Assembly: GCF_026241255.1 (NCBI RefSeq)
Contig: NZ_JAPHNC010000003.1
Coordinates: 124,001-188,000, forward strand
Reading direction: 5' to 3'
Length of the DNA stretch: 64,000 nt
Source: Helicobacter sp. MIT 21-1697
GTDB taxonomy: Bacteria; Campylobacterota; Campylobacteria; Campylobacterales; Helicobacteraceae
The position numbers were made by a program, and so were the translations under genes. Below the pieces are notes generated by a model. That model was not told where the DNA came from, ran no database searches, and saw only the letters and a list, made by a program, of their open reading frames with translations. Positions within the stretch are counted from its first letter, which is position 1; each line of letters begins with the position of its first letter. Below, in pieces: positions 1 to 64,000 of the stretch.

Positions 1-1
1 T

Positions 2-424
2 AACAAATCAATTGCTATTGCTCCAGACCAAGAAAGTTATAATAAAATTCTCTCCCTTGCACCCAATACAAGCTTTTCTCATATTGATTTATTAGGTGCA
101 TTTTTGGCAAAAGATGGCATTAATGACCCAAAACCTAAGCATCTAATACAATTTTGCAATGTGTATAGCATAGGATTATTATATATTCTTGCTTCTAATG
201 GTGTCAATGTGCTTGATTGCCAGAGTTTTAGTATCCTTGAGGTATTGCCTTTTGATAAACCGCAACTTGAAAACACACAAGCACCATTTTTTTCGCGTAT
301 TGTAAATATAGACACAGGCTCTCTTGCAAGCAAGCTACGTTCAAAAAAATCGCGTCAATACTTTCCTTATTATGACAATTTATTGCGCCAAAGCCTTAAA
401 TCATTTGAGAATCTTAAAAACTAA
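2..424 (+). CDS. C-terminal part of an unidentified protein upstream of glcD
   Basis: The frame is open from the left edge of the window to a TAA at 422-424, giving 140 residues of a protein whose start lies outside. The residues look like real protein (mixed hydrophobic and polar segments, ending in a basic stretch SKLRSKKSRQYFPYYDNLLR). I do not recognise a domain. In H. pylori the gene just before glcD is the plasminogen-binding protein gene pgbA (HP0508), so homology to the conserved N-terminal part of PgbA is possible from position alone. The end here lacks the very lysine-rich tail expected of PgbA. The gap to glcD is 16 bases, so the two are probably cotranscribed. Confidence 0.6.
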   Translation, partial: NKSIAIAPDQESYNKILSLAPNTSFSHIDLLGAFLAKDGINDPKPKHLIQFCNVYSIGLLYILASNGVNVLDCQSFSILEVLPFDKPQLENTQAPFFSRIVNIDTGSLASKLRSKKSRQYFPYYDNLLRQSLKSFENLKN

Positions 425-440
425 GGAGAAAGGAGTAAAT

Positions 441-1841
441 ATGTTCAATAAGTCTCACATTCAAGCTATAAAAAATATTGTGGGAGAGGAAAATTGTTAT
501 GATGACAAGGCACATTTGGTGGCATATTGTTATGATGCTACAAGGGAACGTTATGAACCTGATGCGGTAGTGTTTCCGCGCAATGAACAAGATGTGAGCT
601 TAATTTTAGCCTATTGTAATGAGCATAAAATACCTGTTATTCCACGCGGTGCAGGAAGTGGATTCACAGGTGGAGCATTACCTGTGAATGGAGGAATTAT
701 CCTTGCATTGGAGCGATATTTTAATAAGATTCTAGAAATTGATGAAAAAAACCTTATAGCGCGTGTCCAACCCGGTGTAGTTAATAAAATGTTTCAAGAA
801 GCCGTGGAGGCAAAGGGTTTATTTTATCCACCTGACCCAGCAAGTCAAGAATACAGCACGCTTGGAGGAAATGTCAGCGAAAATGCAGGCGGTATGCGTG
901 CTGCAAAATATGGCATTACTAAAGATTATGTTATGGCGTTGCGTGCAGTGCTTCCAAATGGCGATATAATTCGCGCAGGAAAAAAAACAATTAAAGATGT
1001 CGCAGGATTTAATGTCGCGGGGATTCTCATAGCGAGTGAGGGTTCGCTCGCAGTGATTACTGAAATTACGCTTAAACTTATTGCTAAGCCGAAGTTTGCG
1101 CGTTCGGCTATGGGTGTGTTTGCTGATATAGAATCTGCAATGAATGCTGTGTATAAAACAATGGCAAGTGGAATTACGCCTGTGGCAATGGAGTTTTTGG
1201 ACAATTTGAGCATTCGTGCCGTAGAAGAGCGATTTTCTAAAGGATTGCCCATTGATGCTGGAGCGATACTTATTACTCAAGTTGATGGCGATATGCCAGA
1301 GCAAGTAAGTTTTCAGCTTGAGACTTTGCAGGAGCGATTTAAAGAAAATGGTTGCATTGAGTTTAAAATTGCGCAAAATGACGAGGAAGCACAAAACCTG
1401 TGGTTTGCAAGACGCAATGTGAGCCAAAGTATTACAATTTATGGCAAAAAAAAGCTCAACGAAGACATCACCGTGCCTCGTTCCGCGCTCCCCGAGCTGC
1501 TTAATAGAATCTCCGCATTGAGTGGCAAATATAGCTTTAAGATTCCCTGCTTTGGACATACAGGCGATGGCAATGTGCATGTAAATGTAATGGTGCCTGA
1601 CCCAAATGATAAGCAATCCCTTAACAAAGGATATGAGTGTATTGAGGAGATTTTTAAAATTGCGATTGCACTTGAGGGCACACTTAGTGGTGAGCACGGC
1701 ATAGGTTTGTCAAAAGCACCTTTTATGCGTTTAGCTTTTAGCGAGGCAGAGATGAATTTATTTGCTCATATCAAAAAAGCTTTTGACCCCAACAATATTC
1801 TTAACCCGGGAAAAATGGGGCTTAATATGGAGAATGTATAG
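441..1841 (+). CDS. glcD: FAD-linked glycolate/D-lactate oxidase subunit GlcD
   Basis: 466-residue flavoprotein of the GlcD/D-lactate dehydrogenase family, which oxidises 2-hydroxy acids such as glycolate or D-lactate and feeds electrons to the respiratory chain. The N-terminal PCMH-type FAD domain shows PRGAGSGFTGGAL at about residues 68-80 and a GGNVSENAGG segment; the C-terminal FAD-oxidase domain carries GHTGDGNVHVN and the closing motif SGEHGIG...FDPNNILNPGK. The start is placed at ATG 441 because AGGAG lies 7 bases upstream and the protein then has the usual family length; an earlier in-frame start would overlap the preceding gene. The 3' end overlaps the convergent gene by 20 bases. 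The exact substrate cannot be told from sequence. Confidence 0.93.
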   Translation: MFNKSHIQAIKNIVGEENCYDDKAHLVAYCYDATRERYEPDAVVFPRNEQDVSLILAYCNEHKIPVIPRGAGSGFTGGALPVNGGIILALERYFNKILEIDEKNLIARVQPGVVNKMFQEAVEAKGLFYPPDPASQEYSTLGGNVSENAGGMRAAKYGITKDYVMALRAVLPNGDIIRAGKKTIKDVAGFNVAGILIASEGSLAVITEITLKLIAKPKFARSAMGVFADIESAMNAVYKTMASGITPVAMEFLDNLSIRAVEERFSKGLPIDAGAILITQVDGDMPEQVSFQLETLQERFKENGCIEFKIAQNDEEAQNLWFARRNVSQSITIYGKKKLNEDITVPRSALPELLNRISALSGKYSFKIPCFGHTGDGNVHVNVMVPDPNDKQSLNKGYECIEEIFKIAIALEGTLSGEHGIGLSKAPFMRLAFSEAEMNLFAHIKKAFDPNNILNPGKMGLNMENV

Positions 1842-2469
1842 AATCTGATTGATAAATTAAAGTTGATTGAGGAGATTCAAAAAAGGCTTTGGGAAAAAGA
1901 TAAGTTCCTTTAAAAGCGGAAAAATCTATATATTCATAGGGTAAATTGAGTGTAATGTGGGGAGAGAGGATAGATTCTAAAAGTGTAGTGCAGTATAATG
2001 ATGAAGTATCTCCGCTTAAAACAAAAGGCTCTCCAAGCCATAGAGTAGCTTCAAGGGCAATTTTTTCACGCGTCTTAGTAGAAAAATCAAAACGTTTAAT
2101 GGCGATTTGTTTTGCGTGGAAAAGAAATTCATCAAGTGAGCTAAGTATCACTTGGTTGGGTTTTGTGGGATTATCATCGGGTGTGGCGTGAAGAATGATA
2201 ATAGGCTGTGTGGAGACTATTAAACCAATATGTGTATAGGGGTGGTTGCTTAATGTTTGTATGACTATGCTTTCTATACCTTTGCCCTCTCGCAAGATAA
2301 TATCACCTATTTCAAGCGAAGGAAGTGTGTTTAGAATTTGAGATGTATCTGTAAAAGAAGTGTGTGATGTATTAAAAGGGTATAGAGTGTATAAAAGCTT
2401 TGTAGCACTGATTGCCACAAAGCCAAGAGCAAGATAAATAAGTTTAGAGGTTAATTTTCCACTCATCAT
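1822..2469 (-). CDS. YiiX/YaeF-type permuted papain-fold (C92/NlpC-P60-like) protein
   Basis: About 215 residues with an N-terminal hydrophobic helix (LIYLALGFVAISATKLLYTL) that probably anchors or exports it. It then shows the YiiX-family pattern: GDIILREG, a histidine in HPYTHIGLIV, and a cysteine in SLYCTTLLESIL, the expected His and Cys of the permuted papain fold. Members are thought to hydrolyse amide or lipid-linked bonds in the envelope; no substrate is known here. TTG 2472 and ATG 2469 and 2466 are possible starts. All overlap the end of the upstream lipoprotein gene, which suggests translational coupling. Confidence 0.72.
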   Translation of the reverse strand: MMSGKLTSKLIYLALGFVAISATKLLYTLYPFNTSHTSFTDTSQILNTLPSLEIGDIILREGKGIESIVIQTLSNHPYTHIGLIVSTQPIIILHATPDDNPTKPNQVILSSLDEFLFHAKQIAIKRFDFSTKTREKIALEATLWLGEPFVLSGDTSSLYCTTLLESILSPHITLNLPYEYIDFSAFKGTYLFPKAFFESPQSTLIYQSDSIHSPY

Positions 2470-2839
2470 CAACTTTAATAAGCTTTATTGTCTCATCATT
2501 TTCGCTTCCATTTTTAAAACGCACAAGCACTTTAATGATTGCTTTTTCCTCTTTGACATCTTCAGAGACAACTTCAATCTTCTCTATCCCATCAGATTCT
2601 TGGGCTTTGCGTTCTGCCTTTGTCGCTGCAGCTTTGAGCTTACCTTCAATAACTTCTTTCATCTCTTTTTCTTTTTTAGACAAATTGATGTATTTTATCA
2701 ATTTATCACCATTGCCTTTATACACATCTTCGGTAAAAGCTATCGCCACATCTTTGGGTGAGCTTTCTCCACAAGCAACAAACAAAAGAGCAATCATTCC
2801 TAAACCTAAAGCCAAAATTAACTTTCTTAGTATTGTCAT
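2444..2839 (-). CDS. DUF4878-type lipoprotein
   Basis: 131-residue predicted lipoprotein. A signal peptide ends in the lipobox LLFVAC, with the cysteine at about residue 23. The mature part matches the DUF4878 pattern: SPKDVAIAFTEDVYKGNGDKLIKYI near the front, then a charged linker, then a beta-rich end with VLVRFKNGSENDETIKLIKVDDEWKINL. DUF4878 proteins have an NTF2-like fold and are periplasmic or membrane-attached; their role is unknown. The stop overlaps the start of the YiiX-like gene by 26-29 bases, so the two probably form one transcript. Confidence 0.8.
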   Translation of the reverse strand: MTILRKLILALGLGMIALLFVACGESSPKDVAIAFTEDVYKGNGDKLIKYINLSKKEKEMKEVIEGKLKAAATKAERKAQESDGIEKIEVVSEDVKEEKAIIKVLVRFKNGSENDETIKLIKVDDEWKINL

Positions 2840-2902
2840 CTTAAAATCCTTTGTGTGAAATTAAAAATTAAACGCGTATATTAATAAATTTAACACAAAA
2901 AA

Positions 2903-4075
2903 TCAAGGAGTTTGTATCGGCGGAGATTTGTATGCAAGGAATCCAATAATATTAAGCATTACACTTAGGCATAAAAGTGTAATAAGCGAATATGTGAAAT
3001 TGTGATATAAATCATAGAGCTTGCCAATAAGCACAGGAGCAAGACAAGCAAGGAGATAACCTATACCTTGAGCCATAGCAGAGAGTTTAGTGGCAATTTG
3101 CACATTAGCACTTTTGCTTGAAATAAGCAGTAAGGCAATGCCAAATACACCTCCAACTGGGATTCCAAGAAGTATTGAAACAAGCACAATCACCCATAAA
3201 TCCTGCGTATAAAGCAAAGTAGAAAAGCTAAGCATATAAAGCCCACAGATACTCCCTATAAAAATCTTTTTGCGCTCTTGTGAGAGTGAGCCGAGTATAA
3301 GCGGTGCAAAAAACGAGGAGGGAATAACAATCATTTGGGATAGAATCATCATATTTGAGGCAAAAGATTGAGTGTAACCAAAAGAGATGATAAAGCTAGG
3401 ATACCAAGTAAAAAAACTATAACCGATTATGCTTGTAAATCCCATAAAGAGCGTAATATTCCACGCGCTTAAATTTGCCCAAAGCGTGCCCCTGAAGTGT
3501 ATTTTTACTTTTGGACGTGAGATTCTATGATTTGTCATTTGAGGCAGGTAGCTTAGGATTGCCATTATTGCCAAGCTTGCCCAGCAGCCCATAGCCATAG
3601 GCACAGATAGAATATGTGTGAGAGGTAAAATTGCAGCAATGCCAAGCGTGGCAGAAATATTAATCACAAGGCTATAAATGCCCATAATTTTAGGGACATC
3701 GCGAGGAAATTTTGTCTTAACAAAGCTAGGAAGCAAGACATTGGCTACTGCAATGCCACCTCCCATAATCGCCGTGCCAATAAATAGCTCTACACTTCCG
3801 CCCATACATCGCACAATCTCTCCTGTGAGAATACATAAAAGTCCTAGAAACATTGCTTTTGTAGGCTGAAAAATCGCGACTATGAAAGAAATAATACCAA
3901 ATGCAAAAAGTGGTAAAGAAGTGAGTAATCCCGCTTGTGCTGCACTTAGATGATAATAATCTCTAAGCAATTCAACTATTGGTCCCACAGAAGTGATAGG
4001 TGCGCGAAGATTGAGACTGATAAGCAAAATAGGTAAAAGATTAATGAAAAAGATTTTTTTATGTAATGTCATCAT
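2903..4075 (-). CDS. MFS transporter, CynX/NimT (YycB) type
   Basis: 390-residue membrane protein with about twelve hydrophobic helices. The first loop and second helix read LRAPITSVGPIVELL then LSAAQAGLLTSLPLFAFG, the signature of the CynX/NimT branch of the major facilitator superfamily (cyanate permease, 2-nitroimidazole exporter). The substrate is not predictable from sequence. ATG at 4075 or the adjacent ATG at 4072 are both possible; AAGGA lies just upstream and suits 4072 slightly better. The gene diverges from ilvB, and the roughly 130 bases between them hold promoters for both and a tandem repeat. Confidence 0.87.
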   Translation of the reverse strand: MMTLHKKIFFINLLPILLISLNLRAPITSVGPIVELLRDYYHLSAAQAGLLTSLPLFAFGIISFIVAIFQPTKAMFLGLLCILTGEIVRCMGGSVELFIGTAIMGGGIAVANVLLPSFVKTKFPRDVPKIMGIYSLVINISATLGIAAILPLTHILSVPMAMGCWASLAIMAILSYLPQMTNHRISRPKVKIHFRGTLWANLSAWNITLFMGFTSIIGYSFFTWYPSFIISFGYTQSFASNMMILSQMIVIPSSFFAPLILGSLSQERKKIFIGSICGLYMLSFSTLLYTQDLWVIVLVSILLGIPVGGVFGIALLLISSKSANVQIATKLSAMAQGIGYLLACLAPVLIGKLYDLYHNFTYSLITLLCLSVMLNIIGFLAYKSPPIQTP

Positions 4076-4136
4076 ATTTCCTTCATAAAATCTCTTTGCA
4101 TTGTATAAAATGAGTATAAATCCTTGCGAAATTGTA

Positions 4137-4158
4137 TTATTAAGTAATTATTAAGTAA
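4137..4158. repeat. Tandem 11-bp repeat upstream of ilvB
   Basis: The sequence TTATTAAGTAA occurs twice with no gap (4137-4147 and 4148-4158), so identical faces repeat once per helical turn. It lies about 50 bases before the ilvB start, just upstream of a -10-like TTTATATTG near 4170. The placement fits a binding site for a regulator of the ilv-pdx operon, but no regulator is identified. Confidence 0.5.
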
Positions 4159-4204
4159 ATTTTGGTATTTATATTGTCTTTGAATTATTATGGAAGGGGT
4201 ATTT

Positions 4205-5917
4205 ATGAAAGTAATGACAGGAGCCCAAATGCTTATTCAAGCCTTACATCTTGAGGGTGTAAAGGTTGTTTTTGGCTATCCGGGCGGCGCAGTATTACAT
4301 ATTTATGATGAGATTTATAAACAAAACTATTTTTCACATATTCTTGCACGACACGAACAAGGTGCGGTGCATTCGGCTGATGGTTATGCGCGTAGTAGCG
4401 GAGAGGTGGGTGTAGCAATCATCACTTCAGGTCCGGGATTTACAAATGCTATTACAGGTATCGCCACAGCCTATACAGATTCTATTCCTCTTGTCGTTAT
4501 TAGCGGACAAGTGCCTATTACGCAAATTGGCACTGACGCATTCCAAGAAATTGACGCAGTGGGGATTTCTCGCCCTTGCACAAAGCATAATTTTTTAGTG
4601 CGTAATATTGCCGAATTACCCAGAATCCTTAAAGAAGCTTTTTATATTGCGCGAAGTGGGAGGCAAGGTCCTGTGCTTGTAGATATTCCAAAGGATATTA
4701 CGGGCACTTTAGGCGAATTTACCTATCCCGAATCTGTTGCACTTCAAAGCTATAAGCCTACCATAAAAGGCAATTCGCGTCAGATTAAAAAACTTTGTGA
4801 AGCTATTATGAGTGCGCAAAAACCTTTATTTTATATTGGTGGAGGAGCTATACTTTCAAATGCAAGTGAGATTATCCGTGAAATCGTGCATTGCACAGGG
4901 ATTCCGTGTGCTGAAACACTTCTTGCGCGTGGGGTGCTAAGATATGATGATGAGAATCTGCTTGGTATGCTTGGTATGCACGGAAGCTATGCTGCAAATA
5001 TGGCAATAAGTGAGTGTGATTTGCTTGTATGTTTGGGTGCGCGCTTTGATGATAGGGTAACAGGCAAGTTGAGCGAATTTGCAAAAAATGCAAAAATTGC
5101 CCATATTGATATTGACCCAAGCTCTATTGGCAAAATTGTGGCGGTGGATTATCCTATTGTAGGGGATTTGAAGCATATTGTATCAGATATGATGATTGAG
5201 CTAAGCGGATATGATACGCAAAAAATTATGAAATGGAGAGAGCATTTGCGCTCTTATGCGCTTGCACACCCTATGAATTTTGAAGATAGTGTAGATTCCA
5301 TTAAACCTCAATGGATTATCCAAAGACTTGGTGAGCATTTAGGCGAGAATGCAATCATTACTACTGATGTGGGGCAGCATCAAATGTGGGCAGCGCAGTT
5401 TTATCCTTTTAGCTTTCCGCGTCAATTTTTAAGCAGTGGTGGGCTTGGCACAATGGGCTATGGTTTGCCTGCAGCACTTGGCGCAAAACTCGCGCGTGAA
5501 GATAAAACTATTATTAATATTACAGGTGATGGCTCAATTTTAATGAATATCCAAGAGTTGATGACTTGTGTTGTGTATGGCATTCCTTTTGTCAATGTGA
5601 TTTTAAACAATAATTATTTAGGAATGGTGCGACAATGGCAAAGCTTCTTTTATGAGCATCGTTTTTCGCATACGGATTTGAGTTTGCAGCCTGATTTTAT
5701 TAAACTTATAGAATCTTTTGGTGGTGTAGGCTTTAGAGTAGAGAAAAAAAGTGAATTTGACGGGGCACTTCAAAAGGCATTAGATTCTAAAAAAGTGGCA
5801 TTTATTGAAGTAATGATAGATAGATACGAAGATGTCTTGCCAATGGTGCCAAGCGGGGGAGCAATCTATGAGATGATTCTCTCAAGTGAAAAAAAAGCTT
5901 TCAAAGAAGAGGAGTAA
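4205..5917 (+). CDS. ilvB: Acetolactate synthase large (catalytic) subunit
   Basis: 570-residue thiamine-diphosphate enzyme that condenses two pyruvates to acetolactate, or pyruvate with 2-oxobutyrate, the first common step of valine, leucine and isoleucine synthesis. Domains in order: TPP pyrimidine-binding domain with the catalytic glutamate in LARHEQGAVH (about residue 51), central FAD/TPP M-domain with CLGARFDDRVTGKL, and the TPP-PP domain with GDGSILMNIQEL and NNNYLGMVRQWQ. ATG 4205 is chosen over ATG 4190 because GGAAGGGG is spaced for it and the family begins with MTGAQM. It overlaps ilvH by one base (TAATG), typical of coupled subunits. Confidence 0.96.
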   Translation: MKVMTGAQMLIQALHLEGVKVVFGYPGGAVLHIYDEIYKQNYFSHILARHEQGAVHSADGYARSSGEVGVAIITSGPGFTNAITGIATAYTDSIPLVVISGQVPITQIGTDAFQEIDAVGISRPCTKHNFLVRNIAELPRILKEAFYIARSGRQGPVLVDIPKDITGTLGEFTYPESVALQSYKPTIKGNSRQIKKLCEAIMSAQKPLFYIGGGAILSNASEIIREIVHCTGIPCAETLLARGVLRYDDENLLGMLGMHGSYAANMAISECDLLVCLGARFDDRVTGKLSEFAKNAKIAHIDIDPSSIGKIVAVDYPIVGDLKHIVSDMMIELSGYDTQKIMKWREHLRSYALAHPMNFEDSVDSIKPQWIIQRLGEHLGENAIITTDVGQHQMWAAQFYPFSFPRQFLSSGGLGTMGYGLPAALGAKLAREDKTIINITGDGSILMNIQELMTCVVYGIPFVNVILNNNYLGMVRQWQSFFYEHRFSHTDLSLQPDFIKLIESFGGVGFRVEKKSEFDGALQKALDSKKVAFIEVMIDRYEDVLPMVPSGGAIYEMILSSEKKAFKEEE

Positions 5918-6402
5918 TGATGGAAGCAAAAAATACAGAGCTCAAAAAAAGCATTTGTATAAATGTTATCAATGAGCATAGCGTTTTAGCAAGGATTTCA
6001 GGGCTTTTTTCTGCGCGTGGATACAATATAGAATCTCTGACTACTGCTCCTATTCCCAATAGCAATCTCTCGCGCATTACGATTGTAACACAAGGTTCTG
6101 AAGTTGTTATTGAGCAGATTATCAAACAACTTCATAAGCTTATTCCCGTAGTGAGCGTTATTTCAAGTGATGATTTGCTTGAGAAGGAAGCGGTGTTGGT
6201 AAAGATTCCATTAAGTGAATCTTTGGCAGATATAGAGGCGTTGTGTAAGGCTTATAATGGCAAGATTGCAAATGCGAATGAAAAATATATTATTGTGATT
6301 GCCACCGATAAACCTTCAGCGATTAATCAATTTATTGCAGCTATTAGAATCTTTAACCCAAAAGAGATTATACGAAGTGGCGTAATTGCTATGGAACGAT
6401 AA
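5917..6402 (+). CDS. ilvH: Acetolactate synthase small (regulatory) subunit
   Basis: 161-residue regulatory subunit that binds the large subunit and confers valine feedback inhibition. An ACT domain spans about residues 9-85 (ICINVINEHSVLARISGLFSARGYNIESL is the typical start), followed by the ALS_ss C-terminal domain. Full family length. The start codon overlaps the ilvB stop, and AAGAGGAG sits just upstream. It is followed closely by pdxJ in the same direction. Confidence 0.95.
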   Translation: MMEAKNTELKKSICINVINEHSVLARISGLFSARGYNIESLTTAPIPNSNLSRITIVTQGSEVVIEQIIKQLHKLIPVVSVISSDDLLEKEAVLVKIPLSESLADIEALCKAYNGKIANANEKYIIVIATDKPSAINQFIAAIRIFNPKEIIRSGVIAMER

Positions 6403-6411
6403 GGAGAAGAA

Positions 6412-7215
6412 ATGTCTATACGATTAGGTGTGAATATTGATCATATTGCGACTTTGCGTGAAGCAAGGGCTATTTATGAGCCCGACCCACTTGAAGCAGT
6501 TTTTATTGCAAAAAATGCAGGTGCGCATCAAATCACATTTCATTTGCGTGAGGATAGGCGACATATTCACGACAGCGATGTCCAGCGTATCGTGCAATCA
6601 AGTCCTTTGCCCATTAACATAGAATGCGCACTTGATGAAAAAATTATTGATTATCTTTGTGGCTTAAAGCCCCAACGCATTACACTTGTGCCTGAAAAAC
6701 GAGAGGAAATCACCACAGAGGGTGGATTGGATATAGAATCTCATTATGATAGCATTCGCGATACACTCAAAGCTTTTGAATCTTGTGGCATTGCGAGTGC
6801 GCTTTTTATTGATCCTAAAAAGGAAGCCATTTTCCTTGCGCGTGAGCTTGGTGCGCAGGCAGTAGAGCTTCATACAGGCAGATATGCAAATTTGATGCTT
6901 ATGGCATACAGCAATCTCTCTCGCACACATCGTGCTTTGCAAGAGTTTGCGCTTCCCACACAAGAAATAAATGAGGAGATTTCTCGCACACTTGATGATA
7001 TTGCACAATGTGCTAAACTTGCCACTTCAACTATTGATACGCGTCATCTTGAATGCTTTGCGGGGCACGGATTGAATTATCAAAATGTAAGCGCAATCGC
7101 GCAGATTCCACAAATAAGTGAGCTTAATATCGGGCATAGTATTATTGCAAGGGCTGTATTTGTAGGATTGGAGCGAGCAATTATACAAATGCGAGAGACA
7201 ATGTGCCAAAAATAG
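6412..7215 (+). CDS. pdxJ: Pyridoxine 5'-phosphate synthase PdxJ
   Basis: 267-residue TIM-barrel enzyme that condenses 1-deoxyxylulose 5-phosphate with the product of PdxA to pyridoxine 5'-phosphate, in the DXP-dependent vitamin B6 pathway. The hallmark start MSIRLGVNIDHIATLREAR is present, as are FHLREDRRHIHD, TLVPEKREEITTEGGLD, ELHTGRYA and the closing ELNIGHSIIARAVF. It is slightly longer than the roughly 240 residues typical outside this group. AAGGAGAAG precedes the ATG. Its end overlaps pdxA by 13 bases, so the two pathway partners are translationally coupled. Confidence 0.96.
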   Translation: MSIRLGVNIDHIATLREARAIYEPDPLEAVFIAKNAGAHQITFHLREDRRHIHDSDVQRIVQSSPLPINIECALDEKIIDYLCGLKPQRITLVPEKREEITTEGGLDIESHYDSIRDTLKAFESCGIASALFIDPKKEAIFLARELGAQAVELHTGRYANLMLMAYSNLSRTHRALQEFALPTQEINEEISRTLDDIAQCAKLATSTIDTRHLECFAGHGLNYQNVSAIAQIPQISELNIGHSIIARAVFVGLERAIIQMRETMCQK

Positions 7216-8135
7216 CTATTAGCGTAGGTGATGTCAATGGTATAGGGCTTGAAATTGCATTAAGGACACATCATCAAATCATAAGATTCTGTGAGCCTCT
7301 GTATTGTGCGCATAGAGAAGTTTTGGAATCTGCAAGTGCGCTTTTGGATTTTCCTTTGCCCCAAGATATGCAATGTGTAGCTGATTTTGAATATCCTCGT
7401 GGTGGTTTAATTGAGCCAAATTGTGTAAGTGCGAAAAGTGGAAAATATAGTTATGAAAGTTTTATGCAAGGAGTAAATCTTACTCAAAGCAAGCAATGTG
7501 CAGCTTTAGTAACTCTGCCTATTCATAAGAAAGCGTGGCAAAAAGCAGGTATTAGCTTTGTAGGGCATACTCACGCGCTTTCATCAATATGTGGTGTAGA
7601 TTCTATAATGATGCTTGGTTGCCCCTCTCTTTTTATTGCTCTTTTTACAGACCATATTGCCCTTTCACAAGTGAGTGCGTGTGTTACACAAGAGCGGGTG
7701 AAGGATTTTTTACTGCGTTTTGCTCAAGGAGTGAATCTCAATGAGCCTTGCTGTGTGTTAGGGCTTAATCCTCATTGCGGAGATGAGGGCATTATGGGAA
7801 GTGAGGATAAGCAGATAAATGCAGCCGTGAGTGAGGTAAATATGCAACTTGGCAAAAAGATTTTCTTTGGTGCATACCCACCTGATAGTGCATTTTCGCC
7901 TTTCAATAGAGAGAAGTTTAGATATTTTGTGAGTATGTATCACGATGTAGGTTTAGCACCTTTAAAGGCATTATATTTTGAACAAAGTATTAATGTTAGT
8001 CTTAATCTTCCAATACTGCGCACTTCAGTGGATCACGGTGTAGCCTATGATAAGGCATATAAAAAAGGAAGCAATATAAGCACTCAAAGCTATCTCAACG
8101 CAGTGCAATACGCTGCAAATAATGTTTTGCGATAG
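7203..8135 (+). CDS. pdxA: 4-hydroxythreonine-4-phosphate dehydrogenase PdxA
   Basis: 310-residue NAD-dependent, metal-dependent dehydrogenase that oxidises 4-phosphohydroxy-L-threonine and supplies the PdxJ substrate. Family motifs: KIAISVGDVNGIGLEIAL at the start, a metal-ligand histidine in SFVGHTHAL, GLNPHCGDEGIMG, the metal histidine in MYHDVGLAPLKAL, and the closing SVDHGVAYD. The start is GTG at 7203, inside the last codons of pdxJ; no ATG in frame gives a full N-terminus. It is the last gene of the ilv-pdx cluster. Confidence 0.95.
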   Translation: MPKIAISVGDVNGIGLEIALRTHHQIIRFCEPLYCAHREVLESASALLDFPLPQDMQCVADFEYPRGGLIEPNCVSAKSGKYSYESFMQGVNLTQSKQCAALVTLPIHKKAWQKAGISFVGHTHALSSICGVDSIMMLGCPSLFIALFTDHIALSQVSACVTQERVKDFLLRFAQGVNLNEPCCVLGLNPHCGDEGIMGSEDKQINAAVSEVNMQLGKKIFFGAYPPDSAFSPFNREKFRYFVSMYHDVGLAPLKALYFEQSINVSLNLPILRTSVDHGVAYDKAYKKGSNISTQSYLNAVQYAANNVLR

Positions 8136-8157
8136 GTAAGCTTTAAGGATAGAATCT

Positions 8158-8163
8158 TATAAT
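8158..8163 (+). promoter_or_regulatory. Promoter -10 box before the PAP2 gene
   Basis: A perfect TATAAT lies 36 bases before the PAP2 start. No clear -35 box is seen, which is normal for Helicobacter sigma-70 promoters. Confidence 0.5.
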
Positions 8164-8199
8164 AGCATTTTTTATTTTTTCTTAATGTAAGGATATTAT

Positions 8200-8790
8200 A
8201 TGTGGCGGCATTTTCTAGTCAAGTTGGTATTGCTTTATCTTGTTATTGCCCCCCCCCCTGTGCAGGCAAGAGAGAATCAATTTGAGCAATTTGGCGATGC
8301 GTTTAGGTTTTTACCTGTGTATGTGATGGTGGTATCTTTAGCAATGGAGGATTATGAGGGTGTGGGGCAACTTGCACTCGGCACTTTAGGTACACAGCTT
8401 GTTACAGAGGGTATCAAATGGGGATTTGATAGCGCACATAAGAATGGTAATAGTGTAGCTTTTGCTAAAAGACCTTGTTGTGAGGATTGGAAAGGTATGC
8501 CAAGCGGACACGCAAGTGGTGCATTTAGTGCAGTGGGATTTGTATATTATCGTTATGGTTGGAAACCTGCTATTCCTGTGGGTATCCTAGCGGTGCTCAC
8601 TGCTGCTTCAAGAGTAGAGGCGAAGAAACATTCAATTTTACAAGTAAGTGTAGGGGCAGCTCTTGCGTGGGGATTCTCATATATTTTTACACATAAATAT
8701 ATGCCTAAAAACACGATGATTATGCCAAATGTTGATACAGATATGCAGGGCAATCCTGCTTTAAGCCTTAATGTGCGATATAGCTTTTAA
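8200..8790 (+). CDS. PAP2-family lipid phosphatase with C10 tract in its signal peptide
   Basis: 196-residue acid phosphatase/PAP2 protein, probably inner-membrane or periplasmic and acting on lipid or lipid A phosphates. All three catalytic motifs are visible: K(x6)RP ending at R91-P92, PSGH at 101-104, and SR(x5)H at 137-144. A signal peptide covers about residues 1-23. A run of ten C (8249-8258) encodes the APPP just before the predicted cleavage site; at C10 the frame is open (ON). H. pylori has related PAP2 proteins (the LpxE HP0021 and HP0851); which one this matches cannot be settled here. Confidence 0.82.
   Translation: MWRHFLVKLVLLYLVIAPPPVQARENQFEQFGDAFRFLPVYVMVVSLAMEDYEGVGQLALGTLGTQLVTEGIKWGFDSAHKNGNSVAFAKRPCCEDWKGMPSGHASGAFSAVGFVYYRYGWKPAIPVGILAVLTAASRVEAKKHSILQVSVGAALAWGFSYIFTHKYMPKNTMIMPNVDTDMQGNPALSLNVRYSF
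8249..8258 (+). repeat. C10 homopolymer inside the PAP2 coding frame
   Basis: Ten consecutive C in codons 17-20 of the PAP2 gene. Gain or loss of one base would truncate the protein within the signal-peptide region, so the tract is a likely slipped-strand phase switch, here in the ON length. Confidence 0.7.
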
Positions 8791-8804
8791 ATATGAGTTT
8801 TGGC

Positions 8805-8810
8805 TATAAT
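8805..8810 (+). promoter_or_regulatory. Promoter -10 box of alaS
   Basis: A perfect TATAAT within GGCTATAATCACGC sits 31 bases before the alaS ATG, between the PAP2 stop and alaS, giving alaS its own promoter. Confidence 0.6.
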
Positions 8811-8841
8811 CACGCATTAATTCATTCAGTAAAGGATTTTT

Positions 8842-11532
8842 ATGGCGCAATATGATGTGAGAGAGCAATATCTTGATTTTTTTGCTTCTAAAGCCCATAA
8901 GGTTTATGATTCTATGCCACTTGTGCCAGATGATGCGAGTTTGCTTTTTACAAATGCAGGTATGGTGCAGTTTAAAGATATTTTTACAGGCAAGATTCCC
9001 ACTCCCACTCCTCCAAGAGCGACAAGCTCACAGCTATGTATCCGCGCAGGAGGAAAGCATAATGACTTAGAAAATGTCGGCTATACCGCGCGCCACCACA
9101 CACTTTTTGAAATGCTAGGTAATTTTAGCTTTGGAGATTATTTTAAAAAAGAAGCAATCGCCTATGCGTGGGCATTTGTAACGCAAGTTTTGGGCTTTAG
9201 CAAAGATGTGTTGTATGTAACAATCCACGAAAGCGATGATGAAGCCTATGAGCTATGGTGCGAACACATTGAGCCAAGCCGCATAAAAAGAATGGGCGAT
9301 AAGGATAACTTTTGGCAAATGGGCGATAGCGGACCTTGCGGACCTTGTAGTGAGATTTATGTAGATCAAGGCGCAGAATTTTTCCATTCAAGCGAGGATT
9401 ATTTTGGCGGCGAGGGAGATAGATTCTTAGAAATATGGAATCTTGTGTTTATGCAATATGAGCAAAAAGATGGGGTAAGGACACCATTACCAAAGCCAAG
9501 CATTGATACAGGAATGGGATTAGAGCGCGTGGTAGCACTCAAAGAGGGCAAGATAAATAATTTTGATACTTCACTTTTTGCACCATTGATGAAAGTGATA
9601 GAAAAACTCACAGGCAAGAGATATTATCACGATGATGAGATGAGGGATAAACACGATTGGGCACAAGCAGAACTTGATTCTATTATGCACATTCAAGCCT
9701 CCTTTCGCGTGATAGCTGACCACGCTAGAAGTGTGGCATTTTTGCTTGCACAAGGAGTGAATTTTGATAAAGAGGGGCGCGGCTATGTCTTGCGTAGAAT
9801 CTTACGCCGCGCAGTGCGACACGGCTATTTGTTGGGACTAAAAAAGCCATTTTTATGCGAAGTTGTAGAGGTGGTGTGTGAATCTATGGGAGGGCATTAT
9901 AGCTATTTGCAAGAGCGCAAAGCAGCGATTAAGGAGCAATGCAAAGCGGAGGAAGAGCGATTTTTTGAAACCATAGAATCAGGAATGGCACTCTTTAGTG
10001 CAGAGTTAGAAAATCTAACAGGGGATTCAACCAAAGAGACAACACAATTATTTAGCGGCGAGGTGGCGTTTAAACTCTATGATACCTATGGCTTTCCGCT
10101 TGATTTAACACAAGATATGCTACGAGAGAATCATATAAGCGTGGATATGCGAAGCTTTGAGCGATGTATGAATGAGCAAAAATCGCGTTCTAAAGCGAGT
10201 TGGAAGGGAAGTGGAGATACTTTAAAAGAGGGCGATTTTAATGTGCTCTTGAGTACATTTGGACAAAATAAATTTGTCGGTTATGATAAAATGAGCGAAT
10301 CTTGCAAGATTCAGGCTTTGCTAGATACTCATTTTAGAATAGTGGATACTTTAGAACCTAATTCTCAAGGTTGGGTAATGCTTAATGCTACGCCTTTTTA
10401 TCCCGAATCTGGTGGTCCTGTGGGAGATAAGGGTGCATTGTATTCTACAAATAGGATTTTAGAATCTGCTCAAGCGCAGAAATTTGCGCAAGTGCTAGAT
10501 ACACAAAAATTCTTTGGGCTTAATCTCTCTAAGATAGAAACTCTAAGTGCTCTAAAGACAGGGCAGGAAGTCGTAGCAGAGGTAGATTGTGCGCGTTTTG
10601 AGATTATCAAACATCACTCGGCTACGCATTTATTGCATTTAGCATTGCGCACGATTTTAGGCTCACATATCGCTCAAGCAGGTAGTCTTGTGCAGTCTCA
10701 TCGTTTGCGCTTTGACTTCTCGCACCCAAAGGCTCTAAGCGGTGATGAGATAGCGCGTATTGAAAGCTTTGTCAATGAGCAGATTCTGCAAGCAAATAGA
10801 CAATTATGCGAGAATATGGATATACAAGCGGCAAAGCAAAAGGGTGCGATGGCACTTTTTGGCGAAAAATATGGCGATATTGTGCGTGTGGTGAGTTTTG
10901 GAGATTCTATTGAGCTGTGCGGTGGGATTCACGTGAGTAATACTGCTGAAATTGGGAGTTTTTATATTATTAAAGAATCTGGTGTAAGCAGTGGGGTGCG
11001 CCGAATAGAAGCAGTGTGTGGAGCGGCAGCATATCATTATGGTAAAAATGCACTCAATGAAATCGCACACGCAAAGGAATTACTCAAAGCACAAGATGTC
11101 GCACAAGGCATTATAAAGCTTAAAAATCAACTCATTGAGGCAAAAGAGAGAGCAAGTAAAGCAAAGCAAAGTGTGAAAAGTCTTGATTATGAGGAGATAA
11201 ATGGTGTGAGGCTGATTGTACTTAAACTTGATTCTGTGGATGCAAATGAGGCAAAAGAAATGGTAGATAGGAGTAAAAATGAAAATGAAAGCGTAGCCAT
11301 TTTGCTTCTGAGTGAATCTGAAAACAAAATAAACATTATCGCAGGAGTGAAAAACGCACCACTTAAAGCTGGAGCGTGGGTGAGAGAAGTCGCACAGATT
11401 CTAGGCGGCAATGGCGGGGGTAGAGATGACTTTGCCACTGCTGGAGGCAAGGATATAAGTAAGATTAATGAGGCGCTAGATATAGCAAAAGGCGTGGCAA
11501 GGGAAATTTTACATAAAGAAATAAAAAGATAA
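8842..11532 (+). CDS. alaS: Alanyl-tRNA synthetase
   Basis: 896-residue class II synthetase that charges tRNA-Ala. The catalytic domain has the start [17 protein letters not shown], motif 2 around [17 protein letters not shown] and motif 3 with DTGMGLERV. Next come the tRNA-recognition domain, the editing domain with [13 protein letters not shown] and [15 protein letters not shown] (zinc-binding His/Cys residues that clear Ser/Gly mischarging), and a C-terminal DHHA1 domain ending [15 protein letters not shown]. It is about 50 residues longer than the H. pylori protein as I remember it; the extra length appears spread through the middle. AAAGGA precedes the ATG. Confidence 0.97.
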
Positions 11533-11560
11533 AATACAAAAGTTAAATAAAGGAGATTAT

Positions 11561-12466
11561 ATGTTGATTTTTGGATTAGTTGTGTTGATTTTGTGTGGGG
11601 TGGTATTATTCTTTGGAGTAAAAATTATCTCACAAACAGATATTGCTATTGTAGAACGATTAGGGAGATTCCATAGAGTGCTTGATGGAGGCTTTCATTT
11701 TATTATTCCTGTGATTGATAGAGTGGGCGCGGTAGTAAGTGCAAGGGAACAAATGATAGATATTGGGCGACAGCAGGTGATTACCAAAGATAATGTAAAT
11801 ATTAATATTGATGGTATTGTGTTTTTAAAGGTATTTGATGCGAAATCTGCCGTGTATAGCGTGAATGATTATAAAAATGCGATTGCAAATCTTGCCACTA
11901 CAACGCTTAGAGGCGAAATAGGGCGGATTAATCTTGATGATTCTCTTTCATCGCGTGATAGGCTCAATGCTGCCCTGCAAGTTGCACTCGGCGATGCAGC
12001 AAATAATTGGGGTGTAAAAATTATGCGTGTAGAAATTAGTGAAATATCTGTGCCAAGGGATATTGAGGCAGCTATGAATCTACAAATGAAAGCAGAGAGG
12101 GAAAAAAGAGCCATTGAATTGAAAGCTCAAGCAGAAAAAGAAGCACTTATTCGCAATGCTGAAGCTCTCAAGCAAGAAAAAGTGCTTCAAGCTGAAGCCA
12201 TTGAGCGTATGGCAGATGCGAAAAAATATGAGCAAATTGCACTTGCGCAGGGACAAAGCGATGCTATGGAGCTTATCGCTACTCAAATGGCAAAAAACGC
12301 ACAAGCAGCGGAGTTTTTGCTTACAAAAGAGCGTATAAATGCATTCAATGAGCTTTCAAAGAATCCAAGCAAAGATAAGGTCATTATTCCTTATGAGACA
12401 AGCGAATTTATTGGCGGACTTAGTGTGATTAGCGACTTTTTAGGGTCAAAAAAAACTACTCAATAA
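11561..12466 (+). CDS. SPFH/Band 7 (stomatin/paraslipin, QmcA-like) membrane protein
   Basis: 301-residue membrane scaffold protein. One N-terminal helix (residues 1-24) is followed by the Band 7 domain (QTDIAIVERLGRFHRVLDGGFHFIIP, then NINIDGIVFLKVFDAKSAVYSV) and a long Ala/Glu/Lys coiled coil (about 165-230, KAEREKRAIELKAQAEKEALIRNAEALKQ in part). Such proteins form large rings in lipid microdomains and are regularly paired with an NfeD protein, as here 23 bases downstream. AAAGGAG precedes the ATG, and the pair lies just after alaS. Confidence 0.9.
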   Translation: MLIFGLVVLILCGVVLFFGVKIISQTDIAIVERLGRFHRVLDGGFHFIIPVIDRVGAVVSAREQMIDIGRQQVITKDNVNINIDGIVFLKVFDAKSAVYSVNDYKNAIANLATTTLRGEIGRINLDDSLSSRDRLNAALQVALGDAANNWGVKIMRVEISEISVPRDIEAAMNLQMKAEREKRAIELKAQAEKEALIRNAEALKQEKVLQAEAIERMADAKKYEQIALAQGQSDAMELIATQMAKNAQAAEFLLTKERINAFNELSKNPSKDKVIIPYETSEFIGGLSVISDFLGSKKTTQ

Positions 12467-12489
12467 TCTCACACGCATAAGGAGGAGAT

Positions 12490-12951
12490 ATGTCGGCTCT
12501 CTTGTTGCTAGGTATGGGTATTGCTGTGATAATAGCTGAAATATTTTTTGGGTCGTTTTTTCTTTTATTTGTGGGTATAGGGCTACTTATCACTGCTGGC
12601 ATTGAATCTATTGTTGGTTTTCAAACATTTGGTAATCCTTTTGTGTGGCAATCTTTGAGCATTTGTGCGTTTTCGCTTATTTCACTTATGGCATTAAGGA
12701 AACCTATAAAATCGTGGTTTAATCACTCGCAAGTCTATACAGATGATTTTCAAAGCGGTGGCGTAGGTGAAATACGACAGGGAATGGTATATTTCAAGGG
12801 CACTTTGTGGGCGTATGAAGTGCTAGATTCTCATAAAAATGCAACATCTTGCAAAGATATGCAATCTAGTGCGGATTGTGTAGCCTTGCAAGAGGGAGGC
12901 AAGGTTAAGGTGCTAGAGATTAGGGATAATAAGGTGATTATTCAACCGTAA
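12490..12951 (+). CDS. NfeD-family membrane protein
   Basis: 153-residue short-form NfeD protein. Two or three hydrophobic helices occupy residues 1-70 (LLLGMGIAVIIAEIFFGSFFLLFVGIG). A C-terminal OB-fold-like domain follows, with GGVGEIRQGMVYFKGTLWAYE and the typical end EGGKVKVLEIRDNKVIIQP. A Cys/Asp-rich insert (SCKDMQSSADC) interrupts the OB domain. NfeD proteins work with SPFH partners, the gene just upstream. AAGGAGGAG precedes the ATG. The end overlaps the convergent glmS by 14 bases. Confidence 0.87.
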   Translation: MSALLLLGMGIAVIIAEIFFGSFFLLFVGIGLLITAGIESIVGFQTFGNPFVWQSLSICAFSLISLMALRKPIKSWFNHSQVYTDDFQSGGVGEIRQGMVYFKGTLWAYEVLDSHKNATSCKDMQSSADCVALQEGGKVKVLEIRDNKVIIQP

Positions 12952-14734
12952 CGCTTTTTGCAAGGTTACGTGGCATATCTACATCGTTGCCCAATCGGAT
13001 TGCCACTTCAAGTGCGAAAAGCTGAAGCACTACCATCATTGCAAAAAACTCTTCCATATAGCTTTGACAAGGTGAGATGAGAATCATATCATCAATGCCC
13101 TTAATAGAATGCGCACTTACTGCACAAATAGTTGCATCACGCGCACTTAACTCCTCTACATTGCTTTTAATCTTATCAAAAAGCAAATGTGTAGGCATAA
13201 GAGCAAGGGTAAAAAGTTCAGAATCTGCTAATGCAATAGGTCCGTGCTTCATTTCTCCACTTGGATAACCCTCTGCGTGAAGATAGCTAATCTCTTTGAG
13301 CTTAAGTGCGCCCTCAAGTGCGAGAGGATAAAATACATCTCGTCCAATAAAGAAAAATCCGTGTCCGTGCAAATATCGCTTTGAGAGACGTTTAATGTGC
13401 TCGTGCATATCAGATTGCACATAGGTTTTTTTTGCTGAAGTTACCATTTGTGCGATATGTGTTTCAAGCTCTTTTTGTGTGATATGTCCGCGTATTTTGC
13501 CTATATACACGCTTAGAATCCACAGCAACATCATTTGTGTAGCAAATGCCTTTGTGCTTGCTACACCTTTTTCAATCCCTGCGCGCGTGAGCAAAGAAAC
13601 ATCAGATTCTCTCACAATAGAGCTATTATCCACATTGCAAATACACAGGCTTTTTAAGCCATTTTTTTTTGCGAGTTTGAGGGCTTCAAGCGTATCAGCA
13701 GTTTCGCCACTTTGGGAGATGACGATAAAAAGTTCATTTGTATTCATCACAGGTTGGGCATAGCGAAATTCACTTGCAATAAGCACATTTGTTTTTATTT
13801 TTGCAAGTCGTTCAAAGAGGTATTTTGCGCTTAATCCCGCGTGATAGCTTGTCCCACACGCACAAATATTAATACTTTGTATATCATCAAAAAAGTGAGG
13901 TTGTATTTCATTGAGGATAATATCTCCCTCGCTCACACGTCCCATCATCGTTTCAAGGAGAACTTTGTGTTGCTCATAGATTTCTTTTTCCATAAAGTAG
14001 CGATACCCTTCTTTTTGCGCATAGCCTTTAGTGGTTTCTAGTTTTTTTGCATTTTTAAGTGTGTTAAATGCGCCAAGTTTCATCACGCCCATATCGCCAT
14101 CTTGCAGATATACTACACTTTCTGCAAGCCCGATAAGTGGCGCATCAGAGCTTGCGAAATAAATTTCATCTTCTTTTGTTGCACTCCTGCCAATAATAAG
14201 CGGTGAGCCATTTTTGGCATAAAAGATACAATCAGGTGCTTTTTTGGTAATGAGTAAAATAGCAAAAGCACCCTTAAGCTGTGCAATAGTTGCTTCAAAG
14301 GCTTGAAGAGCATCTGCAAAAGTTTTTGTATATTCCTCAAATAAATGCACAATCACTTCAGTATCCGTTTGCGAGAGGAAAGTATGCCCTTTTTGCTCCA
14401 AAGCACTTTTAATTTCTTGATAGTTTTCAATAATGCCATTATGCACGACATTGCTAAAAGCGGCGATATGAGGGTGAGCGTTTGCTTCAGTAGGTTTGCC
14501 GTGTGTAGCCCAACGCGTATGTCCGATACTCACGCCAAAATCTAGGGAACTAAAATCTTTGCATTTAGATTCTAAATTGCTTAATTTACCCACAGAGCGA
14601 AAAGTTTGCAATTCATTTTGACTTAACACCGCAATTCCTGCACTATCATAACCACGATATTCTAGCTCCTTTAAGCCATTTAAAAGAATCTGTTTTTTTT
14701 CATCTCGCCCAATATAGCCTACAATACCGCACAT
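12938..14734 (-). CDS. glmS: Glutamine-fructose-6-phosphate aminotransferase GlmS
   Basis: 598-residue enzyme making glucosamine 6-phosphate, the entry to peptidoglycan and LPS amino sugars. N-terminal Ntn glutaminase domain with the nucleophile Cys2 in MCGIVGYIG and the signature GHTRWATHGKPTEANAHPH. Two SIS sugar-isomerase domains follow (ACGTSYHAGLSAKYLFE, SQSGETADTLEALK; then GRDVFYPLALEGALKLKEISYLHAEGYPSGEMKHGP), and the C-terminus DVDMPRNLAKSVTVE is the family consensus. AAGGAG precedes the ATG. No glmS ribozyme is apparent in the 90 bases upstream, as expected outside Gram-positives. Confidence 0.97.
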   Translation of the reverse strand: MCGIVGYIGRDEKKQILLNGLKELEYRGYDSAGIAVLSQNELQTFRSVGKLSNLESKCKDFSSLDFGVSIGHTRWATHGKPTEANAHPHIAAFSNVVHNGIIENYQEIKSALEQKGHTFLSQTDTEVIVHLFEEYTKTFADALQAFEATIAQLKGAFAILLITKKAPDCIFYAKNGSPLIIGRSATKEDEIYFASSDAPLIGLAESVVYLQDGDMGVMKLGAFNTLKNAKKLETTKGYAQKEGYRYFMEKEIYEQHKVLLETMMGRVSEGDIILNEIQPHFFDDIQSINICACGTSYHAGLSAKYLFERLAKIKTNVLIASEFRYAQPVMNTNELFIVISQSGETADTLEALKLAKKNGLKSLCICNVDNSSIVRESDVSLLTRAGIEKGVASTKAFATQMMLLWILSVYIGKIRGHITQKELETHIAQMVTSAKKTYVQSDMHEHIKRLSKRYLHGHGFFFIGRDVFYPLALEGALKLKEISYLHAEGYPSGEMKHGPIALADSELFTLALMPTHLLFDKIKSNVEELSARDATICAVSAHSIKGIDDMILISPCQSYMEEFFAMMVVLQLFALEVAIRLGNDVDMPRNLAKSVTVE

Positions 14735-14842
14735 TAGCTCTCCTTATAAAATTAATGTATTTTTTGCATATTTTACTATAAAATTATTCACGCATTATCA
14801 CACGATGAAGAGAATCTATTTGTATTGAGGAGCAAAGTATTT

Positions 14843-15694
14843 ATGAATAAATGGTGTATGTTGTATTTGTCTGTGGGGCTAAGTGGCGTATTTGGAGATT
14901 CATTACCCAATCTTATGCCCGAAGAAAACCAAAATAATAAAAAACATTATCTTTTGCTCTATCCACATAAGGCGGTATATATTTTGCCTTTTTATCATAG
15001 TTTGAGCGAACCTACTCCTAGTGAATCTGGTTTGCCAAATAAAGATACAGAAACTAAATTTCAATTTAGCTTTAAGCTTGCTGTGTTTAATGAGCTTTTC
15101 TCACCTTATGGATATTTTTATTTTGGTTATACGCAAACAGCGTGGTTTCAAAATTATAATCAAGCAGATTCTCGTCCCTTTAGAGATATAGATTATCAAC
15201 CTGAATTATTTTATAGTTATGAAGCCCCTATAAGCTTTTTAGGTGGTTCTTTTAAGGATATTTCTTTTGGATATAATCATATCTCAAATGGTGAGAGGGC
15301 ATTGCGCTCACGCACACAAAATCGTCTTTTGCTCAATATGCGATGGGAATATGACATAGCACCACAAAGTGTATTTGGTATGAGGCTTGGTGCGTGGGTG
15401 TATATAGGCAAACATTTAGATGGTTTTATGGCAGATAATCCTGATTTAACTCTTTATCGTGGGTATAATGATATAGGATTGTATTACAAGAGTAATCGTA
15501 ATTTGCTTGAATTGTATATGCGTCCGCCTATTGCGCGGAGATATTATCCGTATTTTGAGCTAGGTTATACATTGCGCGTAAGCAATAATGTAGGGCTTTA
15601 TGTCCAATATATAAATGGATATGGGGATAATATGTTTGAATACAAAATGCGCAGCGAACGCATAGGTGTAGGATTCCGATTATGGGACAAATGA
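14843..15694 (+). CDS. pldA: Outer-membrane phospholipase A1 (OMPLA)
   Basis: 283-residue outer-membrane beta-barrel phospholipase. Counting from ATG 14843 the catalytic residues fall at His146, Ser148 (NHISNG) and Asn160 (SRTQNRL), the same 2- and 14-residue offsets as His142/Ser144/Asn156 of E. coli PldA. A signal peptide covers about residues 1-18. The upstream in-frame TTG (14825) is rejected because GAGGAG lies inside that extension and suits ATG 14843. In H. pylori pldA is phase variable through a coding C tract; no such tract is present here, so it should be constitutively in frame. Confidence 0.93.
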   Translation: MNKWCMLYLSVGLSGVFGDSLPNLMPEENQNNKKHYLLLYPHKAVYILPFYHSLSEPTPSESGLPNKDTETKFQFSFKLAVFNELFSPYGYFYFGYTQTAWFQNYNQADSRPFRDIDYQPELFYSYEAPISFLGGSFKDISFGYNHISNGERALRSRTQNRLLLNMRWEYDIAPQSVFGMRLGAWVYIGKHLDGFMADNPDLTLYRGYNDIGLYYKSNRNLLELYMRPPIARRYYPYFELGYTLRVSNNVGLYVQYINGYGDNMFEYKMRSERIGVGFRLWDK

Positions 15695-15722
15695 TATATC
15701 TTATAGAAAACTTTTTCTTTAC

Positions 15723-15755
15723 TTGACTTTACAAAAAAAAAAAAAACGATATAAT
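15723..15755 (+). promoter_or_regulatory. Promoter with A14 tract as the -35/-10 spacer
   Basis: TTGACT (15723-15728, five of six matches to the sigma-70 -35 box) and TATAAT (15750-15755, perfect) are separated by 21 bases, of which 14 are a pure A run (15733-15746). The optimal spacer is about 17, so length change of the run would strongly alter promoter strength. It reads into the exported-protein gene at 15789. Confidence 0.65.
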
Positions 15756-15788
15756 TTTTTTTACTTTTTACAAAAACAGGAGGAAAAA

Positions 15789-16493
15789 ATGAAAGGTTGG
15801 TTACGATTGTGTGCTTTTATGTGCTGTATGAGTTTAGGAGTTTTTGCCGATGAGCAGGAGCGTGAAGTAGGAGAAGAGGTAAGCGGGACAGAATACCAAA
15901 AAGCAAAGGAAATAATTGCAAAACATCACAAAGTGGTGAATGCAAAGAGTGCAGATGAAAAAACAGGAATCCTTATAGGTATGAGTATCGGGGGAGGTTT
16001 GCCTTATAGTGGAAAAGAAACAGCGGGTGATAGTATCAGTTCAGCAGTTGTATCAGCAGGCATTATGGGAGGTTATCAGAAATTCTTTAGCCCACATTCA
16101 GGCATTCGCGCTTATGTGAGTTTGCATTCAGGCAAAGGATTTGCTTCATCAAAAGGAACTAATGATACTCCAGTAAAGCAAAGTTTTACAATGTTATCTC
16201 TTAATATTGATGGAATGGTGGGTATGAGCATTGGAGAAGATAAGACAAAAAGTCTTGGACTTATTGGAGGGCTTGGATATGCAGCACTTTCTTATGATGA
16301 TAATTTCTCTGGGCTTGATGGTTCTAAGTCTGGCGCAGTGGTTAATGTAGGAGTATTTTTCAGTGCAGGCAAACATCGCTTTGAGGCACTTGCAAAAATT
16401 TTGCCACTAGATTATGTCAATATGCAAAATGATGCAGGCAAAACATCTCTTACAAATGTTTTAGGAACGCTCGGCTATTCTTATGTCTTTTAA
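15789..16493 (+). CDS. Predicted outer-membrane beta-barrel protein of unknown function
   Basis: 234-residue exported protein. The signal peptide covers residues 1-20 or so (WLRLCAFMCCMSLGVFA, cleavage before DEQ). After a charged Glu/Lys-rich stretch (20-60) the rest alternates Gly-rich turns and short amphipathic strands (GILIGMSIGGGLPYSG, SLGLIGGLGYAAL) and ends in a terminal phenylalanine (LGYSYVF), as barrel proteins recognised by BamA do. ATG 15789 is preceded by AGGAGG; an upstream in-frame start would run through the A14 promoter tract. No family is recognised. Expression is probably set by the A14-spacer promoter. Confidence 0.75.
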   Translation: MKGWLRLCAFMCCMSLGVFADEQEREVGEEVSGTEYQKAKEIIAKHHKVVNAKSADEKTGILIGMSIGGGLPYSGKETAGDSISSAVVSAGIMGGYQKFFSPHSGIRAYVSLHSGKGFASSKGTNDTPVKQSFTMLSLNIDGMVGMSIGEDKTKSLGLIGGLGYAALSYDDNFSGLDGSKSGAVVNVGVFFSAGKHRFEALAKILPLDYVNMQNDAGKTSLTNVLGTLGYSYVF

Positions 16494-16495
16494 GA

Positions 16496-16560
16496 TAAAG
16501 CAACTCTTTTGCTTTAATGATTGAGAATCTCAAGTAGATTCTCAATATATTCTTACATTT
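16496..16560 (+). terminator. Hairpins after the barrel-protein gene
   Basis: A perfect 10-bp stem (TTGAGAATCT / AGATTCTCAA, loop CAAGT) lies at 16521-16545, preceded by a shorter AAAGCA/TGCTTT hairpin just after the stop codon. AT-rich but not purely T sequence follows, so an intrinsic terminator is likely rather than certain. Confidence 0.45.
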
Positions 16561-16578
16561 TTAGCTTCATTTTTTATT

Positions 16579-16612
16579 TTTTAACAAAAAAATAAAATTA
16601 CATATTGTATTT
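16579..16612 (+). repeat. First copy of a 34-bp direct repeat before metE
   Basis: Thirty-four bases (starting TTTTAACAAAAAAATAAAAT, ending ACATATTGTATTT) recur exactly at 16690-16723, 111 bases downstream. Both copies lie in the 276-base leader between the barrel-protein gene and metE. Confidence 0.85.
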
Positions 16613-16689
16613 GTTACTTTTTGTATCTTTTATAAAATGCTTATGACAAGGGCTTTAGAGCAGTTTTGGCCCATAAGATTCTCTAAAAG

Positions 16690-16723
16690 TTTTAACAAAA
16701 AAATAAAATTACATATTGTATTT
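16690..16723 (+). repeat. Second copy of the 34-bp direct repeat before metE
   Basis: Exact second copy of the 16579-16612 element, ending 47 bases before the metE start codon. The conserved ATATTG inside it could act as a -10 element or both copies as operators; neither is proven. Confidence 0.85.
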
Positions 16724-16769
16724 ATAAATTTTATGCGAAAATACAAAAATTTATTTCAAAGGAGATATG

Positions 16770-19046
16770 ATGAGTAGCATTTTAGGATTTCCTCGTATTG
16801 GGAAAAATAGAGAGTTAAAAAAAGCACTAGAGAGCTTTTGGAGTGGGAAGTGTAGTAGCCAAGAATTACAAAACGTAGCAAAAAACTTAAGAGCAAAGCA
16901 TTGGGAGATACAAAAAGGACTTGATTATGTGTGTGTGAATGATTTTAGCCTCTATGATAATGTATTGGATTTAGCTTATGCGCTTAATGCAAAGCCGCAG
17001 AGATTCAAGGATTTAGAGGGCTTAGAGGGGTATTTTGCAATGGCAAGAGGACACAGACAAGGTGTAGCTTGTGAGATGACAAAATGGTTTAATACAAATT
17101 ATCATTATGTAGTGCCAGAATTGAGTGATGATGACGACTACAAAGCAAATATAGAACATATTAAAGTGCAATATAATGAAGCCTTAAGCTTAGGGTATAA
17201 GCCTAAAATATCACTCATTGGGCTTTTTACCTTTTTTGGGTTAAGCAAGATTGTTAAAGGTGATGCGGGGGCGATATTTAATAAATTAAAAAGTGCATAT
17301 ATGGATTTAATAGATGAGGTTTCAGCACTTGGTAATGAAGTAGTGGTAGAATTTAGTGAGCCTATTTTTGCACTTGGACTTAAGGATAATGAGGAACTTT
17401 TTACATCTTTGCGTTGCATTTATGATAGGTCTGCGCTAGAGTGTGTCTATAATGAAATAAGCAAAAAGGGCATTAAAGCCATTGTAAGCACATTTTTTGA
17501 GCATAGCAATGAACTCAGCGAGATTTTGCTACAAACAGATATTTATGGCATTGGATTAGATTTTATTTATGGCGAAAAAAATAAGCAATCTTTAGAACTT
17601 ATTGCCAAAAGCAACAAAGTGCTCTACGCTGGGGTAATAGATGGGCGTAATATTTGGGTAGCGGATATAGAATCTAAACTTGCTCTTTTAGAGCATATAG
17701 CGACATTTATCCCTAAAGAGCGCATTGTGGTGAGCAGTTCTTGCTCACTTTTGCATTTACCTTTTAGCAAAGAGGGCGAGGATAAAATAGATTCTCAAAT
17801 CCTCTCTTGGCTTTCTTTCGCACAGGAAAAAATTAAAGAACTGAGCGTTTTGGAGAGCATCTTTAAGGGGCATTCAGATAGTGCAAATCTTGCCTTTTTG
17901 CAAGAAAATAAAACGATCAATGCTGCGCGTAAAAATTCTGATAAAACAAATAACAAGGCTGTGCGAGAGCGCGTCTTTAAGCATACACAAAAGGAACGAA
18001 GTCTGCCCTTTGCACAACGAATCAAGATTCAAAAAGAGCAGTTTAACTTCCCTATTTTGCCTACAACCACGATTGGCTCATTTCCTCAAACGCCAGAGCT
18101 TAGGGCATTGCGCCTTAATTACAAAAAGGGGCAGATAAGCAAGGCACAATATGAAGAAGGCATAAAAGATTACATTAGAGATTGTGTGAGATTCCAAGAA
18201 GAAATTGGCATTGATGTGCTTGTGCATGGAGAGCCAGAGCGAAATGATATGGTGGAGTATTTTGGAGAGCAGTTAGACGGGTTTGTGTTTAGCTCTAATG
18301 CGTGGGTGCAAAGCTATGGCAGTCGCTGCGTAAAGCCACCGATTATTTTTGGTGATGTGGCGCGTCCAAAGCCTATGACATTAGAGTGGAGTAAATTTGC
18401 TCAAAGCCTCACACAAAAGGTGATGAAAGGAATGCTCACAGGTCCTGTAACAATTTTAAATTGGAGTTTTGTGCGCGATGATTTAGAGCGTTGTGAGGTG
18501 TGCAAGCAAATAGCTTTAGCCATTGCTGATGAAATTGATGATTTGCAAAAGGGCGGGATTAAAATCATTCAAGTTGATGAAGCCGCATTTAAAGAGGGTT
18601 ACCCATTGCGGAGTGAAAACATCAAGGCTTATGAGAGTTGGGCATTAGAATGCTTTAAGATTTCTACCGCAGTGGCACTTCCTCAAACGCAGATTCACAC
18701 GCATATGTGTTATAGCGAGTTTAATGATATTATCAAAACTATTGAAGCCCTTGATGCTGATGTGATAAGTATTGAAACAGCAAGAAGCGGAAATGAGCTG
18801 TTAAAAGTCTTTAAGCAAGTGGGCTACACTAATGAAGTAGGACCGGGCGTATATGATATACATAGCCCTAGAATCCCAAGTGTGGAGGAACTTAAGGTGC
18901 AAATTAAAGCATTGCTTGAAGTCCTGCCCAAAGAGCAGCTATGGATTAACCCAGATTGTGGGCTTAAAACGCGCAAATGGGAAGAAGTCAAGCCAAGTCT
19001 GAAAAACATTGTAGAAGCTGTGAAGAGTGTGCGAGAGTCTTTATAG
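16770..19046 (+). CDS. metE: Cobalamin-independent methionine synthase MetE
   Basis: 758-residue enzyme that transfers the methyl group from 5-methyltetrahydrofolate (triglutamate) to homocysteine without B12. It has the N-terminal domain (SILGFPRIGKNRELKKALE) and the catalytic C-terminal barrel (TTTIGSFPQTPELR, VHGEPERNDMVEYFGEQLDG, GPVTILNWSF). Zinc ligands are visible: His and Cys in IHTHMCYSEF and a Cys in NPDCGLKTRKWEE. ATG 16770 is preferred over the adjacent ATG 16767 because AAGGAG is better spaced. metF follows after 36 bases, giving a methionine-synthesis unit; the repeated leader probably controls both. Confidence 0.96.
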   Translation: MSSILGFPRIGKNRELKKALESFWSGKCSSQELQNVAKNLRAKHWEIQKGLDYVCVNDFSLYDNVLDLAYALNAKPQRFKDLEGLEGYFAMARGHRQGVACEMTKWFNTNYHYVVPELSDDDDYKANIEHIKVQYNEALSLGYKPKISLIGLFTFFGLSKIVKGDAGAIFNKLKSAYMDLIDEVSALGNEVVVEFSEPIFALGLKDNEELFTSLRCIYDRSALECVYNEISKKGIKAIVSTFFEHSNELSEILLQTDIYGIGLDFIYGEKNKQSLELIAKSNKVLYAGVIDGRNIWVADIESKLALLEHIATFIPKERIVVSSSCSLLHLPFSKEGEDKIDSQILSWLSFAQEKIKELSVLESIFKGHSDSANLAFLQENKTINAARKNSDKTNNKAVRERVFKHTQKERSLPFAQRIKIQKEQFNFPILPTTTIGSFPQTPELRALRLNYKKGQISKAQYEEGIKDYIRDCVRFQEEIGIDVLVHGEPERNDMVEYFGEQLDGFVFSSNAWVQSYGSRCVKPPIIFGDVARPKPMTLEWSKFAQSLTQKVMKGMLTGPVTILNWSFVRDDLERCEVCKQIALAIADEIDDLQKGGIKIIQVDEAAFKEGYPLRSENIKAYESWALECFKISTAVALPQTQIHTHMCYSEFNDIIKTIEALDADVISIETARSGNELLKVFKQVGYTNEVGPGVYDIHSPRIPSVEELKVQIKALLEVLPKEQLWINPDCGLKTRKWEEVKPSLKNIVEAVKSVRESL

Positions 19047-19082
19047 AAATGCAAAAAGATTCTATGATAATGGGGAATGGAT

Positions 19083-19988
19083 ATGTGTAACATAGAATCT
19101 CTTATGGGCAAACTCCACTCTATACAGCCTTTTTTGAGCGTAGAGATTGCTCCGAGCATAAGTGGTAGGCTTGATGAGAATCTACTCGCGGATTTAAAGA
19201 ATCTAAGCGGCGTTGATTGTTTTGTTTGCACAGATTCGCCTTTAGCGCGTTTTAAACCCTCATCAATTTTAAGCTCTCTGAAGTTTCAAAACGCGCTCCA
19301 AAAACCTGTGATTTGCACAATTTCAATGAGGGATAGAAATTCTATCGCTTTGTGTGGTGATATTTTAAGTGTAAATGAATTAGGGTTGCGCACTTTTCTT
19401 ACGCTCACAGGCGATAGCATTAAAAATGGAGATTGCCCTGAAACAAAAGGTGTGTTTGAGGATAATTCTCTTAAACTTGCCCATATCATTGATGAGCTAA
19501 ATGCGGGCAGGGCGCTTAATGGTAAGCCTTTAAAAGAAAATGTGCAAAGAATCTATAATTTTCAAGTCATCAATGCGTATGCAAATAATCCTCAATCACT
19601 CAAAAATAAAATGCGCAAAAAACTAAGCACTTATGAGATTCACGCGCTTTTTACACAGCCGGTATATTCTCTTAGTGCGGCAGAATTTTTGCTCCAAAGT
19701 CTTGAGGAGATTCAAAGTGAATGTAATGTCAAAAGCGCGCTTGTACTTGGATTTTTCCCTGTGTTAAGCTACAAAACTGCACTTTTTTTGCGCGATAAGC
19801 TGCCGGGCGTGTATATACCCAATGAATGGGTGCAAAAGCTAGAGAGCGCCCATAATAAGGGTAAAGATGAGGAAAATAAAGTAGGGTTAGAGATTTCTTA
19901 TTCTTTGTTTATGGAGCTTAAAAGTGTGCATAATAAATTTCACTTTATGAGCGCAAATAAGCCAAGTTTGGTAAAGGAATTTGCATAA
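19083..19988 (+). CDS. metF: Methylenetetrahydrofolate reductase (MetF-type)
   Basis: About 301 residues of the MTHFR flavoprotein family, which reduces 5,10-methylene-THF to the 5-methyl-THF used by MetE. Visible features: SVEIAPSISGRLDENLLADL near the start, a TFLTLTGDS strand, NFQVINAYANN, an ALFTQPVYS strand and a closing LGFFPVLSYKTALFL...PGVYIPNEW segment. It is more divergent than its neighbours, and the assignment rests partly on the metE context. ATG 19083 fits GGGG spacing better than ATG 19077. Confidence 0.8.
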   Translation: MCNIESLMGKLHSIQPFLSVEIAPSISGRLDENLLADLKNLSGVDCFVCTDSPLARFKPSSILSSLKFQNALQKPVICTISMRDRNSIALCGDILSVNELGLRTFLTLTGDSIKNGDCPETKGVFEDNSLKLAHIIDELNAGRALNGKPLKENVQRIYNFQVINAYANNPQSLKNKMRKKLSTYEIHALFTQPVYSLSAAEFLLQSLEEIQSECNVKSALVLGFFPVLSYKTALFLRDKLPGVYIPNEWVQKLESAHNKGKDEENKVGLEISYSLFMELKSVHNKFHFMSANKPSLVKEFA

Positions 19989-20031
19989 TTTTCATTCCTC
20001 ATTGATTTATGATATTTTCAAAGATTTGCTT

Positions 20032-20037
20032 TATAAT
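20032..20037 (+). promoter_or_regulatory. Promoter -10 box of ilvD
   Basis: A perfect TATAAT within GCTTTATAATGGC, 30 bases before the ilvD start and beyond the metF stop. Confidence 0.55.
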
Positions 20038-20066
20038 GGCATTTTAGAAAAGTCTAAAGGAGATTT

Positions 20067-21953
20067 ATGCGAAGTGATATTGTAAAAAAGGGCTACACAA
20101 AAGCTCCTCATAGAAGTTTGTTGCGTGCCACAGGGCTCAAAGATGAAGATTTCAATAAACCTTTTATCGGCATTGCAAATAGTTATATTGACATTATTCC
20201 GGGGCATTTTTTTCTCAATCGCTATGCGCAGATTATCAAAGAGGAGATTCGCGCTGCGGGTGGCGTGCCTTTTGAGTTTAACACAATCGGCGTAGATGAT
20301 GGTATCGCAATGGGGCATAGCGGTATGCTTTATTCTCTGCCAAGTCGGGAGCTGATTGCCGATAGCATTGAAACAATGATGAACGCGCATAGTTTGGACG
20401 CGATGATTTGTATCCCAAATTGCGATAAAATCGTGCCCGGAATGCTTATGGGTGCGTTGCGTGTGAATGTGCCAACTATTTTTGTGAGCGGTGGTCCTAT
20501 GAAAGCCGGGAAGCTAGAAGATGGCACGATTTTGGATTTAAACTCTGCTTTTGAGGCGGTGGGAGCTTACGCAGAGGGAAAGATTGATGAGCAGAGGCTA
20601 CACGAGATAGAATGCAACGCTTGTCCGGGCGGTGGGAGTTGTAGTGGAATGTTTACTGCAAACTCTATGAACACGCTTTGCGAGGCTATGGGGGTTGCAT
20701 TGCCGGGTAATGGCACGATTTTAGCCCTCACAAAAGAGCGCGAAGAACTCTTGCGCACAGCAGCGCGTAGAATCGTAGAGATTGCGCTAGATGAGCGCAA
20801 AAGTGAGCAGTTTAGATTCCGCAATATTTTGAACAAAAAAGCAGTGCATAATGCCTTTGTCGTGGATATGGCAATGGGAGGCAGCACGAATACGATTTTG
20901 CATATGTTAGCTATTGCCAAAGAAGCGGAGGTAGATTTTAATTTGGATTCTATCAATGCGATTGCCTCTCAAGTGGCACATATTGCTAAAATCGCCCCAG
21001 CGTTAAGCACCATTCATATGGAGGATATTAATCGCGCAGGGGGCGTAAGCGCAGTAATGAATGAAGTTGCTAAAAGGCATTCAGTATTGAGTGATAAATG
21101 CGGGAATCCACGCTCTGATTTTCAGTCATTTGCCTCTAGCAAACTTCCTCAATCATCGCTTGATAACCCACATTTCTCATCTCAATCCTTAGAATGCCAA
21201 AATGCAGATTCTAGCCCTGCGCATACTAAAATTTCAGAATCACATAACACAAACGCAACAAAGCCAACGCAAGATTCTATTTTACACCTTGACGCACTCA
21301 CGATTACAGGCGAGACTTTAGGAGAGCGCATTAAAAATGCAGAGATTACAGATTGCGAAGTTATCCGACATAATGACAACGCCTACTCGCAAGTGGGTGG
21401 GCTTAAGATTCTCTATGGCAATCTAGCCCAAGAGGGCGCAGTGCTTAAAGTCGCCGCAGTGGCGGAATCTATGAAAGAGTTTGAGGGCAGTGCAGTGTGC
21501 TTTAACTCTCAAGATGAGGCAATTAAAGGCATTGCAGGAGGCAAGGTAAAGGCGGGAAATGTCGTAGTAATCCGCTATGAGGGACCAAAGGGAGGACCCG
21601 GAATGCAAGAAATGCTCACCCCAACAAGTCTTATTATGGGAATGGGATTAGGCGAATCTGTCGCACTCATCACTGATGGACGCTTTAGTGGGGCGACAAG
21701 GGGAGGCTGTATCGGGCATATTAGCCCAGAGGCTGCAGAGGGAGGGCTGATTGCGCTTATTGAAGATGGGGATAAAATCGCCATTTCGGTTTCAAAAGGC
21801 ACACTAGAATTGCTTGTGGATTCCAAAACCTTAGAATCTCGCCGCGCCAAATGGACACCGATAAAAAAAGAAATACAAAGCAAATGGCTCAAGCGATATT
21901 CCTTGCTTGTGAGCAATGCGGCAAATGGCGCAGTATTAAAAACGGAGCTGTGA
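20067..21953 (+). CDS. ilvD: Dihydroxy-acid dehydratase with a long internal insertion
   Basis: 628-residue Fe-S dehydratase of branched-chain amino-acid synthesis. Cluster and active-site cysteines are seen in [12 protein letters not shown] and [19 protein letters not shown], and the C-terminal part has [31 protein letters not shown]. Between MNEVAKR and [15 protein letters not shown] lies an extra Ser/Asn/Gln-rich stretch of about 65-70 residues (DNA roughly 21078-21278) that I do not expect in this family; without it the length would match the roughly 558-residue form. The frame is intact across it. AAAGGAG precedes the ATG. The stop abuts the next start codon. Confidence 0.94.
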
Positions 21954-22890
21954 ATGAAAGAAGCGGATTTTGAGGTGCTTATTTGCCTTAAAAGCCTTGA
22001 TAGCAAACTTTTTCCAACAATGATACGCTATGTAGAAACCAATATCAAGCCAAAAGGCATAACGCTTATCACTCATAGAGAGAGTATCGCGCAGTATAAG
22101 CAAAGCTATCCTCATATTTGTTTTATTGATGAGGATTGTGTTTATCCCAAGCTGACATTTGGTGCTGTGCAAGAGAAGCTCTCATCACTTGGCTGTGCGC
22201 TCAATCGTGCAGGTTGGTATTTACAACAATTCTTAAAAATGGCTTATTCTGCGCATCAGCACTCTGCTGCTTCAAGCAGCGGGGGGGGGGGGGCATTATC
22301 TCATTTGGGACGCGGATTGTATCCCTTTAAGAGATTTAAGCTTTTTTAACACTAAGGCTCAAGTCTTCATTGAAAAAACCAAAAAGTTCCACAAGCCCTA
22401 TTTTGATACATTGGATAGTCTTAAAATCCCTATGAGCAAAAGCGTGTATCTACACAAAGCCGCGCCTTTTAGCTTTATCACTGAAAATATGATGATAGAA
22501 TCCTCTGTGATGAATGAGCTTATTTCTCTCATAGAACAGAGGCATCATAAGGCATTTTGGGAGGCGATTTTAGAGCATATTAATCCCCTAGATTTGCCAC
22601 ACTCTGGCTTTAGTGAATATGAAAGCTATGGAAATTTTGTATATGCGAAATACCCCCATTCATTTGAAATCATCACGCGCAAAAGAGATAGATTTGCTAA
22701 AAGGCTTGTTGGTGAAGCGCCAAGTGAGGCATTACTCAAGTGGTATGCGAGAGATTATGAAGTTATAAGCATAGAATCGTGGGATAAAACAAGCTTTTTG
22801 TATCCATTCATTCAAAGATATACAATCTTTAGAATCTTCCCGCCACGATTCTATAAAGTCCTTTTAGCCCTCTTTGAGAGAATCCGATAG
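21954..22890 (+). pseudogene. DUF6492/glycosyltransferase-like gene, phase-OFF at a G13 tract
   Basis: Residues 1-109 (DFEVLICLKSLDSKLFPTMI...LNRAGWYLQQFLKMAYSA) read from ATG 21954 to a G13 tract; the current frame then ends at TAA about 20 codons later. The following frame continues with GHYLIWDADCIPLRDLSFF and runs to 22890. Dropping one G (G12) or adding two (G15) joins them into a 311-residue protein. The YLIWDAD segment resembles the metal-binding DxD region of glycosyltransferases, and the overall pattern fits the DUF6492 family. It is not a decayed gene but a contingency locus. It follows ilvD with no gap, so it may ride on that transcript. Confidence 0.82.
22281..22293 (+). repeat. 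G13 phase-variation tract
   Basis: Thirteen consecutive G after codon 109 of the DUF6492-like gene. A length divisible by three puts both halves in one frame; at 13 the gene is OFF. Confidence 0.85.
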
Positions 22891-22956
22891 GGTGCGGAGT
22901 TCGTTAATGAGCGGGCTAATGACATAATTCCGGTGGTAACCTAAATCATTTAGTTC

Positions 22957-23298
22957 TCATTCCAATGCTCCCCAACTCTCAAAGTATCGTGCTTTTTCTA
23001 TCATTTTTTCAGGCAGTTTAATCCCCGCTTCTGTGAGCAAATCTAAACACTCTTTGTATAACATCTCCCATTCTCTTTCTTTCTTGTATTTCTCATACTC
23101 CTTGATTATTTCTTGTTCCTCCAAATATTCCTTATACTCCGCCACTAATTTATCAATCTCCTCTTGCTCCACTATTAGCTCTGTGGGATTTTCTTCTTGT
23201 TGTGTGAGTTCTTTTTCATATTTTTTCTCATACACCGCTTTAAATGTGAAATCCTCTGGCAACATATCAAGGATTTTTTGAAGTTCTTTGTTATTCAT
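22957..23298 (-). CDS. Small acidic coiled-coil protein, last gene of the accessory cluster
   Basis: 113 residues, very rich in Glu and Lys (LVAEYKEYLEEQEIIKEYEKYKKEREWEML), with a predicted helical or coiled-coil middle and a hydrophobic end (ESWGALE). No family recognised. AAAGGA precedes the ATG by 6 bases, so it is likely expressed. It lies 67 bases downstream of the nuclease gene on the same strand, so it could be an accessory, adaptor or antidote for the system. The 66 bases between it and the DUF6492-like gene hold nothing I recognise. Confidence 0.65.
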   Translation of the reverse strand: MNNKELQKILDMLPEDFTFKAVYEKKYEKELTQQEENPTELIVEQEEIDKLVAEYKEYLEEQEIIKEYEKYKKEREWEMLYKECLDLLTEAGIKLPEKMIEKARYFESWGALE

Positions 23299-23365
23299 TG
23301 TATTCCTTTAGAATGCTAAGCAACCCAATCTACATAGATTTTGGGCAACTTAGCAAGATGAGATT

Positions 23366-24640
23366 CTATGCACTAAATTTTGCGAGTTTAGAATCTGCGC
23401 CTTTGTCTAAATCCGCTTTGATTTTAGCATTGATTTTATCTACAAACTCTCTATTTTCCTCAAAGAAGTCTAAAAACTCTTGTGGATTGAAAAATATATC
23501 ATCAGTATAGTGATAGGATTTAAGCCCAACGCAGAGATTATTATTGCTTGTCGTATTGGGATCGAAATCATTCTCTTTTAATCCTGTAATTTCTTGTAGC
23601 ACAGGTAAAAGTTCTGTTGTTTTATTTGTGTCGTGTTTAAAAAGATAGATACAAAACTCCCTAATACGCTTTTTTCCTTTTGTATTTATCTCAGCAGCAA
23701 AGGTAAAACTTAGCTCACACTTATCCAACTCACTTACCCACGCACAAAAATAATCAGCACCATATTTAGTAGTATATTTCTCCCTATATTTTTCCTTTAT
23801 TGCCCTGTCAATAAGCCCAAAAGTCGCCTCCATTACAGAATCTTGATTTTTACATAGCTCTAGTGCTGTCGTGTGAAGATTCTCATTATCCATAAAAAAT
23901 GCTGCCATACTCATCGTATTCTCCTTTTTTCTTACTACGCGTTCAACTACATCTTTGTAGCACTCTATTGCCATTTTGAGATTTGCGATATTACTAATCT
24001 CACGCATACACTTATCAAGCCATTGCAAAATATGCGTTTCATAGCTGATTTGCCTATATGCCACTTTCCCTTTGCTAGATTCCAAAAAATCACCTTGAAT
24101 CTCCCATTTTATGCCATTGTGCGAAAGGGAGCAGACATTGGGTTGCCAATTATGCGGGGTAAGATACACAACAGCGATATTGTCATAAATTTTGCTTTGT
24201 AAATCCACACTTTCAGAATCCGCCTCATCATCACACAATTTTTGAGCGATTGTATCAATATACCTCGCAATCTGCCCCTCTTGGTCACCACTCCCAATTT
24301 TATTTTCAATGATGATATGCTTTTGCCCATTGGTGATATGAATATCAATATTTTTTCTCTCCTTGCTCACATTGGCATTTTTTATGTCGCTAAAAAAACT
24401 TTTAAGCGAGAGAGATTCTAAAAAAAGTTCCAAAAACAGCTCATCTTGGCAATGCTCACCTCTAGGATGAAGTAAAGCATAAAGAAACCCGCTGTGCATA
24501 TTTACCTCATCATTTTGCTTTTGCACACAAAGCAAAGGGTTGAAGTCATTTTCACCGCGCTTTTTGCGCTCATTGACACGCTTTTGCCAAAGTGCGAAGT
24601 TTTCACACAATTCGCGCAATTTTGTCTCATCAGTTTGCAT
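23366..24640 (-). CDS. PD-(D/E)XK nuclease superfamily protein (PDDEXK_4-like)
   Basis: 424-residue predicted nuclease. The catalytic core is visible at residues 97-127: NIDIHI (Asp99), IIIENKI (Glu112, Lys114), then GDQEGQIARYID with the conserved Gln and Tyr. Upstream, EVNMHSGFLYALLHPRGEH (about 45-63) is the N-terminal signature of this family (Pfam PDDEXK_4). The C-terminal half has no recognised domain. AAGGAGA precedes the ATG. It stands third in a leftward set after an AAA+ ATPase and an unknown protein, a setting typical of defence or restriction functions. DNA rather than RNA as target is an inference. Confidence 0.85.
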   Translation of the reverse strand: MQTDETKLRELCENFALWQKRVNERKKRGENDFNPLLCVQKQNDEVNMHSGFLYALLHPRGEHCQDELFLELFLESLSLKSFFSDIKNANVSKERKNIDIHITNGQKHIIIENKIGSGDQEGQIARYIDTIAQKLCDDEADSESVDLQSKIYDNIAVVYLTPHNWQPNVCSLSHNGIKWEIQGDFLESSKGKVAYRQISYETHILQWLDKCMREISNIANLKMAIECYKDVVERVVRKKENTMSMAAFFMDNENLHTTALELCKNQDSVMEATFGLIDRAIKEKYREKYTTKYGADYFCAWVSELDKCELSFTFAAEINTKGKKRIREFCIYLFKHDTNKTTELLPVLQEITGLKENDFDPNTTSNNNLCVGLKSYHYTDDIFFNPQEFLDFFEENREFVDKINAKIKADLDKGADSKLAKFSA

Positions 24641-24716
24641 TCTGTCTCCTTATTTTATTTTGCTGCGTCTTATATATCCACTAAGAATAACGCGCAGTTG
24701 CAATGATAGTTTAATC

Positions 24717-24730
24717 AAAAAAAAAAAAAA
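24717..24730. repeat. A14/T14 homopolymer in the leader of the nuclease gene
   Basis: Fourteen A on the + strand (T14 in the transcribed direction) between the stop of the 612-residue gene (24738) and the nuclease start (24640). No GC-rich hairpin precedes it, so it is not a standard terminator. Its length is probably unstable. Confidence 0.6.
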
Positions 24731-24737
24731 CGCAAGT

Positions 24738-26576
24738 TTAACATTCCCTATAAATATAAATATATTTTGTTCCCTTGCCTGTATTTGGCGTTACTTTTGT
24801 GAGCTGTCCTTGCGTGTCAAAGTGAAATCGCTGCTCTTTATAGTATAGGATATAGCCCCAAATATCATCACGCAATGCTAATGCGCCTTGATTGCGCTCA
24901 TAATGCCCCCTCACAAGTGCACCCACTCTGTCTAGAATCTCGTGCAGTGTGAGTTCCTTTTCTCCCAAGTCTGCGTGGAGAGGAAGAAAAGATTCCATTC
25001 CTATTCTTTTAAGCTGTTTATAATCGCTATCTTCATTTATATCTTTGCAAATGACTTCAATATGATGTTTGCTCACTTCTTTCCATATATTGAGTGCTGT
25101 TTCCTCCTCTGTTATGTGGCGCAAAATCTCCGCAAAAATAAAGGGCGAATAGCTCTCACTCACAAGCTTTTGAATCCGCAAGAAAACCTCCTTTGCTGTA
25201 TAAACTTTGTCATACACATAGCTTTGCAGAAAGTTTTTCAAGCTACTTGATTTGACAAAGCATTGCAGGGCAGCTTGTGCTTTTTGCACATTTGCATAGC
25301 CTAGAATCTTCGCCCTTTGATTTTGGGACTGCAAACTAGAATCTTCAAGCTGCTTGGCAATAGACGCTTTAAGAGTGGAGAAAAACTCATCGCAAGAGGG
25401 GATTTGCACTTGGGGCTTTGGCACATCTACATAAATCTTGCCCACACTCTCTACACTATGCCACAAAAAAGTATCTCGCAGATAACCTCGCATAGAATCT
25501 CTAAATCCAATATGGATGTTTGTGATACTGCCCTCTCTGCTAAATAGAGTAGAATATGCTTCCTCTGCATAGAGTTGCACAACATCAGTTTCTAGATTCC
25601 ACACGCTAGGCGGGATAGGAATGTCCCACTTGATTCTTGCAAAGGCGCGTGAAGTGCTAAGACAAGCTCGAACAACCATAGCTCCGCTATAACCGGTATG
25701 CCAACCTCCATATGTAGGTATATATCTATAACGCACGAGATTCTGTGCGGGTGTGAGCTTAAAATCTCGCTCCAAAAAATAAGCGCGTAGCCTAAAAGAT
25801 TCTTTTGCGCAATCTCCACACGCTAAATCCACGCTTTTGGCATTTTCATAGATTGTGATAAGCCGCTCTGCAAAGCTTTTAAGCGTTATTTTACCCTCTC
25901 TAATGCCCTGCCATTGCATACTACAATCAATCCTACGAGGTTCAATAAATGAATCTTTCCTTGCAATCTCTTGAATCCACACTCCCTCGCTGCTAAACAT
26001 ACCAAATGATTCTATACCTGCTTTGTGCGCAATTGCATAGAGCTTGGAGTGAAAATCTTTTTGAGCTTGATTCATATCAGCACAGGAATTAAAATCAGCC
26101 GCTATGAGATAATACAGCTTACCATTTTCTAGCTCATCAAAATCTATCCTCGCATATTTACCAAACTTTTTGAGTATGGATTCTATATTGAGATTTTCTC
26201 TATTTGACTTTGTGCTTTCTGCCTGTAAGCCGATGTATTCACAAGTAGCACTATCGCTATTAAAGGCAAAGCAGAGATTATAAAGCTCTAAGCCTAGCAG
26301 TTTGTGTCGCTGCATATTTTTGTATCCTAAAAGGAGCGTAAAAAGCTCCTCATCACTTAGTATCTCTTGCTCTTTAAGTTCGCGCGGCAACTCTTTATAA
26401 GATTCGCCTGATAAGAAAGTATTGATAAGCGATTCTTTTTGCTCCGCACTCACTTCATTTGATTTGATATGTGCGGATATGAGATAGAAATACACTTTCT
26501 TTGAGTTTGCTCCAAAATGTGTGAAAAATTGCACGAGCTTGTCTTTATTAATCCTTGTTTGTAATACGTGGTTCAT
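24738..26576 (-). CDS. 612-residue protein of unknown function in the accessory cluster
   Basis: Large soluble-looking protein without signal peptide or membrane helices. I recognise no domain. Visible points: a helical N-terminal part (residues 1-110), a middle section with a CGDC motif and an aromatic Gly-rich segment (RYRYIPTYGGWHTGYSGAM), and a C-terminal end with WGYILYYKEQRFHFDTQGQL. ATG 26576 is chosen because AGGAG lies 5 bases upstream; the in-frame GTG at 26582 overlaps that site. It sits 72 bases after the AAA+ gene and before the nuclease, so it is likely the specific partner (sensor, substrate adaptor or effector) of the cluster. Confidence 0.7.
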   Translation of the reverse strand: MNHVLQTRINKDKLVQFFTHFGANSKKVYFYLISAHIKSNEVSAEQKESLINTFLSGESYKELPRELKEQEILSDEELFTLLLGYKNMQRHKLLGLELYNLCFAFNSDSATCEYIGLQAESTKSNRENLNIESILKKFGKYARIDFDELENGKLYYLIAADFNSCADMNQAQKDFHSKLYAIAHKAGIESFGMFSSEGVWIQEIARKDSFIEPRRIDCSMQWQGIREGKITLKSFAERLITIYENAKSVDLACGDCAKESFRLRAYFLERDFKLTPAQNLVRYRYIPTYGGWHTGYSGAMVVRACLSTSRAFARIKWDIPIPPSVWNLETDVVQLYAEEAYSTLFSREGSITNIHIGFRDSMRGYLRDTFLWHSVESVGKIYVDVPKPQVQIPSCDEFFSTLKASIAKQLEDSSLQSQNQRAKILGYANVQKAQAALQCFVKSSSLKNFLQSYVYDKVYTAKEVFLRIQKLVSESYSPFIFAEILRHITEEETALNIWKEVSKHHIEVICKDINEDSDYKQLKRIGMESFLPLHADLGEKELTLHEILDRVGALVRGHYERNQGALALRDDIWGYILYYKEQRFHFDTQGQLTKVTPNTGKGTKYIYIYREC

Positions 26577-26648
26577 TTTCACTCCTGTGTTTTTAAGCTA
26601 TACTCCAAGTAAAGTTATAACAAAGTGTTTTGACAACATTGTGGGATT

Positions 26649-28700
26649 TTAAAATCCCATTCTTTTGCTCTTTTGAGAATCTTTGAGTGCGGATTCGGCA
26701 TAGAGCCTCTCAAGTAGCATTTCGCAATGACTTGGTGGGTTAAATCTTGCTTCCCTGACAATGAGCGCAAAATCGCCAAAGCAGATATTGCTAAGTCGTG
26801 CAAAATCTTGCCTGTGAGTTTTTACAAACTCTTGCGTATCGTTTAAGCCCAAATAATGCGCATACATTAAAAAAGCCTTTTCTAAACGCACCACATCAAG
26901 GCTTTTAAAGCTAATTTTCATATCAAATCTCCGAATACTTGCGGTATCTAATGTGTCTAAAAAGTTTGTTGTCGCAAGGAAAATGCCCTCAAAGGATTCC
27001 ATTTGAGTAAGCATTTCATTGACTTGTGTTATCTCCCAGCTTCTTTGCGCATCGCTTCTATCCTGCAAGAAACTATCCACCTCATCAAAGACTAAGATTG
27101 CTTTTTGCTCCCTTGCTTCCCTAAAGGCTTGAGCGATATTTTTTTCAGTGCCACCTACCCACATTGAGAGCAAATCGCTACCTTTTTTGCAGATAATGTC
27201 CTTTTTTAATTCCTTTGCTAAAGCCTTTGTGTATTCACTTTTGCCACTTCCGGGTGCGCCATAGAGGAGGATTCTTGCTCCACATTGTGCGTTTTTTATC
27301 CCCTCACTTATCTTTTTTACATCAATATCCGCATTGATTAATCCCATATCATAGGGCAATTCATTGCTCTTTTGTAACACAATCTCTTTTTTATCTTGCA
27401 GCTTCAAATGCTCGTTAATCACTTTTAATGCACTTTGCTCTGCTTTGTTTTTGGGAGCAGTTTTAGCCGCCTTTAGCGCATTTAAGAGAATGCCTGTGGA
27501 GAGATTGTTTTGCGCCATTTTTTCTATAAGCTTAGAATCTAGCTGACATTTATGCGTCTTAAGGGTGGATTCTATCAGTTGGATTTGCTTTTGTTTTGGC
27601 GGGATTTTTATCTCTAGCACAATACCAAATCGCCTCAAAAGTGCCGGGTCAATATCGCAGCTATTGCTTAAAAAAATACTTGGCACTTTGATAGATTCTA
27701 TCATTTCATTGAGCAATCCTTTTTGTAAAGAATCTGCATTGTGGGAGAAATGTCTCCAAGAATAATCTGCAAAAATATCCTCGCATTCATCAAAAAGCAC
27801 GATATGGTTTTTGCTATTAAGGAGATTCTGCGCAAGGATAAATCGTTGAATATTGCTTGACTTATATTGTTTTTCATCTAAAGATTTAGAAATCTTAAAT
27901 AATTCTTTTTGCAGTGTTTTTGCCAAAAGGGAGGCAATCTCATTTTTGCCTACTCCGGGTGAGCCATAGAGATAGATACTAGGATTCTTTGCTTTTTTGA
28001 AATAGTTTAAAAGCAAAGTGATGTCCTCTTGCATAAAGTCAAAATCTGCCAAATGCAGTTTGGTAGGCTTCACAAGTGAAGTGATATTGTGAAGCACATT
28101 GCGCTTTGTCAGTGGCTTTTCAAAAAACTCTTTTGCAAAATCGCTTATCTCAAATCCAGTGTAATTATCTTTTTCTAAGAATTTAAGCTTTCTTAAAGGC
28201 GCATTTTCACTTAAAATCTCACGCATTTTGTGTTCTCTCACATTAAAAAATGAGGATATAATTTTTATCCAATTTTTTAAAGTGGCTTTTTTAAAAAATC
28301 TTTGGAAACCCATTTCATCAAAAATATAATAAAAATACAAAACTTCTACCTCTAAGGGTTTGAGGTGTAAATATGTTTGCAAAAATGTCATATTTGCTTT
28401 TATAAATGGCTCAAATGTAAAATGATGATAATGTTTTTGCAAAATGGGCAAAATGATTTTAAATTTATCGAATCTATCTCCTTCGCAGTCTTCTATATCT
28501 TTAGCAAAATTAAGCTCAAATAAATCAAAGTAGTAACCTCTTTCTATTAAATGCAGCATAGTGGAAGCGATATGCGTAAAGATGACTTTTGCATTATGCG
28601 CTTGCTTTGTATCACAGCTTGCATCAAAGGGGAGAATTTCTTTTAACAATGCTTCTTTTTCTTGTGCGTTTAAACTTGCTCCATTTTTATATTTTCTCAT
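26649..28700 (-). CDS. Tandem AAA+ ATPase of the accessory cluster
   Basis: 683-residue protein with an unfamiliar helical N-terminal region (1-230) and two AAA+ modules. Module 1: Walker A GSPGVGKN (246-253), Walker B VLFDE (301-305), sensor-like SNSCD, arginine pair LLRRFG. Module 2: Walker A GAPGSGKS (481-488), Walker B ILVFDE (535-540), sensor TTNF, arginine pair IRRFD. Module 1 has Asn where Thr/Ser normally binds magnesium, so it may bind but hydrolyse poorly. The layout resembles Cdc48/VPS4-type remodellers. ATG 28700 has AAGGAG upstream; a longer in-frame start lacks one. First gene of the leftward set, divergent from the WYL regulator. Confidence 0.88.
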   Translation of the reverse strand: MRKYKNGASLNAQEKEALLKEILPFDASCDTKQAHNAKVIFTHIASTMLHLIERGYYFDLFELNFAKDIEDCEGDRFDKFKIILPILQKHYHHFTFEPFIKANMTFLQTYLHLKPLEVEVLYFYYIFDEMGFQRFFKKATLKNWIKIISSFFNVREHKMREILSENAPLRKLKFLEKDNYTGFEISDFAKEFFEKPLTKRNVLHNITSLVKPTKLHLADFDFMQEDITLLLNYFKKAKNPSIYLYGSPGVGKNEIASLLAKTLQKELFKISKSLDEKQYKSSNIQRFILAQNLLNSKNHIVLFDECEDIFADYSWRHFSHNADSLQKGLLNEMIESIKVPSIFLSNSCDIDPALLRRFGIVLEIKIPPKQKQIQLIESTLKTHKCQLDSKLIEKMAQNNLSTGILLNALKAAKTAPKNKAEQSALKVINEHLKLQDKKEIVLQKSNELPYDMGLINADIDVKKISEGIKNAQCGARILLYGAPGSGKSEYTKALAKELKKDIICKKGSDLLSMWVGGTEKNIAQAFREAREQKAILVFDEVDSFLQDRSDAQRSWEITQVNEMLTQMESFEGIFLATTNFLDTLDTASIRRFDMKISFKSLDVVRLEKAFLMYAHYLGLNDTQEFVKTHRQDFARLSNICFGDFALIVREARFNPPSHCEMLLERLYAESALKDSQKSKRMGF

Positions 28701-28747
28701 AGGCACTCCTTTTTGGCAAAATACGATGAAGTTGTAACACATTCAAA

Positions 28748-28799
28748 GGACAGGGCTATGTCCAAAAAATAAAATTGCACTATAATGTCAAAAAATAAA
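28748..28799. promoter_or_regulatory. Divergent control region between the AAA+ gene and the WYL regulator
   Basis: The 107-base intergenic region holds a perfect TATAAT (28781-28786) for the rightward WYL gene, an inverted repeat GGACA-N6-TGTCC (28748-28763), and two near-identical A-rich stretches (28758-28774 and 28785-28799), each beginning ATGTC, on either side of the -10 box. This is a plausible operator for the WYL protein controlling itself and the leftward genes. Confidence 0.5.
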
Positions 28800-28807
28800 G
28801 GGGCAAG

Positions 28808-29761
28808 ATGAAGATAAAACATTATGATGTGCTAAGCCATAGAATCGCCACGATTTTGAAACTTTTAGCAGAGAGTGAGAGCATAGAGGTTGCTAAGCTA
28901 TGTGCAGAGTTTAATGTGAGTGAAAAAACGATTGGGCGGGATATTAAACGCATTAATGACCCAAATATTACGCTTAAAAAGGGTAAAATCACAATGCAGC
29001 ACACGCAAACTCCCTACAACACGCAAGAGCAAATCGCACTTTTTGTCCTACAAAATATCGCTAAGGATTTAGGCGGAGAGGTTGGGCGCAATGCTGCGGC
29101 ACTTTTGGATAAATTAAACACTCCAAAGCCAGAATCTGCGCACAATGTGTTTTTTACCAAAACTTTGCTTGATGATATAAGCGTGAGTGCGCAAGAGCTG
29201 CATACTTTGCAACATTGCATTACGCATAAACAAATGATTTCTTGCCTCTTTCATCATAAAAGTAGAATCTTAGCACCTTTAAAAATTGTCGCTTTTGATG
29301 GAGAATGGTATCTCTTTGCGCTAGAATATACTGATAAAAAGGCGCAAAAGAGTAAAAAGGCAGATGAGCTAGGTTTGCTTAAACGATTTTATCTCAATGA
29401 TATAAATGCAATAGAATCTCTGCAAACGCCCTTTAATGCAGATGATAATATGTTAGATTCTATTGATGGAGCGATTAATGCGTGGTTTCACCCAGATAAT
29501 GAAAAAATCTTCGTGCGCTTATGGGTGGATAAAAAGGTGGCAAAGTATTTTAAACGCAAAAAGATAACATCAAAAGCGCAGGTTTTTGTGCAAAATGATG
29601 GCAGTGTGATGATAGAGCTACATATCACGCATTTCTTGGAGATTAGCGGGGAGGTGCTAAGGTGGATTCCCTATGTGGTGGTGCTAGAGCCAAAGGCATT
29701 AAGAGAATCCATCAGGCAAAGTGTAAAAGAATATATAAAAAAACTAGATTCCATAGAGTAA
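28808..29761 (+). CDS. WYL-domain transcriptional regulator
   Basis: 317-residue regulator with an N-terminal helix-turn-helix (about 10-55, SIEVAKLCAEFNVSEKTIGRDIKRI, DeoR-like) and a central-to-C-terminal WYL domain (about 140-230, including RILAPLKIVAFDGEWYLFALEY and LKRFYLNDI), followed by the WCX extension (WIPYVVVLEPKALRESI). WYL regulators commonly repress phage-defence operons (BrxR and CapW are studied examples) and respond to nucleic acid or nucleotide signals. It is divergent from the AAA+/nuclease genes. No strong ribosome site beyond AAAGGGG; ATG 28808 fits. Confidence 0.9.
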   Translation: MKIKHYDVLSHRIATILKLLAESESIEVAKLCAEFNVSEKTIGRDIKRINDPNITLKKGKITMQHTQTPYNTQEQIALFVLQNIAKDLGGEVGRNAAALLDKLNTPKPESAHNVFFTKTLLDDISVSAQELHTLQHCITHKQMISCLFHHKSRILAPLKIVAFDGEWYLFALEYTDKKAQKSKKADELGLLKRFYLNDINAIESLQTPFNADDNMLDSIDGAINAWFHPDNEKIFVRLWVDKKVAKYFKRKKITSKAQVFVQNDGSVMIELHITHFLEISGEVLRWIPYVVVLEPKALRESIRQSVKEYIKKLDSIE

Positions 29762-29860
29762 ATACCTTGCTTGTGGCAAAGGGAATGTGCAAGAGCCATA
29801 ATGGTAACATTATGACTTGCAATCCAAGAATAGTGCGATTGGCTTTTTGATTGATTTTTA

Positions 29861-30763
29861 TCAAAGTGTGTTAAATAAATCCGTTGAAAGGTATCGTTCC
29901 GCTGTATCATTGAGCATTGTAAGCACTTTTTTGTTTGGATTGCTTTTTGCAATCTTTTGTGCAATAGCGACATTTGCTCCGCTAGATATGCCAACCATTA
30001 CGCCGATTTTGCCCAAATCTTGCGCCATTTTGATAGCAACTTCATTTTCTACAATTTCAATAGCATCTATCACATCGCGATTAAGGATTTTGGGGATAAA
30101 GTTCGCACCAATGCCTTGAATCTTGTGTGGTCCTGCTTGTCCTTTGCTAAGCAGTGGTGAGGCGGCAGGTTCTACGCCTATGATTTGAATATGTGGAATC
30201 TTCTCTTTGAGCACCTCACCTACACCGCTGATTGTCCCGCCTGTGCCAAATCCTGCGACAAAATAATCTAATTTGCCCTCAAAGCTTTTATAAATCTCTA
30301 GTGCAGTTGTGCGTTTGTGCATTTCCTTATTCGCTAGATTCTCAAATTGACTTGGCATAAAAGCATTTGGTGTGGAATCTAAAATCTCTTGAGCCTTATC
30401 AAGCGCACCTTTCATACCTTCACTTGGTGGAGTAAGCACGAGAGTTGCGCCAAAAAATGCTATCATTTTGCGTCTTTCTATACTCATAGATTCGGGCATA
30501 GTGATGATGATTTTTAACCCAAGAGAGGCGCAAATCATTGCTAGAGAAATGCCCATATTGCCACTTGTGCATTCTACAATCGTAGTATCTTTGGTGATTT
30601 TTCCCTCTTTCATAGCTTGCTCTATCATCGCATAAGCAGGGCGGTCTTTGACAGAATGGCTTGGGTTTAAAAATTCGCATTTGCCATAGAGATTGGGGGC
30701 AAATTGTTGGAGATGTAAAATGGGAGTATTACCGATGAGTTCGGTGATATTTTGAGCTATCAT
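29861..30763 (-). CDS. Cysteine synthase (O-acetylserine sulfhydrylase, CysK/CysM type)
   Basis: 300-residue PLP enzyme making cysteine from O-acetylserine and sulfide. Features: LIGNTPILHL at the start, the PLP lysine at about residue 39 in NPSHSVKDR, the substrate loop TSGNMGISLAM, the phosphate-binding GFGTGGTISG, and GISSGANVAIA near the end. CysK usually has GNTG in the substrate loop and CysM similar; the variant here (SGNMG) does not settle the isozyme. AAAGGA precedes the ATG. It faces the WYL gene tail to tail, with 99 bases between. Confidence 0.9.
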   Translation of the reverse strand: MIAQNITELIGNTPILHLQQFAPNLYGKCEFLNPSHSVKDRPAYAMIEQAMKEGKITKDTTIVECTSGNMGISLAMICASLGLKIIITMPESMSIERRKMIAFFGATLVLTPPSEGMKGALDKAQEILDSTPNAFMPSQFENLANKEMHKRTTALEIYKSFEGKLDYFVAGFGTGGTISGVGEVLKEKIPHIQIIGVEPAASPLLSKGQAGPHKIQGIGANFIPKILNRDVIDAIEIVENEVAIKMAQDLGKIGVMVGISSGANVAIAQKIAKSNPNKKVLTMLNDTAERYLSTDLFNTL

Positions 30764-30850
30764 TGAAAATCCTTTGTGCGCACTTAAGCGTGAATTTGGT
30801 ATTTAAAGCTTAGAATGTAGCAATTTTTTTATAAAAAATCAAGGAATGGA

Positions 30851-31279
30851 ATGCACATTTTATTATTTCAGTTTTTTGCTGTGATTTATGCGTTGCAAGG
30901 ATTTTTATTAAACCCTCAAAGAGAGGATATTTCTTTACACGAAAGTCCTGTAATTGAGCAAGCTATGGAGCAGGAGTTTAGAAGTTGCGTTATGGCGCGT
31001 TTGCTTTATCCTAAAAAAGCGGTAGATGATAAGATAGAGGGCGTTGTAGAGATAATGATAAGCTTTAAAAATAGCTATATACAGGCGCAAATTACATCAA
31101 GTAGTGGCTATAAAGTCCTTGATATGGCAGCTTTGAGGGCTGTTAAAAAATCAAATGAATGCTTACAAAATCTCTACCAAAAGGATTTTAAGAAAGCAAT
31201 TTTTTTAATGCCCATAGAATTTAGATTAGCACCAGATTCTAAAAGACAAGATATTCAAGTGCCAAAGATACGCATTTGA
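30851..31279 (+). CDS. Small TonB C-terminal-domain protein
   Basis: 142 residues. A hydrophobic N-terminus (LLFQFFAVIYALQGFLL) may be a signal or anchor. Residues 55-125 match the TonB C-terminal domain pattern: RLLYPKKAVDDKIEGVVEIMISF, then YIQAQITSSSGYKVLDMAALRAVKK and a closing FLMPIEFRL. There is no proline-rich spacer, so it is much shorter than a classical TonB. It could be a minimal energy transducer or a periplasmic protein reusing the fold. AAGGAATGG precedes the ATG. It precedes a glycosyltransferase gene by 18 bases. Confidence 0.75.
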   Translation: MHILLFQFFAVIYALQGFLLNPQREDISLHESPVIEQAMEQEFRSCVMARLLYPKKAVDDKIEGVVEIMISFKNSYIQAQITSSSGYKVLDMAALRAVKKSNECLQNLYQKDFKKAIFLMPIEFRLAPDSKRQDIQVPKIRI

Positions 31280-31297
31280 GTGCTTTAAGGAGAGAGA

Positions 31298-32494
31298 ATG
31301 CACTCTATAACACTGCTTTGCGACCATAATATTACGCAAAAGCCTCGTTCAAGTCGTATGTTGCAGCTTTTGGATATAATAAGGCAAGAGGGAGCTAAGC
31401 TCAATCTTAATGTTATTGCCAAAGCCTGTGATAAAAGCGCATTTGAGGCTTTAGGCATAGAATCTCGCCTTTTATGCTTTGAGCGTGATAAATCAAGCAA
31501 AGAGCGCACACAGCAAGAAAATGAGCTTATTTTGCAGTATTGTCAAAGTGGTAATTTTGCACCTCTTATTTACACGTCAAATCGCAAGAGTATTCCTCAT
31601 CTTTTAGAATCTTTGCCACCCCAAGATGTGCTGATTGTAGAGGATATTACCCTTTTGCCCTTTGCACGTGAGTATAAAAAAAATAATCCACAATGTAAGA
31701 TTCTCATTGATTTGCGTGAATTTTATCCGCTTGAATATGAAAATGATGAAGTGTGGCTGCAAGGATTGGGTCGGTTTTTTGTGTATTTGTGTGAGCAATA
31801 TCTGCCTTGTGTAGATGTAGCAATAAGCGTGAGTGAAGGATTGTGCGAGCGGTATAAAAGTGATTTTGGCATTGACTGCGAGCTTTTTTATTCCTTGCCA
31901 CCTTTTTTTGATTATAAACCTAAACCTACCTCAAAGCAAGAAATAAAGATTTTATATCACGGATTTATAAGCCCTGATAGAAGTTCTATGGAGCTTTTAA
32001 ATCTTGCTCAACATTTGCTTGAAAGCCCTTATAAACTTTATGTTATGGCATTAAGTAATCAAAAGGGTTTCTTAGAATCTTTTCGTATTGGCTCAAGTGA
32101 AATCACTTCACTTGAAATATTACCGCCTGTTGCTTTGGGGGAGATTATCCCTGTGAGCGCGAATTATGATATAGGGCTTATTCCCTTTAAGCCTACTACC
32201 TTTAATCTCGCGCATTGTATGCCAAATAAACTTTTTGAATATCTGCAAGCGCGATTAGCTATTCTCTCTACACCACTTTATGATGTCCAAAAATTCGTGC
32301 AAACGCATTCCTGCGGCGCTATTACACAAGGTTTTGAGAGTGATGATATGGCACAAATGCTTTTTAAACTTCATATTACAGATATTGATAGATACAAGCA
32401 AGAAAGCCATAGAGCAGCCCAAAAATGGCATTTAGACTTCAATGTAAAATGCCTAAAGAATCTGCTCTATAAGCTTAATATCAAAGTGGAATAA
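31298..32494 (+). CDS. GT-B fold glycosyltransferase
   Basis: 398-residue cytosolic glycosyltransferase of the GT4-like type. The N-terminal Rossmann half includes DVLIVEDITLLPFA and ILIDLREFYPLEYE; the C-terminal half includes IKILYHGFISPDRSSMELL, the nucleotide-sugar region NYDIGLIPFKPTTFNLAHCMPNKLFEYLQARLAIL, and a final helix with WHLDFNVKCL. The donor and acceptor are not predictable. A surface polysaccharide or LPS role is the usual one in this genus. AAGGAGAG precedes the ATG. Confidence 0.82.
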   Translation: MHSITLLCDHNITQKPRSSRMLQLLDIIRQEGAKLNLNVIAKACDKSAFEALGIESRLLCFERDKSSKERTQQENELILQYCQSGNFAPLIYTSNRKSIPHLLESLPPQDVLIVEDITLLPFAREYKKNNPQCKILIDLREFYPLEYENDEVWLQGLGRFFVYLCEQYLPCVDVAISVSEGLCERYKSDFGIDCELFYSLPPFFDYKPKPTSKQEIKILYHGFISPDRSSMELLNLAQHLLESPYKLYVMALSNQKGFLESFRIGSSEITSLEILPPVALGEIIPVSANYDIGLIPFKPTTFNLAHCMPNKLFEYLQARLAILSTPLYDVQKFVQTHSCGAITQGFESDDMAQMLFKLHITDIDRYKQESHRAAQKWHLDFNVKCLKNLLYKLNIKVE

Positions 32495-32512
32495 ATTTAG
32501 GCGCAACCCCCA

Positions 32513-32533
32513 AGCTCTTATTTTACAAGAGCT
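32513..32533. terminator. Hairpin between convergent glycosyltransferase and lon genes
   Basis: AGCTCTT and AAGAGCT form a 7-bp stem with a 7-base T/A loop. It spans the lon stop codon and may end transcription from the left; there is no strong T run, so confidence is low. Confidence 0.3.
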
Positions 32534-34923
32534 ATATCAAGCACTTCTTTAATATCGCTTACTCCGATGATTTTAAGTTTTTTGAGCACTTCTTGGGGAA
32601 TATCTTTTAAATCACGCTCATAATTTTTTTGTGGAATAAGCGCGGTTTTAATGCCAGCTTTATGTGCGGCGATGAGTTTTTCACGCAAACCACCAATAGG
32701 CAGAACATTGCCCCTTAATGTAAGCTCACCTGTCATTGCTACACTTGTATCAATTTTAGAATCTGTAAGGATTGAGGCAATAACACACGCCATAGCAATA
32801 CCTGCACTTGGACCATCTTTAGGTGTTGCGCCTTCTGGGACGTGAAGATGAATGTCATAGTGCTGATAAATAGATGTTTTTGCATTATGCTTTAATATTT
32901 TTTTATCAAGCAGGACTTTTATCACAGAGTGTGCGATATGTGCAGATTCTTTCATTACATCGCCTAAGCTTCCTGTGAGCGTAAGTGTGCCTTTACCTTT
33001 GATTTTCACTGCTTCAATTTTAAGCACATCACCACCCACACTTGTCCAAGCTAATCCATTGACAATACCAACTATATTTTTTTTGTCTGTGGGAGAAATT
33101 TCAAATACAATCTTATCAAGGAATTGCTCTATATTCTGCGGTGTGAGCGTGATAGACTTTTCACCTTTTAAGATAAGAGTTGCCACTTTACGCATAATTT
33201 GTGCGATATTATGTCGTAGATTGCGCACACCTGCTTCGCGTGTGTATTTTTCAATAATAAGTTTAAGTGTGGGCGTAGAGATTTTAAGTTCTTGTGGCTT
33301 TAAGCCGTGTTTTTCTAATTCTTGGGGAATCAAATATTTTTTGGCAATTTCAAATTTTTCCTGCGGCGTATAAGAAGATACAGAGATAAACTCCATTCTA
33401 TCGCGCAGTGGTGCAGGGATAGTAGAAATATCATTTGCGGTGGCAATAAAAATAACTTGTGAGAGATCAATGTCAAAATTTGTATAATAATCTCTAAAAG
33501 CGTGATTTTGCTCTGGGTCTAAAATCTCAAGCAGCACGCTTGTAGGGTCGCCTCTATAACTCCTGCCGACTTTATCAATCTCATCAAGCACAATGACTGG
33601 ATTCATTTCTTTTGCTTCAATAAGCCCTTGTGTAATGCGTCCGGGCATTGCTCCAATATAAGTGCGGCGATGCCCTCGCAATTCATTAACATCTTCTAAT
33701 CCTCCAAGTGCAATACGCACAAGCTCACGCTTAATGGCTTTTGCAATAGAGTTTGCAAGGCTTGTTTTACCCACGCCCGGTGGTCCATAGAAACATAAAA
33801 TAGTGCCTTTTTCATATTTATCTGTATTTTCACCCTTAGGCTTTCTGCCTCGTTTTGATTGAGATAGTCCTTGTGTGTTGTGTGTGCGTTGCGCTATTAG
33901 CTCTTTTACTGCGAAATATTCTACAATGCGCTCCTTTGGCTTTTGTAATGAATAATGGTCAATATCAAGCTGCTTGGCGACATTTTCAATGGAGAGTTTT
34001 TGATTAGCATATTGCCCAAATGGAATCTCAAGCACCCATTCAACATAGTTTTGTAAAATATTTGCATCACCGCTATCTTGGTGCATACGAGAGAGGCGTT
34101 TGATTTGCTTTTGCACTTCTTTGAAAGCATTTTCGCTCATATAAGGTTTGAGACTATTAAGCTTTTGTATATATTGCTCCATTTCTTCATCACGAGTATT
34201 ATCTGCTCCAAGTTCTTTTTGAATCTGTTTTAATTGTTCTTTGAGAAAATACTCTTTATTGACTTGCTCCATTTTATTATGAACTTTGTTTTTAATCTCT
34301 TTTTGGAGCTTTTGAGCCTCTATCTCTTCAATGACATATTCAATTAAGCCTAATACTCGCTCTTCTACATCATCTTTGGCAAAAAGTGTGTAGGCTTGTT
34401 CTGTGGAGAGGCGCATAGCTGAAGCGATTAAATCCACAATACGATTTGGTTCGTGATTTTCATCTATGCTTTTAAGCAAATCAGGCGGAAAATGTCCATC
34501 AAGATTAGCAAGATGACGCACTTTTTCGCGTAGCACTTGCAAGAGAGCACTCATTTTGTCATTTTCATATTCTTTATAAGCAATCAAATCTACTTCTACT
34601 TGTATAGGTTCTTTAGGAGTTTGAATCACTTGAAGTATCTTACCACGATATAAGCCTTTAAAAAGCAATTTTACTCGCCCATCAGGGAGGGCGACTTTGC
34701 GCATAATTGAACCAATGACGCCGACATTGTAGAATGTTTGATTCTCATCATTGCGTATAGAGCTAATAAATACAAGACTATTGCCTTTCATAGCTTTATC
34801 CGCGGCTTTGATGTTGTTTTCATCGCTAATAAAAAGTGGTGCAATCATAAAGGGATAAATAAAAAGTTCATCTTCAACAATTAAAGGCATAAGTATGGGA
34901 AATTCATTATTTAAAGCATTCAT
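32518..34923 (-). CDS. lon: ATP-dependent protease Lon
   Basis: 801-residue AAA+ serine protease for misfolded and regulatory proteins, cytosolic hexamer. N-terminal LON substrate domain (FPILMPLIVEDELFIYPFMIAPLF), a coiled-coil middle, AAA+ module with Walker A FYGPPGVGKTSLAN (near residue 380) and Walker B PVIVLDEIDKVG, and the protease domain with catalytic Ser in KDGPSAGIAMA (near 700) and Lys in LREKLIAAHKAG (near 745). An extra Lys/Arg-rich insert (SQSKRGRKPKGENTDK) lies just before Walker A. bamD lies 9 bases upstream on the same strand, as in H. pylori. Confidence 0.97.
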   Translation of the reverse strand: MNALNNEFPILMPLIVEDELFIYPFMIAPLFISDENNIKAADKAMKGNSLVFISSIRNDENQTFYNVGVIGSIMRKVALPDGRVKLLFKGLYRGKILQVIQTPKEPIQVEVDLIAYKEYENDKMSALLQVLREKVRHLANLDGHFPPDLLKSIDENHEPNRIVDLIASAMRLSTEQAYTLFAKDDVEERVLGLIEYVIEEIEAQKLQKEIKNKVHNKMEQVNKEYFLKEQLKQIQKELGADNTRDEEMEQYIQKLNSLKPYMSENAFKEVQKQIKRLSRMHQDSGDANILQNYVEWVLEIPFGQYANQKLSIENVAKQLDIDHYSLQKPKERIVEYFAVKELIAQRTHNTQGLSQSKRGRKPKGENTDKYEKGTILCFYGPPGVGKTSLANSIAKAIKRELVRIALGGLEDVNELRGHRRTYIGAMPGRITQGLIEAKEMNPVIVLDEIDKVGRSYRGDPTSVLLEILDPEQNHAFRDYYTNFDIDLSQVIFIATANDISTIPAPLRDRMEFISVSSYTPQEKFEIAKKYLIPQELEKHGLKPQELKISTPTLKLIIEKYTREAGVRNLRHNIAQIMRKVATLILKGEKSITLTPQNIEQFLDKIVFEISPTDKKNIVGIVNGLAWTSVGGDVLKIEAVKIKGKGTLTLTGSLGDVMKESAHIAHSVIKVLLDKKILKHNAKTSIYQHYDIHLHVPEGATPKDGPSAGIAMACVIASILTDSKIDTSVAMTGELTLRGNVLPIGGLREKLIAAHKAGIKTALIPQKNYERDLKDIPQEVLKKLKIIGVSDIKEVLDIALVK

Positions 34924-34932
34924 TCTTTACTC

Positions 34933-35574
34933 CTACCAATTAAAGATTCTTACATACCACGGGATATGCGAGGGCTTGGGTTTAAGATTTGCAAAAAGCT
35001 CTTCATCATTGCGACTTAAATATTCTTCTTGCGCTTGTGTTTTGCTTTGTTTTTGATATACACGAGCAATAGAGCGATTAAGTTCAATTTGTCCAAGTTG
35101 GAATTTCAAGTCAATATATTCTACATAAGGTGCGTAGCGACTATGAGGATACATTTGCAAAAAAGATTTTGTATCTTCAATGCTTTGAGCCATAAATTCT
35201 TGGTCTTTGCTGTAATTTTTAAATCCATAAAAATTAGTCAGAATCTTCAAATAGCGCACATAGTCTTGATTATCAAGAGAAGAGTAACGTTTAAGATATT
35301 CATCAAAATAAAAGGCTGCAAGGAGGTATTCATCTTTTTCCATATGGGCTTGTCCAAGTATAAGCATTGCTTCTGGAATGAGTGGAGAATTAATATGCTC
35401 ACTTTGCAAAGATGAAAAATAACCATCAGCACCTTCAAGATTGCCGAAATTAATCTCTTTGATGATGGCTTCATACCAATAGGCTGCTGATTTATTATAC
35501 TCAACTTCTTTTTTTGCACAGCCAAAAAACATAAAATATGCAAATAAAAGACACATTAAGGCGTATATTTTCAT
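34933..35574 (-). CDS. bamD: Outer-membrane assembly lipoprotein BamD (ComL)
   Basis: 213-residue lipoprotein of the BAM complex that folds beta-barrel proteins into the outer membrane. Lipobox FMFFGCAKK with Cys at about residue 19, followed by TPR helices: SAAYWYEAIIKEINFGNLEGADGYF, PEAMLILGQAHMEKDEYLLAAFYFDEYLKRYS and SFLQMYPHSRYAPYVEYIDL, the order typical of BamD. Directly upstream of lon on the same transcript, matching the H. pylori HP1378-HP1379 order. Confidence 0.9.
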   Translation of the reverse strand: MKIYALMCLLFAYFMFFGCAKKEVEYNKSAAYWYEAIIKEINFGNLEGADGYFSSLQSEHINSPLIPEAMLILGQAHMEKDEYLLAAFYFDEYLKRYSSLDNQDYVRYLKILTNFYGFKNYSKDQEFMAQSIEDTKSFLQMYPHSRYAPYVEYIDLKFQLGQIELNRSIARVYQKQSKTQAQEEYLSRNDEELFANLKPKPSHIPWYVRIFNW

Positions 35575-35645
35575 TAAAAACCTTTAATTTTTGAAAATAA
35601 AAATGTATTATACACAATTACATTTTACTATTTAGCATAAAAAAT

Positions 35646-35667
35646 GCGGATTTATGTTATAATCCGC
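35646..35667. promoter_or_regulatory. Extended -10 promoter inside an inverted repeat, before fliW
   Basis: GCGGATT (35646-35652) and AATCCGC (35661-35667) form a perfect 7-bp inverted repeat separated by 8 bases. The right arm overlaps TATAAT (35658-35663), which also has the extended TG (TGTTATAAT). It probably drives fliW and the genes after it; a protein bound to the palindrome would block the polymerase. Confidence 0.55.
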
Positions 35668-35709
35668 TTATTGAATGTGAATTAGCCTAAAATTTTGGAG
35701 CAAAAAGTT

Positions 35710-36150
35710 ATGATTTTTGAAGTCAAATCACCGATTCTAGGTTTTGAGAATGTGGCGAAAATGAAGCTTGAGAAGATTGATGATTTGTTTATGAAGCTTT
35801 ATAACGCTGAGGGTGAAGTGCCCCATTTTACACTTGTCAATCCGTTTTTGTTGCGAGAATATGAATTTGATGTGCCTGCAAGTATTAAAATTTTACTTGA
35901 TTTAAGTGATGCAAAGAATCTTCTTATTGCTAATATTATGGTGATTCAGCAGCCTATTGAAAATTCTACAATTAATTTTCTTGCTCCTTTGATTTTTAAT
36001 TTTGATAATCTTACAATGGCGCAAGTAGTGTTAGATAGTACGCAGTATCCTTTATATAGTTTAAATGAGCCTATCGGTAAATATTATGACAAAGAAGAGG
36101 CGCAAAAAGGTGAGCAAGCTGCACCTGTAAGAGATAGCCAAAAAAAATAA
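35710..36150 (+). CDS. fliW: Flagellar assembly factor FliW
   Basis: 146-residue FliW protein, which binds flagellin and antagonises the translational repressor CsrA, tying flagellin synthesis to secretion. The family start [29 protein letters not shown], the central [19 protein letters not shown] and [24 protein letters not shown] are visible. H. pylori has two copies; this one follows lon-bamD (divergently), as the HP1377 copy does. ATG 35710 has GGAG upstream; a TTG 15 bases earlier overlaps that site. It overlaps proC by one base. Confidence 0.92.
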
Positions 36151-37007
36151 TGAAAAAAACCCTTATTGTTGTGGGCTATGGTAATATGGCTAAAGCTATT
36201 CTTACCAATAATAGTTTTGTTGGGGAATATTATCACCTTATTATTGCCGGTAGGTGTGCTCATAAAGCTTATGATTTTATTACGCAATGCGCTCTTGATG
36301 CTTGTGTGTATGAGGCTAGAGTAGAATCTTCATCGGGCAAAAATGTAATTGATATAGAAGGTAAAGATATTTTGTTATGCACTAAACCTGCTGGTTTGGA
36401 AAGTTTTGTTTTTCAAGGAAAAGCAAATGGTATATATAGCGTATTAGCAGGGGCAAGTATAGCGATGATACAAAAGCATCTTAGCGCGTCTTTTATGGTG
36501 CGACTTATGCCAAATATTGCTGCCAACAGCAAACTTTCAGCCACAGCATTTTATTACCATATATCAGACACCAAAGATTCTGCACAGATACTCTATAACG
36601 AAATACGTCCATTTATAGAATCTTTTGGCACAGCTGTGCAGGTAGATAATGAAGCACTTATAGAATCTAGTATTGCTACAAGCGGTAGCTGCATAGCTTT
36701 TTTAGCCCTTATAGCTGAATCTCTCATTGATGCGGGTATCTTGGAGGGATTGAATGAACAACAAAGCATAGCATTAGTAAAGCAAACTTTTGTAGGATTT
36801 GCTGCAGAGTTGGCTCATAAAAGCCCGAGTGAGCTTAAATATGCTATATCAAGTCCGGGTGGCACAACTATCAGAGGCTTAGCAGTGTTAGAGGAAAGTG
36901 GTGTGCGTGGAACATTAATAAAAGCAGCCCATACTGCCACAGAGCACGCACGTAAGGCTATACAAAAATATTCCACACAAGATAATTTAGTGCCTAAAAA
37001 GTGCTAA
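36150..37007 (+). CDS. proC: Pyrroline-5-carboxylate reductase
   Basis: 285-residue NAD(P)H enzyme for the last step of proline synthesis. Rossmann start TLIVVGYGNMAKAIL, then LLCTKPAG and SVLAGASIAMIQKHL, MVRLMPNIAAN, and the C-terminal catalytic region with ATSGSCIAFLALIAESLIDAG and SPGGTTIRGLAVLEESGVRG. Full length. The ATG overlaps the fliW stop (TAATG), indicating coupling. Confidence 0.95.
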   Translation: MKKTLIVVGYGNMAKAILTNNSFVGEYYHLIIAGRCAHKAYDFITQCALDACVYEARVESSSGKNVIDIEGKDILLCTKPAGLESFVFQGKANGIYSVLAGASIAMIQKHLSASFMVRLMPNIAANSKLSATAFYYHISDTKDSAQILYNEIRPFIESFGTAVQVDNEALIESSIATSGSCIAFLALIAESLIDAGILEGLNEQQSIALVKQTFVGFAAELAHKSPSELKYAISSPGGTTIRGLAVLEESGVRGTLIKAAHTATEHARKAIQKYSTQDNLVPKKC

Positions 37008-37019
37008 AAGAGTAGCACT

Positions 37020-38165
37020 ATGCAGGTTACACTTCAGGCACAAGATGGTAGAGCAAGAGCACTTAGTCTCAAACTTGCTCATAGTGAAGTGCAAACTCCT
37101 GTTTTTATGCCTGTTGGCACACAAGGTTGTGTGAAAGCACTTGATAGTAGGGATATGTCAGAACTTTTAAACGCACAGATTATTCTTGTCAATACTTATC
37201 ATATGTATTTACGCATAGGCATTGAGCGGCTTAAGAATTTTGGTGGCATTGCTCGTTTTGCTCATTTTGATAGAAGTTATTTAAGCGATAGCGGCGGATT
37301 CCAAGCCTTTAGTCTGAATCAAAATGCTAAAGTTACAGATGAGGGCATAATGTTTAAATCTCATATTGATGGTTCTAAGCATTTTTTCTCGCCAGAATAT
37401 GTGCTTGATATACAATATGCGCTCAATAGTGATATTATGATGGTGCTTGATGATTTGGTAGGCTTGCCTGCAAGTAAGGAGCGCATTGTAGATTCTATTG
37501 CGCGGACAAGTGCGTGGGCGCAAAAAAGTCTTCTCTATCATCAATCTCAAAAAGCGCAGGGTTTGGGCTTAAATAATAATCTTTTTGCTATTATTCAAGG
37601 TGGGGTAAATAAGCATTTTCGCGCACTTTGTGCTAAGCAGCTTGTGGATATGGGAGATTTTGATGGATTTGCTATTGGGGGTTTAGCAGTGGGTGAGCCA
37701 AGTGAGCAAATGTATGAGACAATCAGCTTTACTACGCCACTTATGCCTGTGGATAAACCACGTTATCTTATGGGGGTAGGCACACCAGAAAATATTATAG
37801 AATCTATCGCACTTGGCGTGGATATGTTTGATTGTGTGATGCCTACGAGAAATGCGCGTAATGCTACGCTTTTTACACATTTTGGCAAAATAAATATTAA
37901 AGCGGCAATTTTTAGCAATGACCAATCGCCCATTGATGAATTGTGTAATTGTTACACTTGCCAACATTTTACGCGTGCATATTTATGCCATCTTTTTCGC
38001 TCTCAAGAGATGACTTATCATCGTCTTGCTTCATTGCATAATTTACATTATTATTTAAATCTTATGCGTGAGGCAAGAGAGGCAATTTTACAAGGCACAT
38101 TTAGTGCTTATCGTTCATCATTTTATGCCTTGCGAGAAATGGAGATACCCAATAATGAATATTAA
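37020..38165 (+). CDS. tgt: tRNA-guanine transglycosylase (queuine/preQ1)
   Basis: 381-residue enzyme that swaps guanine-34 for preQ1 in tRNAs with GUN anticodons. Substrate-site Asp in [13 protein letters not shown], recognition motif IQGGV, catalytic Asp region [18 protein letters not shown], and the zinc site CNCYTC...H near residue 300-330 (three Cys, one His). Only a weak AGAGTAG lies before ATG 37020. It overlaps rbfA by 11 bases. Confidence 0.96.
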
Positions 38166-38505
38166 ACAACAACGTTTAGAATCTCTGCTACAAGAAATTT
38201 TAAGTGAAGCTCTTTCACAATTAAATGATGTGCAGATTAATACTTTGAGTATCACAGGCGTGAAATGCTCTAAGGGTAAGCAAAGTGCGGAAGTATATAT
38301 TGAGGGCACAGATATTCCTGCACAGGAGCGTGAAGCTATTTTAGCCCGATTGCATAAGGCACAGGGGATTTTAAAAGAGTATGTTTTAACTTCTACGCAG
38401 TGGTTTCGCTCACCAAATTTTAGTTTTAAATTTGATGATAGCCTCCGTTATGCTAATACATTAGATACTATATTTGAGCAAATTGCCAAAAATAGACATC
38501 ATTAG
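38155..38505 (+). CDS. rbfA: Ribosome-binding factor A
   Basis: 116-residue 30S maturation factor with a KH-like fold ([68 protein letters not shown]). ATG 38155 overlaps the end of tgt and has GGAGA 6 bases upstream; a longer in-frame reading into tgt is rejected on family length. It precedes rimP by 10 bases, as usual in this phylum, but infB, which often precedes rbfA, is not here. Confidence 0.92.
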
Positions 38506-38515
38506 AGGAGAGAGT

Positions 38516-38986
38516 ATGCTTTCGCAGCACACACAAGTGAGGATTGAACAACTTGCAGCAACATTGGGACTTTATATATATGATATTGATTTTCTTAAAG
38601 AAGATAATCGTCCCATTTTGCGTGTGAGCATTACGCGCAAAGCGCCTATGCAAAAGCAAGATTACAGAAATAGCGAGGCGGTAAGCTTACAGGATTGTCA
38701 GAATGTAAGTGAATTAATCTCTCCTTTATTAGATGTAGAAGATGAATATCTTAAAGAATACAACCTTGAGGTGAGTTCTCCCGGATTAGAGAGAGTGCTT
38801 AAAAAACCTCAACATTATGCTTATTCGCTGGGCGAGAGAGTGAGTATAAAACTTATGGATAAAAGCGTAATTGAGGGCATTTTATATGATGTAGATGAGG
38901 CAGGTATAAGCATTGATACGGGCAAAGAAATACTTTCATTTCATTTTGTAGATATTAAAAAAATAAAGGTTATTTTTGAATTCTAG
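38516..38986 (+). CDS. rimP: Ribosome maturation factor RimP
   Basis: 156-residue 30S assembly factor. The N-terminal domain (LGLYIYDIDFLKEDNRPILRVSI, LISPLLDVED, YNLEVSSPGLERVLKKPQHY) and the C-terminal SH3-like domain (IEGILYDVDEAGISIDTGKEILSFHFVDIKKIKVIFEF) are both present. AGAGGAGAG precedes ATG 38516. Its last codons overlap ribD by 11 bases. Confidence 0.94.
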   Translation: MLSQHTQVRIEQLAATLGLYIYDIDFLKEDNRPILRVSITRKAPMQKQDYRNSEAVSLQDCQNVSELISPLLDVEDEYLKEYNLEVSSPGLERVLKKPQHYAYSLGERVSIKLMDKSVIEGILYDVDEAGISIDTGKEILSFHFVDIKKIKVIFEF

Positions 38987-40016
38987 TGATGAATTATTTT
39001 TGCATTATTGTTGCACCCTAGCGTGGGAAAGTCAGACTCTTGCTTTGCCTAATCCAAGTGTAGGCGCACTTGTGGTGGATAAGTATGGACAGATTCTCTC
39101 TCAAGCAGTGCATCAAATAGCAGGAAGCCCCCACGCGGAAGTTCTTGCAATCCAAGCAGCTTATCGCACTCTAAGTGGCGATGATGAGATTACTCAATTT
39201 CATAAAAGTGAGGATATTCATACTTATCTTTTGGCGCATCATAATGGGCTTTTTAAAGAATGCACTTTATATGTGAGTTTAGAACCTTGCAATCATTATG
39301 GTAAAACCCCACCTTGCTCACAGCTTTTGTCTTCTCTTGGTTTTTCTAGAGTATGTATTGCCACAAACGATACCCATACTCTTGCAGCAGGAGGGGCGAG
39401 CTATTTATCGCAAGCTGGGATTAATGTATGTTATATACAATCCCCTGCATTGCAGCATTTAACGACTAGTCTTCTTATGCCTTTTGAGATTCTAAGGAAA
39501 AAAGGACGATTTGCACTTTTTAAACTTGCAATGCGACTTGATGGGAGCTATACGCAAGGACGCATTTCTTCAGATATATCAAGGCAATTTACGCATAATC
39601 AACGCAGTGTATGTGATTGGATTTGCATTTCTGGCAATACTTTGCGAAATGATAATCCACAGCTTAATGCGCGTTATGCTACTTTGCCTTATGATAACAC
39701 ACATTTGCCACAAGTTGGGATTATTTCGCGCACTTTGCGTCATTTTGATGAGATAAAATCTTTAGATATTGCATTATCAAAAAATAGAGTGCATTTTATT
39801 AATGATATAGCTCATTTTGCATCTTTACAAGGATTCATTGTTGTAGAGGGAGGTTGGGATTTGCTTTGCTCACTTAGAGAATCTATTGATATGATTCTTA
39901 TTCATCAAGCCTTTACTTGCGATAAGGGTGAATGTCTTGCTCATACACTTAAGGCAAACTTCAAGCTTTTACATACAATGAGGCTTGGAGAGGATATGGC
40001 ATTATGGCTACACTAA
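38976..40016 (+). CDS. ribD: Bifunctional riboflavin deaminase/reductase RibD
   Basis: About 346 residues. The N-terminal deaminase has the zinc motifs GSPHAEVLAIQAA and SLEPCNHYGKTPPCSQLL; the C-terminal reductase has FALFKLAMRLDGSYTQG, SGNTLRNDNPQLNAR and the closing VVEGGWDLLCSL. It converts the GTP cyclohydrolase product to the 5-amino-6-ribitylamino-uracil phosphate of the riboflavin pathway. The start is TTG 38976, inside rimP, because no ATG or GTG is in frame before the deaminase core; this start is less certain than the identity. The end overlaps the next gene by 13 bases. Confidence 0.93.
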   Translation: MNSSDELFLHYCCTLAWESQTLALPNPSVGALVVDKYGQILSQAVHQIAGSPHAEVLAIQAAYRTLSGDDEITQFHKSEDIHTYLLAHHNGLFKECTLYVSLEPCNHYGKTPPCSQLLSSLGFSRVCIATNDTHTLAAGGASYLSQAGINVCYIQSPALQHLTTSLLMPFEILRKKGRFALFKLAMRLDGSYTQGRISSDISRQFTHNQRSVCDWICISGNTLRNDNPQLNARYATLPYDNTHLPQVGIISRTLRHFDEIKSLDIALSKNRVHFINDIAHFASLQGFIVVEGGWDLLCSLRESIDMILIHQAFTCDKGECLAHTLKANFKLLHTMRLGEDMALWLH

Positions 40017-40744
40017 ATATTTATCAGCTTGAAAATGGCTATTGTTATAATACAGATAGTCTTATACTAGCCCACTTTGCGAAACCTTTTCTTAAAAAGC
40101 ATATAAGTCTCCTAGATGTAGGTGCAGGAAGTGGTGTGCTAGGAATGCTATGCAGTAGGGAGATACTCTCTATGGGTGGAAGTATAACACTTCATCTTGT
40201 AGAAAAAGATACGATTATGGCGGCTCTTGCACAAAAAAATATAAGTATTTTTAATGGAGTGGTGCATTGTGTAGATTTTATAGATTTTGTTGCGCCTTTT
40301 ACATTTGATTTTATTATCACTAATCCACCTTTTTACACAAAAGGTGCAGTGCAAGGAAAGAATCAGCGCAAAAATATGGCTCGTCATCAATGTTTTTTGC
40401 CATTGCGCCCAATGCTTGAACAAATAAAACGCGCTCTCAAGCCTAATGGTATAATGTGTATGTGTTATGATGCAAGAATGTGTGATGAGGTATTTTATGA
40501 ATTTAGAGAGTGTGGCATACACATTGATGTAGTGCGTTTTGTGCATTCTCTACCCGATAGAGAATCTACCCTTATGCTTTTAAAGGCTAAGATTCAATCC
40601 AAGTCTTCTTTAAGAGTGTTGCCTCCACTTTTTACACATCAAAGCTCACTTCAAAGTGATAATACACTTGAACTTAAAGAGATTTATCAATGGGCACAAA
40701 CGCAAAGCATTAAAATAAATGAGGAGCAAATACATAGGGTATAA
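40004..40744 (+). CDS. TrmN6-like SAM-dependent methyltransferase
   Basis: 246-residue class I methyltransferase. SAM motif I LLDVGAGSGVLGML (about residues 36-49), acidic loop LHLVEKD, and the adenine N6-methyltransferase signature FIITNPPFYTKG (about 104-115). The short N-terminus NIYQLENGYCYNTDSLILAHFA is typical of the tRNA1(Val) A37 N6-methyltransferase family (TrmN6/YfiC). The substrate is inferred from family only. The ATG lies inside the end of ribD. Confidence 0.85.
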   Translation: MATLNIYQLENGYCYNTDSLILAHFAKPFLKKHISLLDVGAGSGVLGMLCSREILSMGGSITLHLVEKDTIMAALAQKNISIFNGVVHCVDFIDFVAPFTFDFIITNPPFYTKGAVQGKNQRKNMARHQCFLPLRPMLEQIKRALKPNGIMCMCYDARMCDEVFYEFRECGIHIDVVRFVHSLPDRESTLMLLKAKIQSKSSLRVLPPLFTHQSSLQSDNTLELKEIYQWAQTQSIKINEEQIHRV

Positions 40745-40745
40745 T
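40740..40745 (+). promoter_or_regulatory. Promoter -10 box before the 475-residue gene
   Basis: A perfect TATAAT at the trmN6-like stop codon, 34 bases before the next start. Confidence 0.4.
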
Positions 40746-40778
40746 TTTTATTTTACTTAAAGAATATGAGGATTTAGT

Positions 40779-42206
40779 ATGTTATATGGAAAAATTATAG
40801 ATATAGATTCACAAGCAAACAAAGCACAAGTAGAACAGGATTTAAATAAAAGAATTTTTGATTTTGCTTTTGATTTGTGGGAAGATGAGATAAGTGAATT
40901 AAAAAAAGGCGTAGAAGTAGAATTTGTTGTAGAGATGAGGGCTGTTACTAAAATCCATCTTAAGCCCAAACCCGTTGATCCTGACGCAATTCCTGTGAAT
41001 AAGCCTGCACGTCTATGTATTGAGGAATTTTTTGCTCGTGAAAATGAAATTTTGGGTAAATACAAAGATTTTGTTGCAGGGCATTTAAAACTAGATTTTG
41101 TGCGTATGCGACGTTTTTTGCTTACAGCATATAATGATTTATGTGCTATGGACCCTAATGTTGAAAATGATGTGTTAAAAAAGCTCAAACAAGAAATCGC
41201 CTATCTTTCTCAAGCGTATGAAAATTACCATAAAAAAACACAATATGCCCTCAATTACGCTTTTGAAACAATATTTCTTGCGCGTCAAGTAGAATATAAT
41301 AAAACTATTGTGCGTATTGAGGAGATTCAAAGCTCTCTTGCTAATGCTCAAGCCCAAACTAATTCTTTAAGTAGTGCTTTAGCTGCGGGGGAAAAAAGTT
41401 TAGGAAAACGTGATGATAAGGGAAGCAAGGAATATACTGAAGTAGAAAAAGAAGTCAAACAAATGCGAAAACGATATGTGGATTTGCTTAATTTTATAGG
41501 GAATCAAAAAGATGCGCTTGTGAGTGAAAATGCGCGTATGAAAAATTTTAAAGAGGAGCATTTTGAAAAATTTGCTCAAGTCTATACACCTATGACACAA
41601 GATATTAAAACACATTTTCTTGCTCTGCTTGATACAAAAGCCTATGATTTTGATACGACTTTATGGGGCAGGGCAAAATATAGTCAGAGTATCAAACATT
41701 TCTTTCGTAATTCGCGTATTGAAGGGAGTTTTAGTTCAAAAACTTTTTTGCGTTATTTTTTGCGTGGGCTTGATAAAACAAAACTCTCTGCGCGTTCAAA
41801 AGAGCTTTTTGATTTGTTACATTATTTAGAAACAACTAATCGTAAAAGCCTTATGATTGTGCGTGAAACTATGGTAAATACTCTCAAATATAAAGAAGTG
41901 ATTGAAAAAATAGATTCAAGCTTGCTTATCACAATAGATAACGACCCGATTAATGCACTTAAAAGTCTTATTCAAAAATCACAAGATATTATTGTTATTG
42001 ATGAAAAAATCGGTAATGTAAGTGCATTGAGCGTTATTAAAACTTATAAAGAGCTACCAAAGGCGAATCCAAAAATTATTTTTTGTGTTGTTGTGCGGCA
42101 GCTTCCACCATCAGAGATTGTTTCTAAGGGCAAGTTTATGGGCGTGGAATTTGTGAATGAGCACAATATGGATATGCTTTATGATTGTATTCGTATGGCA
42201 TTATAG
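40779..42206 (+). CDS. 475-residue protein of unknown function with a receiver-like C-terminus
   Basis: Cytosolic-looking protein. Three parts can be described: an N-terminal beta-rich part (residues 1-65, MLYGKIIDIDSQANKAQVEQ... KKGVEVEFVVEM) resembling a small OB/cold-shock-like unit; a long helical part with coiled coil (about 130-275); and a C-terminal alpha/beta segment (about 375-475) reading LLITIDNDPINALKSL, DIIVIDEKIGNVSAL, KIIFCVVV, which looks like a degenerate response-regulator receiver. No family name recognised. It likely starts a transcript with the two small membrane genes that follow, after its own TATAAT. Confidence 0.75.
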   Translation: MLYGKIIDIDSQANKAQVEQDLNKRIFDFAFDLWEDEISELKKGVEVEFVVEMRAVTKIHLKPKPVDPDAIPVNKPARLCIEEFFARENEILGKYKDFVAGHLKLDFVRMRRFLLTAYNDLCAMDPNVENDVLKKLKQEIAYLSQAYENYHKKTQYALNYAFETIFLARQVEYNKTIVRIEEIQSSLANAQAQTNSLSSALAAGEKSLGKRDDKGSKEYTEVEKEVKQMRKRYVDLLNFIGNQKDALVSENARMKNFKEEHFEKFAQVYTPMTQDIKTHFLALLDTKAYDFDTTLWGRAKYSQSIKHFFRNSRIEGSFSSKTFLRYFLRGLDKTKLSARSKELFDLLHYLETTNRKSLMIVRETMVNTLKYKEVIEKIDSSLLITIDNDPINALKSLIQKSQDIIVIDEKIGNVSALSVIKTYKELPKANPKIIFCVVVRQLPPSEIVSKGKFMGVEFVNEHNMDMLYDCIRMAL

Positions 42207-42227
42207 AATCTATAAGGAGTCTTATAA

Positions 42228-42623
42228 ATGAAAATAACAAAAATCAGCTTTTTCTTTATGTTGGCACTCTATGGGATTATTTTAATCGCATTTGTGCTTC
42301 TTTGGATTGTTAAGTTTGTTGATGATCATATATTGCACACCACAGAAACTTATACATCTTACTTAAGATTTGAAGACCCAACGCCTAATGAATATGCTCT
42401 GAAAATAGGAAATGAGACTTTTTATTTAGACTTGCAAGATTTAGAACAGATTGAATTGATGGGGTTTTATGTTGAAAAAAGCGCGTGTAAGCCGCTTTCT
42501 GCTTATAAAAAAGCTAAAATCCCCGTTGATTCTATGGCTTATATCTTTGAAAATGGTTTTATTCACTCTTGTGGTGAGATAAAAGCAATACCAAGTAAGT
42601 TTATAGCAAAGGACAATCAATGA
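42228..42623 (+). CDS. Small single-helix membrane protein
   Basis: 131 residues with one N-terminal membrane helix (FFFMLALYGIILIAFVLLWIVKFV, about 8-31) and a soluble domain with two cysteines (SACKPL and HSCGEI) that may pair in the periplasm. No family recognised. AAGGAG precedes the ATG. It overlaps the next gene by 4 bases (ATGA), so the pair is coupled. Confidence 0.7.
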   Translation: MKITKISFFFMLALYGIILIAFVLLWIVKFVDDHILHTTETYTSYLRFEDPTPNEYALKIGNETFYLDLQDLEQIELMGFYVEKSACKPLSAYKKAKIPVDSMAYIFENGFIHSCGEIKAIPSKFIAKDNQ

Positions 42624-43099
42624 TAGAAAAGCTTTTGAATATTTTTGCTGATATAATGTTGGCATTGTCTGTTGTTGTCATTATGTGTATTGTGTTGCTT
42701 GCAGCAGTTTTTTCTCTTTCCACAAGCAGTGAAGATGGCTTTAGAGCTACTCATCAAGGACACTATAAAAATGGCAAACGCGAAGGTAAGTGGAGCATAT
42801 ATAATGAATACAGATTAGATAATGGCAATGATGGTAGAGATAAGATAGAGGGCTTTTATGTGCAAGGTTTAAGAGATGGGATATGGAAATTCAAAACGCC
42901 TTATAAACAATGTGTGTATGAGTATGATAAGGGGGTTGTGCGAAAGCAGATTTGTAATGGCAGATATGTAATTCGTAGAATCTTTGATGAACGAGGAGAG
43001 ATGCAAGAAGAGATGATAAAAGAAGGAAAATCAAAAGAAGAGTGCGAACTCTTATGGAATTATTTTGGCTATATATATGGTGCTGCGTGTATATATTGA
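42620..43099 (+). CDS. Membrane-anchored protein with MORN-like repeats
   Basis: 159 residues with an N-terminal helix (IMLALSVVVIMCIVLLAAVFSL) and a beta-rich soluble part containing MORN-like units: GHYKNGKREGKWSIYNE and GFYVQGLRDGIWKFKTP, with further weak units. Such repeats form extended beta surfaces for protein or lipid contact. The role is unknown. The start overlaps the upstream small membrane gene. About 80 bases without recognisable content separate it from pyrH. Confidence 0.7.
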   Translation: MIEKLLNIFADIMLALSVVVIMCIVLLAAVFSLSTSSEDGFRATHQGHYKNGKREGKWSIYNEYRLDNGNDGRDKIEGFYVQGLRDGIWKFKTPYKQCVYEYDKGVVRKQICNGRYVIRRIFDERGEMQEEMIKEGKSKEECELLWNYFGYIYGAACIY

Positions 43100-43178
43100 T
43101 AGAATCTCAGTTGTTCAATTTCATTCAAATTTCTTAGTTTAAGCTTTTGCGATAAGATAGTGAAAAATGAAAGGATAG

Positions 43179-43892
<714 letters not shown>

Positions 43893-43964
43893 GAAATCAA
43901 AAGCAAAACTAAATAAAAAAAAAGATAGAATCAATAATTTTACAATTTTACACTAAGGAATACT

Positions 43965-44189
43965 ATGGACACATTACGAACAGAGGAAATTGCAGCAAAG
44001 GCTCTTAAACGAGTGCATAATGATAGATATTTGCTTGCAAGTTTAATTTTTGAACGCGTGAGAGAACTTGGAGAGGGGGCAAAACCGCTTGTAGATATGG
44101 ACGTTAAAATACATAAATTACCCGATATTGCTATGCGAGAAATTGCTGAAGGAAAAGTAGAACTCACTTCCATTGAGGATAAGGAATAG
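43965..44189 (+). CDS. rpoZ: RNA polymerase omega subunit
   Basis: 74-residue RpoZ, which helps beta-prime folding and forms part of the ppGpp site. MDTLRTEEIAAKALKRVHNDRYLLASLIFERVRELGEG matches the family, with the typical end AMREIAEGKVELTSIEDKE. AAGGA precedes the ATG. It sits 9 bases before spoT, a pairing that is widely conserved. Confidence 0.93.
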   Translation: MDTLRTEEIAAKALKRVHNDRYLLASLIFERVRELGEGAKPLVDMDVKIHKLPDIAMREIAEGKVELTSIEDKE

Positions 44190-44198
44190 GGAGAGGTT

Positions 44199-46349
44199 TT
44201 GGATTTTTTTACCCAACTCGCCCAAATTAATTCCGTAGAATCTGCCCTTGCCAAGCTTCATTCGCTTGCACAAGTTACGCCTAAGGTGCAAAAAGCCATT
44301 GATGTAGCAACTCTTGCACACGAAGGGCAGCTTCGTAAAAGTGGGATTCCCTATGTGGTTCATCCCTTATGTGTAGCGTGTATAGTGGCATTTTATGGTG
44401 GCGATGAGACGATGTTATGTGCTGCACTTTTGCACGATGTGGTAGAGGATACATTGTACTCACTTGAAGATGTGCAACGCGAGTTTGATTGGGACGTAGG
44501 ACATTTAGTTGATGCGCTTACAAAGATTGTGGAGATTCGTAACGAAGAATTAAGTAATAATTTTAATGAGAAACTTGCGGCTTCTGCATTAAGCTTTCGT
44601 AAAATGCTTCTTGCTTCAATCAAAGATATTCGTGCGCTTGTGATTAAAATAAGCGATAGAATGCACAATATGCTTACCCTTGATGCACTGCCACCGCATA
44701 AGCAAAAACGTATTGCAGAAGAAACACTTATGGTATATGCGCCTATCGCTCATCGTTTGGGTATCGCATCGCTTAAAAGTGAGTTAGAAGATAGGAGTTT
44801 TTTTTATATTTTTCCTCAAGATTACAAAAAGATTGAACAATATATCAAAGATAATAGCCAGTCTATCACGCTCAAGCTCAATGAATTTACTCAAAAAGTT
44901 TCTATGATTTTGTTACAAAATGGTTTCAATGAAAAGGATTTTACTATCAAAAGTCGTGTAAAACGTTATTACTCCATATTTCTTAAAATGCAGCGCAAAG
45001 GTGTGGGCATTGATGAAATTTTGGATTTATTGGCTGTGCGCATTATTGTGCCAACAAGCCTTGAATGCTATAAGGTGCTTGGACTTTTACATTTGCAGCT
45101 AAAGCCTGTTGTTTCGCGTCTTAAAGATTATATTGCGATTCCTAAGGAAAATGGTTATCAAACCATACACACAACTATTTTTGAAGGAGCAAATATTTAT
45201 GAAGTGCAAATTCGCACCTTTGATATGCACAAATCTGCTCAATATGGCGTAGCAGCACATTGGAAATATAAAAGTGGCGGGAGAGAACCAAACCTTGAAT
45301 GGCTCAATAATTTACAATATCAAAATGATACCATTGAGGAATTTTATGAGCTTGCAAAAAATGATTTATACAAAGAAGATATGGTTGTGTTTTCACCTAC
45401 TGGAGATATTTATAATCTTCCTGTGGGTGCAGTAGCACTTGATTTTGCTTATGCAGTGCATAGTGATATAGGTGATAATGCTAAAGCAGCTTTAGTCAAT
45501 CATCAAAAAGTCTCTTTGCTTCAACCGCTTAAAAATGGCGATATTGTGCGCATTATTGTTGTTGCAGATGGCGAGAATGTCCGTCCTCGTTGCACTTGGA
45601 TTGATGCAGTCAAAACCTCAAGAGCCAAAAATCATATGAGAATCCAATGTCAAAATAAGCTTAGAGAGATTGATAAAAAAACAGCACTTAGTATTTTAAA
45701 AACGATTTTTGATAGTTCCCAAGACACAATTTTGGCTTATTTGAAACAAAATAGACTAGATTCTCATATTTATCGGGCTGTATATGATTTGGTATTTTTA
45801 AAAGAGGTAAAAAATAGTATTAGAGGCAATTTTGCACGAGAGGCAAACTTTTTGGGGAAAATTAAAATTAATATGTTGAAATTTAAAACTCTTACTTTTG
45901 ATAATATTGTTTTGCAAACTAATCGCAATATTAATGAGGCAATATTTGATTTTTGCTGCCACCCTAAATTTGGTGATGAGATTCTTGCTATTAAAACCGC
46001 GCAAAAAGCCTATATTCATCATAAAATGTGTGAAAGGGCAATTAGTGAAATGGAACAGGGAAGTGAGATGCTTTTTGTGCAATGGGCAAATGAGCAAAAA
46101 GATACTTATAAAATGATTGTTGCACTTGAAAACAAAAAAGGGGCATTGGCGCACTTATGTGGGTTATGTGCCAAACTTGATTGTAATATTTTGAGTGTAG
46201 AATATGATACATTGAAGCGGCAGTTTTCAACTTATTGTGAGATTTGTTTTGAAAGCAAAACGCGTGATATTAAAACATTAAGAGAAATATTGAGCAAAAA
46301 GTATAAAATTATTGAATTAAGTAGCCTTAAAGATGCGTATTTAAGCTAG
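44199..46349 (+). CDS. spoT: Bifunctional (p)ppGpp synthetase/hydrolase (SpoT/Rsh)
   Basis: 716-residue stringent-response enzyme. HD hydrolase domain with ALLHDVVEDT and IKISDRMHNMLTL; synthetase domain with RVKRYYSIFLKM, ENGYQTIHTTIFEG and EVQIRTFDMHKSAQYGVAAHWKYK; TGS domain (DMVVFSPTGDIYNLPVGAVALDFAYAVHSDIG in part); and a C-terminal ACT domain. Both active sites look intact, consistent with one dual enzyme in this genus. The start is TTG 44199, after GGGAGAGG; no ATG is in frame nearby. Confidence 0.96.
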   Translation: MDFFTQLAQINSVESALAKLHSLAQVTPKVQKAIDVATLAHEGQLRKSGIPYVVHPLCVACIVAFYGGDETMLCAALLHDVVEDTLYSLEDVQREFDWDVGHLVDALTKIVEIRNEELSNNFNEKLAASALSFRKMLLASIKDIRALVIKISDRMHNMLTLDALPPHKQKRIAEETLMVYAPIAHRLGIASLKSELEDRSFFYIFPQDYKKIEQYIKDNSQSITLKLNEFTQKVSMILLQNGFNEKDFTIKSRVKRYYSIFLKMQRKGVGIDEILDLLAVRIIVPTSLECYKVLGLLHLQLKPVVSRLKDYIAIPKENGYQTIHTTIFEGANIYEVQIRTFDMHKSAQYGVAAHWKYKSGGREPNLEWLNNLQYQNDTIEEFYELAKNDLYKEDMVVFSPTGDIYNLPVGAVALDFAYAVHSDIGDNAKAALVNHQKVSLLQPLKNGDIVRIIVVADGENVRPRCTWIDAVKTSRAKNHMRIQCQNKLREIDKKTALSILKTIFDSSQDTILAYLKQNRLDSHIYRAVYDLVFLKEVKNSIRGNFAREANFLGKIKINMLKFKTLTFDNIVLQTNRNINEAIFDFCCHPKFGDEILAIKTAQKAYIHHKMCERAISEMEQGSEMLFVQWANEQKDTYKMIVALENKKGALAHLCGLCAKLDCNILSVEYDTLKRQFSTYCEICFESKTRDIKTLREILSKKYKIIELSSLKDAYLS

Positions 46350-46361
46350 AAAGGAAACAAT

Positions 46362-47564
46362 GTGAAAATAAAGCAAGCAATGCAAGAGTTAAAGCGAGGT
46401 TGCGTGGAATTTATAGGAGAGGAATATATCCGCGATTTGGTGGAGAGGTTTTATAATACAGGAGAGCGTTTTTGCGTTAAGGCAGGATTTGATCCTACTG
46501 CACCTGATTTACATTTAGGACACACAGTGCTTTTGCAAAAGCTTGCTACATTTCAACGATATGGTGGCAATGTAAAATTTCTTATTGGTGATTTTACTGC
46601 TACTATCGGAGACCCAAGCGGAAAAAGTGAAACAAGAAAACCCTTAAGTAGGGAGCAAGTGGAGGCAAATGCTCTTACTTACAAAGAGCAAGTATTTAAA
46701 GTGCTTGACCCTCAATATACGCAGATATGCTTTAATTCTAAATGGCTTAATGAATTAGGTGCGCTTGGGCTTATTACACTCACTTCGCATTTTTCTGTGG
46801 CTAGAATGCTAGAACGTGATGATTTTACTAAACGTTATAGTAATAATCAATCCATTTCCATAGTGGAATTTATATATCCACTTTTGCAAGGTTATGATTC
46901 TGTTGCTTTAAATTGTGATATTGAATTAGGTGGCAATGATCAAAAGTTTAATCTTTTAGTTGGGCGAAGTTTGCAGAGGGCTTACAAACTCAATAAGGAG
47001 CAATCAGTGATGACAATGCCACTTTTAGAAGGGCTTGATGGAGTGCAAAAGATGAGCAAATCACTTAATAATTACATTGGTGTTACAGAATCTGCAAACA
47101 CAATGTATGCTAAGATTCTAAGCATTAGCGATGAGATGATGTGGCGATATTATGAGTTGCTTTCGTCATTGTCATTACAAGAGATTTTTGCGCTTAAAGA
47201 GCAGGTAAATGCGGGGAATGCTCACCCTAAAGTAGTAAAAGAACAACTTGCTTTAGAAATAACTACGCGTTATCATAACATTGATTTAGCAAAACAAGCT
47301 AAAATAGCATTTGACAATGTGTTTAGTAAAGATGAAATACCTACGGATTTAGCTGTATTTACTTGCAATGAAGGTGAGTGGATAGCTAAAGTACTTGTAA
47401 TTGCGAGGCTCTGCGAATCTACTTCGCAGGCACGGAGGGATATTCGTGCAGGGGCATTGAAAATTAACAAAGAAAAGATAACGAATGAAGAGCTGAAGTT
47501 ATCAAAGGGTGAATATATTGTTCAAATTGGCAAGAGACGTTTTGCAAAAGTGATTATATCGTAA
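46362..47564 (+). CDS. tyrS: Tyrosyl-tRNA synthetase
   Basis: 400-residue class I synthetase, TyrRS long bacterial type. The HIGH motif appears as HLGHT ([12 protein letters not shown]), then [16 protein letters not shown] and KMSKS in [12 protein letters not shown], with a C-terminal S4 RNA-binding domain ([31 protein letters not shown]). The start is GTG 46362 with AAGGA upstream. An overlapping ATG one base earlier is out of frame. Confidence 0.96.
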
Positions 47565-47574
47565 GGATTGCGTG

Positions 47575-48660
47575 ATGGGATTAAAACCGCTTAAAATAGG
47601 TAAGCACACGATAAAATATCCAATTTTTCAAGGGGGTATGGGTGTGGGTATCAGCTGGGATAGACTTGCTGGTAATGTTTCTAAAGAGGGTGCGCTTGGT
47701 ATTATTAGTGCAGTAGGCACAGGGTATTACCAAAAAATGCAATTTGTTGAGAAAATTACTCAATCTAAACCTTTTGAAGCTATTAATTTTTATTCAAAGC
47801 ACGCACTCAATGAGATTTTTAAAAATGCACGTAAAATATGTGGGAATAATCCGCTTGGAGCAAATATTCTTTATGCGATTAATGAATATGGGCGAGTAGT
47901 GCGTGATGCGTGTGAAGCTGGAGCAAATATTATTGTAACAGGCGCTGGATTACCCACTAATATGCCTGAATTTACAAAAAATTTTCCTGATGTAGCACTT
48001 GTGCCCATTGTATCTTCAGCTAAAGCATTGAAAATTATTTGCAAACGTTGGATGGATAGATATGCAAGAATCCCAGATGCAGTAATAGTAGAAGGACCGC
48101 TTAGCGGCGGACATCAGGGCTTTAGTTATGAGGATTGCTTTAAGCAGGAATATCAGCTTGAGAATGTTCTTCCTCAAGTAGTTGATGAGGTAGAAAAATG
48201 GGGCAATATCCCTGTCATAGCTGCTGGAGGTATTTGGGATAGAAATGATATTGATAGAATGCTTTCTTTGGGTGCAAGCGGAGTGCAAATGGGAACAAGA
48301 TGGCTTGGCTCTGAAGAATGCGATGCAGTAGCCTATCGTGATTTAATGCCTTCTGTGTCTAAAGAAGATATTGAGCTTGTTAAATCTCCTGTGGGCTATC
48401 CTGCTCGTGCAGTTAAAACGGGAATTTTTGATAGAATCGCACAAGGTAATGCGCCAAAGATTCGTTGTATAAGCAATTGTGTTTCACCTTGTCATAGAGG
48501 GGTAGAGGCAAAAAAAGTAGGGTATTGCATCGCAGATTCTTTAGGGCGTGGATTTATGGGCGATAGGGAGCAGGGATTATATTTTACAGGAGCAAATGGG
48601 TATAGAATCCAAAAAATTCAACCCGTAAGAGAAATCATTGCCGAATTAGTCCAAGATTAG
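47575..48660 (+). CDS. Nitronate monooxygenase-family FMN enzyme
   Basis: 361-residue TIM-barrel FMN protein of the nitronate monooxygenase/2-nitropropane dioxygenase family. Family features: YPIFQGGMGVGISWDRLAGNVSKEGALG, the catalytic-type histidine in EGPLSGGHQGFS, FMN-binding PVIAAGGIWDRNDIDRML and LGASGVQMGTRWL. A late Cys cluster (CISNCVSPCHRG) is unusual and could bind metal. Position between tyrS and amiA matches H. pylori HP0773. GTG 47572 is an alternative start. Confidence 0.88.
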   Translation: MGLKPLKIGKHTIKYPIFQGGMGVGISWDRLAGNVSKEGALGIISAVGTGYYQKMQFVEKITQSKPFEAINFYSKHALNEIFKNARKICGNNPLGANILYAINEYGRVVRDACEAGANIIVTGAGLPTNMPEFTKNFPDVALVPIVSSAKALKIICKRWMDRYARIPDAVIVEGPLSGGHQGFSYEDCFKQEYQLENVLPQVVDEVEKWGNIPVIAAGGIWDRNDIDRMLSLGASGVQMGTRWLGSEECDAVAYRDLMPSVSKEDIELVKSPVGYPARAVKTGIFDRIAQGNAPKIRCISNCVSPCHRGVEAKKVGYCIADSLGRGFMGDREQGLYFTGANGYRIQKIQPVREIIAELVQD

Positions 48661-48668
48661 GGGCATAA

Positions 48669-49835
48669 ATGTTGCGGATTTTAGCAATTTTATTCCTTAC
48701 AATGGTGTGTATGTGGGGAGAGCATCGTATAGTAAAAATGGTGCCTTTTGGTGATGGGAATCTTAAAATTGTTTTTGCTCAAGATATTGCACAACTTCAG
48801 TGGCAGGTTAAAGAACTTCAGGACAATAAGAGTTTTGTGGATTTTGAAGCAAATCTTACTCTTCCTCGTCGTAATTTTATTTTTAAAGATAATTCCACAT
48901 TGCAAGTAGCACAAAATACACCAAAAATTGTGCGTATTGTGATAAATATACAGCCCAAATCGACTTTTGATATTATCAAAGAAAAAGAGAATCTCTATAT
49001 AATGATAAAACCTGTCCAACAAGAAGAGAAAAAGCCTACACCAAAACCAATACCGTTGGATTCTAAAAATACTCAAAACCCTCCCCAAGCAACAGAAAAT
49101 AAAATATCTCAAGATACGCAGATGCCAAAAGCCACAAATAAGAATCATAAAACAAATGCAGCAAAAAAGATTGTTATTGATGCTGGGCACGGGGGAAAGG
49201 ATTGTGGCACAAAAAGCGTAGAGGGTATATGCGAGAAAGTAATTGTGCTTGAAGTAGTAAAACTCCTTGCTCCAGAACTTAGAAATCGTGGCTATGTGGT
49301 GTATATGACGCGCAATACTGATATATATATTGATTTGCGCAAACGCACAGAATTTGCTAATGCTAAAAATGCAGATTTATTTGTTTCTGTGCATGCAAAC
49401 TCAATGCCCAAAGGCTCTCCTAAAACACCAAGTGGGGTAGAGACTTATTTTCTTTCACCTGCACGGAGTGAGCGTGCTGAACAAGTGGCAAAAGCGGAAA
49501 ACCAAGGTGATATTGAAACAATGAGCCATTTTGCAACAAAATCTTTTTTAAACACCATCAGTGCCTTTCATCTAGTTGCTTCACATAAACTTGCCATTGA
49601 GATTCAATCTAGCATACTTAATCAAGTAAGAGAGAAATACAATACACACGATGGGGCAGTAAGAGAAGGTCCATTTTGGGTTTTAGCTGGAGCACTTATG
49701 CCTTCTGTATTAATAGAGATTGGTTATGCTTCACATAAAGACGAGGGTAAATTAATTGCCAAAAAAGACTACCAAAAGCTTATTGCTAAAGGCATAGCTG
49801 ATGGTATAGATGGATATTTTTTAAGAAATTATTAG
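48669..49835 (+). CDS. amiA: N-acetylmuramoyl-L-alanine amidase AmiA
   Basis: 388-residue periplasmic peptidoglycan amidase, used in daughter-cell separation and, in H. pylori, coccoid conversion. Signal peptide residues 1-17, an AMIN-like N-terminal domain, a Lys/Pro/Gln linker (125-165), then the Amidase_3 domain with zinc ligands: His in VIDAGHGGKD, Glu in EGICEKVIVLEV, His in FVSVHANSMP, and catalytic Glu in VLIEIGYASHKDEG. It sits 8 bases after the nitronate monooxygenase gene, the H. pylori order. Confidence 0.93.
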   Translation: MLRILAILFLTMVCMWGEHRIVKMVPFGDGNLKIVFAQDIAQLQWQVKELQDNKSFVDFEANLTLPRRNFIFKDNSTLQVAQNTPKIVRIVINIQPKSTFDIIKEKENLYIMIKPVQQEEKKPTPKPIPLDSKNTQNPPQATENKISQDTQMPKATNKNHKTNAAKKIVIDAGHGGKDCGTKSVEGICEKVIVLEVVKLLAPELRNRGYVVYMTRNTDIYIDLRKRTEFANAKNADLFVSVHANSMPKGSPKTPSGVETYFLSPARSERAEQVAKAENQGDIETMSHFATKSFLNTISAFHLVASHKLAIEIQSSILNQVREKYNTHDGAVREGPFWVLAGALMPSVLIEIGYASHKDEGKLIAKKDYQKLIAKGIADGIDGYFLRNY

Positions 49836-49850
49836 ATTCTAAGGATTACA

Positions 49851-50705
49851 ATGAAACAACCTACGCGTATTACAATTATTTTTTCTTTACTTTTCTTTGC
49901 CTTTTTTGTTTTTACGAATCTCACTCTTTTTATTTCGCAATTCTCACATTCTTTTTCACATTTATTTTTGATTTTTATCCGCGAGAATCAACTTTTTGAC
50001 CATTTGAGTATATTTTTCTTTTTTTGTGGGTTTATTTTGTGCAGCATTTTTGTTATTTTTAGCAGTTGTAATCAAACAAGTGGCACTCTACAACGCGTGA
50101 TAGTGCTCATATTGGGTGTAATATTTATTTATCTTGTTATTCTCAAAATAACTTATGTGCCAAAAACAGAGGATATTATGGATATGTTTGCGATTGAAGG
50201 AAGTATCTATCATCGTGGTTTTTTTGAGCTTCTTATAGATTATTTACCACGTATTTTTTTGCTTGTGTGTGCTTATACATTTTTTGTATATATTCCACTT
50301 TTATTTTTAATCTTTGGCATTCATCCCAATGAGTATAATCAGATTGGGAAAATGCTTGAAGATATGCGCCCTTCTATCAATATTGTTATAGTCGTGCTTT
50401 TTGCTCTCTCTTTGCAGCCGTATTATTATCGTGATAATCTTTATGCTTATCTTGATATTTTTGCATTTTTGGGAGGTATTTTTTTGCTTGTGTGGGTAAT
50501 GATAAAGCATAAAGATATGTTTGGATTCTATGAGTATGTGAATTTTGCTTTACTCGTGTTAGGCGTGCTTATTTGTTTTATTTGCACTTCTGTGTTGTCT
50601 ATTTCTGATAATTATTTTAATGCACGTTACGCATTTTTAGTATTTGCTTTTGTGGGTTGGTGTGCCCAATGGATGTATGATGGTATGAAACCCATTGAGG
50701 AGTAA
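49851..50705 (+). CDS. Polytopic inner-membrane protein of unknown function
   Basis: 284 residues with about eight hydrophobic segments (roughly 8-30, 55-75, 83-103, 135-160, 178-192, 205-222, 232-252, 262-277) and short loops. Few charged residues sit inside the helices, and no transporter or enzyme motif is recognised. AAGGA precedes the ATG. It lies 15 bases after amiA and 2 bases before hisA, all in one direction. Confidence 0.75.
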   Translation: MKQPTRITIIFSLLFFAFFVFTNLTLFISQFSHSFSHLFLIFIRENQLFDHLSIFFFFCGFILCSIFVIFSSCNQTSGTLQRVIVLILGVIFIYLVILKITYVPKTEDIMDMFAIEGSIYHRGFFELLIDYLPRIFLLVCAYTFFVYIPLLFLIFGIHPNEYNQIGKMLEDMRPSINIVIVVLFALSLQPYYYRDNLYAYLDIFAFLGGIFLLVWVMIKHKDMFGFYEYVNFALLVLGVLICFICTSVLSISDNYFNARYAFLVFAFVGWCAQWMYDGMKPIEE

Positions 50706-50707
50706 TA

Positions 50708-51424
50708 ATGGCACTTGATATTTATCCTGCGATTGATTTAAAAGAAGGTAGGGCAGTAAGGCTTTTTAAGGGTGATATGCAGAGTGCTACGATTTATGGT
50801 GAGGCATTGGAGTTTGCCAAGATGTTTGAAGATATGGGCGCGAAATGGTTGCATATTGTTGATTTAGATGGTGCGTTTGCGGGTATTCCACAGAATCTAA
50901 AATGTATTGAGGAGATTTTGCGCACGACACATTTGCAAATACAAATTGGTGGGGGCATACGCGATGAGGAGCGTATCAAACTTTATGTAGATATGGGAGT
51001 GAGTAGAATCATACTTGGCTCCATTGCGACAAAAAATTGGGAATTTGTCAAAACAATGGCGCGCTCTTACCCTGTGGCGGTAGGTATTGATGCACGAAAT
51101 GGTAAGGTTGCTACACAAGGCTGGGCTAAAGAGAGTGATATGTATTCAGGCGCATTAGCTGAAAAATTTGTAGGCAGTGCTGTGCAGGCTATTATATGCA
51201 CAGATATTAATCGTGATGGTGCATTAAGCGGTATTAATATATCTTTTACGCAAGATATTGCAAGTCGTAGTGGTATTTATACGATTGCAAGTGGTGGCTT
51301 TGCTTCATCAGGTGAGCTTAAAATTTTAGATGAGAATCCTTACATTAGCGGTGTAATCATAGGAAAAGCATTTTATGAGGGAAAGATAAATCTTAAAGAG
51401 GCATTCGCATTGTTTGAAAAATAG
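50708..51424 (+). CDS. hisA: ProFAR isomerase HisA
   Basis: 238-residue (beta/alpha)8 isomerase of histidine synthesis. Catalytic Asp in YPAIDLKEGRAVRL and the second in CTDINRDGALSG, with phosphate-binding loops IQIGGGIRDEERI and ASGGFASSGEL. GAGGAG precedes the ATG. No other his gene is nearby, which is usual for the scattered his genes of this group. Confidence 0.95.
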   Translation: MALDIYPAIDLKEGRAVRLFKGDMQSATIYGEALEFAKMFEDMGAKWLHIVDLDGAFAGIPQNLKCIEEILRTTHLQIQIGGGIRDEERIKLYVDMGVSRIILGSIATKNWEFVKTMARSYPVAVGIDARNGKVATQGWAKESDMYSGALAEKFVGSAVQAIICTDINRDGALSGINISFTQDIASRSGIYTIASGGFASSGELKILDENPYISGVIIGKAFYEGKINLKEAFALFEK

Positions 51425-51457
51425 AGAGTAAAATTTGAAAAAATGCAAGAATGAATC

Positions 51458-51463
51458 TATAAT
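51458..51463 (+). promoter_or_regulatory. Promoter -10 box of cheY
   Basis: TATAAT in the 101-base gap between hisA and cheY; a second candidate TAGAAT lies at about 51479-51484 with TATGC just before it. Either could drive cheY-prmA-ftsH. Confidence 0.4.
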
Positions 51464-51525
51464 ATATACAAAAATATGCTAGAATGCCTTTTTATTTATA
51501 GCTGTATTTAAAATAAGGAGATAAC

Positions 51526-51903
51526 TTGAAACTGCTAGTTGTTGATGATAGCTCCACAATGAGAAGAATTATAAAGAATACCCTCCAGCGCTTAGGATAT
51601 GAGGATATTTTAGAAGCCGAACATGGTGTAGAAGCTTGGCAGATTATGGATACCACTGAGGGCATACAAGTGCTTATTACAGATTGGAATATGCCCGAAA
51701 TGAATGGTTTAGATTTGGTTAAAAAAGTGCGCTCTGATGAGCGATACACATCTATTCCTATCATAATGGTTACTACTGAAGGCGGTAAAGCGGAGGTTAT
51801 TACAGCACTTAAAGCAGGAGTGAATAACTATATTGTAAAACCTTTTACACCTCAAGTGCTTAAAGAAAAATTAGAAGTTGTATTAGGTGTAAATGAGGAT
51901 TAA
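51526..51903 (+). CDS. cheY: Chemotaxis response regulator CheY
   Basis: 125-residue single-domain receiver that binds the flagellar switch when phosphorylated by CheA. Key residues fall where expected: Asp7-Asp8, phosphoacceptor Asp53 (LITDWNMPEMNG), Thr83 and Lys105 (NYIVKPFTPQ). The start is TTG 51526 after a strong AAGGAG; no ATG is available. It is followed by prmA and ftsH as in H. pylori. Confidence 0.96.
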   Translation: MKLLVVDDSSTMRRIIKNTLQRLGYEDILEAEHGVEAWQIMDTTEGIQVLITDWNMPEMNGLDLVKKVRSDERYTSIPIIMVTTEGGKAEVITALKAGVNNYIVKPFTPQVLKEKLEVVLGVNED

Positions 51904-51915
51904 GCTTGAGGTTTG

Positions 51916-52887
51916 ATGCAAGGGTTGGATAAGCAAACATATTGGGAAATTATTATCCATCCAAATGATTTTTTAGAGCAATTTGCTGATTTTATTACCC
52001 ACAAGACTTTTTGTGCGATTGAATTTTTTGATATACTTCCTACACTATCTCCTTTTGCTATTATTTATGATGATTCATCTTGGCAAAGTGCTTTAGATTT
52101 TGATATTTTTAAAGCCAAAAAAAGCACACAACCTACGCAAATTGTTAGTCGGATTGCGTCAAATGAAATGGATATACAAGATTTTTTAGAATCTTTACAC
52201 AATTTTGCTTTGGTGCTTGCTCAAAATACGCAAACTTATGTAGGTTTTTGTTATCATATTGAAGAAAAGTTTAATGATGATTGGATAAAGACATATCAAG
52301 ATTCTATTGAACCAGTGCAATGCGGGAGATTCTATATCCGCCCCTCTTGGGCACAAGAATTAAAGAAATCTCAAGAATCTTATGATGAAATTATTATTAA
52401 TCCTGCATTTGCATTTGGTTCAGGGCATCACGCAAGCACCACAATGTGTTTAGAACTTTTAAGCGAAATGAATATACGGGGCAAAACACTTCTTGATGTG
52501 GGGTGTGGCAGTGGTATTTTGAGCATAGCTTCTTGCAAACTTGGCGCGCAAGTGTATGCTTGTGATACTGATGAAAATGCTATAAGAGAATGTAATAAAA
52601 ATATTTTACTCAATAAAGTTATACTTAATGCACTTTGGCAGGGGAGTGTGGCTGATTCTCCTATGAATTTACTACAAAAGTATGATGTGATTGTGGCTAA
52701 CATTGTTGCTTTTGTTGTGAAAGTTTTACACAATGATTTTAGGGCAAAACTCGCAAAAAATGGAGTTTTAATTCTTTCTGGGATACTTGATGAATATAAA
52801 TTTGATATAATAAAAGCATTTGATGATTTTAAGATGCTAGATACTCGTTGTAAAGATGGGTGGGTAGCTTTGAAATTGACTTTGTAA
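51916..52887 (+). CDS. prmA: Ribosomal protein L11 methyltransferase PrmA
   Basis: About 323 residues. The C-terminal SAM domain shows AFAFGSGHHASTTMCLELL, motif I LLDVGCGSGILSIASCKLGA, the acidic YACDTDENAI and DVIVANIVAFVVKVL (variant of the N-I-x-A motif). The N-terminal substrate domain is divergent, as usual in this phylum. ATG 51916 is preferred to TTG 51913. Confidence 0.93.
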   Translation: MQGLDKQTYWEIIIHPNDFLEQFADFITHKTFCAIEFFDILPTLSPFAIIYDDSSWQSALDFDIFKAKKSTQPTQIVSRIASNEMDIQDFLESLHNFALVLAQNTQTYVGFCYHIEEKFNDDWIKTYQDSIEPVQCGRFYIRPSWAQELKKSQESYDEIIINPAFAFGSGHHASTTMCLELLSEMNIRGKTLLDVGCGSGILSIASCKLGAQVYACDTDENAIRECNKNILLNKVILNALWQGSVADSPMNLLQKYDVIVANIVAFVVKVLHNDFRAKLAKNGVLILSGILDEYKFDIIKAFDDFKMLDTRCKDGWVALKLTL

Positions 52888-52910
52888 TTTATTTTGAAAG
52901 AAGGACAAAT

Positions 52911-54812
52911 ATGGAAAATCCTAATGAAAAAAAGCCACCTTTTAAGCAAAATCCTTTTCTTACTTTTGCTATTTTTGTGATTCTTACATTGCTTTTGTTT
53001 AAGCTATTTTCACCTAATGGCGATTCATTTACTGAACGTTTGATGGGGGGGAATATTACAAAAGAAATTAGTTACAATGAATTAAAAGAGCTTATTACTC
53101 GGGGTGAAATTAGTTCGGTAAATATTGGACAGACTTATATTAAAGCATATTCTGCCAATACTTCGCCGCGGATTCTCTATACTACAAAAAAAGTGGCAGA
53201 TTTGGGGCTCGTGCCTTTACTTGATGAGAAAAAGATTGAATATAGTGGTTTTAGCGAGGGTAGTTTTTTGGGAGATTTGGTCAATATGCTCTTGCCTATT
53301 TTTATTATTCTTGCACTTTGGATGTTTCTTACTGCGCGTATGCAGAAAAGTATGGGTGGAGGTATTTTTGGTATGGGAAATGCCAAAAAGCTTGTGAATG
53401 CAGAAAAGCCTAATGTGCGTTTTGATGATATGGCTGGAAACGCTGAAGCAAAGGAAGAAGTCGTAGAAATTGTAGATTTTCTTAAATATCCTGAACGTTA
53501 TGCTGCTGTGGGAGCGAAGATTCCACGCGGTGTGCTTTTAGTTGGACCTCCGGGCACAGGTAAGACACTTCTTGCAAAGGCTGTGGCGGGTGAAGCAAAT
53601 GTGCCGTTTTTTTCTATGAGTGGAAGTAGTTTTATTGAAATGTTTGTAGGGCTTGGGGCTAGTCGTGTAAGAGATTTATTTGAAATGGCAAAAAAAGATG
53701 CGCCAAGCATTATTTTTATTGATGAAATTGATGCCATTGGGAAGTCTCGTGCGGCTGGAAGTATGGTAGGTGGTAATGATGAAAGGGAGCAAACGCTTAA
53801 TCAGTTACTTGCAGAAATGGACGGATTTGGTTCAGAATCTGCGCCTGTAATTGTGCTTGCTGCAACAAATCGTCCTGAAATACTTGACCCTGCATTATTG
53901 CGTCCGGGACGATTTGACAGGCAAGTGCTTGTAGATAAGCCTGATTTTGAAGGGCGTTTAGAGATTCTTAAAGTGCATATTAAAAATGTTTCTTTAGCGC
54001 GTGATGTGGATTTGCACGAGATTGCAAAATTCACAGCCGGACTTGCTGGAGCAGATTTAGCAAATATCATTAATGAAGCTGCCTTACTTGCTGGGAGAGA
54101 GAATCAAAAAGAAGTAAGTCAAAAGCATCTTAAAGAGGCAGTAGAGCGAGGAATTGCAGGATTAGAAAAAAAATCACGGCGTATTTCTCCTAAAGAGAAA
54201 AAAATTGTTGCTTACCACGAGAGTGGGCACGCTGTTGTTTCAGAGATGACAAAAGGTGCTGATAGGGTAAATAAAGTATCAATTATTCCGCGAGGTATGG
54301 CAGCTCTTGGTTATACACTTCATACACCTGAAGAAAATCGCTACCTGATGCAAAAACACGAGCTTATGGCAGAGGTTGATGTGCTTTTGGGTGGGCGCGC
54401 AGCTGAAGAAGTATTTTTGGGTGAGATTTCCACAGGTGCAAGCAATGATTTAGAACGTGCTACTGGGATTCTTAAATCAATGATTAGCTATTATGGTATG
54501 ACAGATGTAAGCGGACTTATGGTGCTTGAAAAACAACGCAATACTTTTCTTGGTGGTGGCAATACACAAAGGGAATTTAGTGAGCAGCTTGCTCAAGAAA
54601 TTGATAGTCATATCAAAAATACACTTGATAAGCGATATAGTTATGTTAAGAATCTTTTGAGTGATTATAAAGATGCGATTGAAAATATGGTCAAAGAGCT
54701 TTTTGAAAAAGAAGTCATTGATGGCGCACGCGTGAGAGAGATTATTCAAGAATATGAAACGCAAAATAATATGCAATCTCGTCTTATTCCACTTGAGGAA
54801 GAGGAAGTCTAA
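52911..54812 (+). CDS. ftsH: Membrane-bound AAA+ zinc protease FtsH
   Basis: 633-residue inner-membrane protease. Two membrane helices (about 16-36 and 125-145) flank a periplasmic domain; then the AAA+ module with Walker [15 protein letters not shown], Walker [12 protein letters not shown], second-region-of-homology [20 protein letters not shown], and the zinc site HESGH with the third ligand Asp in the [10 protein letters not shown] region. AAGGA precedes ATG 52911; the in-frame codons before it overlap prmA. Confidence 0.97.
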
Positions 54813-54822
54813 GGAGGGCAAT

Positions 54823-55455
54823 ATGACAACGACTACACAATTCATTGCAAAACAGGGTTGGTTGGGTGCAATAGTGTTATTTGTGGCATTTGTATTAAGT
54901 GTGTGGCTTGATTGGAGTGTCTGTGCATTTGTGCTGTTTGTGGGACTTGTTTTATGGCTTGTGATGTTTCGTAATCCTGAAAGGATTCCACATATTGATG
55001 AGAATAATGCTTTTGTTTCGCCAGTAGATGGTATTGTACGTGATATGAGTTATAACAATGATGAAATGCATATTCTTATTGAGACAGGTTTTATTGATGT
55101 GGGTCTTATACGAGCACCTTGTGATATTGTAGAAGGACAATATAGCGAAAAAAAAGGATTGTCGCTAGTGTGCTGTGCCAAAGATAAATGCAAAGAGCTC
55201 AATGCCACAATGCGCTTTGAAAGTCTCAAGGAGAGAACATTTTATATGGAGTTTTATCCGATTTTCTTTTCCTCTCACCATCTATTTGCACAGAATAATT
55301 TAAGTGTCGGGGATCGTATAGGTTTTATGAAAGCAGGTATGACACGTATTGTTATTCCACAAAAGAAAGCTTCTGTGGAATTTGAATCAAAAGTGAGTAT
55401 CGGTGATAAGGTATGTGCGCTCCAAAGTGTAATAGGATATATTTATGAAGTTTAA
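54823..55455 (+). CDS. Phosphatidylserine decarboxylase-like protein lacking the self-cleavage serine
   Basis: 210 residues: two N-terminal membrane helices (about 10-50) and a Psd-like beta domain with FRNPERIPHIDENNAFVSPVDG, IETGFIDVGLIRAPCDIVEGQYS and GDRIGFMKAGMTRIVIPQ. True short-form decarboxylases have a Gly-Ser in this last position, where the chain cuts to make the pyruvoyl group; here AGM replaces it. The protein is therefore probably not a normal decarboxylase, although it precedes pssA and overlaps it by 11 bases. AAGGAGGG precedes the ATG. H. pylori has an unnamed gene at the same place. Confidence 0.8.
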   Translation: MTTTTQFIAKQGWLGAIVLFVAFVLSVWLDWSVCAFVLFVGLVLWLVMFRNPERIPHIDENNAFVSPVDGIVRDMSYNNDEMHILIETGFIDVGLIRAPCDIVEGQYSEKKGLSLVCCAKDKCKELNATMRFESLKERTFYMEFYPIFFSSHHLFAQNNLSVGDRIGFMKAGMTRIVIPQKKASVEFESKVSIGDKVCALQSVIGYIYEV

Positions 55456-56167
55456 TCCACTTTTCATCTTGCCTAATCTTTTTACTGCAGGAAGTATCTT
55501 TTTGGGAGTTTTGAGCGTGATTTATGCCTCAAAAGGGAAATTTGAAATAGCGTGTTGGCTGATTTTAATTTCAATGATATTAGATGGATTTGATGGTAGA
55601 GTTGCGCGACTTACAAATACCGCAAGTAAGTTTGGTGTAGAGTTTGATTCTCTAGCAGATGTAGTAGCATTTGGTGTGGCTCCAGCAATGCTTTTGTATT
55701 TTTATATTGGTATGGATTATGGGCGTTTGGGTATGAGTGTCCCAGCTATTTTTGTTATCTTTGGTGCAGTGCGTTTGGCACGTTTTAATATCACTTCAAG
55801 TTCAGAGCCAAATTTTTTTATTGGGTTGCCTATCCCTTCAGCTGCTGTAATTGTAATGCTTTGGGTGCTTATTGACTTACAATATGGATTTATAAAAGCC
55901 TATGGGTATGAATATATAATGTTAGGCGGAAGTTTTATTATCAGTATCTTGATGGTGAGCAATATTCGCTATCCGAGTTTTAAGAAGATTAAGTGGAATT
56001 TTAAATCTTTTATTGCGGTGATTTTATTGCTTGGCATTATTTATATTTATCCGCAAGAAACACTATGTGCGTTGATGAGTGGATATGTGGTATATGGTAT
56101 TGTGCGTTGGATTATTATTACAATACGTTTTAGTATAAAGTCTAACCATAAGGACAAAAATCCATAA
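55445..56167 (+). CDS. pssA: CDP-diacylglycerol-serine O-phosphatidyltransferase
   Basis: 240-residue inner-membrane enzyme that makes phosphatidylserine. The CDP-alcohol phosphotransferase motif is complete: DGFDGRVARLTNTASKFG then VEFDSLADVVAFG (the DGxxAR-x8-G-x3-D-x3-D pattern). About six further hydrophobic segments follow. The ATG lies within the end of the psd-like gene. Confidence 0.95.
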   Translation: MKFNPLFILPNLFTAGSIFLGVLSVIYASKGKFEIACWLILISMILDGFDGRVARLTNTASKFGVEFDSLADVVAFGVAPAMLLYFYIGMDYGRLGMSVPAIFVIFGAVRLARFNITSSSEPNFFIGLPIPSAAVIVMLWVLIDLQYGFIKAYGYEYIMLGGSFIISILMVSNIRYPSFKKIKWNFKSFIAVILLLGIIYIYPQETLCALMSGYVVYGIVRWIIITIRFSIKSNHKDKNP

Positions 56168-56225
56168 AGTTAGATTTAGTGATTTTGTGCTAAACTAAGC
56201 TATTTTTCAAATTTGAGGTGTGATT

Positions 56226-57191
56226 ATGTCTAAAACAAGTATGTCAAATATTGACCAAGTAACAAGTCTCCACAAGAATAATGAACTTCAGCTCCTTTGT
56301 TTTCGCCTAGAAAAGGGAAGAGATTTATATGCTGTCAATGTTTTTAAGATTCGTGAAGTGATTAAATATAGTGGTGCGCTCACTGTGGTTACACACGAGA
56401 ATAATAGCCTTGTGGAAGGGCTTATCACCATTCGTGAATTAACTATCCCACTCATTGATATGCGCAAATGGTTTTTTTATGATAGCAATAATAAAAGTAA
56501 AAATTTGCGTGATTATGGGGTAAAACGAGCAGCGGGCGAAGAGGATATTATTATGATTTGTGAGTTTTCGCGTTGGACGATAGGAGTTAGAATCTACGAA
56601 GCAGATAGGATTCTTAACAAAAAATGGACTGAAATAGAACAAGGTGTGGGTATTGGAGGAGGCGGACATAATGGCAAACTCGTAAGTCGCACACGTTATT
56701 TTGATGGACGCTTAGTGCAAGTAGTGGATATTGAAAAGATGCTTATTGATGTGTTTCCGTGGATTGAAAAAGATAAAGAAGAAGGGATTGCTAAAATTTC
56801 TCAAGTAGAAACAACAAAGAGCATTCTTCTTGCCGATGATAGCCCCACGGTGCTACGCACAATGCAGCTTATTCTCAATAAGCTTGGTGTGGTGCATCAC
56901 GATTTTATCAATGGCAAACACTTACTTGATTATCTTTTCGCACCTACCACAGATATTAATTCTATTGGTATGATTATTACCGACCTTGAAATGCCTGAAG
57001 CAAGTGGTTTTGAAGTTATTAAACAAGTGAAAGCAAATCCTGCTACGGCACATTTGCCTATCGTGGTAAATTCATCTATGAGTGGGAGTAGCAATGAAGA
57101 TATGGCGCGTTCGCTTAACGCTGATGAGTTTATCTCTAAATCTAATCCTGTGGAAATTGAAGCTGCAGTAAGGCGCTTTGCCCTCAAATAA
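56226..57191 (+). CDS. cheV1: Chemotaxis coupling protein CheV (CheW-receiver fusion)
   Basis: 321 residues. N-terminal CheW-like domain (LLCFRLEKGRDLYAVNVFKIREVI; LVEGLITIRELTIPLIDMRKWFF) that docks receptors with CheA, and C-terminal receiver domain (ILLADDSPTVLRTMQLILNKLG; phosphoacceptor Asp in MIITDLEMPEASGF; Lys in EFISKSNPVE). The length and the following nspC gene match H. pylori CheV1 (HP0019-HP0020). ATG 56226 gives that length; GTG 56220 is also in frame. Confidence 0.93.
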   Translation: MSKTSMSNIDQVTSLHKNNELQLLCFRLEKGRDLYAVNVFKIREVIKYSGALTVVTHENNSLVEGLITIRELTIPLIDMRKWFFYDSNNKSKNLRDYGVKRAAGEEDIIMICEFSRWTIGVRIYEADRILNKKWTEIEQGVGIGGGGHNGKLVSRTRYFDGRLVQVVDIEKMLIDVFPWIEKDKEEGIAKISQVETTKSILLADDSPTVLRTMQLILNKLGVVHHDFINGKHLLDYLFAPTTDINSIGMIITDLEMPEASGFEVIKQVKANPATAHLPIVVNSSMSGSSNEDMARSLNADEFISKSNPVEIEAAVRRFALK

Positions 57192-57192
57192 A

Positions 57193-58413
57193 ATGCGCCA
57201 ACTCTCTACACTTTTTGCTCTCCCCTCTCCTGCATATGTGCTTGAGGAGGAGAGGCTTAATGCGAATCTTGCTCTTTTAGATTCTATCCAGCGGCAAAGT
57301 GGTGCAAAAATACTCTTAGCACTCAAAGGTTATGCTTTTTGGCGCGTGTTTGGGCATCTTAAAAAAACTCTAAGTGGTAGCACAGCAAGTGGGCTGTATG
57401 AAGCGAGATTAGGATATGAAGAGATAGGCGGTAGGAGTGAGGGTAAAGAAGTATGTGTGTTTTCTCCTGCATATAAAGAAGCAGAATTTGAAAGTATTTT
57501 ACATTATGCTACACATATTATTTTTAATTCTTTTGCCCAGTGGCAGAGATTTAAATCTCTTATAGAATCCAAAAATACAATGCTTAAGGCAGATTCTCAA
57601 TCGCCAATTGAGGTGGGATTACGCGTAAATCCGCTTTATAGTGAGGTAGAACCGCGCATTTATAACCCTTGCGTTGCTGGCTCTCGCTTGGGTATTACAC
57701 CTGATGAGTTCCAAAAAGGCGTAGCGCGTTATGGATTAGATGGTATAAGTGGATTGCATTTTCATACACATTGTGAGCAAGATAGCACTGCACTTGCTCG
57801 CACATTGCCACATTTTGAAAAATATTTTGGCACATATATTCAAGAGAAAAAATGGGTTAATTTTGGCGGTGGTCATCACATTACAAGAGCGGATTATGAT
57901 TGTGATTTGCTGATAAAGCTTATTTGTGATTTTAAAAGGCGTTATAATGATATAGAGGTATTTTTAGAACCCGGTGAAGCAGTGGGGTGGCAAGTGGGAT
58001 TTTTAATTGGTGAGGTCATAGATATTGTGCAAAATGAAATATCAGTGGCTATACTTGATGTGAGTGCTGCGGCACATATGCCTGATTGTCTTGAAATGCC
58101 TTATCGCCCTTCTCTTACAAAGCTCTCCAAGCAAACAGGTTTAGAATCTGATAAAGGTGAGGGCAAAGGTATTTATACTTATCGCTTAGGTGGTCCAACT
58201 TGTTTGGCAGGAGATGTAATGGGCGATTATAGTTTTGATACACCCTTGTGTGTAGGGGATAGAGTGATTTTTGAGGATATGCTACATTATACAATTGTCA
58301 AAAATAATACTTTTAATGGTGTGCCACTCCCTTCTCTTGGCGTGCTTGATGCTCAAGGAGTATGGACATTACTTAAGAGCTTTGGCTATGAAGATTACAA
58401 ACAGAGAAACTAA
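57193..58413 (+). CDS. nspC: Carboxynorspermidine decarboxylase
   Basis: 406-residue PLP enzyme of the alanine-racemase fold that makes spermidine or norspermidine from the carboxy form, in the alternative polyamine route used by Campylobacterota. PLP lysine in ILLALKGYAFW, ISGLHFHTHCEQ, NFGGGHHITRADYD, EPGEAVGW and the partner-site LGGPTCLAGDVMGDY. The start ATG is one base past the cheV stop. Confidence 0.95.
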   Translation: MRQLSTLFALPSPAYVLEEERLNANLALLDSIQRQSGAKILLALKGYAFWRVFGHLKKTLSGSTASGLYEARLGYEEIGGRSEGKEVCVFSPAYKEAEFESILHYATHIIFNSFAQWQRFKSLIESKNTMLKADSQSPIEVGLRVNPLYSEVEPRIYNPCVAGSRLGITPDEFQKGVARYGLDGISGLHFHTHCEQDSTALARTLPHFEKYFGTYIQEKKWVNFGGGHHITRADYDCDLLIKLICDFKRRYNDIEVFLEPGEAVGWQVGFLIGEVIDIVQNEISVAILDVSAAAHMPDCLEMPYRPSLTKLSKQTGLESDKGEGKGIYTYRLGGPTCLAGDVMGDYSFDTPLCVGDRVIFEDMLHYTIVKNNTFNGVPLPSLGVLDAQGVWTLLKSFGYEDYKQRN

Positions 58414-59400
58414 ATGATAGAATTTAATAATCTCCTTATGCTTGCCCCTCTCGCAGGATATACAGATTTACCTTTTCGTAGCGTAGTTAAAAGCTTTGGT
58501 GTGGATATAACTGTGAGTGAAATGATAAGCTCTCACGCCCTTGTGTATAATAATGTGCGCACACTTAAAATGATTGAAAAATCTCCCGAAGAGCAACCTT
58601 ATAGTGTGCAGATTTCAGGCTCAAAGGAAGAAGTGATTACAAGGGCAGTAGAGATTCTCAATGCACAAAAGGGTATTGATGTCATTGATTTAAATTGTGG
58701 TTGTCCTGCTCCAAAGGTGGCAAATCACGGCAATGGTAGCGGTTTGCTTAAAGACTTGCATTTGCTTGTCAAAATTGCCAATCTCATTAAAGATAAGGCT
58801 ACCACACCTTATACAAGTCTCAAGGTGCGCTTAGGATTTGATAAAAAGATTCCCAATGAAATAGCACAAGCTCTTAAAGATGTAAAGTCTGATTTTGTGG
58901 TGATACACGGGAGAACGCGTGCAGATGGTTACAAAAAGGAGCGTATTGATTATGATGCGATTGCTACGATTAAAAGCCAAATATCATTGCCTGTGATTGC
59001 TAATGGTGAGATTGATAGTGTTTCTAAAGCACAAAAAGTCCTCTCTCACACAGGAGCAAATGGGGTAATGATAGGCAGAGCAGCTCTTACTTCGCCTTGG
59101 ATTTTTTGGCAGATTAAAAATCAGACACAAGATATTCCACCTATTATTAAAAAAGAACTTGTTTTGAAGCATTTTAAAAAAATGGTAGAATTTTATGGTG
59201 AGCGTGGAGCGATTATGTTTCGTAAGAATCTCCACGCCTATGCTAAAGGACACGAGGGGGCGAGTGTGTTTAGAAATGTGATTAATAATGTGAGTGATGT
59301 TCATAGCATTACGCAGTATATAGAGGAGTTTTTCGTATCTAATGAAATCATAACGCATAAGTTTCCCCAGCTCGTGCATTTAAACAAAAGGACAAGCTAG
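58414..59400 (+). CDS. dus: tRNA-dihydrouridine synthase (DusB-like)
   Basis: 328-residue FMN enzyme reducing uridines in tRNA loops. MLAPLAGYTDLPFRSVVKSFG, SVQISGSKEEVI, active-site Cys in LNCGCPAPKV, SLKVRLGFDKK, VVIHGRTRADGY and GVMIGRAALTSPWIFWQI are family motifs. Start abuts the nspC stop (TAA-ATG). Which uridine it modifies is not determined. Confidence 0.93.
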   Translation: MIEFNNLLMLAPLAGYTDLPFRSVVKSFGVDITVSEMISSHALVYNNVRTLKMIEKSPEEQPYSVQISGSKEEVITRAVEILNAQKGIDVIDLNCGCPAPKVANHGNGSGLLKDLHLLVKIANLIKDKATTPYTSLKVRLGFDKKIPNEIAQALKDVKSDFVVIHGRTRADGYKKERIDYDAIATIKSQISLPVIANGEIDSVSKAQKVLSHTGANGVMIGRAALTSPWIFWQIKNQTQDIPPIIKKELVLKHFKKMVEFYGERGAIMFRKNLHAYAKGHEGASVFRNVINNVSDVHSITQYIEEFFVSNEIITHKFPQLVHLNKRTS

Positions 59401-60168
59401 ATGAAGTTGCAGAATCGTATTGTTCAATGCTGTTTGGTTTTGGTTATGGTAACAATGTGTGCAAAGGCAAATGAGCAAGATGAGATTTTACAAAATAATG
59501 TTGAGGAAACCCAAAGTATGCAAGAGAGTGCTCTAATCAAAGGCATACGAGCAGCTGATACTGATTTTTATCAAGGTGTAGTGCTATGGGTAAAAAATAT
59601 TGATGATGCAAGTGTATTTCTTAAAAAAGCTTGCGATGCTAGACACCCCGGGGCGTGCTTGTATTTAGGGAATTATTATGAAGCCAAATCGCAAAATAAG
59701 CAAGATTTACAACATAATCTTACAGAATCTGTGCATTATTACAAACTTGGCTATGATAATAGCCTAGAAGCTTGTAGAGAGGGAGCAATAGAATGGTGTG
59801 CTATACAAGCAGTGGCACTTATTGATGGACGCGGTGTAGAAAAAGATGTGGCAAAAGGTTTAGAATATTTAGAGATTATGTGTAAGCGCGATATAGAGAG
59901 TGCTTGTTCAATGCTGGGCTCATATTATTTTTATGGTGTGAATGTGCAAAAAGATTTAGATAAAGCAAGAGAATTTAATCAAAAGGCTTTAGAGTTAGAT
60001 TCTAAAGCGTGTGATGAACGCAGAATGTATGCGTGTGTCTTAAGTGCGGAGATTTATCAGCAGGGATTAAGTGTGCCTCAAGATTTGAGTAAAGCAAAAG
60101 ATTATTATCATCGTGCGTGTAGTTTGCACAACCAATTTGCCTGCGACTATGTGCAAAAATTAAAATAA
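59401..60168 (+). CDS. Secreted Sel1-repeat, cysteine-rich protein (Hcp-like)
   Basis: 255-residue secreted protein with a signal peptide (about 1-23, VQCCLVLVMVTMCAKA). Several alpha/alpha Sel1-like repeats follow with the paired cysteines of Helicobacter cysteine-rich proteins: LKKACDARHPGACLYLGNYYEA, CKRDIESACSMLGSYYFYG, RRMYACVLSAEIYQQG, YHRACSLHNQFACDYV. Hcp proteins are periplasmic or secreted and can be immunogenic; some bind beta-lactams. The start abuts the dus stop. Confidence 0.9.
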   Translation: MKLQNRIVQCCLVLVMVTMCAKANEQDEILQNNVEETQSMQESALIKGIRAADTDFYQGVVLWVKNIDDASVFLKKACDARHPGACLYLGNYYEAKSQNKQDLQHNLTESVHYYKLGYDNSLEACREGAIEWCAIQAVALIDGRGVEKDVAKGLEYLEIMCKRDIESACSMLGSYYFYGVNVQKDLDKAREFNQKALELDSKACDERRMYACVLSAEIYQQGLSVPQDLSKAKDYYHRACSLHNQFACDYVQKLK

Positions 60169-60175
60169 GATTGTT

Positions 60176-61184
60176 TTAAGGTATTTGTGTGCCCCAAATA
60201 TCATCAAATTTTATCCAATCAGGAAATAAATGATGTGGCAAATAAGAGTGTGGATTGTAGCTAAAACGTGCTGGTGCGCAAATAAGTTTAGAGGGATTAT
60301 TAATAAGAAAAGCTGCCCAATAGCTAAAAGTGGAGTTTGCCATAATGCCATTTTGACAACTTCGCATAAGTGTGAGGTCTTCTATTGCATTACCCTCATC
60401 ATTACCTTCTATAAATACAAATTCTACTTGGCGATAAAGGATAGAATCCAAGCATTGTGTGAAATGTTGCTTACACCAAAGTATATCATCGCTAAAAACA
60501 AATACTATCGGACGAGAAACTTTCTTTATAAGCTCCTTAAGTGCAGCATTATAATAGGCGCTGCCAAGTTTGATAAATGTCCAATGTTTATCTAAATAAT
60601 AATCTCCTCTGCGAATGTGTAAAAACGCAGAGTTTGGTGTGGAAATAATGTGTTTTTGTAGGATTTGTGTGTGCTCACTCAAAAAAAGTGGTGTAAATTC
60701 TTTGCGAAGTATGCTCTCTATCTCTGAAAAATATTCACGATGAGTAAAAAATCCTTCAAAATATGTGCGCGAGCAAAATTGTTTATGAGCGCAAAATTGT
60801 GCCATAAGCTCGGGAGATTCATAAGTTATAAGGGGTTTGGTTAATATTTTTGTCAAAGTTGGATAAAAGAAGCGTAGGCGAGAGTAAATCTTTGCAAGAA
60901 TCAAATCATAATAATTTTTACTATATGGTTTTGGGAGGCAAAATCGCAAAATAGGCAAAGAGATTGCAAAGCGCGTTAATTCAAGATTACGAATATGTGT
61001 TTTCGCCCCCCCCCCCGTTTATTTTTGCTTTTTGTAAAGAAAAAAGATGAGGTTGCAAGTCTGAATATTTGGTATATCCCCACGCTGCATCAAGCGCAAC
61101 TTCATATCCACGATGAGCCAAAGTGCGTGCAAATGCGTATTGGAACATTTGATTTCCCAATCCCCCTTGTAGCAATACTTTCAT
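60176..61184 (-). pseudogene. Alpha-1,2-fucosyltransferase (GT11), phase-OFF at a G11 tract
   Basis: From ATG 61184 (AAAGGAG upstream) the protein begins MKVLLQGGLGNQMFQYAFA, the GDP-fucose GT11 signature. After 56 codons a G11 run (minus strand) leads to a stop 11 codons later. The other frame continues to 60176 with HIRRGDYY, FVFSDDILWC and MANSTFSYWAAFLI, the remaining GT11 motifs. G10 or G13 would restore about 335 residues. In H. pylori the equivalent FutC makes the H/Lewis-type fucose cap of LPS and is also switched by homopolymer slippage, so this is a contingency gene, OFF here. Confidence 0.9.
61006..61016 (-). repeat. C11/G11 phase-variation tract in the fucosyltransferase gene
   Basis: Eleven C on the + strand, G11 in the coding direction. 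The correct frame needs 10 or 13. Confidence 0.88.
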
Positions 61185-61203
61185 AACCTATCTCCTTTGG
61201 CTT

Positions 61204-61256
61204 ATTATAGGGGCAAATTATATCAAAAATCTGTTTTTTTTTTTTTTTGATATAAT
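61204..61256. promoter_or_regulatory. Divergent promoters sharing a T15 tract
   Basis: T15 (61234-61248) is followed two bases later by TATAAT (61251-61256) reading right into the DUF285 lipoprotein gene. On the other strand TATAAT boxes at 61222-61217 and 61209-61204 read into the fucosyltransferase, with the tract in the -35 region of the first. One length-variable tract thus touches both promoters. Confidence 0.6.
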
Positions 61257-61298
61257 CCAATGCCAATTCAGGGATTTTATGTAATAAATGGAGGATGA

Positions 61299-62192
61299 AT
61301 GAACAAACTTTTATATCTAATGATGTGTGTCATAATGGTATTTATAAGTAATGGTTGCGAGGATTCCCAAAAAACAAAGTATAAATACCACCCAAAAGAT
61401 AGAGCGGAGTTGGTAGAGCTGCTTAACAAAACAGATGCCATTCATTTAAGCGAGATTGATACAAGTGCTATTACCGATATGAGTTATCTTTTTTCACGCT
61501 TTAGCACAGAGCAATGCCACGATTTATTTGCAGAGTATTTTAAATTTATAGAATCTTTTGTGATTATCACCACTATGGAGCAAGCTGCTCAAAAAGGGGA
61601 TAAGTGGATTCCCACAGAAGCAGATAAGCAGGCTATGAAAGATTATCTCATAGCACAATGGGAGACAGAGAGGGAGAAGTGCGTTCATAATGTCAGAGGG
61701 AGAACAGATTTTAGTGGGATAGAATCGTGGAATGTAGCTAATGTCAAGGATATGAGTTATATGTTTGGGGGTGTGGAGAACTTTAATGAGCCTTTGGGCA
61801 AATGGAATGTAAGCAGGGTGCAAAATATGCGCGGTATGTTTGTTAAAACTGCATTTAACCAAGATATACAATCGTGGGATACTTCAAATGTGGAGAATAT
61901 GAATGCGATGTTTGCAAGAAGTGCGTTTAATCAGCCGCTCAATGGCTGGAATGTGAGTAAAGTTAAGGATATGTCTTTAATGTTTTATGAAACATCGCAT
62001 TTCAATCAACCTTTGAATGATTGGGATATTTCACAAGTAGAGGATATGAACTTTATGTTTCAAGAGAGCAAGGTTTTTTATCAAAACCTTGCGAGTTGGG
62101 GCGAGAAGCTTAATCCTCAAGTGCGGACATATTTGATGTTTGAGGATTCGCCTTTGCAATCAAACCCACCCAAATGGTATAAAAGGATATAA
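61299..62192 (+). CDS. BspA-like/DUF285 repeat lipoprotein
   Basis: 297 residues. A lipoprotein-like signal ends at about Cys20 (MVFISNGCED). The body carries 23-25-residue DUF285 (BspA-like) repeats of the form W-N-V-S-x-V-x-x-M-x-x-MF: ESWNVANVKDMSYMF, GKWNVSRVQNMRGMF, QSWDTSNVENMNAMF, NGWNVSKVKDMSLMF, NDWDISQVEDMNFMF. A non-repeat insert of about 70 residues interrupts the first unit. Such repeats occur in surface adhesins of mucosal bacteria and protists. Its promoter abuts the T15 tract. A likely surface protein; binding partner unknown. Confidence 0.87.
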   Translation: MNKLLYLMMCVIMVFISNGCEDSQKTKYKYHPKDRAELVELLNKTDAIHLSEIDTSAITDMSYLFSRFSTEQCHDLFAEYFKFIESFVIITTMEQAAQKGDKWIPTEADKQAMKDYLIAQWETEREKCVHNVRGRTDFSGIESWNVANVKDMSYMFGGVENFNEPLGKWNVSRVQNMRGMFVKTAFNQDIQSWDTSNVENMNAMFARSAFNQPLNGWNVSKVKDMSLMFYETSHFNQPLNDWDISQVEDMNFMFQESKVFYQNLASWGEKLNPQVRTYLMFEDSPLQSNPPKWYKRI

Positions 62193-62215
62193 AAAGCACA
62201 TTTAGAGCAGCAAAT

Positions 62216-62338
62216 ATGTGTTTAGATTCTATAAAAGTGCGAGAATCTAAGATGATGACACTGCATTTTGATGGTATATATCGTGCTACCCATATTGGAG
62301 AATGCGAAACTTTAGATTTTCCTCACTCACAGCCCTAA
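62216..62338 (+). CDS. Possible 40-residue peptide (weak)
   Basis: An ATG-to-TAA frame of 41 codons (MCLDSIKVRESKMMTLHFDG at the start) lies in the gap after the DUF285 gene and overlaps the transporter stop. There is only AGAGCAG upstream and no recognised family. It may be a gene remnant or chance. Confidence 0.2.
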   Translation: MCLDSIKVRESKMMTLHFDGIYRATHIGECETLDFPHSQP

Positions 62339-63724
62339 AGATGTAAAAATAAAATCTACCGCGTCCTGCCCTGTAAAAAACTTTATACTTACCGCTACAA
62401 GTATCATAATAGTAATAAGCGGTGCGATAAAGCGCATAATAATATGCCAAAATGCAAAGGCAGTGTTATTAAAAAAATGTGCGGTGTATTGTCGTAATTG
62501 AGCCTTTGGCACAGCCCAGCCGATAAATATAACTGCTAAAAGTCCCCCGAGCGTCATAATCACATTTGCAGAGAGAAATTCAACGCTATCCATAAGCGAC
62601 TTGCCACCAATAGTGAGATATTCTGCCATAGGTGTGCAAATGGAGCAAATGATAAGAAACCCAAGTGCGCTAATTGCCCCAGCAATGCTCCAAGTCGCTT
62701 TTGCTCTGCTCCAATGATAGGTTTCACACACATACATTACAGCAGGTTCAAGGAGCGAAATCGCAGAAGTAATCCCCGCAAAACTAAAGGCAATGAGGAA
62801 TAAACAAGCGATGGTATTGCCTAATATGCCAAGATGAGAGAGCATAACAGGCAAAGTTATAAAGATGAGTCCAGCACCTCCTCCTACTTCACCATTATAT
62901 TCATATACAAATGTAAAAATCATAAGTCCAGCCATAATGGCGATTAAAATCCCAGATAGCACTACCCAAAGTGCGCTTTTGAGGAGATTCTGATTGCTTT
63001 GAGAGGAGGCAGCATAAGTGATGATGATACCTACCCCGAGTGAGAGTGAGAAAAACACCTGCCCTAGAGAATCAATAAATACATTAAGTGTCAGCGCTTT
63101 TTTGGCTTCATTTATATCAAAGCTTAACATAAAATGCACAGCCTTACTAAAAGAATCCATACTCATCGCATAGAGTAATAAGACAAAAAATATAATAAAA
63201 AGAAGTGGAGTAAGGACAAGATTCAAAGCTTCAATGCCTTTTTTAACGCCGCGAGAGATAACCAATGCTGTGATGCCCATTACAAAAAACAAACCGAGCG
63301 TTTGTGGCACAAAGCCATTTGTATAGAGAGTGTTAAAGATTGTTTCAGAGGTGTGCATATCGTTAGGGAGGTTAAAGCTTACCATAAAGAGATAGTAAAA
63401 TACCCAGCCTAGCACGATGGCATAAAAAGATAAGATAATAGGACCGCCAATAAGCGTAAAACCAGCCAAACGCCATTTTTTATTTGGACTTGGGTCAAGA
63501 TTCTCATAGCTTTTAACAGCATTAGCGCCCCCCCCCTTGTTTCCAATAAGCATTTCTCCAATAAGCATTGCAATGCCAAGTGAGAGTGCTAAAAATAAAT
63601 ACAAAAGCACAAACGCCCCCCCGCCATTTGTCCCAGCAATGTAGGGAAAACGCCAAATATGTCCCAAGCCCACAGAGCTACCAAGTGCCGCGAGAATAAA
63701 ACCGATTTTGCTAAAATTACTCAT
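62327..63724 (-). CDS. Neurotransmitter:sodium symporter-family (SNF) transporter
   Basis: 465-residue inner-membrane Na+-coupled amino-acid or amine symporter with about 11-12 helices. The first helix has the family signature GSSVGLGHIWRFPYIAGTNGGGAFVLLYLF; next comes GIAMLIGEMLIGNKGGGANA, and helix 6 has SLGQVFFSLSLGVGIIITYAAS. The substrate cannot be named. A G9 tract (C9 on +) falls in the helix-2/3 loop (NKGGGANA) with the frame open, and a G7 run lies in the NGGGAF motif. It is preceded by a roughly 275-base region with little content. Confidence 0.9.
   Translation of the reverse strand: MSNFSKIGFILAALGSSVGLGHIWRFPYIAGTNGGGAFVLLYLFLALSLGIAMLIGEMLIGNKGGGANAVKSYENLDPSPNKKWRLAGFTLIGGPIILSFYAIVLGWVFYYLFMVSFNLPNDMHTSETIFNTLYTNGFVPQTLGLFFVMGITALVISRGVKKGIEALNLVLTPLLFIIFFVLLLYAMSMDSFSKAVHFMLSFDINEAKKALTLNVFIDSLGQVFFSLSLGVGIIITYAASSQSNQNLLKSALWVVLSGILIAIMAGLMIFTFVYEYNGEVGGGAGLIFITLPVMLSHLGILGNTIACLFLIAFSFAGITSAISLLEPAVMYVCETYHWSRAKATWSIAGAISALGFLIICSICTPMAEYLTIGGKSLMDSVEFLSANVIMTLGGLLAVIFIGWAVPKAQLRQYTAHFFNNTAFAFWHIIMRFIAPLITIMILVAVSIKFFTGQDAVDFIFTSLGL
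63528..63536 (-). repeat. C9/G9 tract in the symporter gene
   Basis: Nine C on the + strand encode KGGG in a cytoplasmic loop. The frame is open at this length; one-base slippage would truncate the protein near residue 65. Confidence 0.55.
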
Positions 63725-63783
63725 TGAATAAGCCTTTGTTAAAATGAATATTTTGTATAATTTTTATCTTATCACAAAATAAG

Positions 63784-63999
63784 TTAATTTTGAGTGGGCA
63801 AAAAGAGAGGAGACAAAGCGAATAGATCACATTTTTCAGCTAAGCCATAAAGAACAAAGGAAGATGATAGCAAGAAAGAGTGAGCTTTTATTCTATCATA
63901 ATGTTTCAAGCTTGTTTGCTCTGCTCTATTGCACTTGGAAATAGTGGTGCAATCAGTAGGTTTGAGGAAAATTATAGGCTCACTGCTGGAGACTTTCCT
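63784..63999 (-). other. Open frame entering from the right edge, possibly a gene remnant
   Basis: The minus strand is open for 71 codons from the window end to a TAA at 63784. Its start, SSEPIIFLKPTDCTTIS, vaguely recalls the EPxxFxKP motif of fumarylacetoacetate-hydrolase-family enzymes, but the rest does not match. Part of a gene, a decayed copy or chance cannot be told apart. The remaining bases between this and the symporter start hold only AT-rich promoter-like sequence (TATAAT near 63754, reading right). Confidence 0.2.
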
Positions 64000-64000
64000 T

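Follow-up and report, generated by a model that had tools for sequence, protein, structure and literature searches.

The 64,000-nucleotide stretch of DNA from Helicobacter sp. MIT 21-1697 analysed here (the window) contains five adjacent genes between ilvD and cysK that a first-pass annotation proposed to work as a single anti-phage or anti-plasmid unit controlled by a WYL-family repressor. Do these genes belong together, what kind of module do they form, and how would they be switched on? The features on which the answers depend are as follows.

28808-29761, + strand: WYL/WCX transcription regulator, 317 aa (Pfam and PDB profile ranking)
26649-28742, - strand: tandem AAA+ (Cdc48/VAT-like) ATPase, 697 aa as annotated (two Pfam AAA matches, motifs, fold match)
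26649-28700, - strand: the AAA+ gene with its probable revised start, Met15 (Shine-Dalgarno sequence and promoter distance)
24738-26582, - strand: 614-aa protein with a GTG start (612 aa if counted from the ATG two codons in)
24741-25355, - strand: orphC, the C-terminal domain of ~200 aa of the 614-aa protein
23366-24640, - strand: PD-(D/E)XK nuclease (PDDEXK_4 / PDC-S26), 424 aa (Pfam, PADLOC, active-site residues)
22957-23298, - strand: acidic protein, 113 aa, SIR2-associated family (profile match 2.3e-07)
26652-26660, - strand: C-terminal MGF tripeptide of the AAA+ protein, candidate ClpP-docking motif
28748-28763, strand not assigned: putative operator, inverted repeat GGACAGGGCTATGTCC in the gap between the AAA+ and WYL genes, sole perfect copy in the window
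28731-28762, - strand: complete predicted AAA+ promoter GACA-N6-TGTC-N12-TACAAC, unique in the window (0.01 expected)
21954-29862: segment inserted between ilvD and cysK, by comparison with the sister species G342

Gene content and insertion site

All five open reading frames are present, one reading rightward and four leftward, and the identities assigned to the WYL regulator, the two AAA modules and the PDDEXK_4 nuclease (E 1.4e-29) were borne out by Pfam. The flanks are also as described, with an off-phase poly-G gene following ilvD on the left and cysK on the right, but the annotated AAA+ start needs correction: it is probably at 28700 (Met15) rather than 28742, because an AAGGAG Shine-Dalgarno sequence lies before the ATG there and the distance to the promoter is then in line with the homologues. 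The gaps between the leftward genes are short (66, 97 and 67 bp), and a scan of the window found no other promoter match inside these genes. As a whole the set matches no named PADLOC system, as the first reading had anticipated.

The nuclease matches the PADLOC candidate PDC-S26 along its full length (2.4e-45) and carries the D, E-x-K active site of the family, with D99, E112 and K114 invariant in nine aligned sequences whose C-terminal halves vary. What sets it apart from PDC-S26 is its membership of a leftward gene set behind an AAA+ gene; for PDC-S26 itself no mechanism has been established to our knowledge. In three other loci (L035 3572-8699, L033 1-7932, L027 288-3091) the AAA+ gene has two to four nuclease paralogues in tandem beside it, and here too the N-terminal halves are conserved and the C-terminal halves variable, as if targets or partners diversify. 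The 614-aa protein, which may resemble DUF3293, keeps its status as an orphan: it has no family in Pfam, PADLOC or PHROGs, and its N-terminal 400 residues have no relative in the order, the family, plasmids or viral contigs. Its AlphaFold model, for which there were two usable homologues, reached a pLDDT of 47 and was left out of the fold search. OrphC is an undescribed domain, which stands alone in other genomes and occurs in 24 of 200 genomes of the order; two loci (L047 and L048, in G371 and G060) encode proteins of about 420 aa with two tandem orphC domains. Fusion of orphC with its 274-aa neighbour (L027 8743-9567) was considered as an origin of the 614-aa protein and rejected, as profile comparison gave no significant match. 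The 113-aa protein had been called an acidic coiled coil; acidic it is, and beyond sub-threshold matches in family searches its family is one that otherwise adjoins SIR2 or is fused with it (fusion in L032).

Comparison with sister species places this gene set at a variable junction. In G342, ilvD and cysK are neighbours, about 100 bp apart, with no insert. The same junction holds an Eco57I-type methylase and an adjacent uncharacterised ORF in G350, a BsaWI-type endonuclease and methylase in G341 and G346, and the phase-variable gene plus the five-gene cluster in the window. Since the junction is empty in one sister and others carry two distinct restriction-modification systems there, it has the look of a defence hotspot, and the presence of type II restriction-modification systems at the same site supports a defence-island context. 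We regard this shared insertion site as the strongest argument here for a role in defence. Two features expected of an anti-phage system, conserved co-occurrence of the genes and a location that known defence systems also use, were found, and we read the cluster as a horizontally inserted immunity-type module, one part of an explanation, developed below, whose probability as a whole we put a little short of even.

Two further observations concern the junction itself. The gene between ilvD and the cluster (21954-22890) is split between two reading frames at a 13-G run (tract near 22280), which is consistent with phase variation; no Pfam family passed for it. In G350, about 44 bp of the ilvD 3' end is repeated after the Eco57I-type methylase insert (L152 6892-9438), a duplication that suggests how inserts enter.

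Recurrence and exchange of the cluster genes

A clear tandem AAA+ homologue is found in 12 of 121 Helicobacteraceae genomes, in some of them split or frameshifted. Across these 121 genomes, taken as independent and with cut-offs chosen by the analyst, Fisher tests associated it with the close WYL clade (9 shared genomes, p=1e-9), the 113-aa family (8, p=2e-8), orphC (7, p=1e-6) and the nuclease (6, p=2e-4). The set thus recurs together across the Helicobacteraceae, and it does so in one genome of another family, where a search led by orphC found WYL, PDDEXK_4 nuclease, orphC, AAA+ and GmrSD genes consecutively, the nuclease on the opposite strand (L181). AAA+ and orphC are joined again in L175, whose WYL gene was recognised by profile, and in L179, which spans the L002 locus, where a WYL gene was identified.

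The five genes form a recurrent association, and the pairing of AAA+ ATPase with PD-(D/E)XK nuclease, put forward as a recurring one, was seen again in relatives. What did not survive is the fixed five-gene unit, for partners come and go. Gene order and strand differ between loci, module composition is not fixed, and the position of the nuclease is taken in relatives by SIR2, GmrSD, DUF2779, PcfJ and others. Neither the nuclease nor orphC is an obligatory partner, since many AAA+ homologues occur without them. As judged from these loci, the common core is the AAA+ gene, often with the WYL gene, and the nuclease, the 614-type protein and SIR2, GmrSD, DUF2779 or PcfJ are its variable companions. 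One gene cluster had been taken for a second GmrSD type ('GmrSDb'); its members are in fact a DUF285-repeat family, some with a MoxR AAA domain, and their numbers were left out of the GmrSD counts.

This fluidity could mean that the locus is a defence island rather than one system, in which the WYL and AAA+ genes form a unit and the nuclease, the 614-aa and the 113-aa proteins act independently, as separate defence genes with a common hotspot and perhaps a common transcript. Exchangeable partners and varying gene order fit such an arrangement, as do the listing of the nuclease by PADLOC as a single-gene candidate and its occurrence without AAA+ in several genomes and in tandem copies. However, in several genera AAA+ and nuclease genes lie side by side on the same strand, remnant loci retain AAA+-nuclease and 113-aa-nuclease adjacency, and in the window the four leftward genes appear to share a single promoter. 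We regard independent action as an appreciable possibility, though not the one we would favour.

The AAA+ protein also has relatives on plasmids (18 records) and on a phage (one record). In many relatives (L026, L028, L029, L034, L036 and G324:C89) the AAA+ or WYL gene is broken or cut short, which indicates frequent loss of the module. Two other loci (L069 and L083) have a common gene pair, of about 214 and 259 aa, directly upstream of AAA+; a ThiF (E1-like) protein in L092 is a relative of the 214-aa family, which may hint at ubiquitin-like chemistry.

The WYL regulator and its putative operator

WYL regulators of two kinds offer precedents for control of the cluster. DriD of Caulobacter crescentus is an activator switched on by single-stranded DNA (ssDNA), whose site, ATACGAC-N7-GTCGTAT, is centred on a poor -35 element at a constant distance from the -10 (PMC12340889). 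BrxR and CapW, the defence-island WYL regulators studied so far, are repressors, with sites that overlap the -10 (CapW) or a box downstream of the -10 (BrxR) (PMC9122601, PMC9122588). The window protein has a DeoR-type HTH, a weak WYL match and a WCX domain (Pfam 7.5e-13), and when its family profile (A7) was compared with the PDB, similarity was greatest to DriD (1.6e-9) and PafBC (3.2e-9), followed by BrxR (1.7e-4) and CapW (0.26).

The inverted repeat of the AAA+/WYL gap first caught the eye in several homologous gaps, and all of the gaps were then tested for it. Of 89 AAA+ genes, 42 have GACA-N5/6-TGTC upstream, compared with 2.6% of random windows from the same loci; permuted half-sites reach at most 3/90, and 46 of the 51 occurrences have a spacing of 5 or 6. 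Among the 42, a -10 box follows TGTC at 12 (28 cases) or 11 bases (8 cases), a total of 36. The full promoter, GACA-N5/6-TGTC-N11/12-TAnnnT, occurs 103 times in the loci compared with 3.3 in 2-mer block shuffles of them, and a strict form scanned across 18 whole genomes gave 36 matches, many within islands, versus 2 for the reversed pattern. Twelve homologues, mainly from Pseudomonadota, carry an exact CGAC-N7-GTCG; the spacing of the window site is N8.

The same promoter precedes other island genes. It stands before 37 of 97 AAA+ genes and also before orphC (6/26), SIR2 (5/25), PcfJ (3/9) and WYL genes (10/54); directly upstream of nuclease and GmrSD genes it was found in 0/15 cases each. This distribution suggests a regulon of exchangeable island genes under one operator. 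A nearby WYL gene was found at 16 of 43 loci with the site and 11 of 47 without it (p=0.17), an association that is not significant, so the cognate WYL regulator of each site stays putative. A second match in the same genome as the window (C1:192269) was rejected as a target, as it overlaps, in antisense, the start of a 623-aa rpoD-like gene; the match is kept in G342, and no adjacent gene reads in its direction. Two islands, L173 (G057:C1:1396500-1414500) and L064, have a GACA-N5/6-TGTC promoter at many genes each, including those for an M28 peptidase, a leucine-rich-repeat protein and an ExoX-type exonuclease.

With its core GAC-N7-GTC-like repeat over the -35 at a constant distance from the -10, and a WYL/WCX protein of the homodimer type whose top PDB match is DriD, the locus resembles the DriD regulon. 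It departs from that regulon in its targets, here island genes with a Cdc48-like AAA+ hub and in Caulobacter didA, bapE, recJ and dnaG, and in the use of N8 besides N7 spacing; sensing of ssDNA would hold here by analogy. The repeat core, its place over the -35 and the profile ranking together make the WYL protein more likely an activator than a repressor, contrary to the BrxR/CapW analogy first drawn for it.

That analogy deserves weighing, for a repressor would keep the operon off until infection. As with BrxR and CapW (PMC9122601, PMC9122588), a WYL protein here sits beside defence-type genes with an inverted repeat in the promoter; the window site lies in the divergent AAA+/WYL gap, and a site over the -35 could also block polymerase. 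In contrast to the sites of those repressors, at or below the -10, the repeat here lies 11-12 bp upstream of the -10 and replaces the -35 at that fixed distance, as in DriD activator promoters, and the profile matches to BrxR and CapW are much poorer; we therefore consider repression unlikely.

Returning to an activator, its ligand may be ssDNA, as in DriD. The SOS response is absent in H. pylori and C. jejuni (PMC3820712), which makes an ssDNA-type switch plausible.

The AAA+ protein and a proposed mechanism

In 87 homologues of the AAA+ protein, mainly from Campylobacterota and Pseudomonadota, the Walker motifs and paired arginines of both modules are conserved. The second module has an aromatic-hydrophobic-glycine pore loop as in unfoldases, which is absent from the first ring. 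Among solved structures, sequence comparison places archaeal VAT and p97/Cdc48 nearest, and fold comparison p97/Cdc48 and Rix7; with two active-type AAA modules and an aromatic pore loop the protein has the features of a Cdc48/VAT-like tandem unfoldase. It differs from VAT and p97/Cdc48 in its own N-terminal region and in a C-terminal [IMV]GF tail. A likeness to IetAS was also considered, as the PADLOC profile for IetA matches the second AAA module (1.2e-36), but the window protein has two such modules, scores 109.9 bits against a cut-off of 510 for the NCBI family, and is accompanied by no S8 protease (no S8 peptidase Pfam match in the five proteins); this identity was rejected.

The tail is present in 79 of the 87 homologues, 14-17 residues past a fixed column of the last helix, with its G and F unchanged in all 54 proteins aligned, and its low confidence in the structure model is as expected of a flexible tail. 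An IGF-loop motif docks ClpX and ClpA on ClpP (PMC9035409, PMC10149685). The tail has the form of this motif ([LIVM]G[FL] in a flexible element), placed at the C terminus instead of in a loop, and a ClpP gene is encoded in the same genome; docking through the tail would be a way to reach the protease. We found no precedent for ClpP docking by a tail instead of an internal loop.

Taken together, the gene association, the insertion hotspot, the operator and promoter, the catalytic motifs and the conserved tail, all read from sequence, point tentatively to an inserted module that combines WYL activation by ssDNA, an AAA+ unfoldase with ClpP, and a nuclease. In such a module, ssDNA from phage replication, DNA uptake or damage would activate the DriD/PafBC-type WYL regulator, which would bind over the -35, at the inverted repeat GAC-N7/8-GTC, and induce the leftward operon of AAA+, 614-aa protein, nuclease and 113-aa protein from the promoter at 28731-28762. 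The double-ring AAA+ protein would draw target proteins through its second-ring pore, to remodel them or pass them to ClpP via the [IMV]GF tail; the 614-aa protein would probably choose or present the targets, and the nuclease would cut DNA. In relatives the same operator would drive SIR2, PcfJ, exonuclease and ADP-ribosylglycohydrolase genes. We infer, rather than observe, that these proteins act jointly and that their action is anti-phage. The fullest form of the proposal, an ssDNA-inducible immune regulon with a DriD-type WYL regulator, the GACA-N5/6-TGTC code on interchangeable defence genes and a ClpP-feeding AAA+ hub, we regard as rather doubtful.

The least probable alternative is a LexA-independent DNA-damage recovery module, in which a WYL activator would induce the unfoldase, with ClpP, to clear repair or replication proteins; for comparison, mycobacteria encode PafBC together with the Pup-proteasome system. 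That DriD and PafBC govern DNA-damage responses, that H. pylori and C. jejuni manage without SOS (PMC3820712), and that the AAA+ gene has ordinary housekeeping neighbours in several loci would suit this idea, yet the patchy distribution (12/121), the insertion hotspot common to restriction systems, the GmrSD, SIR2, PDDEXK_4 and DUF2779 neighbours, the plasmid copies and the frequent decay make it quite unlikely.

WYL-regulated defence islands and PDDEXK_4 candidates are already known, the regulators being described mainly as repressors. In a limited search of open papers, no earlier account was found of the gene set, of this promoter code on the various island genes, or of any Cdc48-like protein from bacteria that carries a ClpP-type tail. 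If the tail docks as its form suggests, a Cdc48-type bacterial unfoldase would be a new partner for a well-studied protease. If the promoter code on exchangeable island genes works as proposed, islands would be induced together by a damage signal, which bears on how Campylobacterota that lack an SOS response sense DNA attack: such a system would provide bacteria without LexA with an SOS-like alarm that couples DNA invasion to proteolysis and DNA cleavage.

Follow-up and report, generated by a model that had tools for sequence, protein, structure and literature searches.

A T15 tract between the predicted promoters of a DUF285 lipoprotein gene and a frameshifted fucosyltransferase gene in Helicobacter sp. 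MIT 21-1697

Poly-T promoter switches have already been published for sabA and NikS of Helicobacter pylori, and a two-way T-tract switch has been published for Streptococcus pyogenes. The promoter of NikS (HPnc4160) contains a length-variable T stretch upstream of its -10 box, which is T14 in the wild type and gives a multiphasic output as its length changes (PMC8322730, PMC8035401). At sabA, T13 to T17 are the most common promoter tract lengths (PMC4081817, PMC2715451), and the promoter tract is accompanied by a frameshifting coding repeat (PMC2715451). In S. pyogenes, a T homopolymer lies between the divergent genes Spy1336 and R28-Spy1337, one of which encodes a surface protein, and one-base changes in the tract alter both transcripts (PMC7098570). 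The classical divergent repeat promoter is that of hifA and hifB of Haemophilus influenzae, with the repeat located in the combined promoter of two divergent surface genes (PMC2651432, citing van Ham 1993). Candidate promoter tracts have also been listed in H. canadensis, where most consist of G (PMC2823697).

We analyzed a window of 64,000 nucleotides from Helicobacter sp. MIT 21-1697 (G000:C3:124001-188000), in which a T15 homopolymer separates two divergent genes. The genome to which the window belongs (G000) was surveyed by pattern searches and selected stretches. From a genus group of 11 genomes, the locus was compared with H. japonicus MIT 01-6451 (G004) and two genomes that are probably H. 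hepaticus (G002) and H. typhlonius (G010). The features of the locus are as follows.

61299-62192, plus strand: DUF285 gene, 297 aa, predicted surface lipoprotein (PF03382, E 5.6e-51).
60176-61184, minus strand: fucT, GT11 fucosyltransferase gene, interrupted (PF01531, E 1.6e-25).
61006-61016, minus strand: G11 tract inside fucT (C11 on the plus strand), out of frame in this assembly.
61234-61248, plus strand: T15 homopolymer directly 5' of the DUF285 -10 box, a member of a T13-17 class.
61248-61256, plus strand: extended -10 TGATATAAT of the DUF285 gene, with TATAAT at 61251-61256; perfect match to TTTTTGNTATAAT.
61217-61225, minus strand: extended -10 TGATATAAT toward fucT, first candidate, with TATAAT running from 61222 to 61217, within TTTTTGATATAAT; TGTTATAAT occupies the same place in G010.
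61204-61209, minus strand: second TATAAT toward fucT (CCCCTATAAT), running from 61209 to 61204; CCCTATAAT is also present in G010 and H. japonicus.
61217-61256: 13-bp perfect inverted repeat ATTATATCAAAAA / TTTTTGATATAAT, composed of both -10 regions.

The domain matches bear out the identities of the two genes given in a preliminary description of this DNA, and inspection by eye shows a signal peptide in the DUF285 product, along with an imperfect lipobox, ISNGC. The tract ends where that description had placed it, two bases (GA) before the DUF285 TATAAT. It is the only T15 in the window; dinucleotide shuffles contained 0.06 on average, with at least one in 5 of 100 shuffles. The 64 kb contain exactly two perfect matches to TTTTTGNTATAAT, and these form the divergent pair at T15, with their -10 hexamers 28 bp apart. 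The DUF285 -10 conforms to the gnTAnaAT box of epsilonproteobacterial sigma-70 promoters (PMC3847290). A search for a -35 element in the DUF285 promoter gave one match in six positions and nothing recognizable, and the classical spacer model was therefore dropped for this promoter in favor of the upstream geometry of an extended -10. A consensus promoter scan, which demands a -35, detected neither divergent promoter. Some other members of the T13-17 class do have TTGACT at 16 bp.

On the fucT side, the location of the tract depends on which -10 is considered. For the first candidate, A15 lies 11 bases upstream at its near edge and covers the -35 region (about 61240-61245), as had been proposed. 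That placement does not hold for the second hexamer, the one implied by where the preliminary description begins, for which the tract lies just upstream of the -35 and not over it. The locus resembles two kinds of system in its layout: a long T tract lies in a predicted promoter upstream of the -10, as at poly-T contingency loci of the NikS/sabA type, and it also lies between two divergent predicted promoters, as in two-way repeat switches of the hif and Spy1336/R28 type. The closeness of the two extended -10 boxes raises an alternative, in which overlapping polymerase sites make the promoters mutually exclusive and tract length shifts the balance between them in opposite directions. The predicted polymerase footprints would overlap at this distance, but use of the second fucT -10 would lessen the overlap, and we regard such competition as unlikely.

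The T15 tract is one of a number of similar tracts in the genome. T runs of at least 12 bases occur 23 times in G000, all of them 13 to 17 long, and the base that follows is G in every case (23/23). When all runs of at least nine bases are counted, G follows 38 and A or C follows 23; the 38 shorter runs, each exactly nine long, are followed by G in 15 cases and by A or C in 23. G thus follows T13 or longer at 23:0 against 15:23 for the shorter runs (Fisher p=4e-7). The pattern TAnnnT follows within three bases in 18 of the 23 long runs, compared with 7 of the 38 nine-base runs (p=8e-6); because this pattern is loose, the totals are more reliable than any single -10 assignment. The enrichment fits the situation in Campylobacter jejuni, where a gnTAnaAT box was found at 948 of 992 mapped starts and no -35 was found (PMC3847290). 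This shared context of G and TAnnnT marks T15 as one member of a predicted promoter class, belonging to the DUF285 side. Two A14 tracts elsewhere in the window (15733-15746 and 24717-24730) are also members of the class; further long homopolymers in the window are G13 at 22281-22293 and C10 at 8249-8258.

The same pattern was observed in H. hepaticus, where G is the next base after all 24 runs of T13 or longer, a check that is only partly independent because promoters are shared between these related genomes. An assembly artefact is an unlikely source of the pattern, since the H. hepaticus genome is a single contig. A whole-genome run census found no T runs of 10 to 12 bases in G000 and one in H. 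hepaticus, a scarcity that may be caused by selection or by a slippage equilibrium. Across 119 genomes of the family, runs of T13 or longer are followed by G 813 times and by A or C 156 times, with a much weaker bias in two well-populated genera (22:17 in g4 and 47:32 in g13). In a more distant genome (G015), TAnnnT lies within three bases of 15 of 29 runs. We found no description of a genome-wide T13-17 promoter class in the open-access papers searched; neither this class nor the frameshift in fucT had figured in the preliminary description.

G000 and H. hepaticus share ten tract promoters whose flanks can be aligned, and the tract differs in length in seven of them (for example, T14/T16 and T16/T13; one pair, L071/L124, aligns weakly). 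Unequal lengths between species are what slippage predicts. They also bear on the possibility that the tract is a fixed element, that is, T-rich DNA upstream of a -10, as in related bacteria, whose exact length hardly matters. In favor of it, T15 itself has the same length in the two species in which it was found, G000 and H. hepaticus, so that length change at this tract is only putative, and sigma-70 promoters of C. jejuni have a periodic upstream signal and no -35 (PMC3847290). Against a fixed element stand the seven unequal tracts and the changes in expression that accompany tract length at NikS and sabA, and we consider this reading improbable.

Inspection of the genes next to the 23 tracts revealed a T-side gene at 16 tracts, a gene on the other side only (an A tract and then the gene) at 6, and neither at 1. 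A single orientation for all tracts was rejected on this split; the class holds two orientations. The T-side genes encode four chemoreceptors or chemoreceptor-like sensors, a PAS protein and, among others, a TonB receptor, DUF2860, TRL-like and alpha-2-macroglobulin-like proteins, a GmrSD restriction enzyme, DoxX, and a WYL regulator. On the A side are genes for a further Cache-domain sensor and for two outer membrane proteins of the Helicobacter family. Members in the second orientation (TTTAC-A14/15-C[GA]ATATAAT or similar) are at L112, L113, L119, L121, L099:1045-1059, and L075, and in H. hepaticus and G010 several of these apparently have a DUF285 gene behind them. A divergent gene start lies within about 100 bp in five T-side cases, T15 included; the partners at the others are DapD-like, MetK, a flagellar rod protein, and one unknown. 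The arrangement of T15 and fucT is thus not unique even in G000. A broader proposal is that Helicobacteraceae possess a dedicated class of promoters with 13 to 17 T just upstream of the -10, of which some species have about 20 per genome and which drive genes for chemoreceptors, outer membrane proteins, lipoproteins, and a restriction enzyme, and that T15 has been captured by the divergent fucT promoter so that one slippage event changes both genes. Taken as a whole, this proposal appears doubtful to us.

The divergent pair and the tract are not kept together in H. hepaticus, G010, or H. japonicus. At the syntenic position, H. hepaticus has CAAAAATCTG-T15-GATATAATC and no fucT. The order there, all in one direction, is Sel1, the T15 promoter, an unknown gene, an ankyrin gene, and DUF285; the unknown and ankyrin genes come before DUF285 behind this promoter, which counts against our preferred explanation, set out below. 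In G010, Sel1 is followed by fucT in the opposite orientation, and the upstream sequence TTTGTTATAATTTGCCCCTATAATAAGCC corresponds to the fucT promoter core of G000 (44 of 47 bases kept, by manual count), but the T tract sought at this gene is absent. The G010 orthologue of the DUF285 gene shares the -10 but has just T6, in the sequence T6-GATATAAT, and this too counts against the preferred explanation. H. japonicus has Sel1, fucT, and a cytochrome c peroxidase gene in that order, and no T tract at fucT. Since relatives separate the tract from fucT, the tract travels with the DUF285-side promoter, and it was seen next to fucT only in G000. Co-conservation of the pair and the tract was treated as supporting evidence for a two-way switch, not as a defining feature. 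A copied DUF285 fragment adjoins fucT in G010 (L098:3172-3816); it is a copy of the stretch where two DUF285 genes meet, about 20 kb away (L099), and suggests recombination at that spot.

The fucT gene has a repeat of its own. Its reading frame runs for 65 aa, shifts at G11, and meets a stop; the remaining 260 to 273 aa are open in another frame. G11 and the out-of-frame state also occur in the fucT orthologues of G010 and H. japonicus (65 and 71 aa). A coding homopolymer that breaks the frame, in the same way in two relatives, is the pattern of a phase-variable GT11 fucosyltransferase. Because the assembled fucT is out of frame, no enzyme could result from slippage in the promoter alone. The locus resembles sabA in combining a promoter T tract with a frameshifting coding repeat, but at sabA the tract is next to the -35, outside and upstream of the core promoter, and a single gene is subject to both repeats, whereas at this locus each of the divergent genes has one of the two. 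Two coding G tracts are also present in the neighboring SNF-family symporter gene (62327-63724, minus strand; C9 at 63528-63536 and C7 at 63616-63622). Orthologues have G9 (L100), G10 (L101), or C13 (L099) at one of the two positions, and the symporter may also be phase variable.

Taken together, these data make it probable that T15 is a promoter tract that tunes the DUF285 gene by slippage and that the main switch of fucT is the G11 tract within its coding region. In living cells, slipped-strand gain or loss of T's would alter how the extended -10 is placed relative to the contacts that RNA polymerase makes upstream, with everything upstream rotated and displaced relative to the DUF285 -10, and expression of DUF285 would then differ among cells in a graded manner. 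The fucT promoter presumably came to adjoin T15 in the lineage of G000. At fucT, the tract would serve at most as an upstream element or an A-rich -35. The flank fixes the edge of the tract that faces fucT, and gain or loss of one or two bases would keep AAAAAA at the -35 position, so the predicted effect on fucT is small. A modest or helical-phase effect of T15 on fucT, by analogy with sabA (PMC4081817), is possible.

A true two-way switch, in which a single slippage event alters both the DUF285 promoter (upstream of the -10) and the fucT promoter (at or upstream of the -35), seems unlikely to us. Two perfect TTTTTGNTATAAT boxes face apart across the tract, tracts of 9, 10, and 11 T between the S. 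pyogenes genes alter both transcripts (PMC7098570), and a T tract beside the -35 tunes sabA (PMC4081817). On the other side, G010 keeps the fucT promoter core without a tract, fucT of H. japonicus lacks one, and H. hepaticus has the tract without fucT; the fucT -35 region stays all A after small length changes, and fucT is out of frame. The described systems also differ from this locus. NikS is a small RNA and not a surface protein, and the neighboring transcripts tested there were unaffected by the tract. The S. pyogenes tract has 9 to 11 T, and its partner gene encodes a transcription regulator, so that the coupling may be partly regulatory. At hifA/hifB, the repeat is a TA dinucleotide and both genes act in one pathway, fimbriae (PMC2651432). 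The earlier view that a shared tract links the two genes is thus upheld as to anatomy, in which the tract separates a divergent pair of extended -10 promoters, and not as to a dedicated joint switch, given that tract and fucT are separate in relatives, that 23 tracts share the context, and that fucT is out of frame. The overlap of T15 with the fucT promoter appears to be a juxtaposition that is local and species-specific. Nor can it be said that few bidirectional homopolymer switches have been described, S. pyogenes being a direct counterexample (PMC7098570) and hifA/hifB a dinucleotide case (PMC2651432).

The T15 locus is a modest addition to the known poly-T promoter switches, and it cautions against taking every tract between divergent genes for a joint switch. 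Of greater use is the wider pattern, in which G follows nearly every T run longer than nine bases in both G000 and H. hepaticus, mostly with a candidate -10 box no more than three bases away. It provides a simple list of candidate slippage-tuned promoters, several chemoreceptors among them, in bacteria with few transcription regulators.
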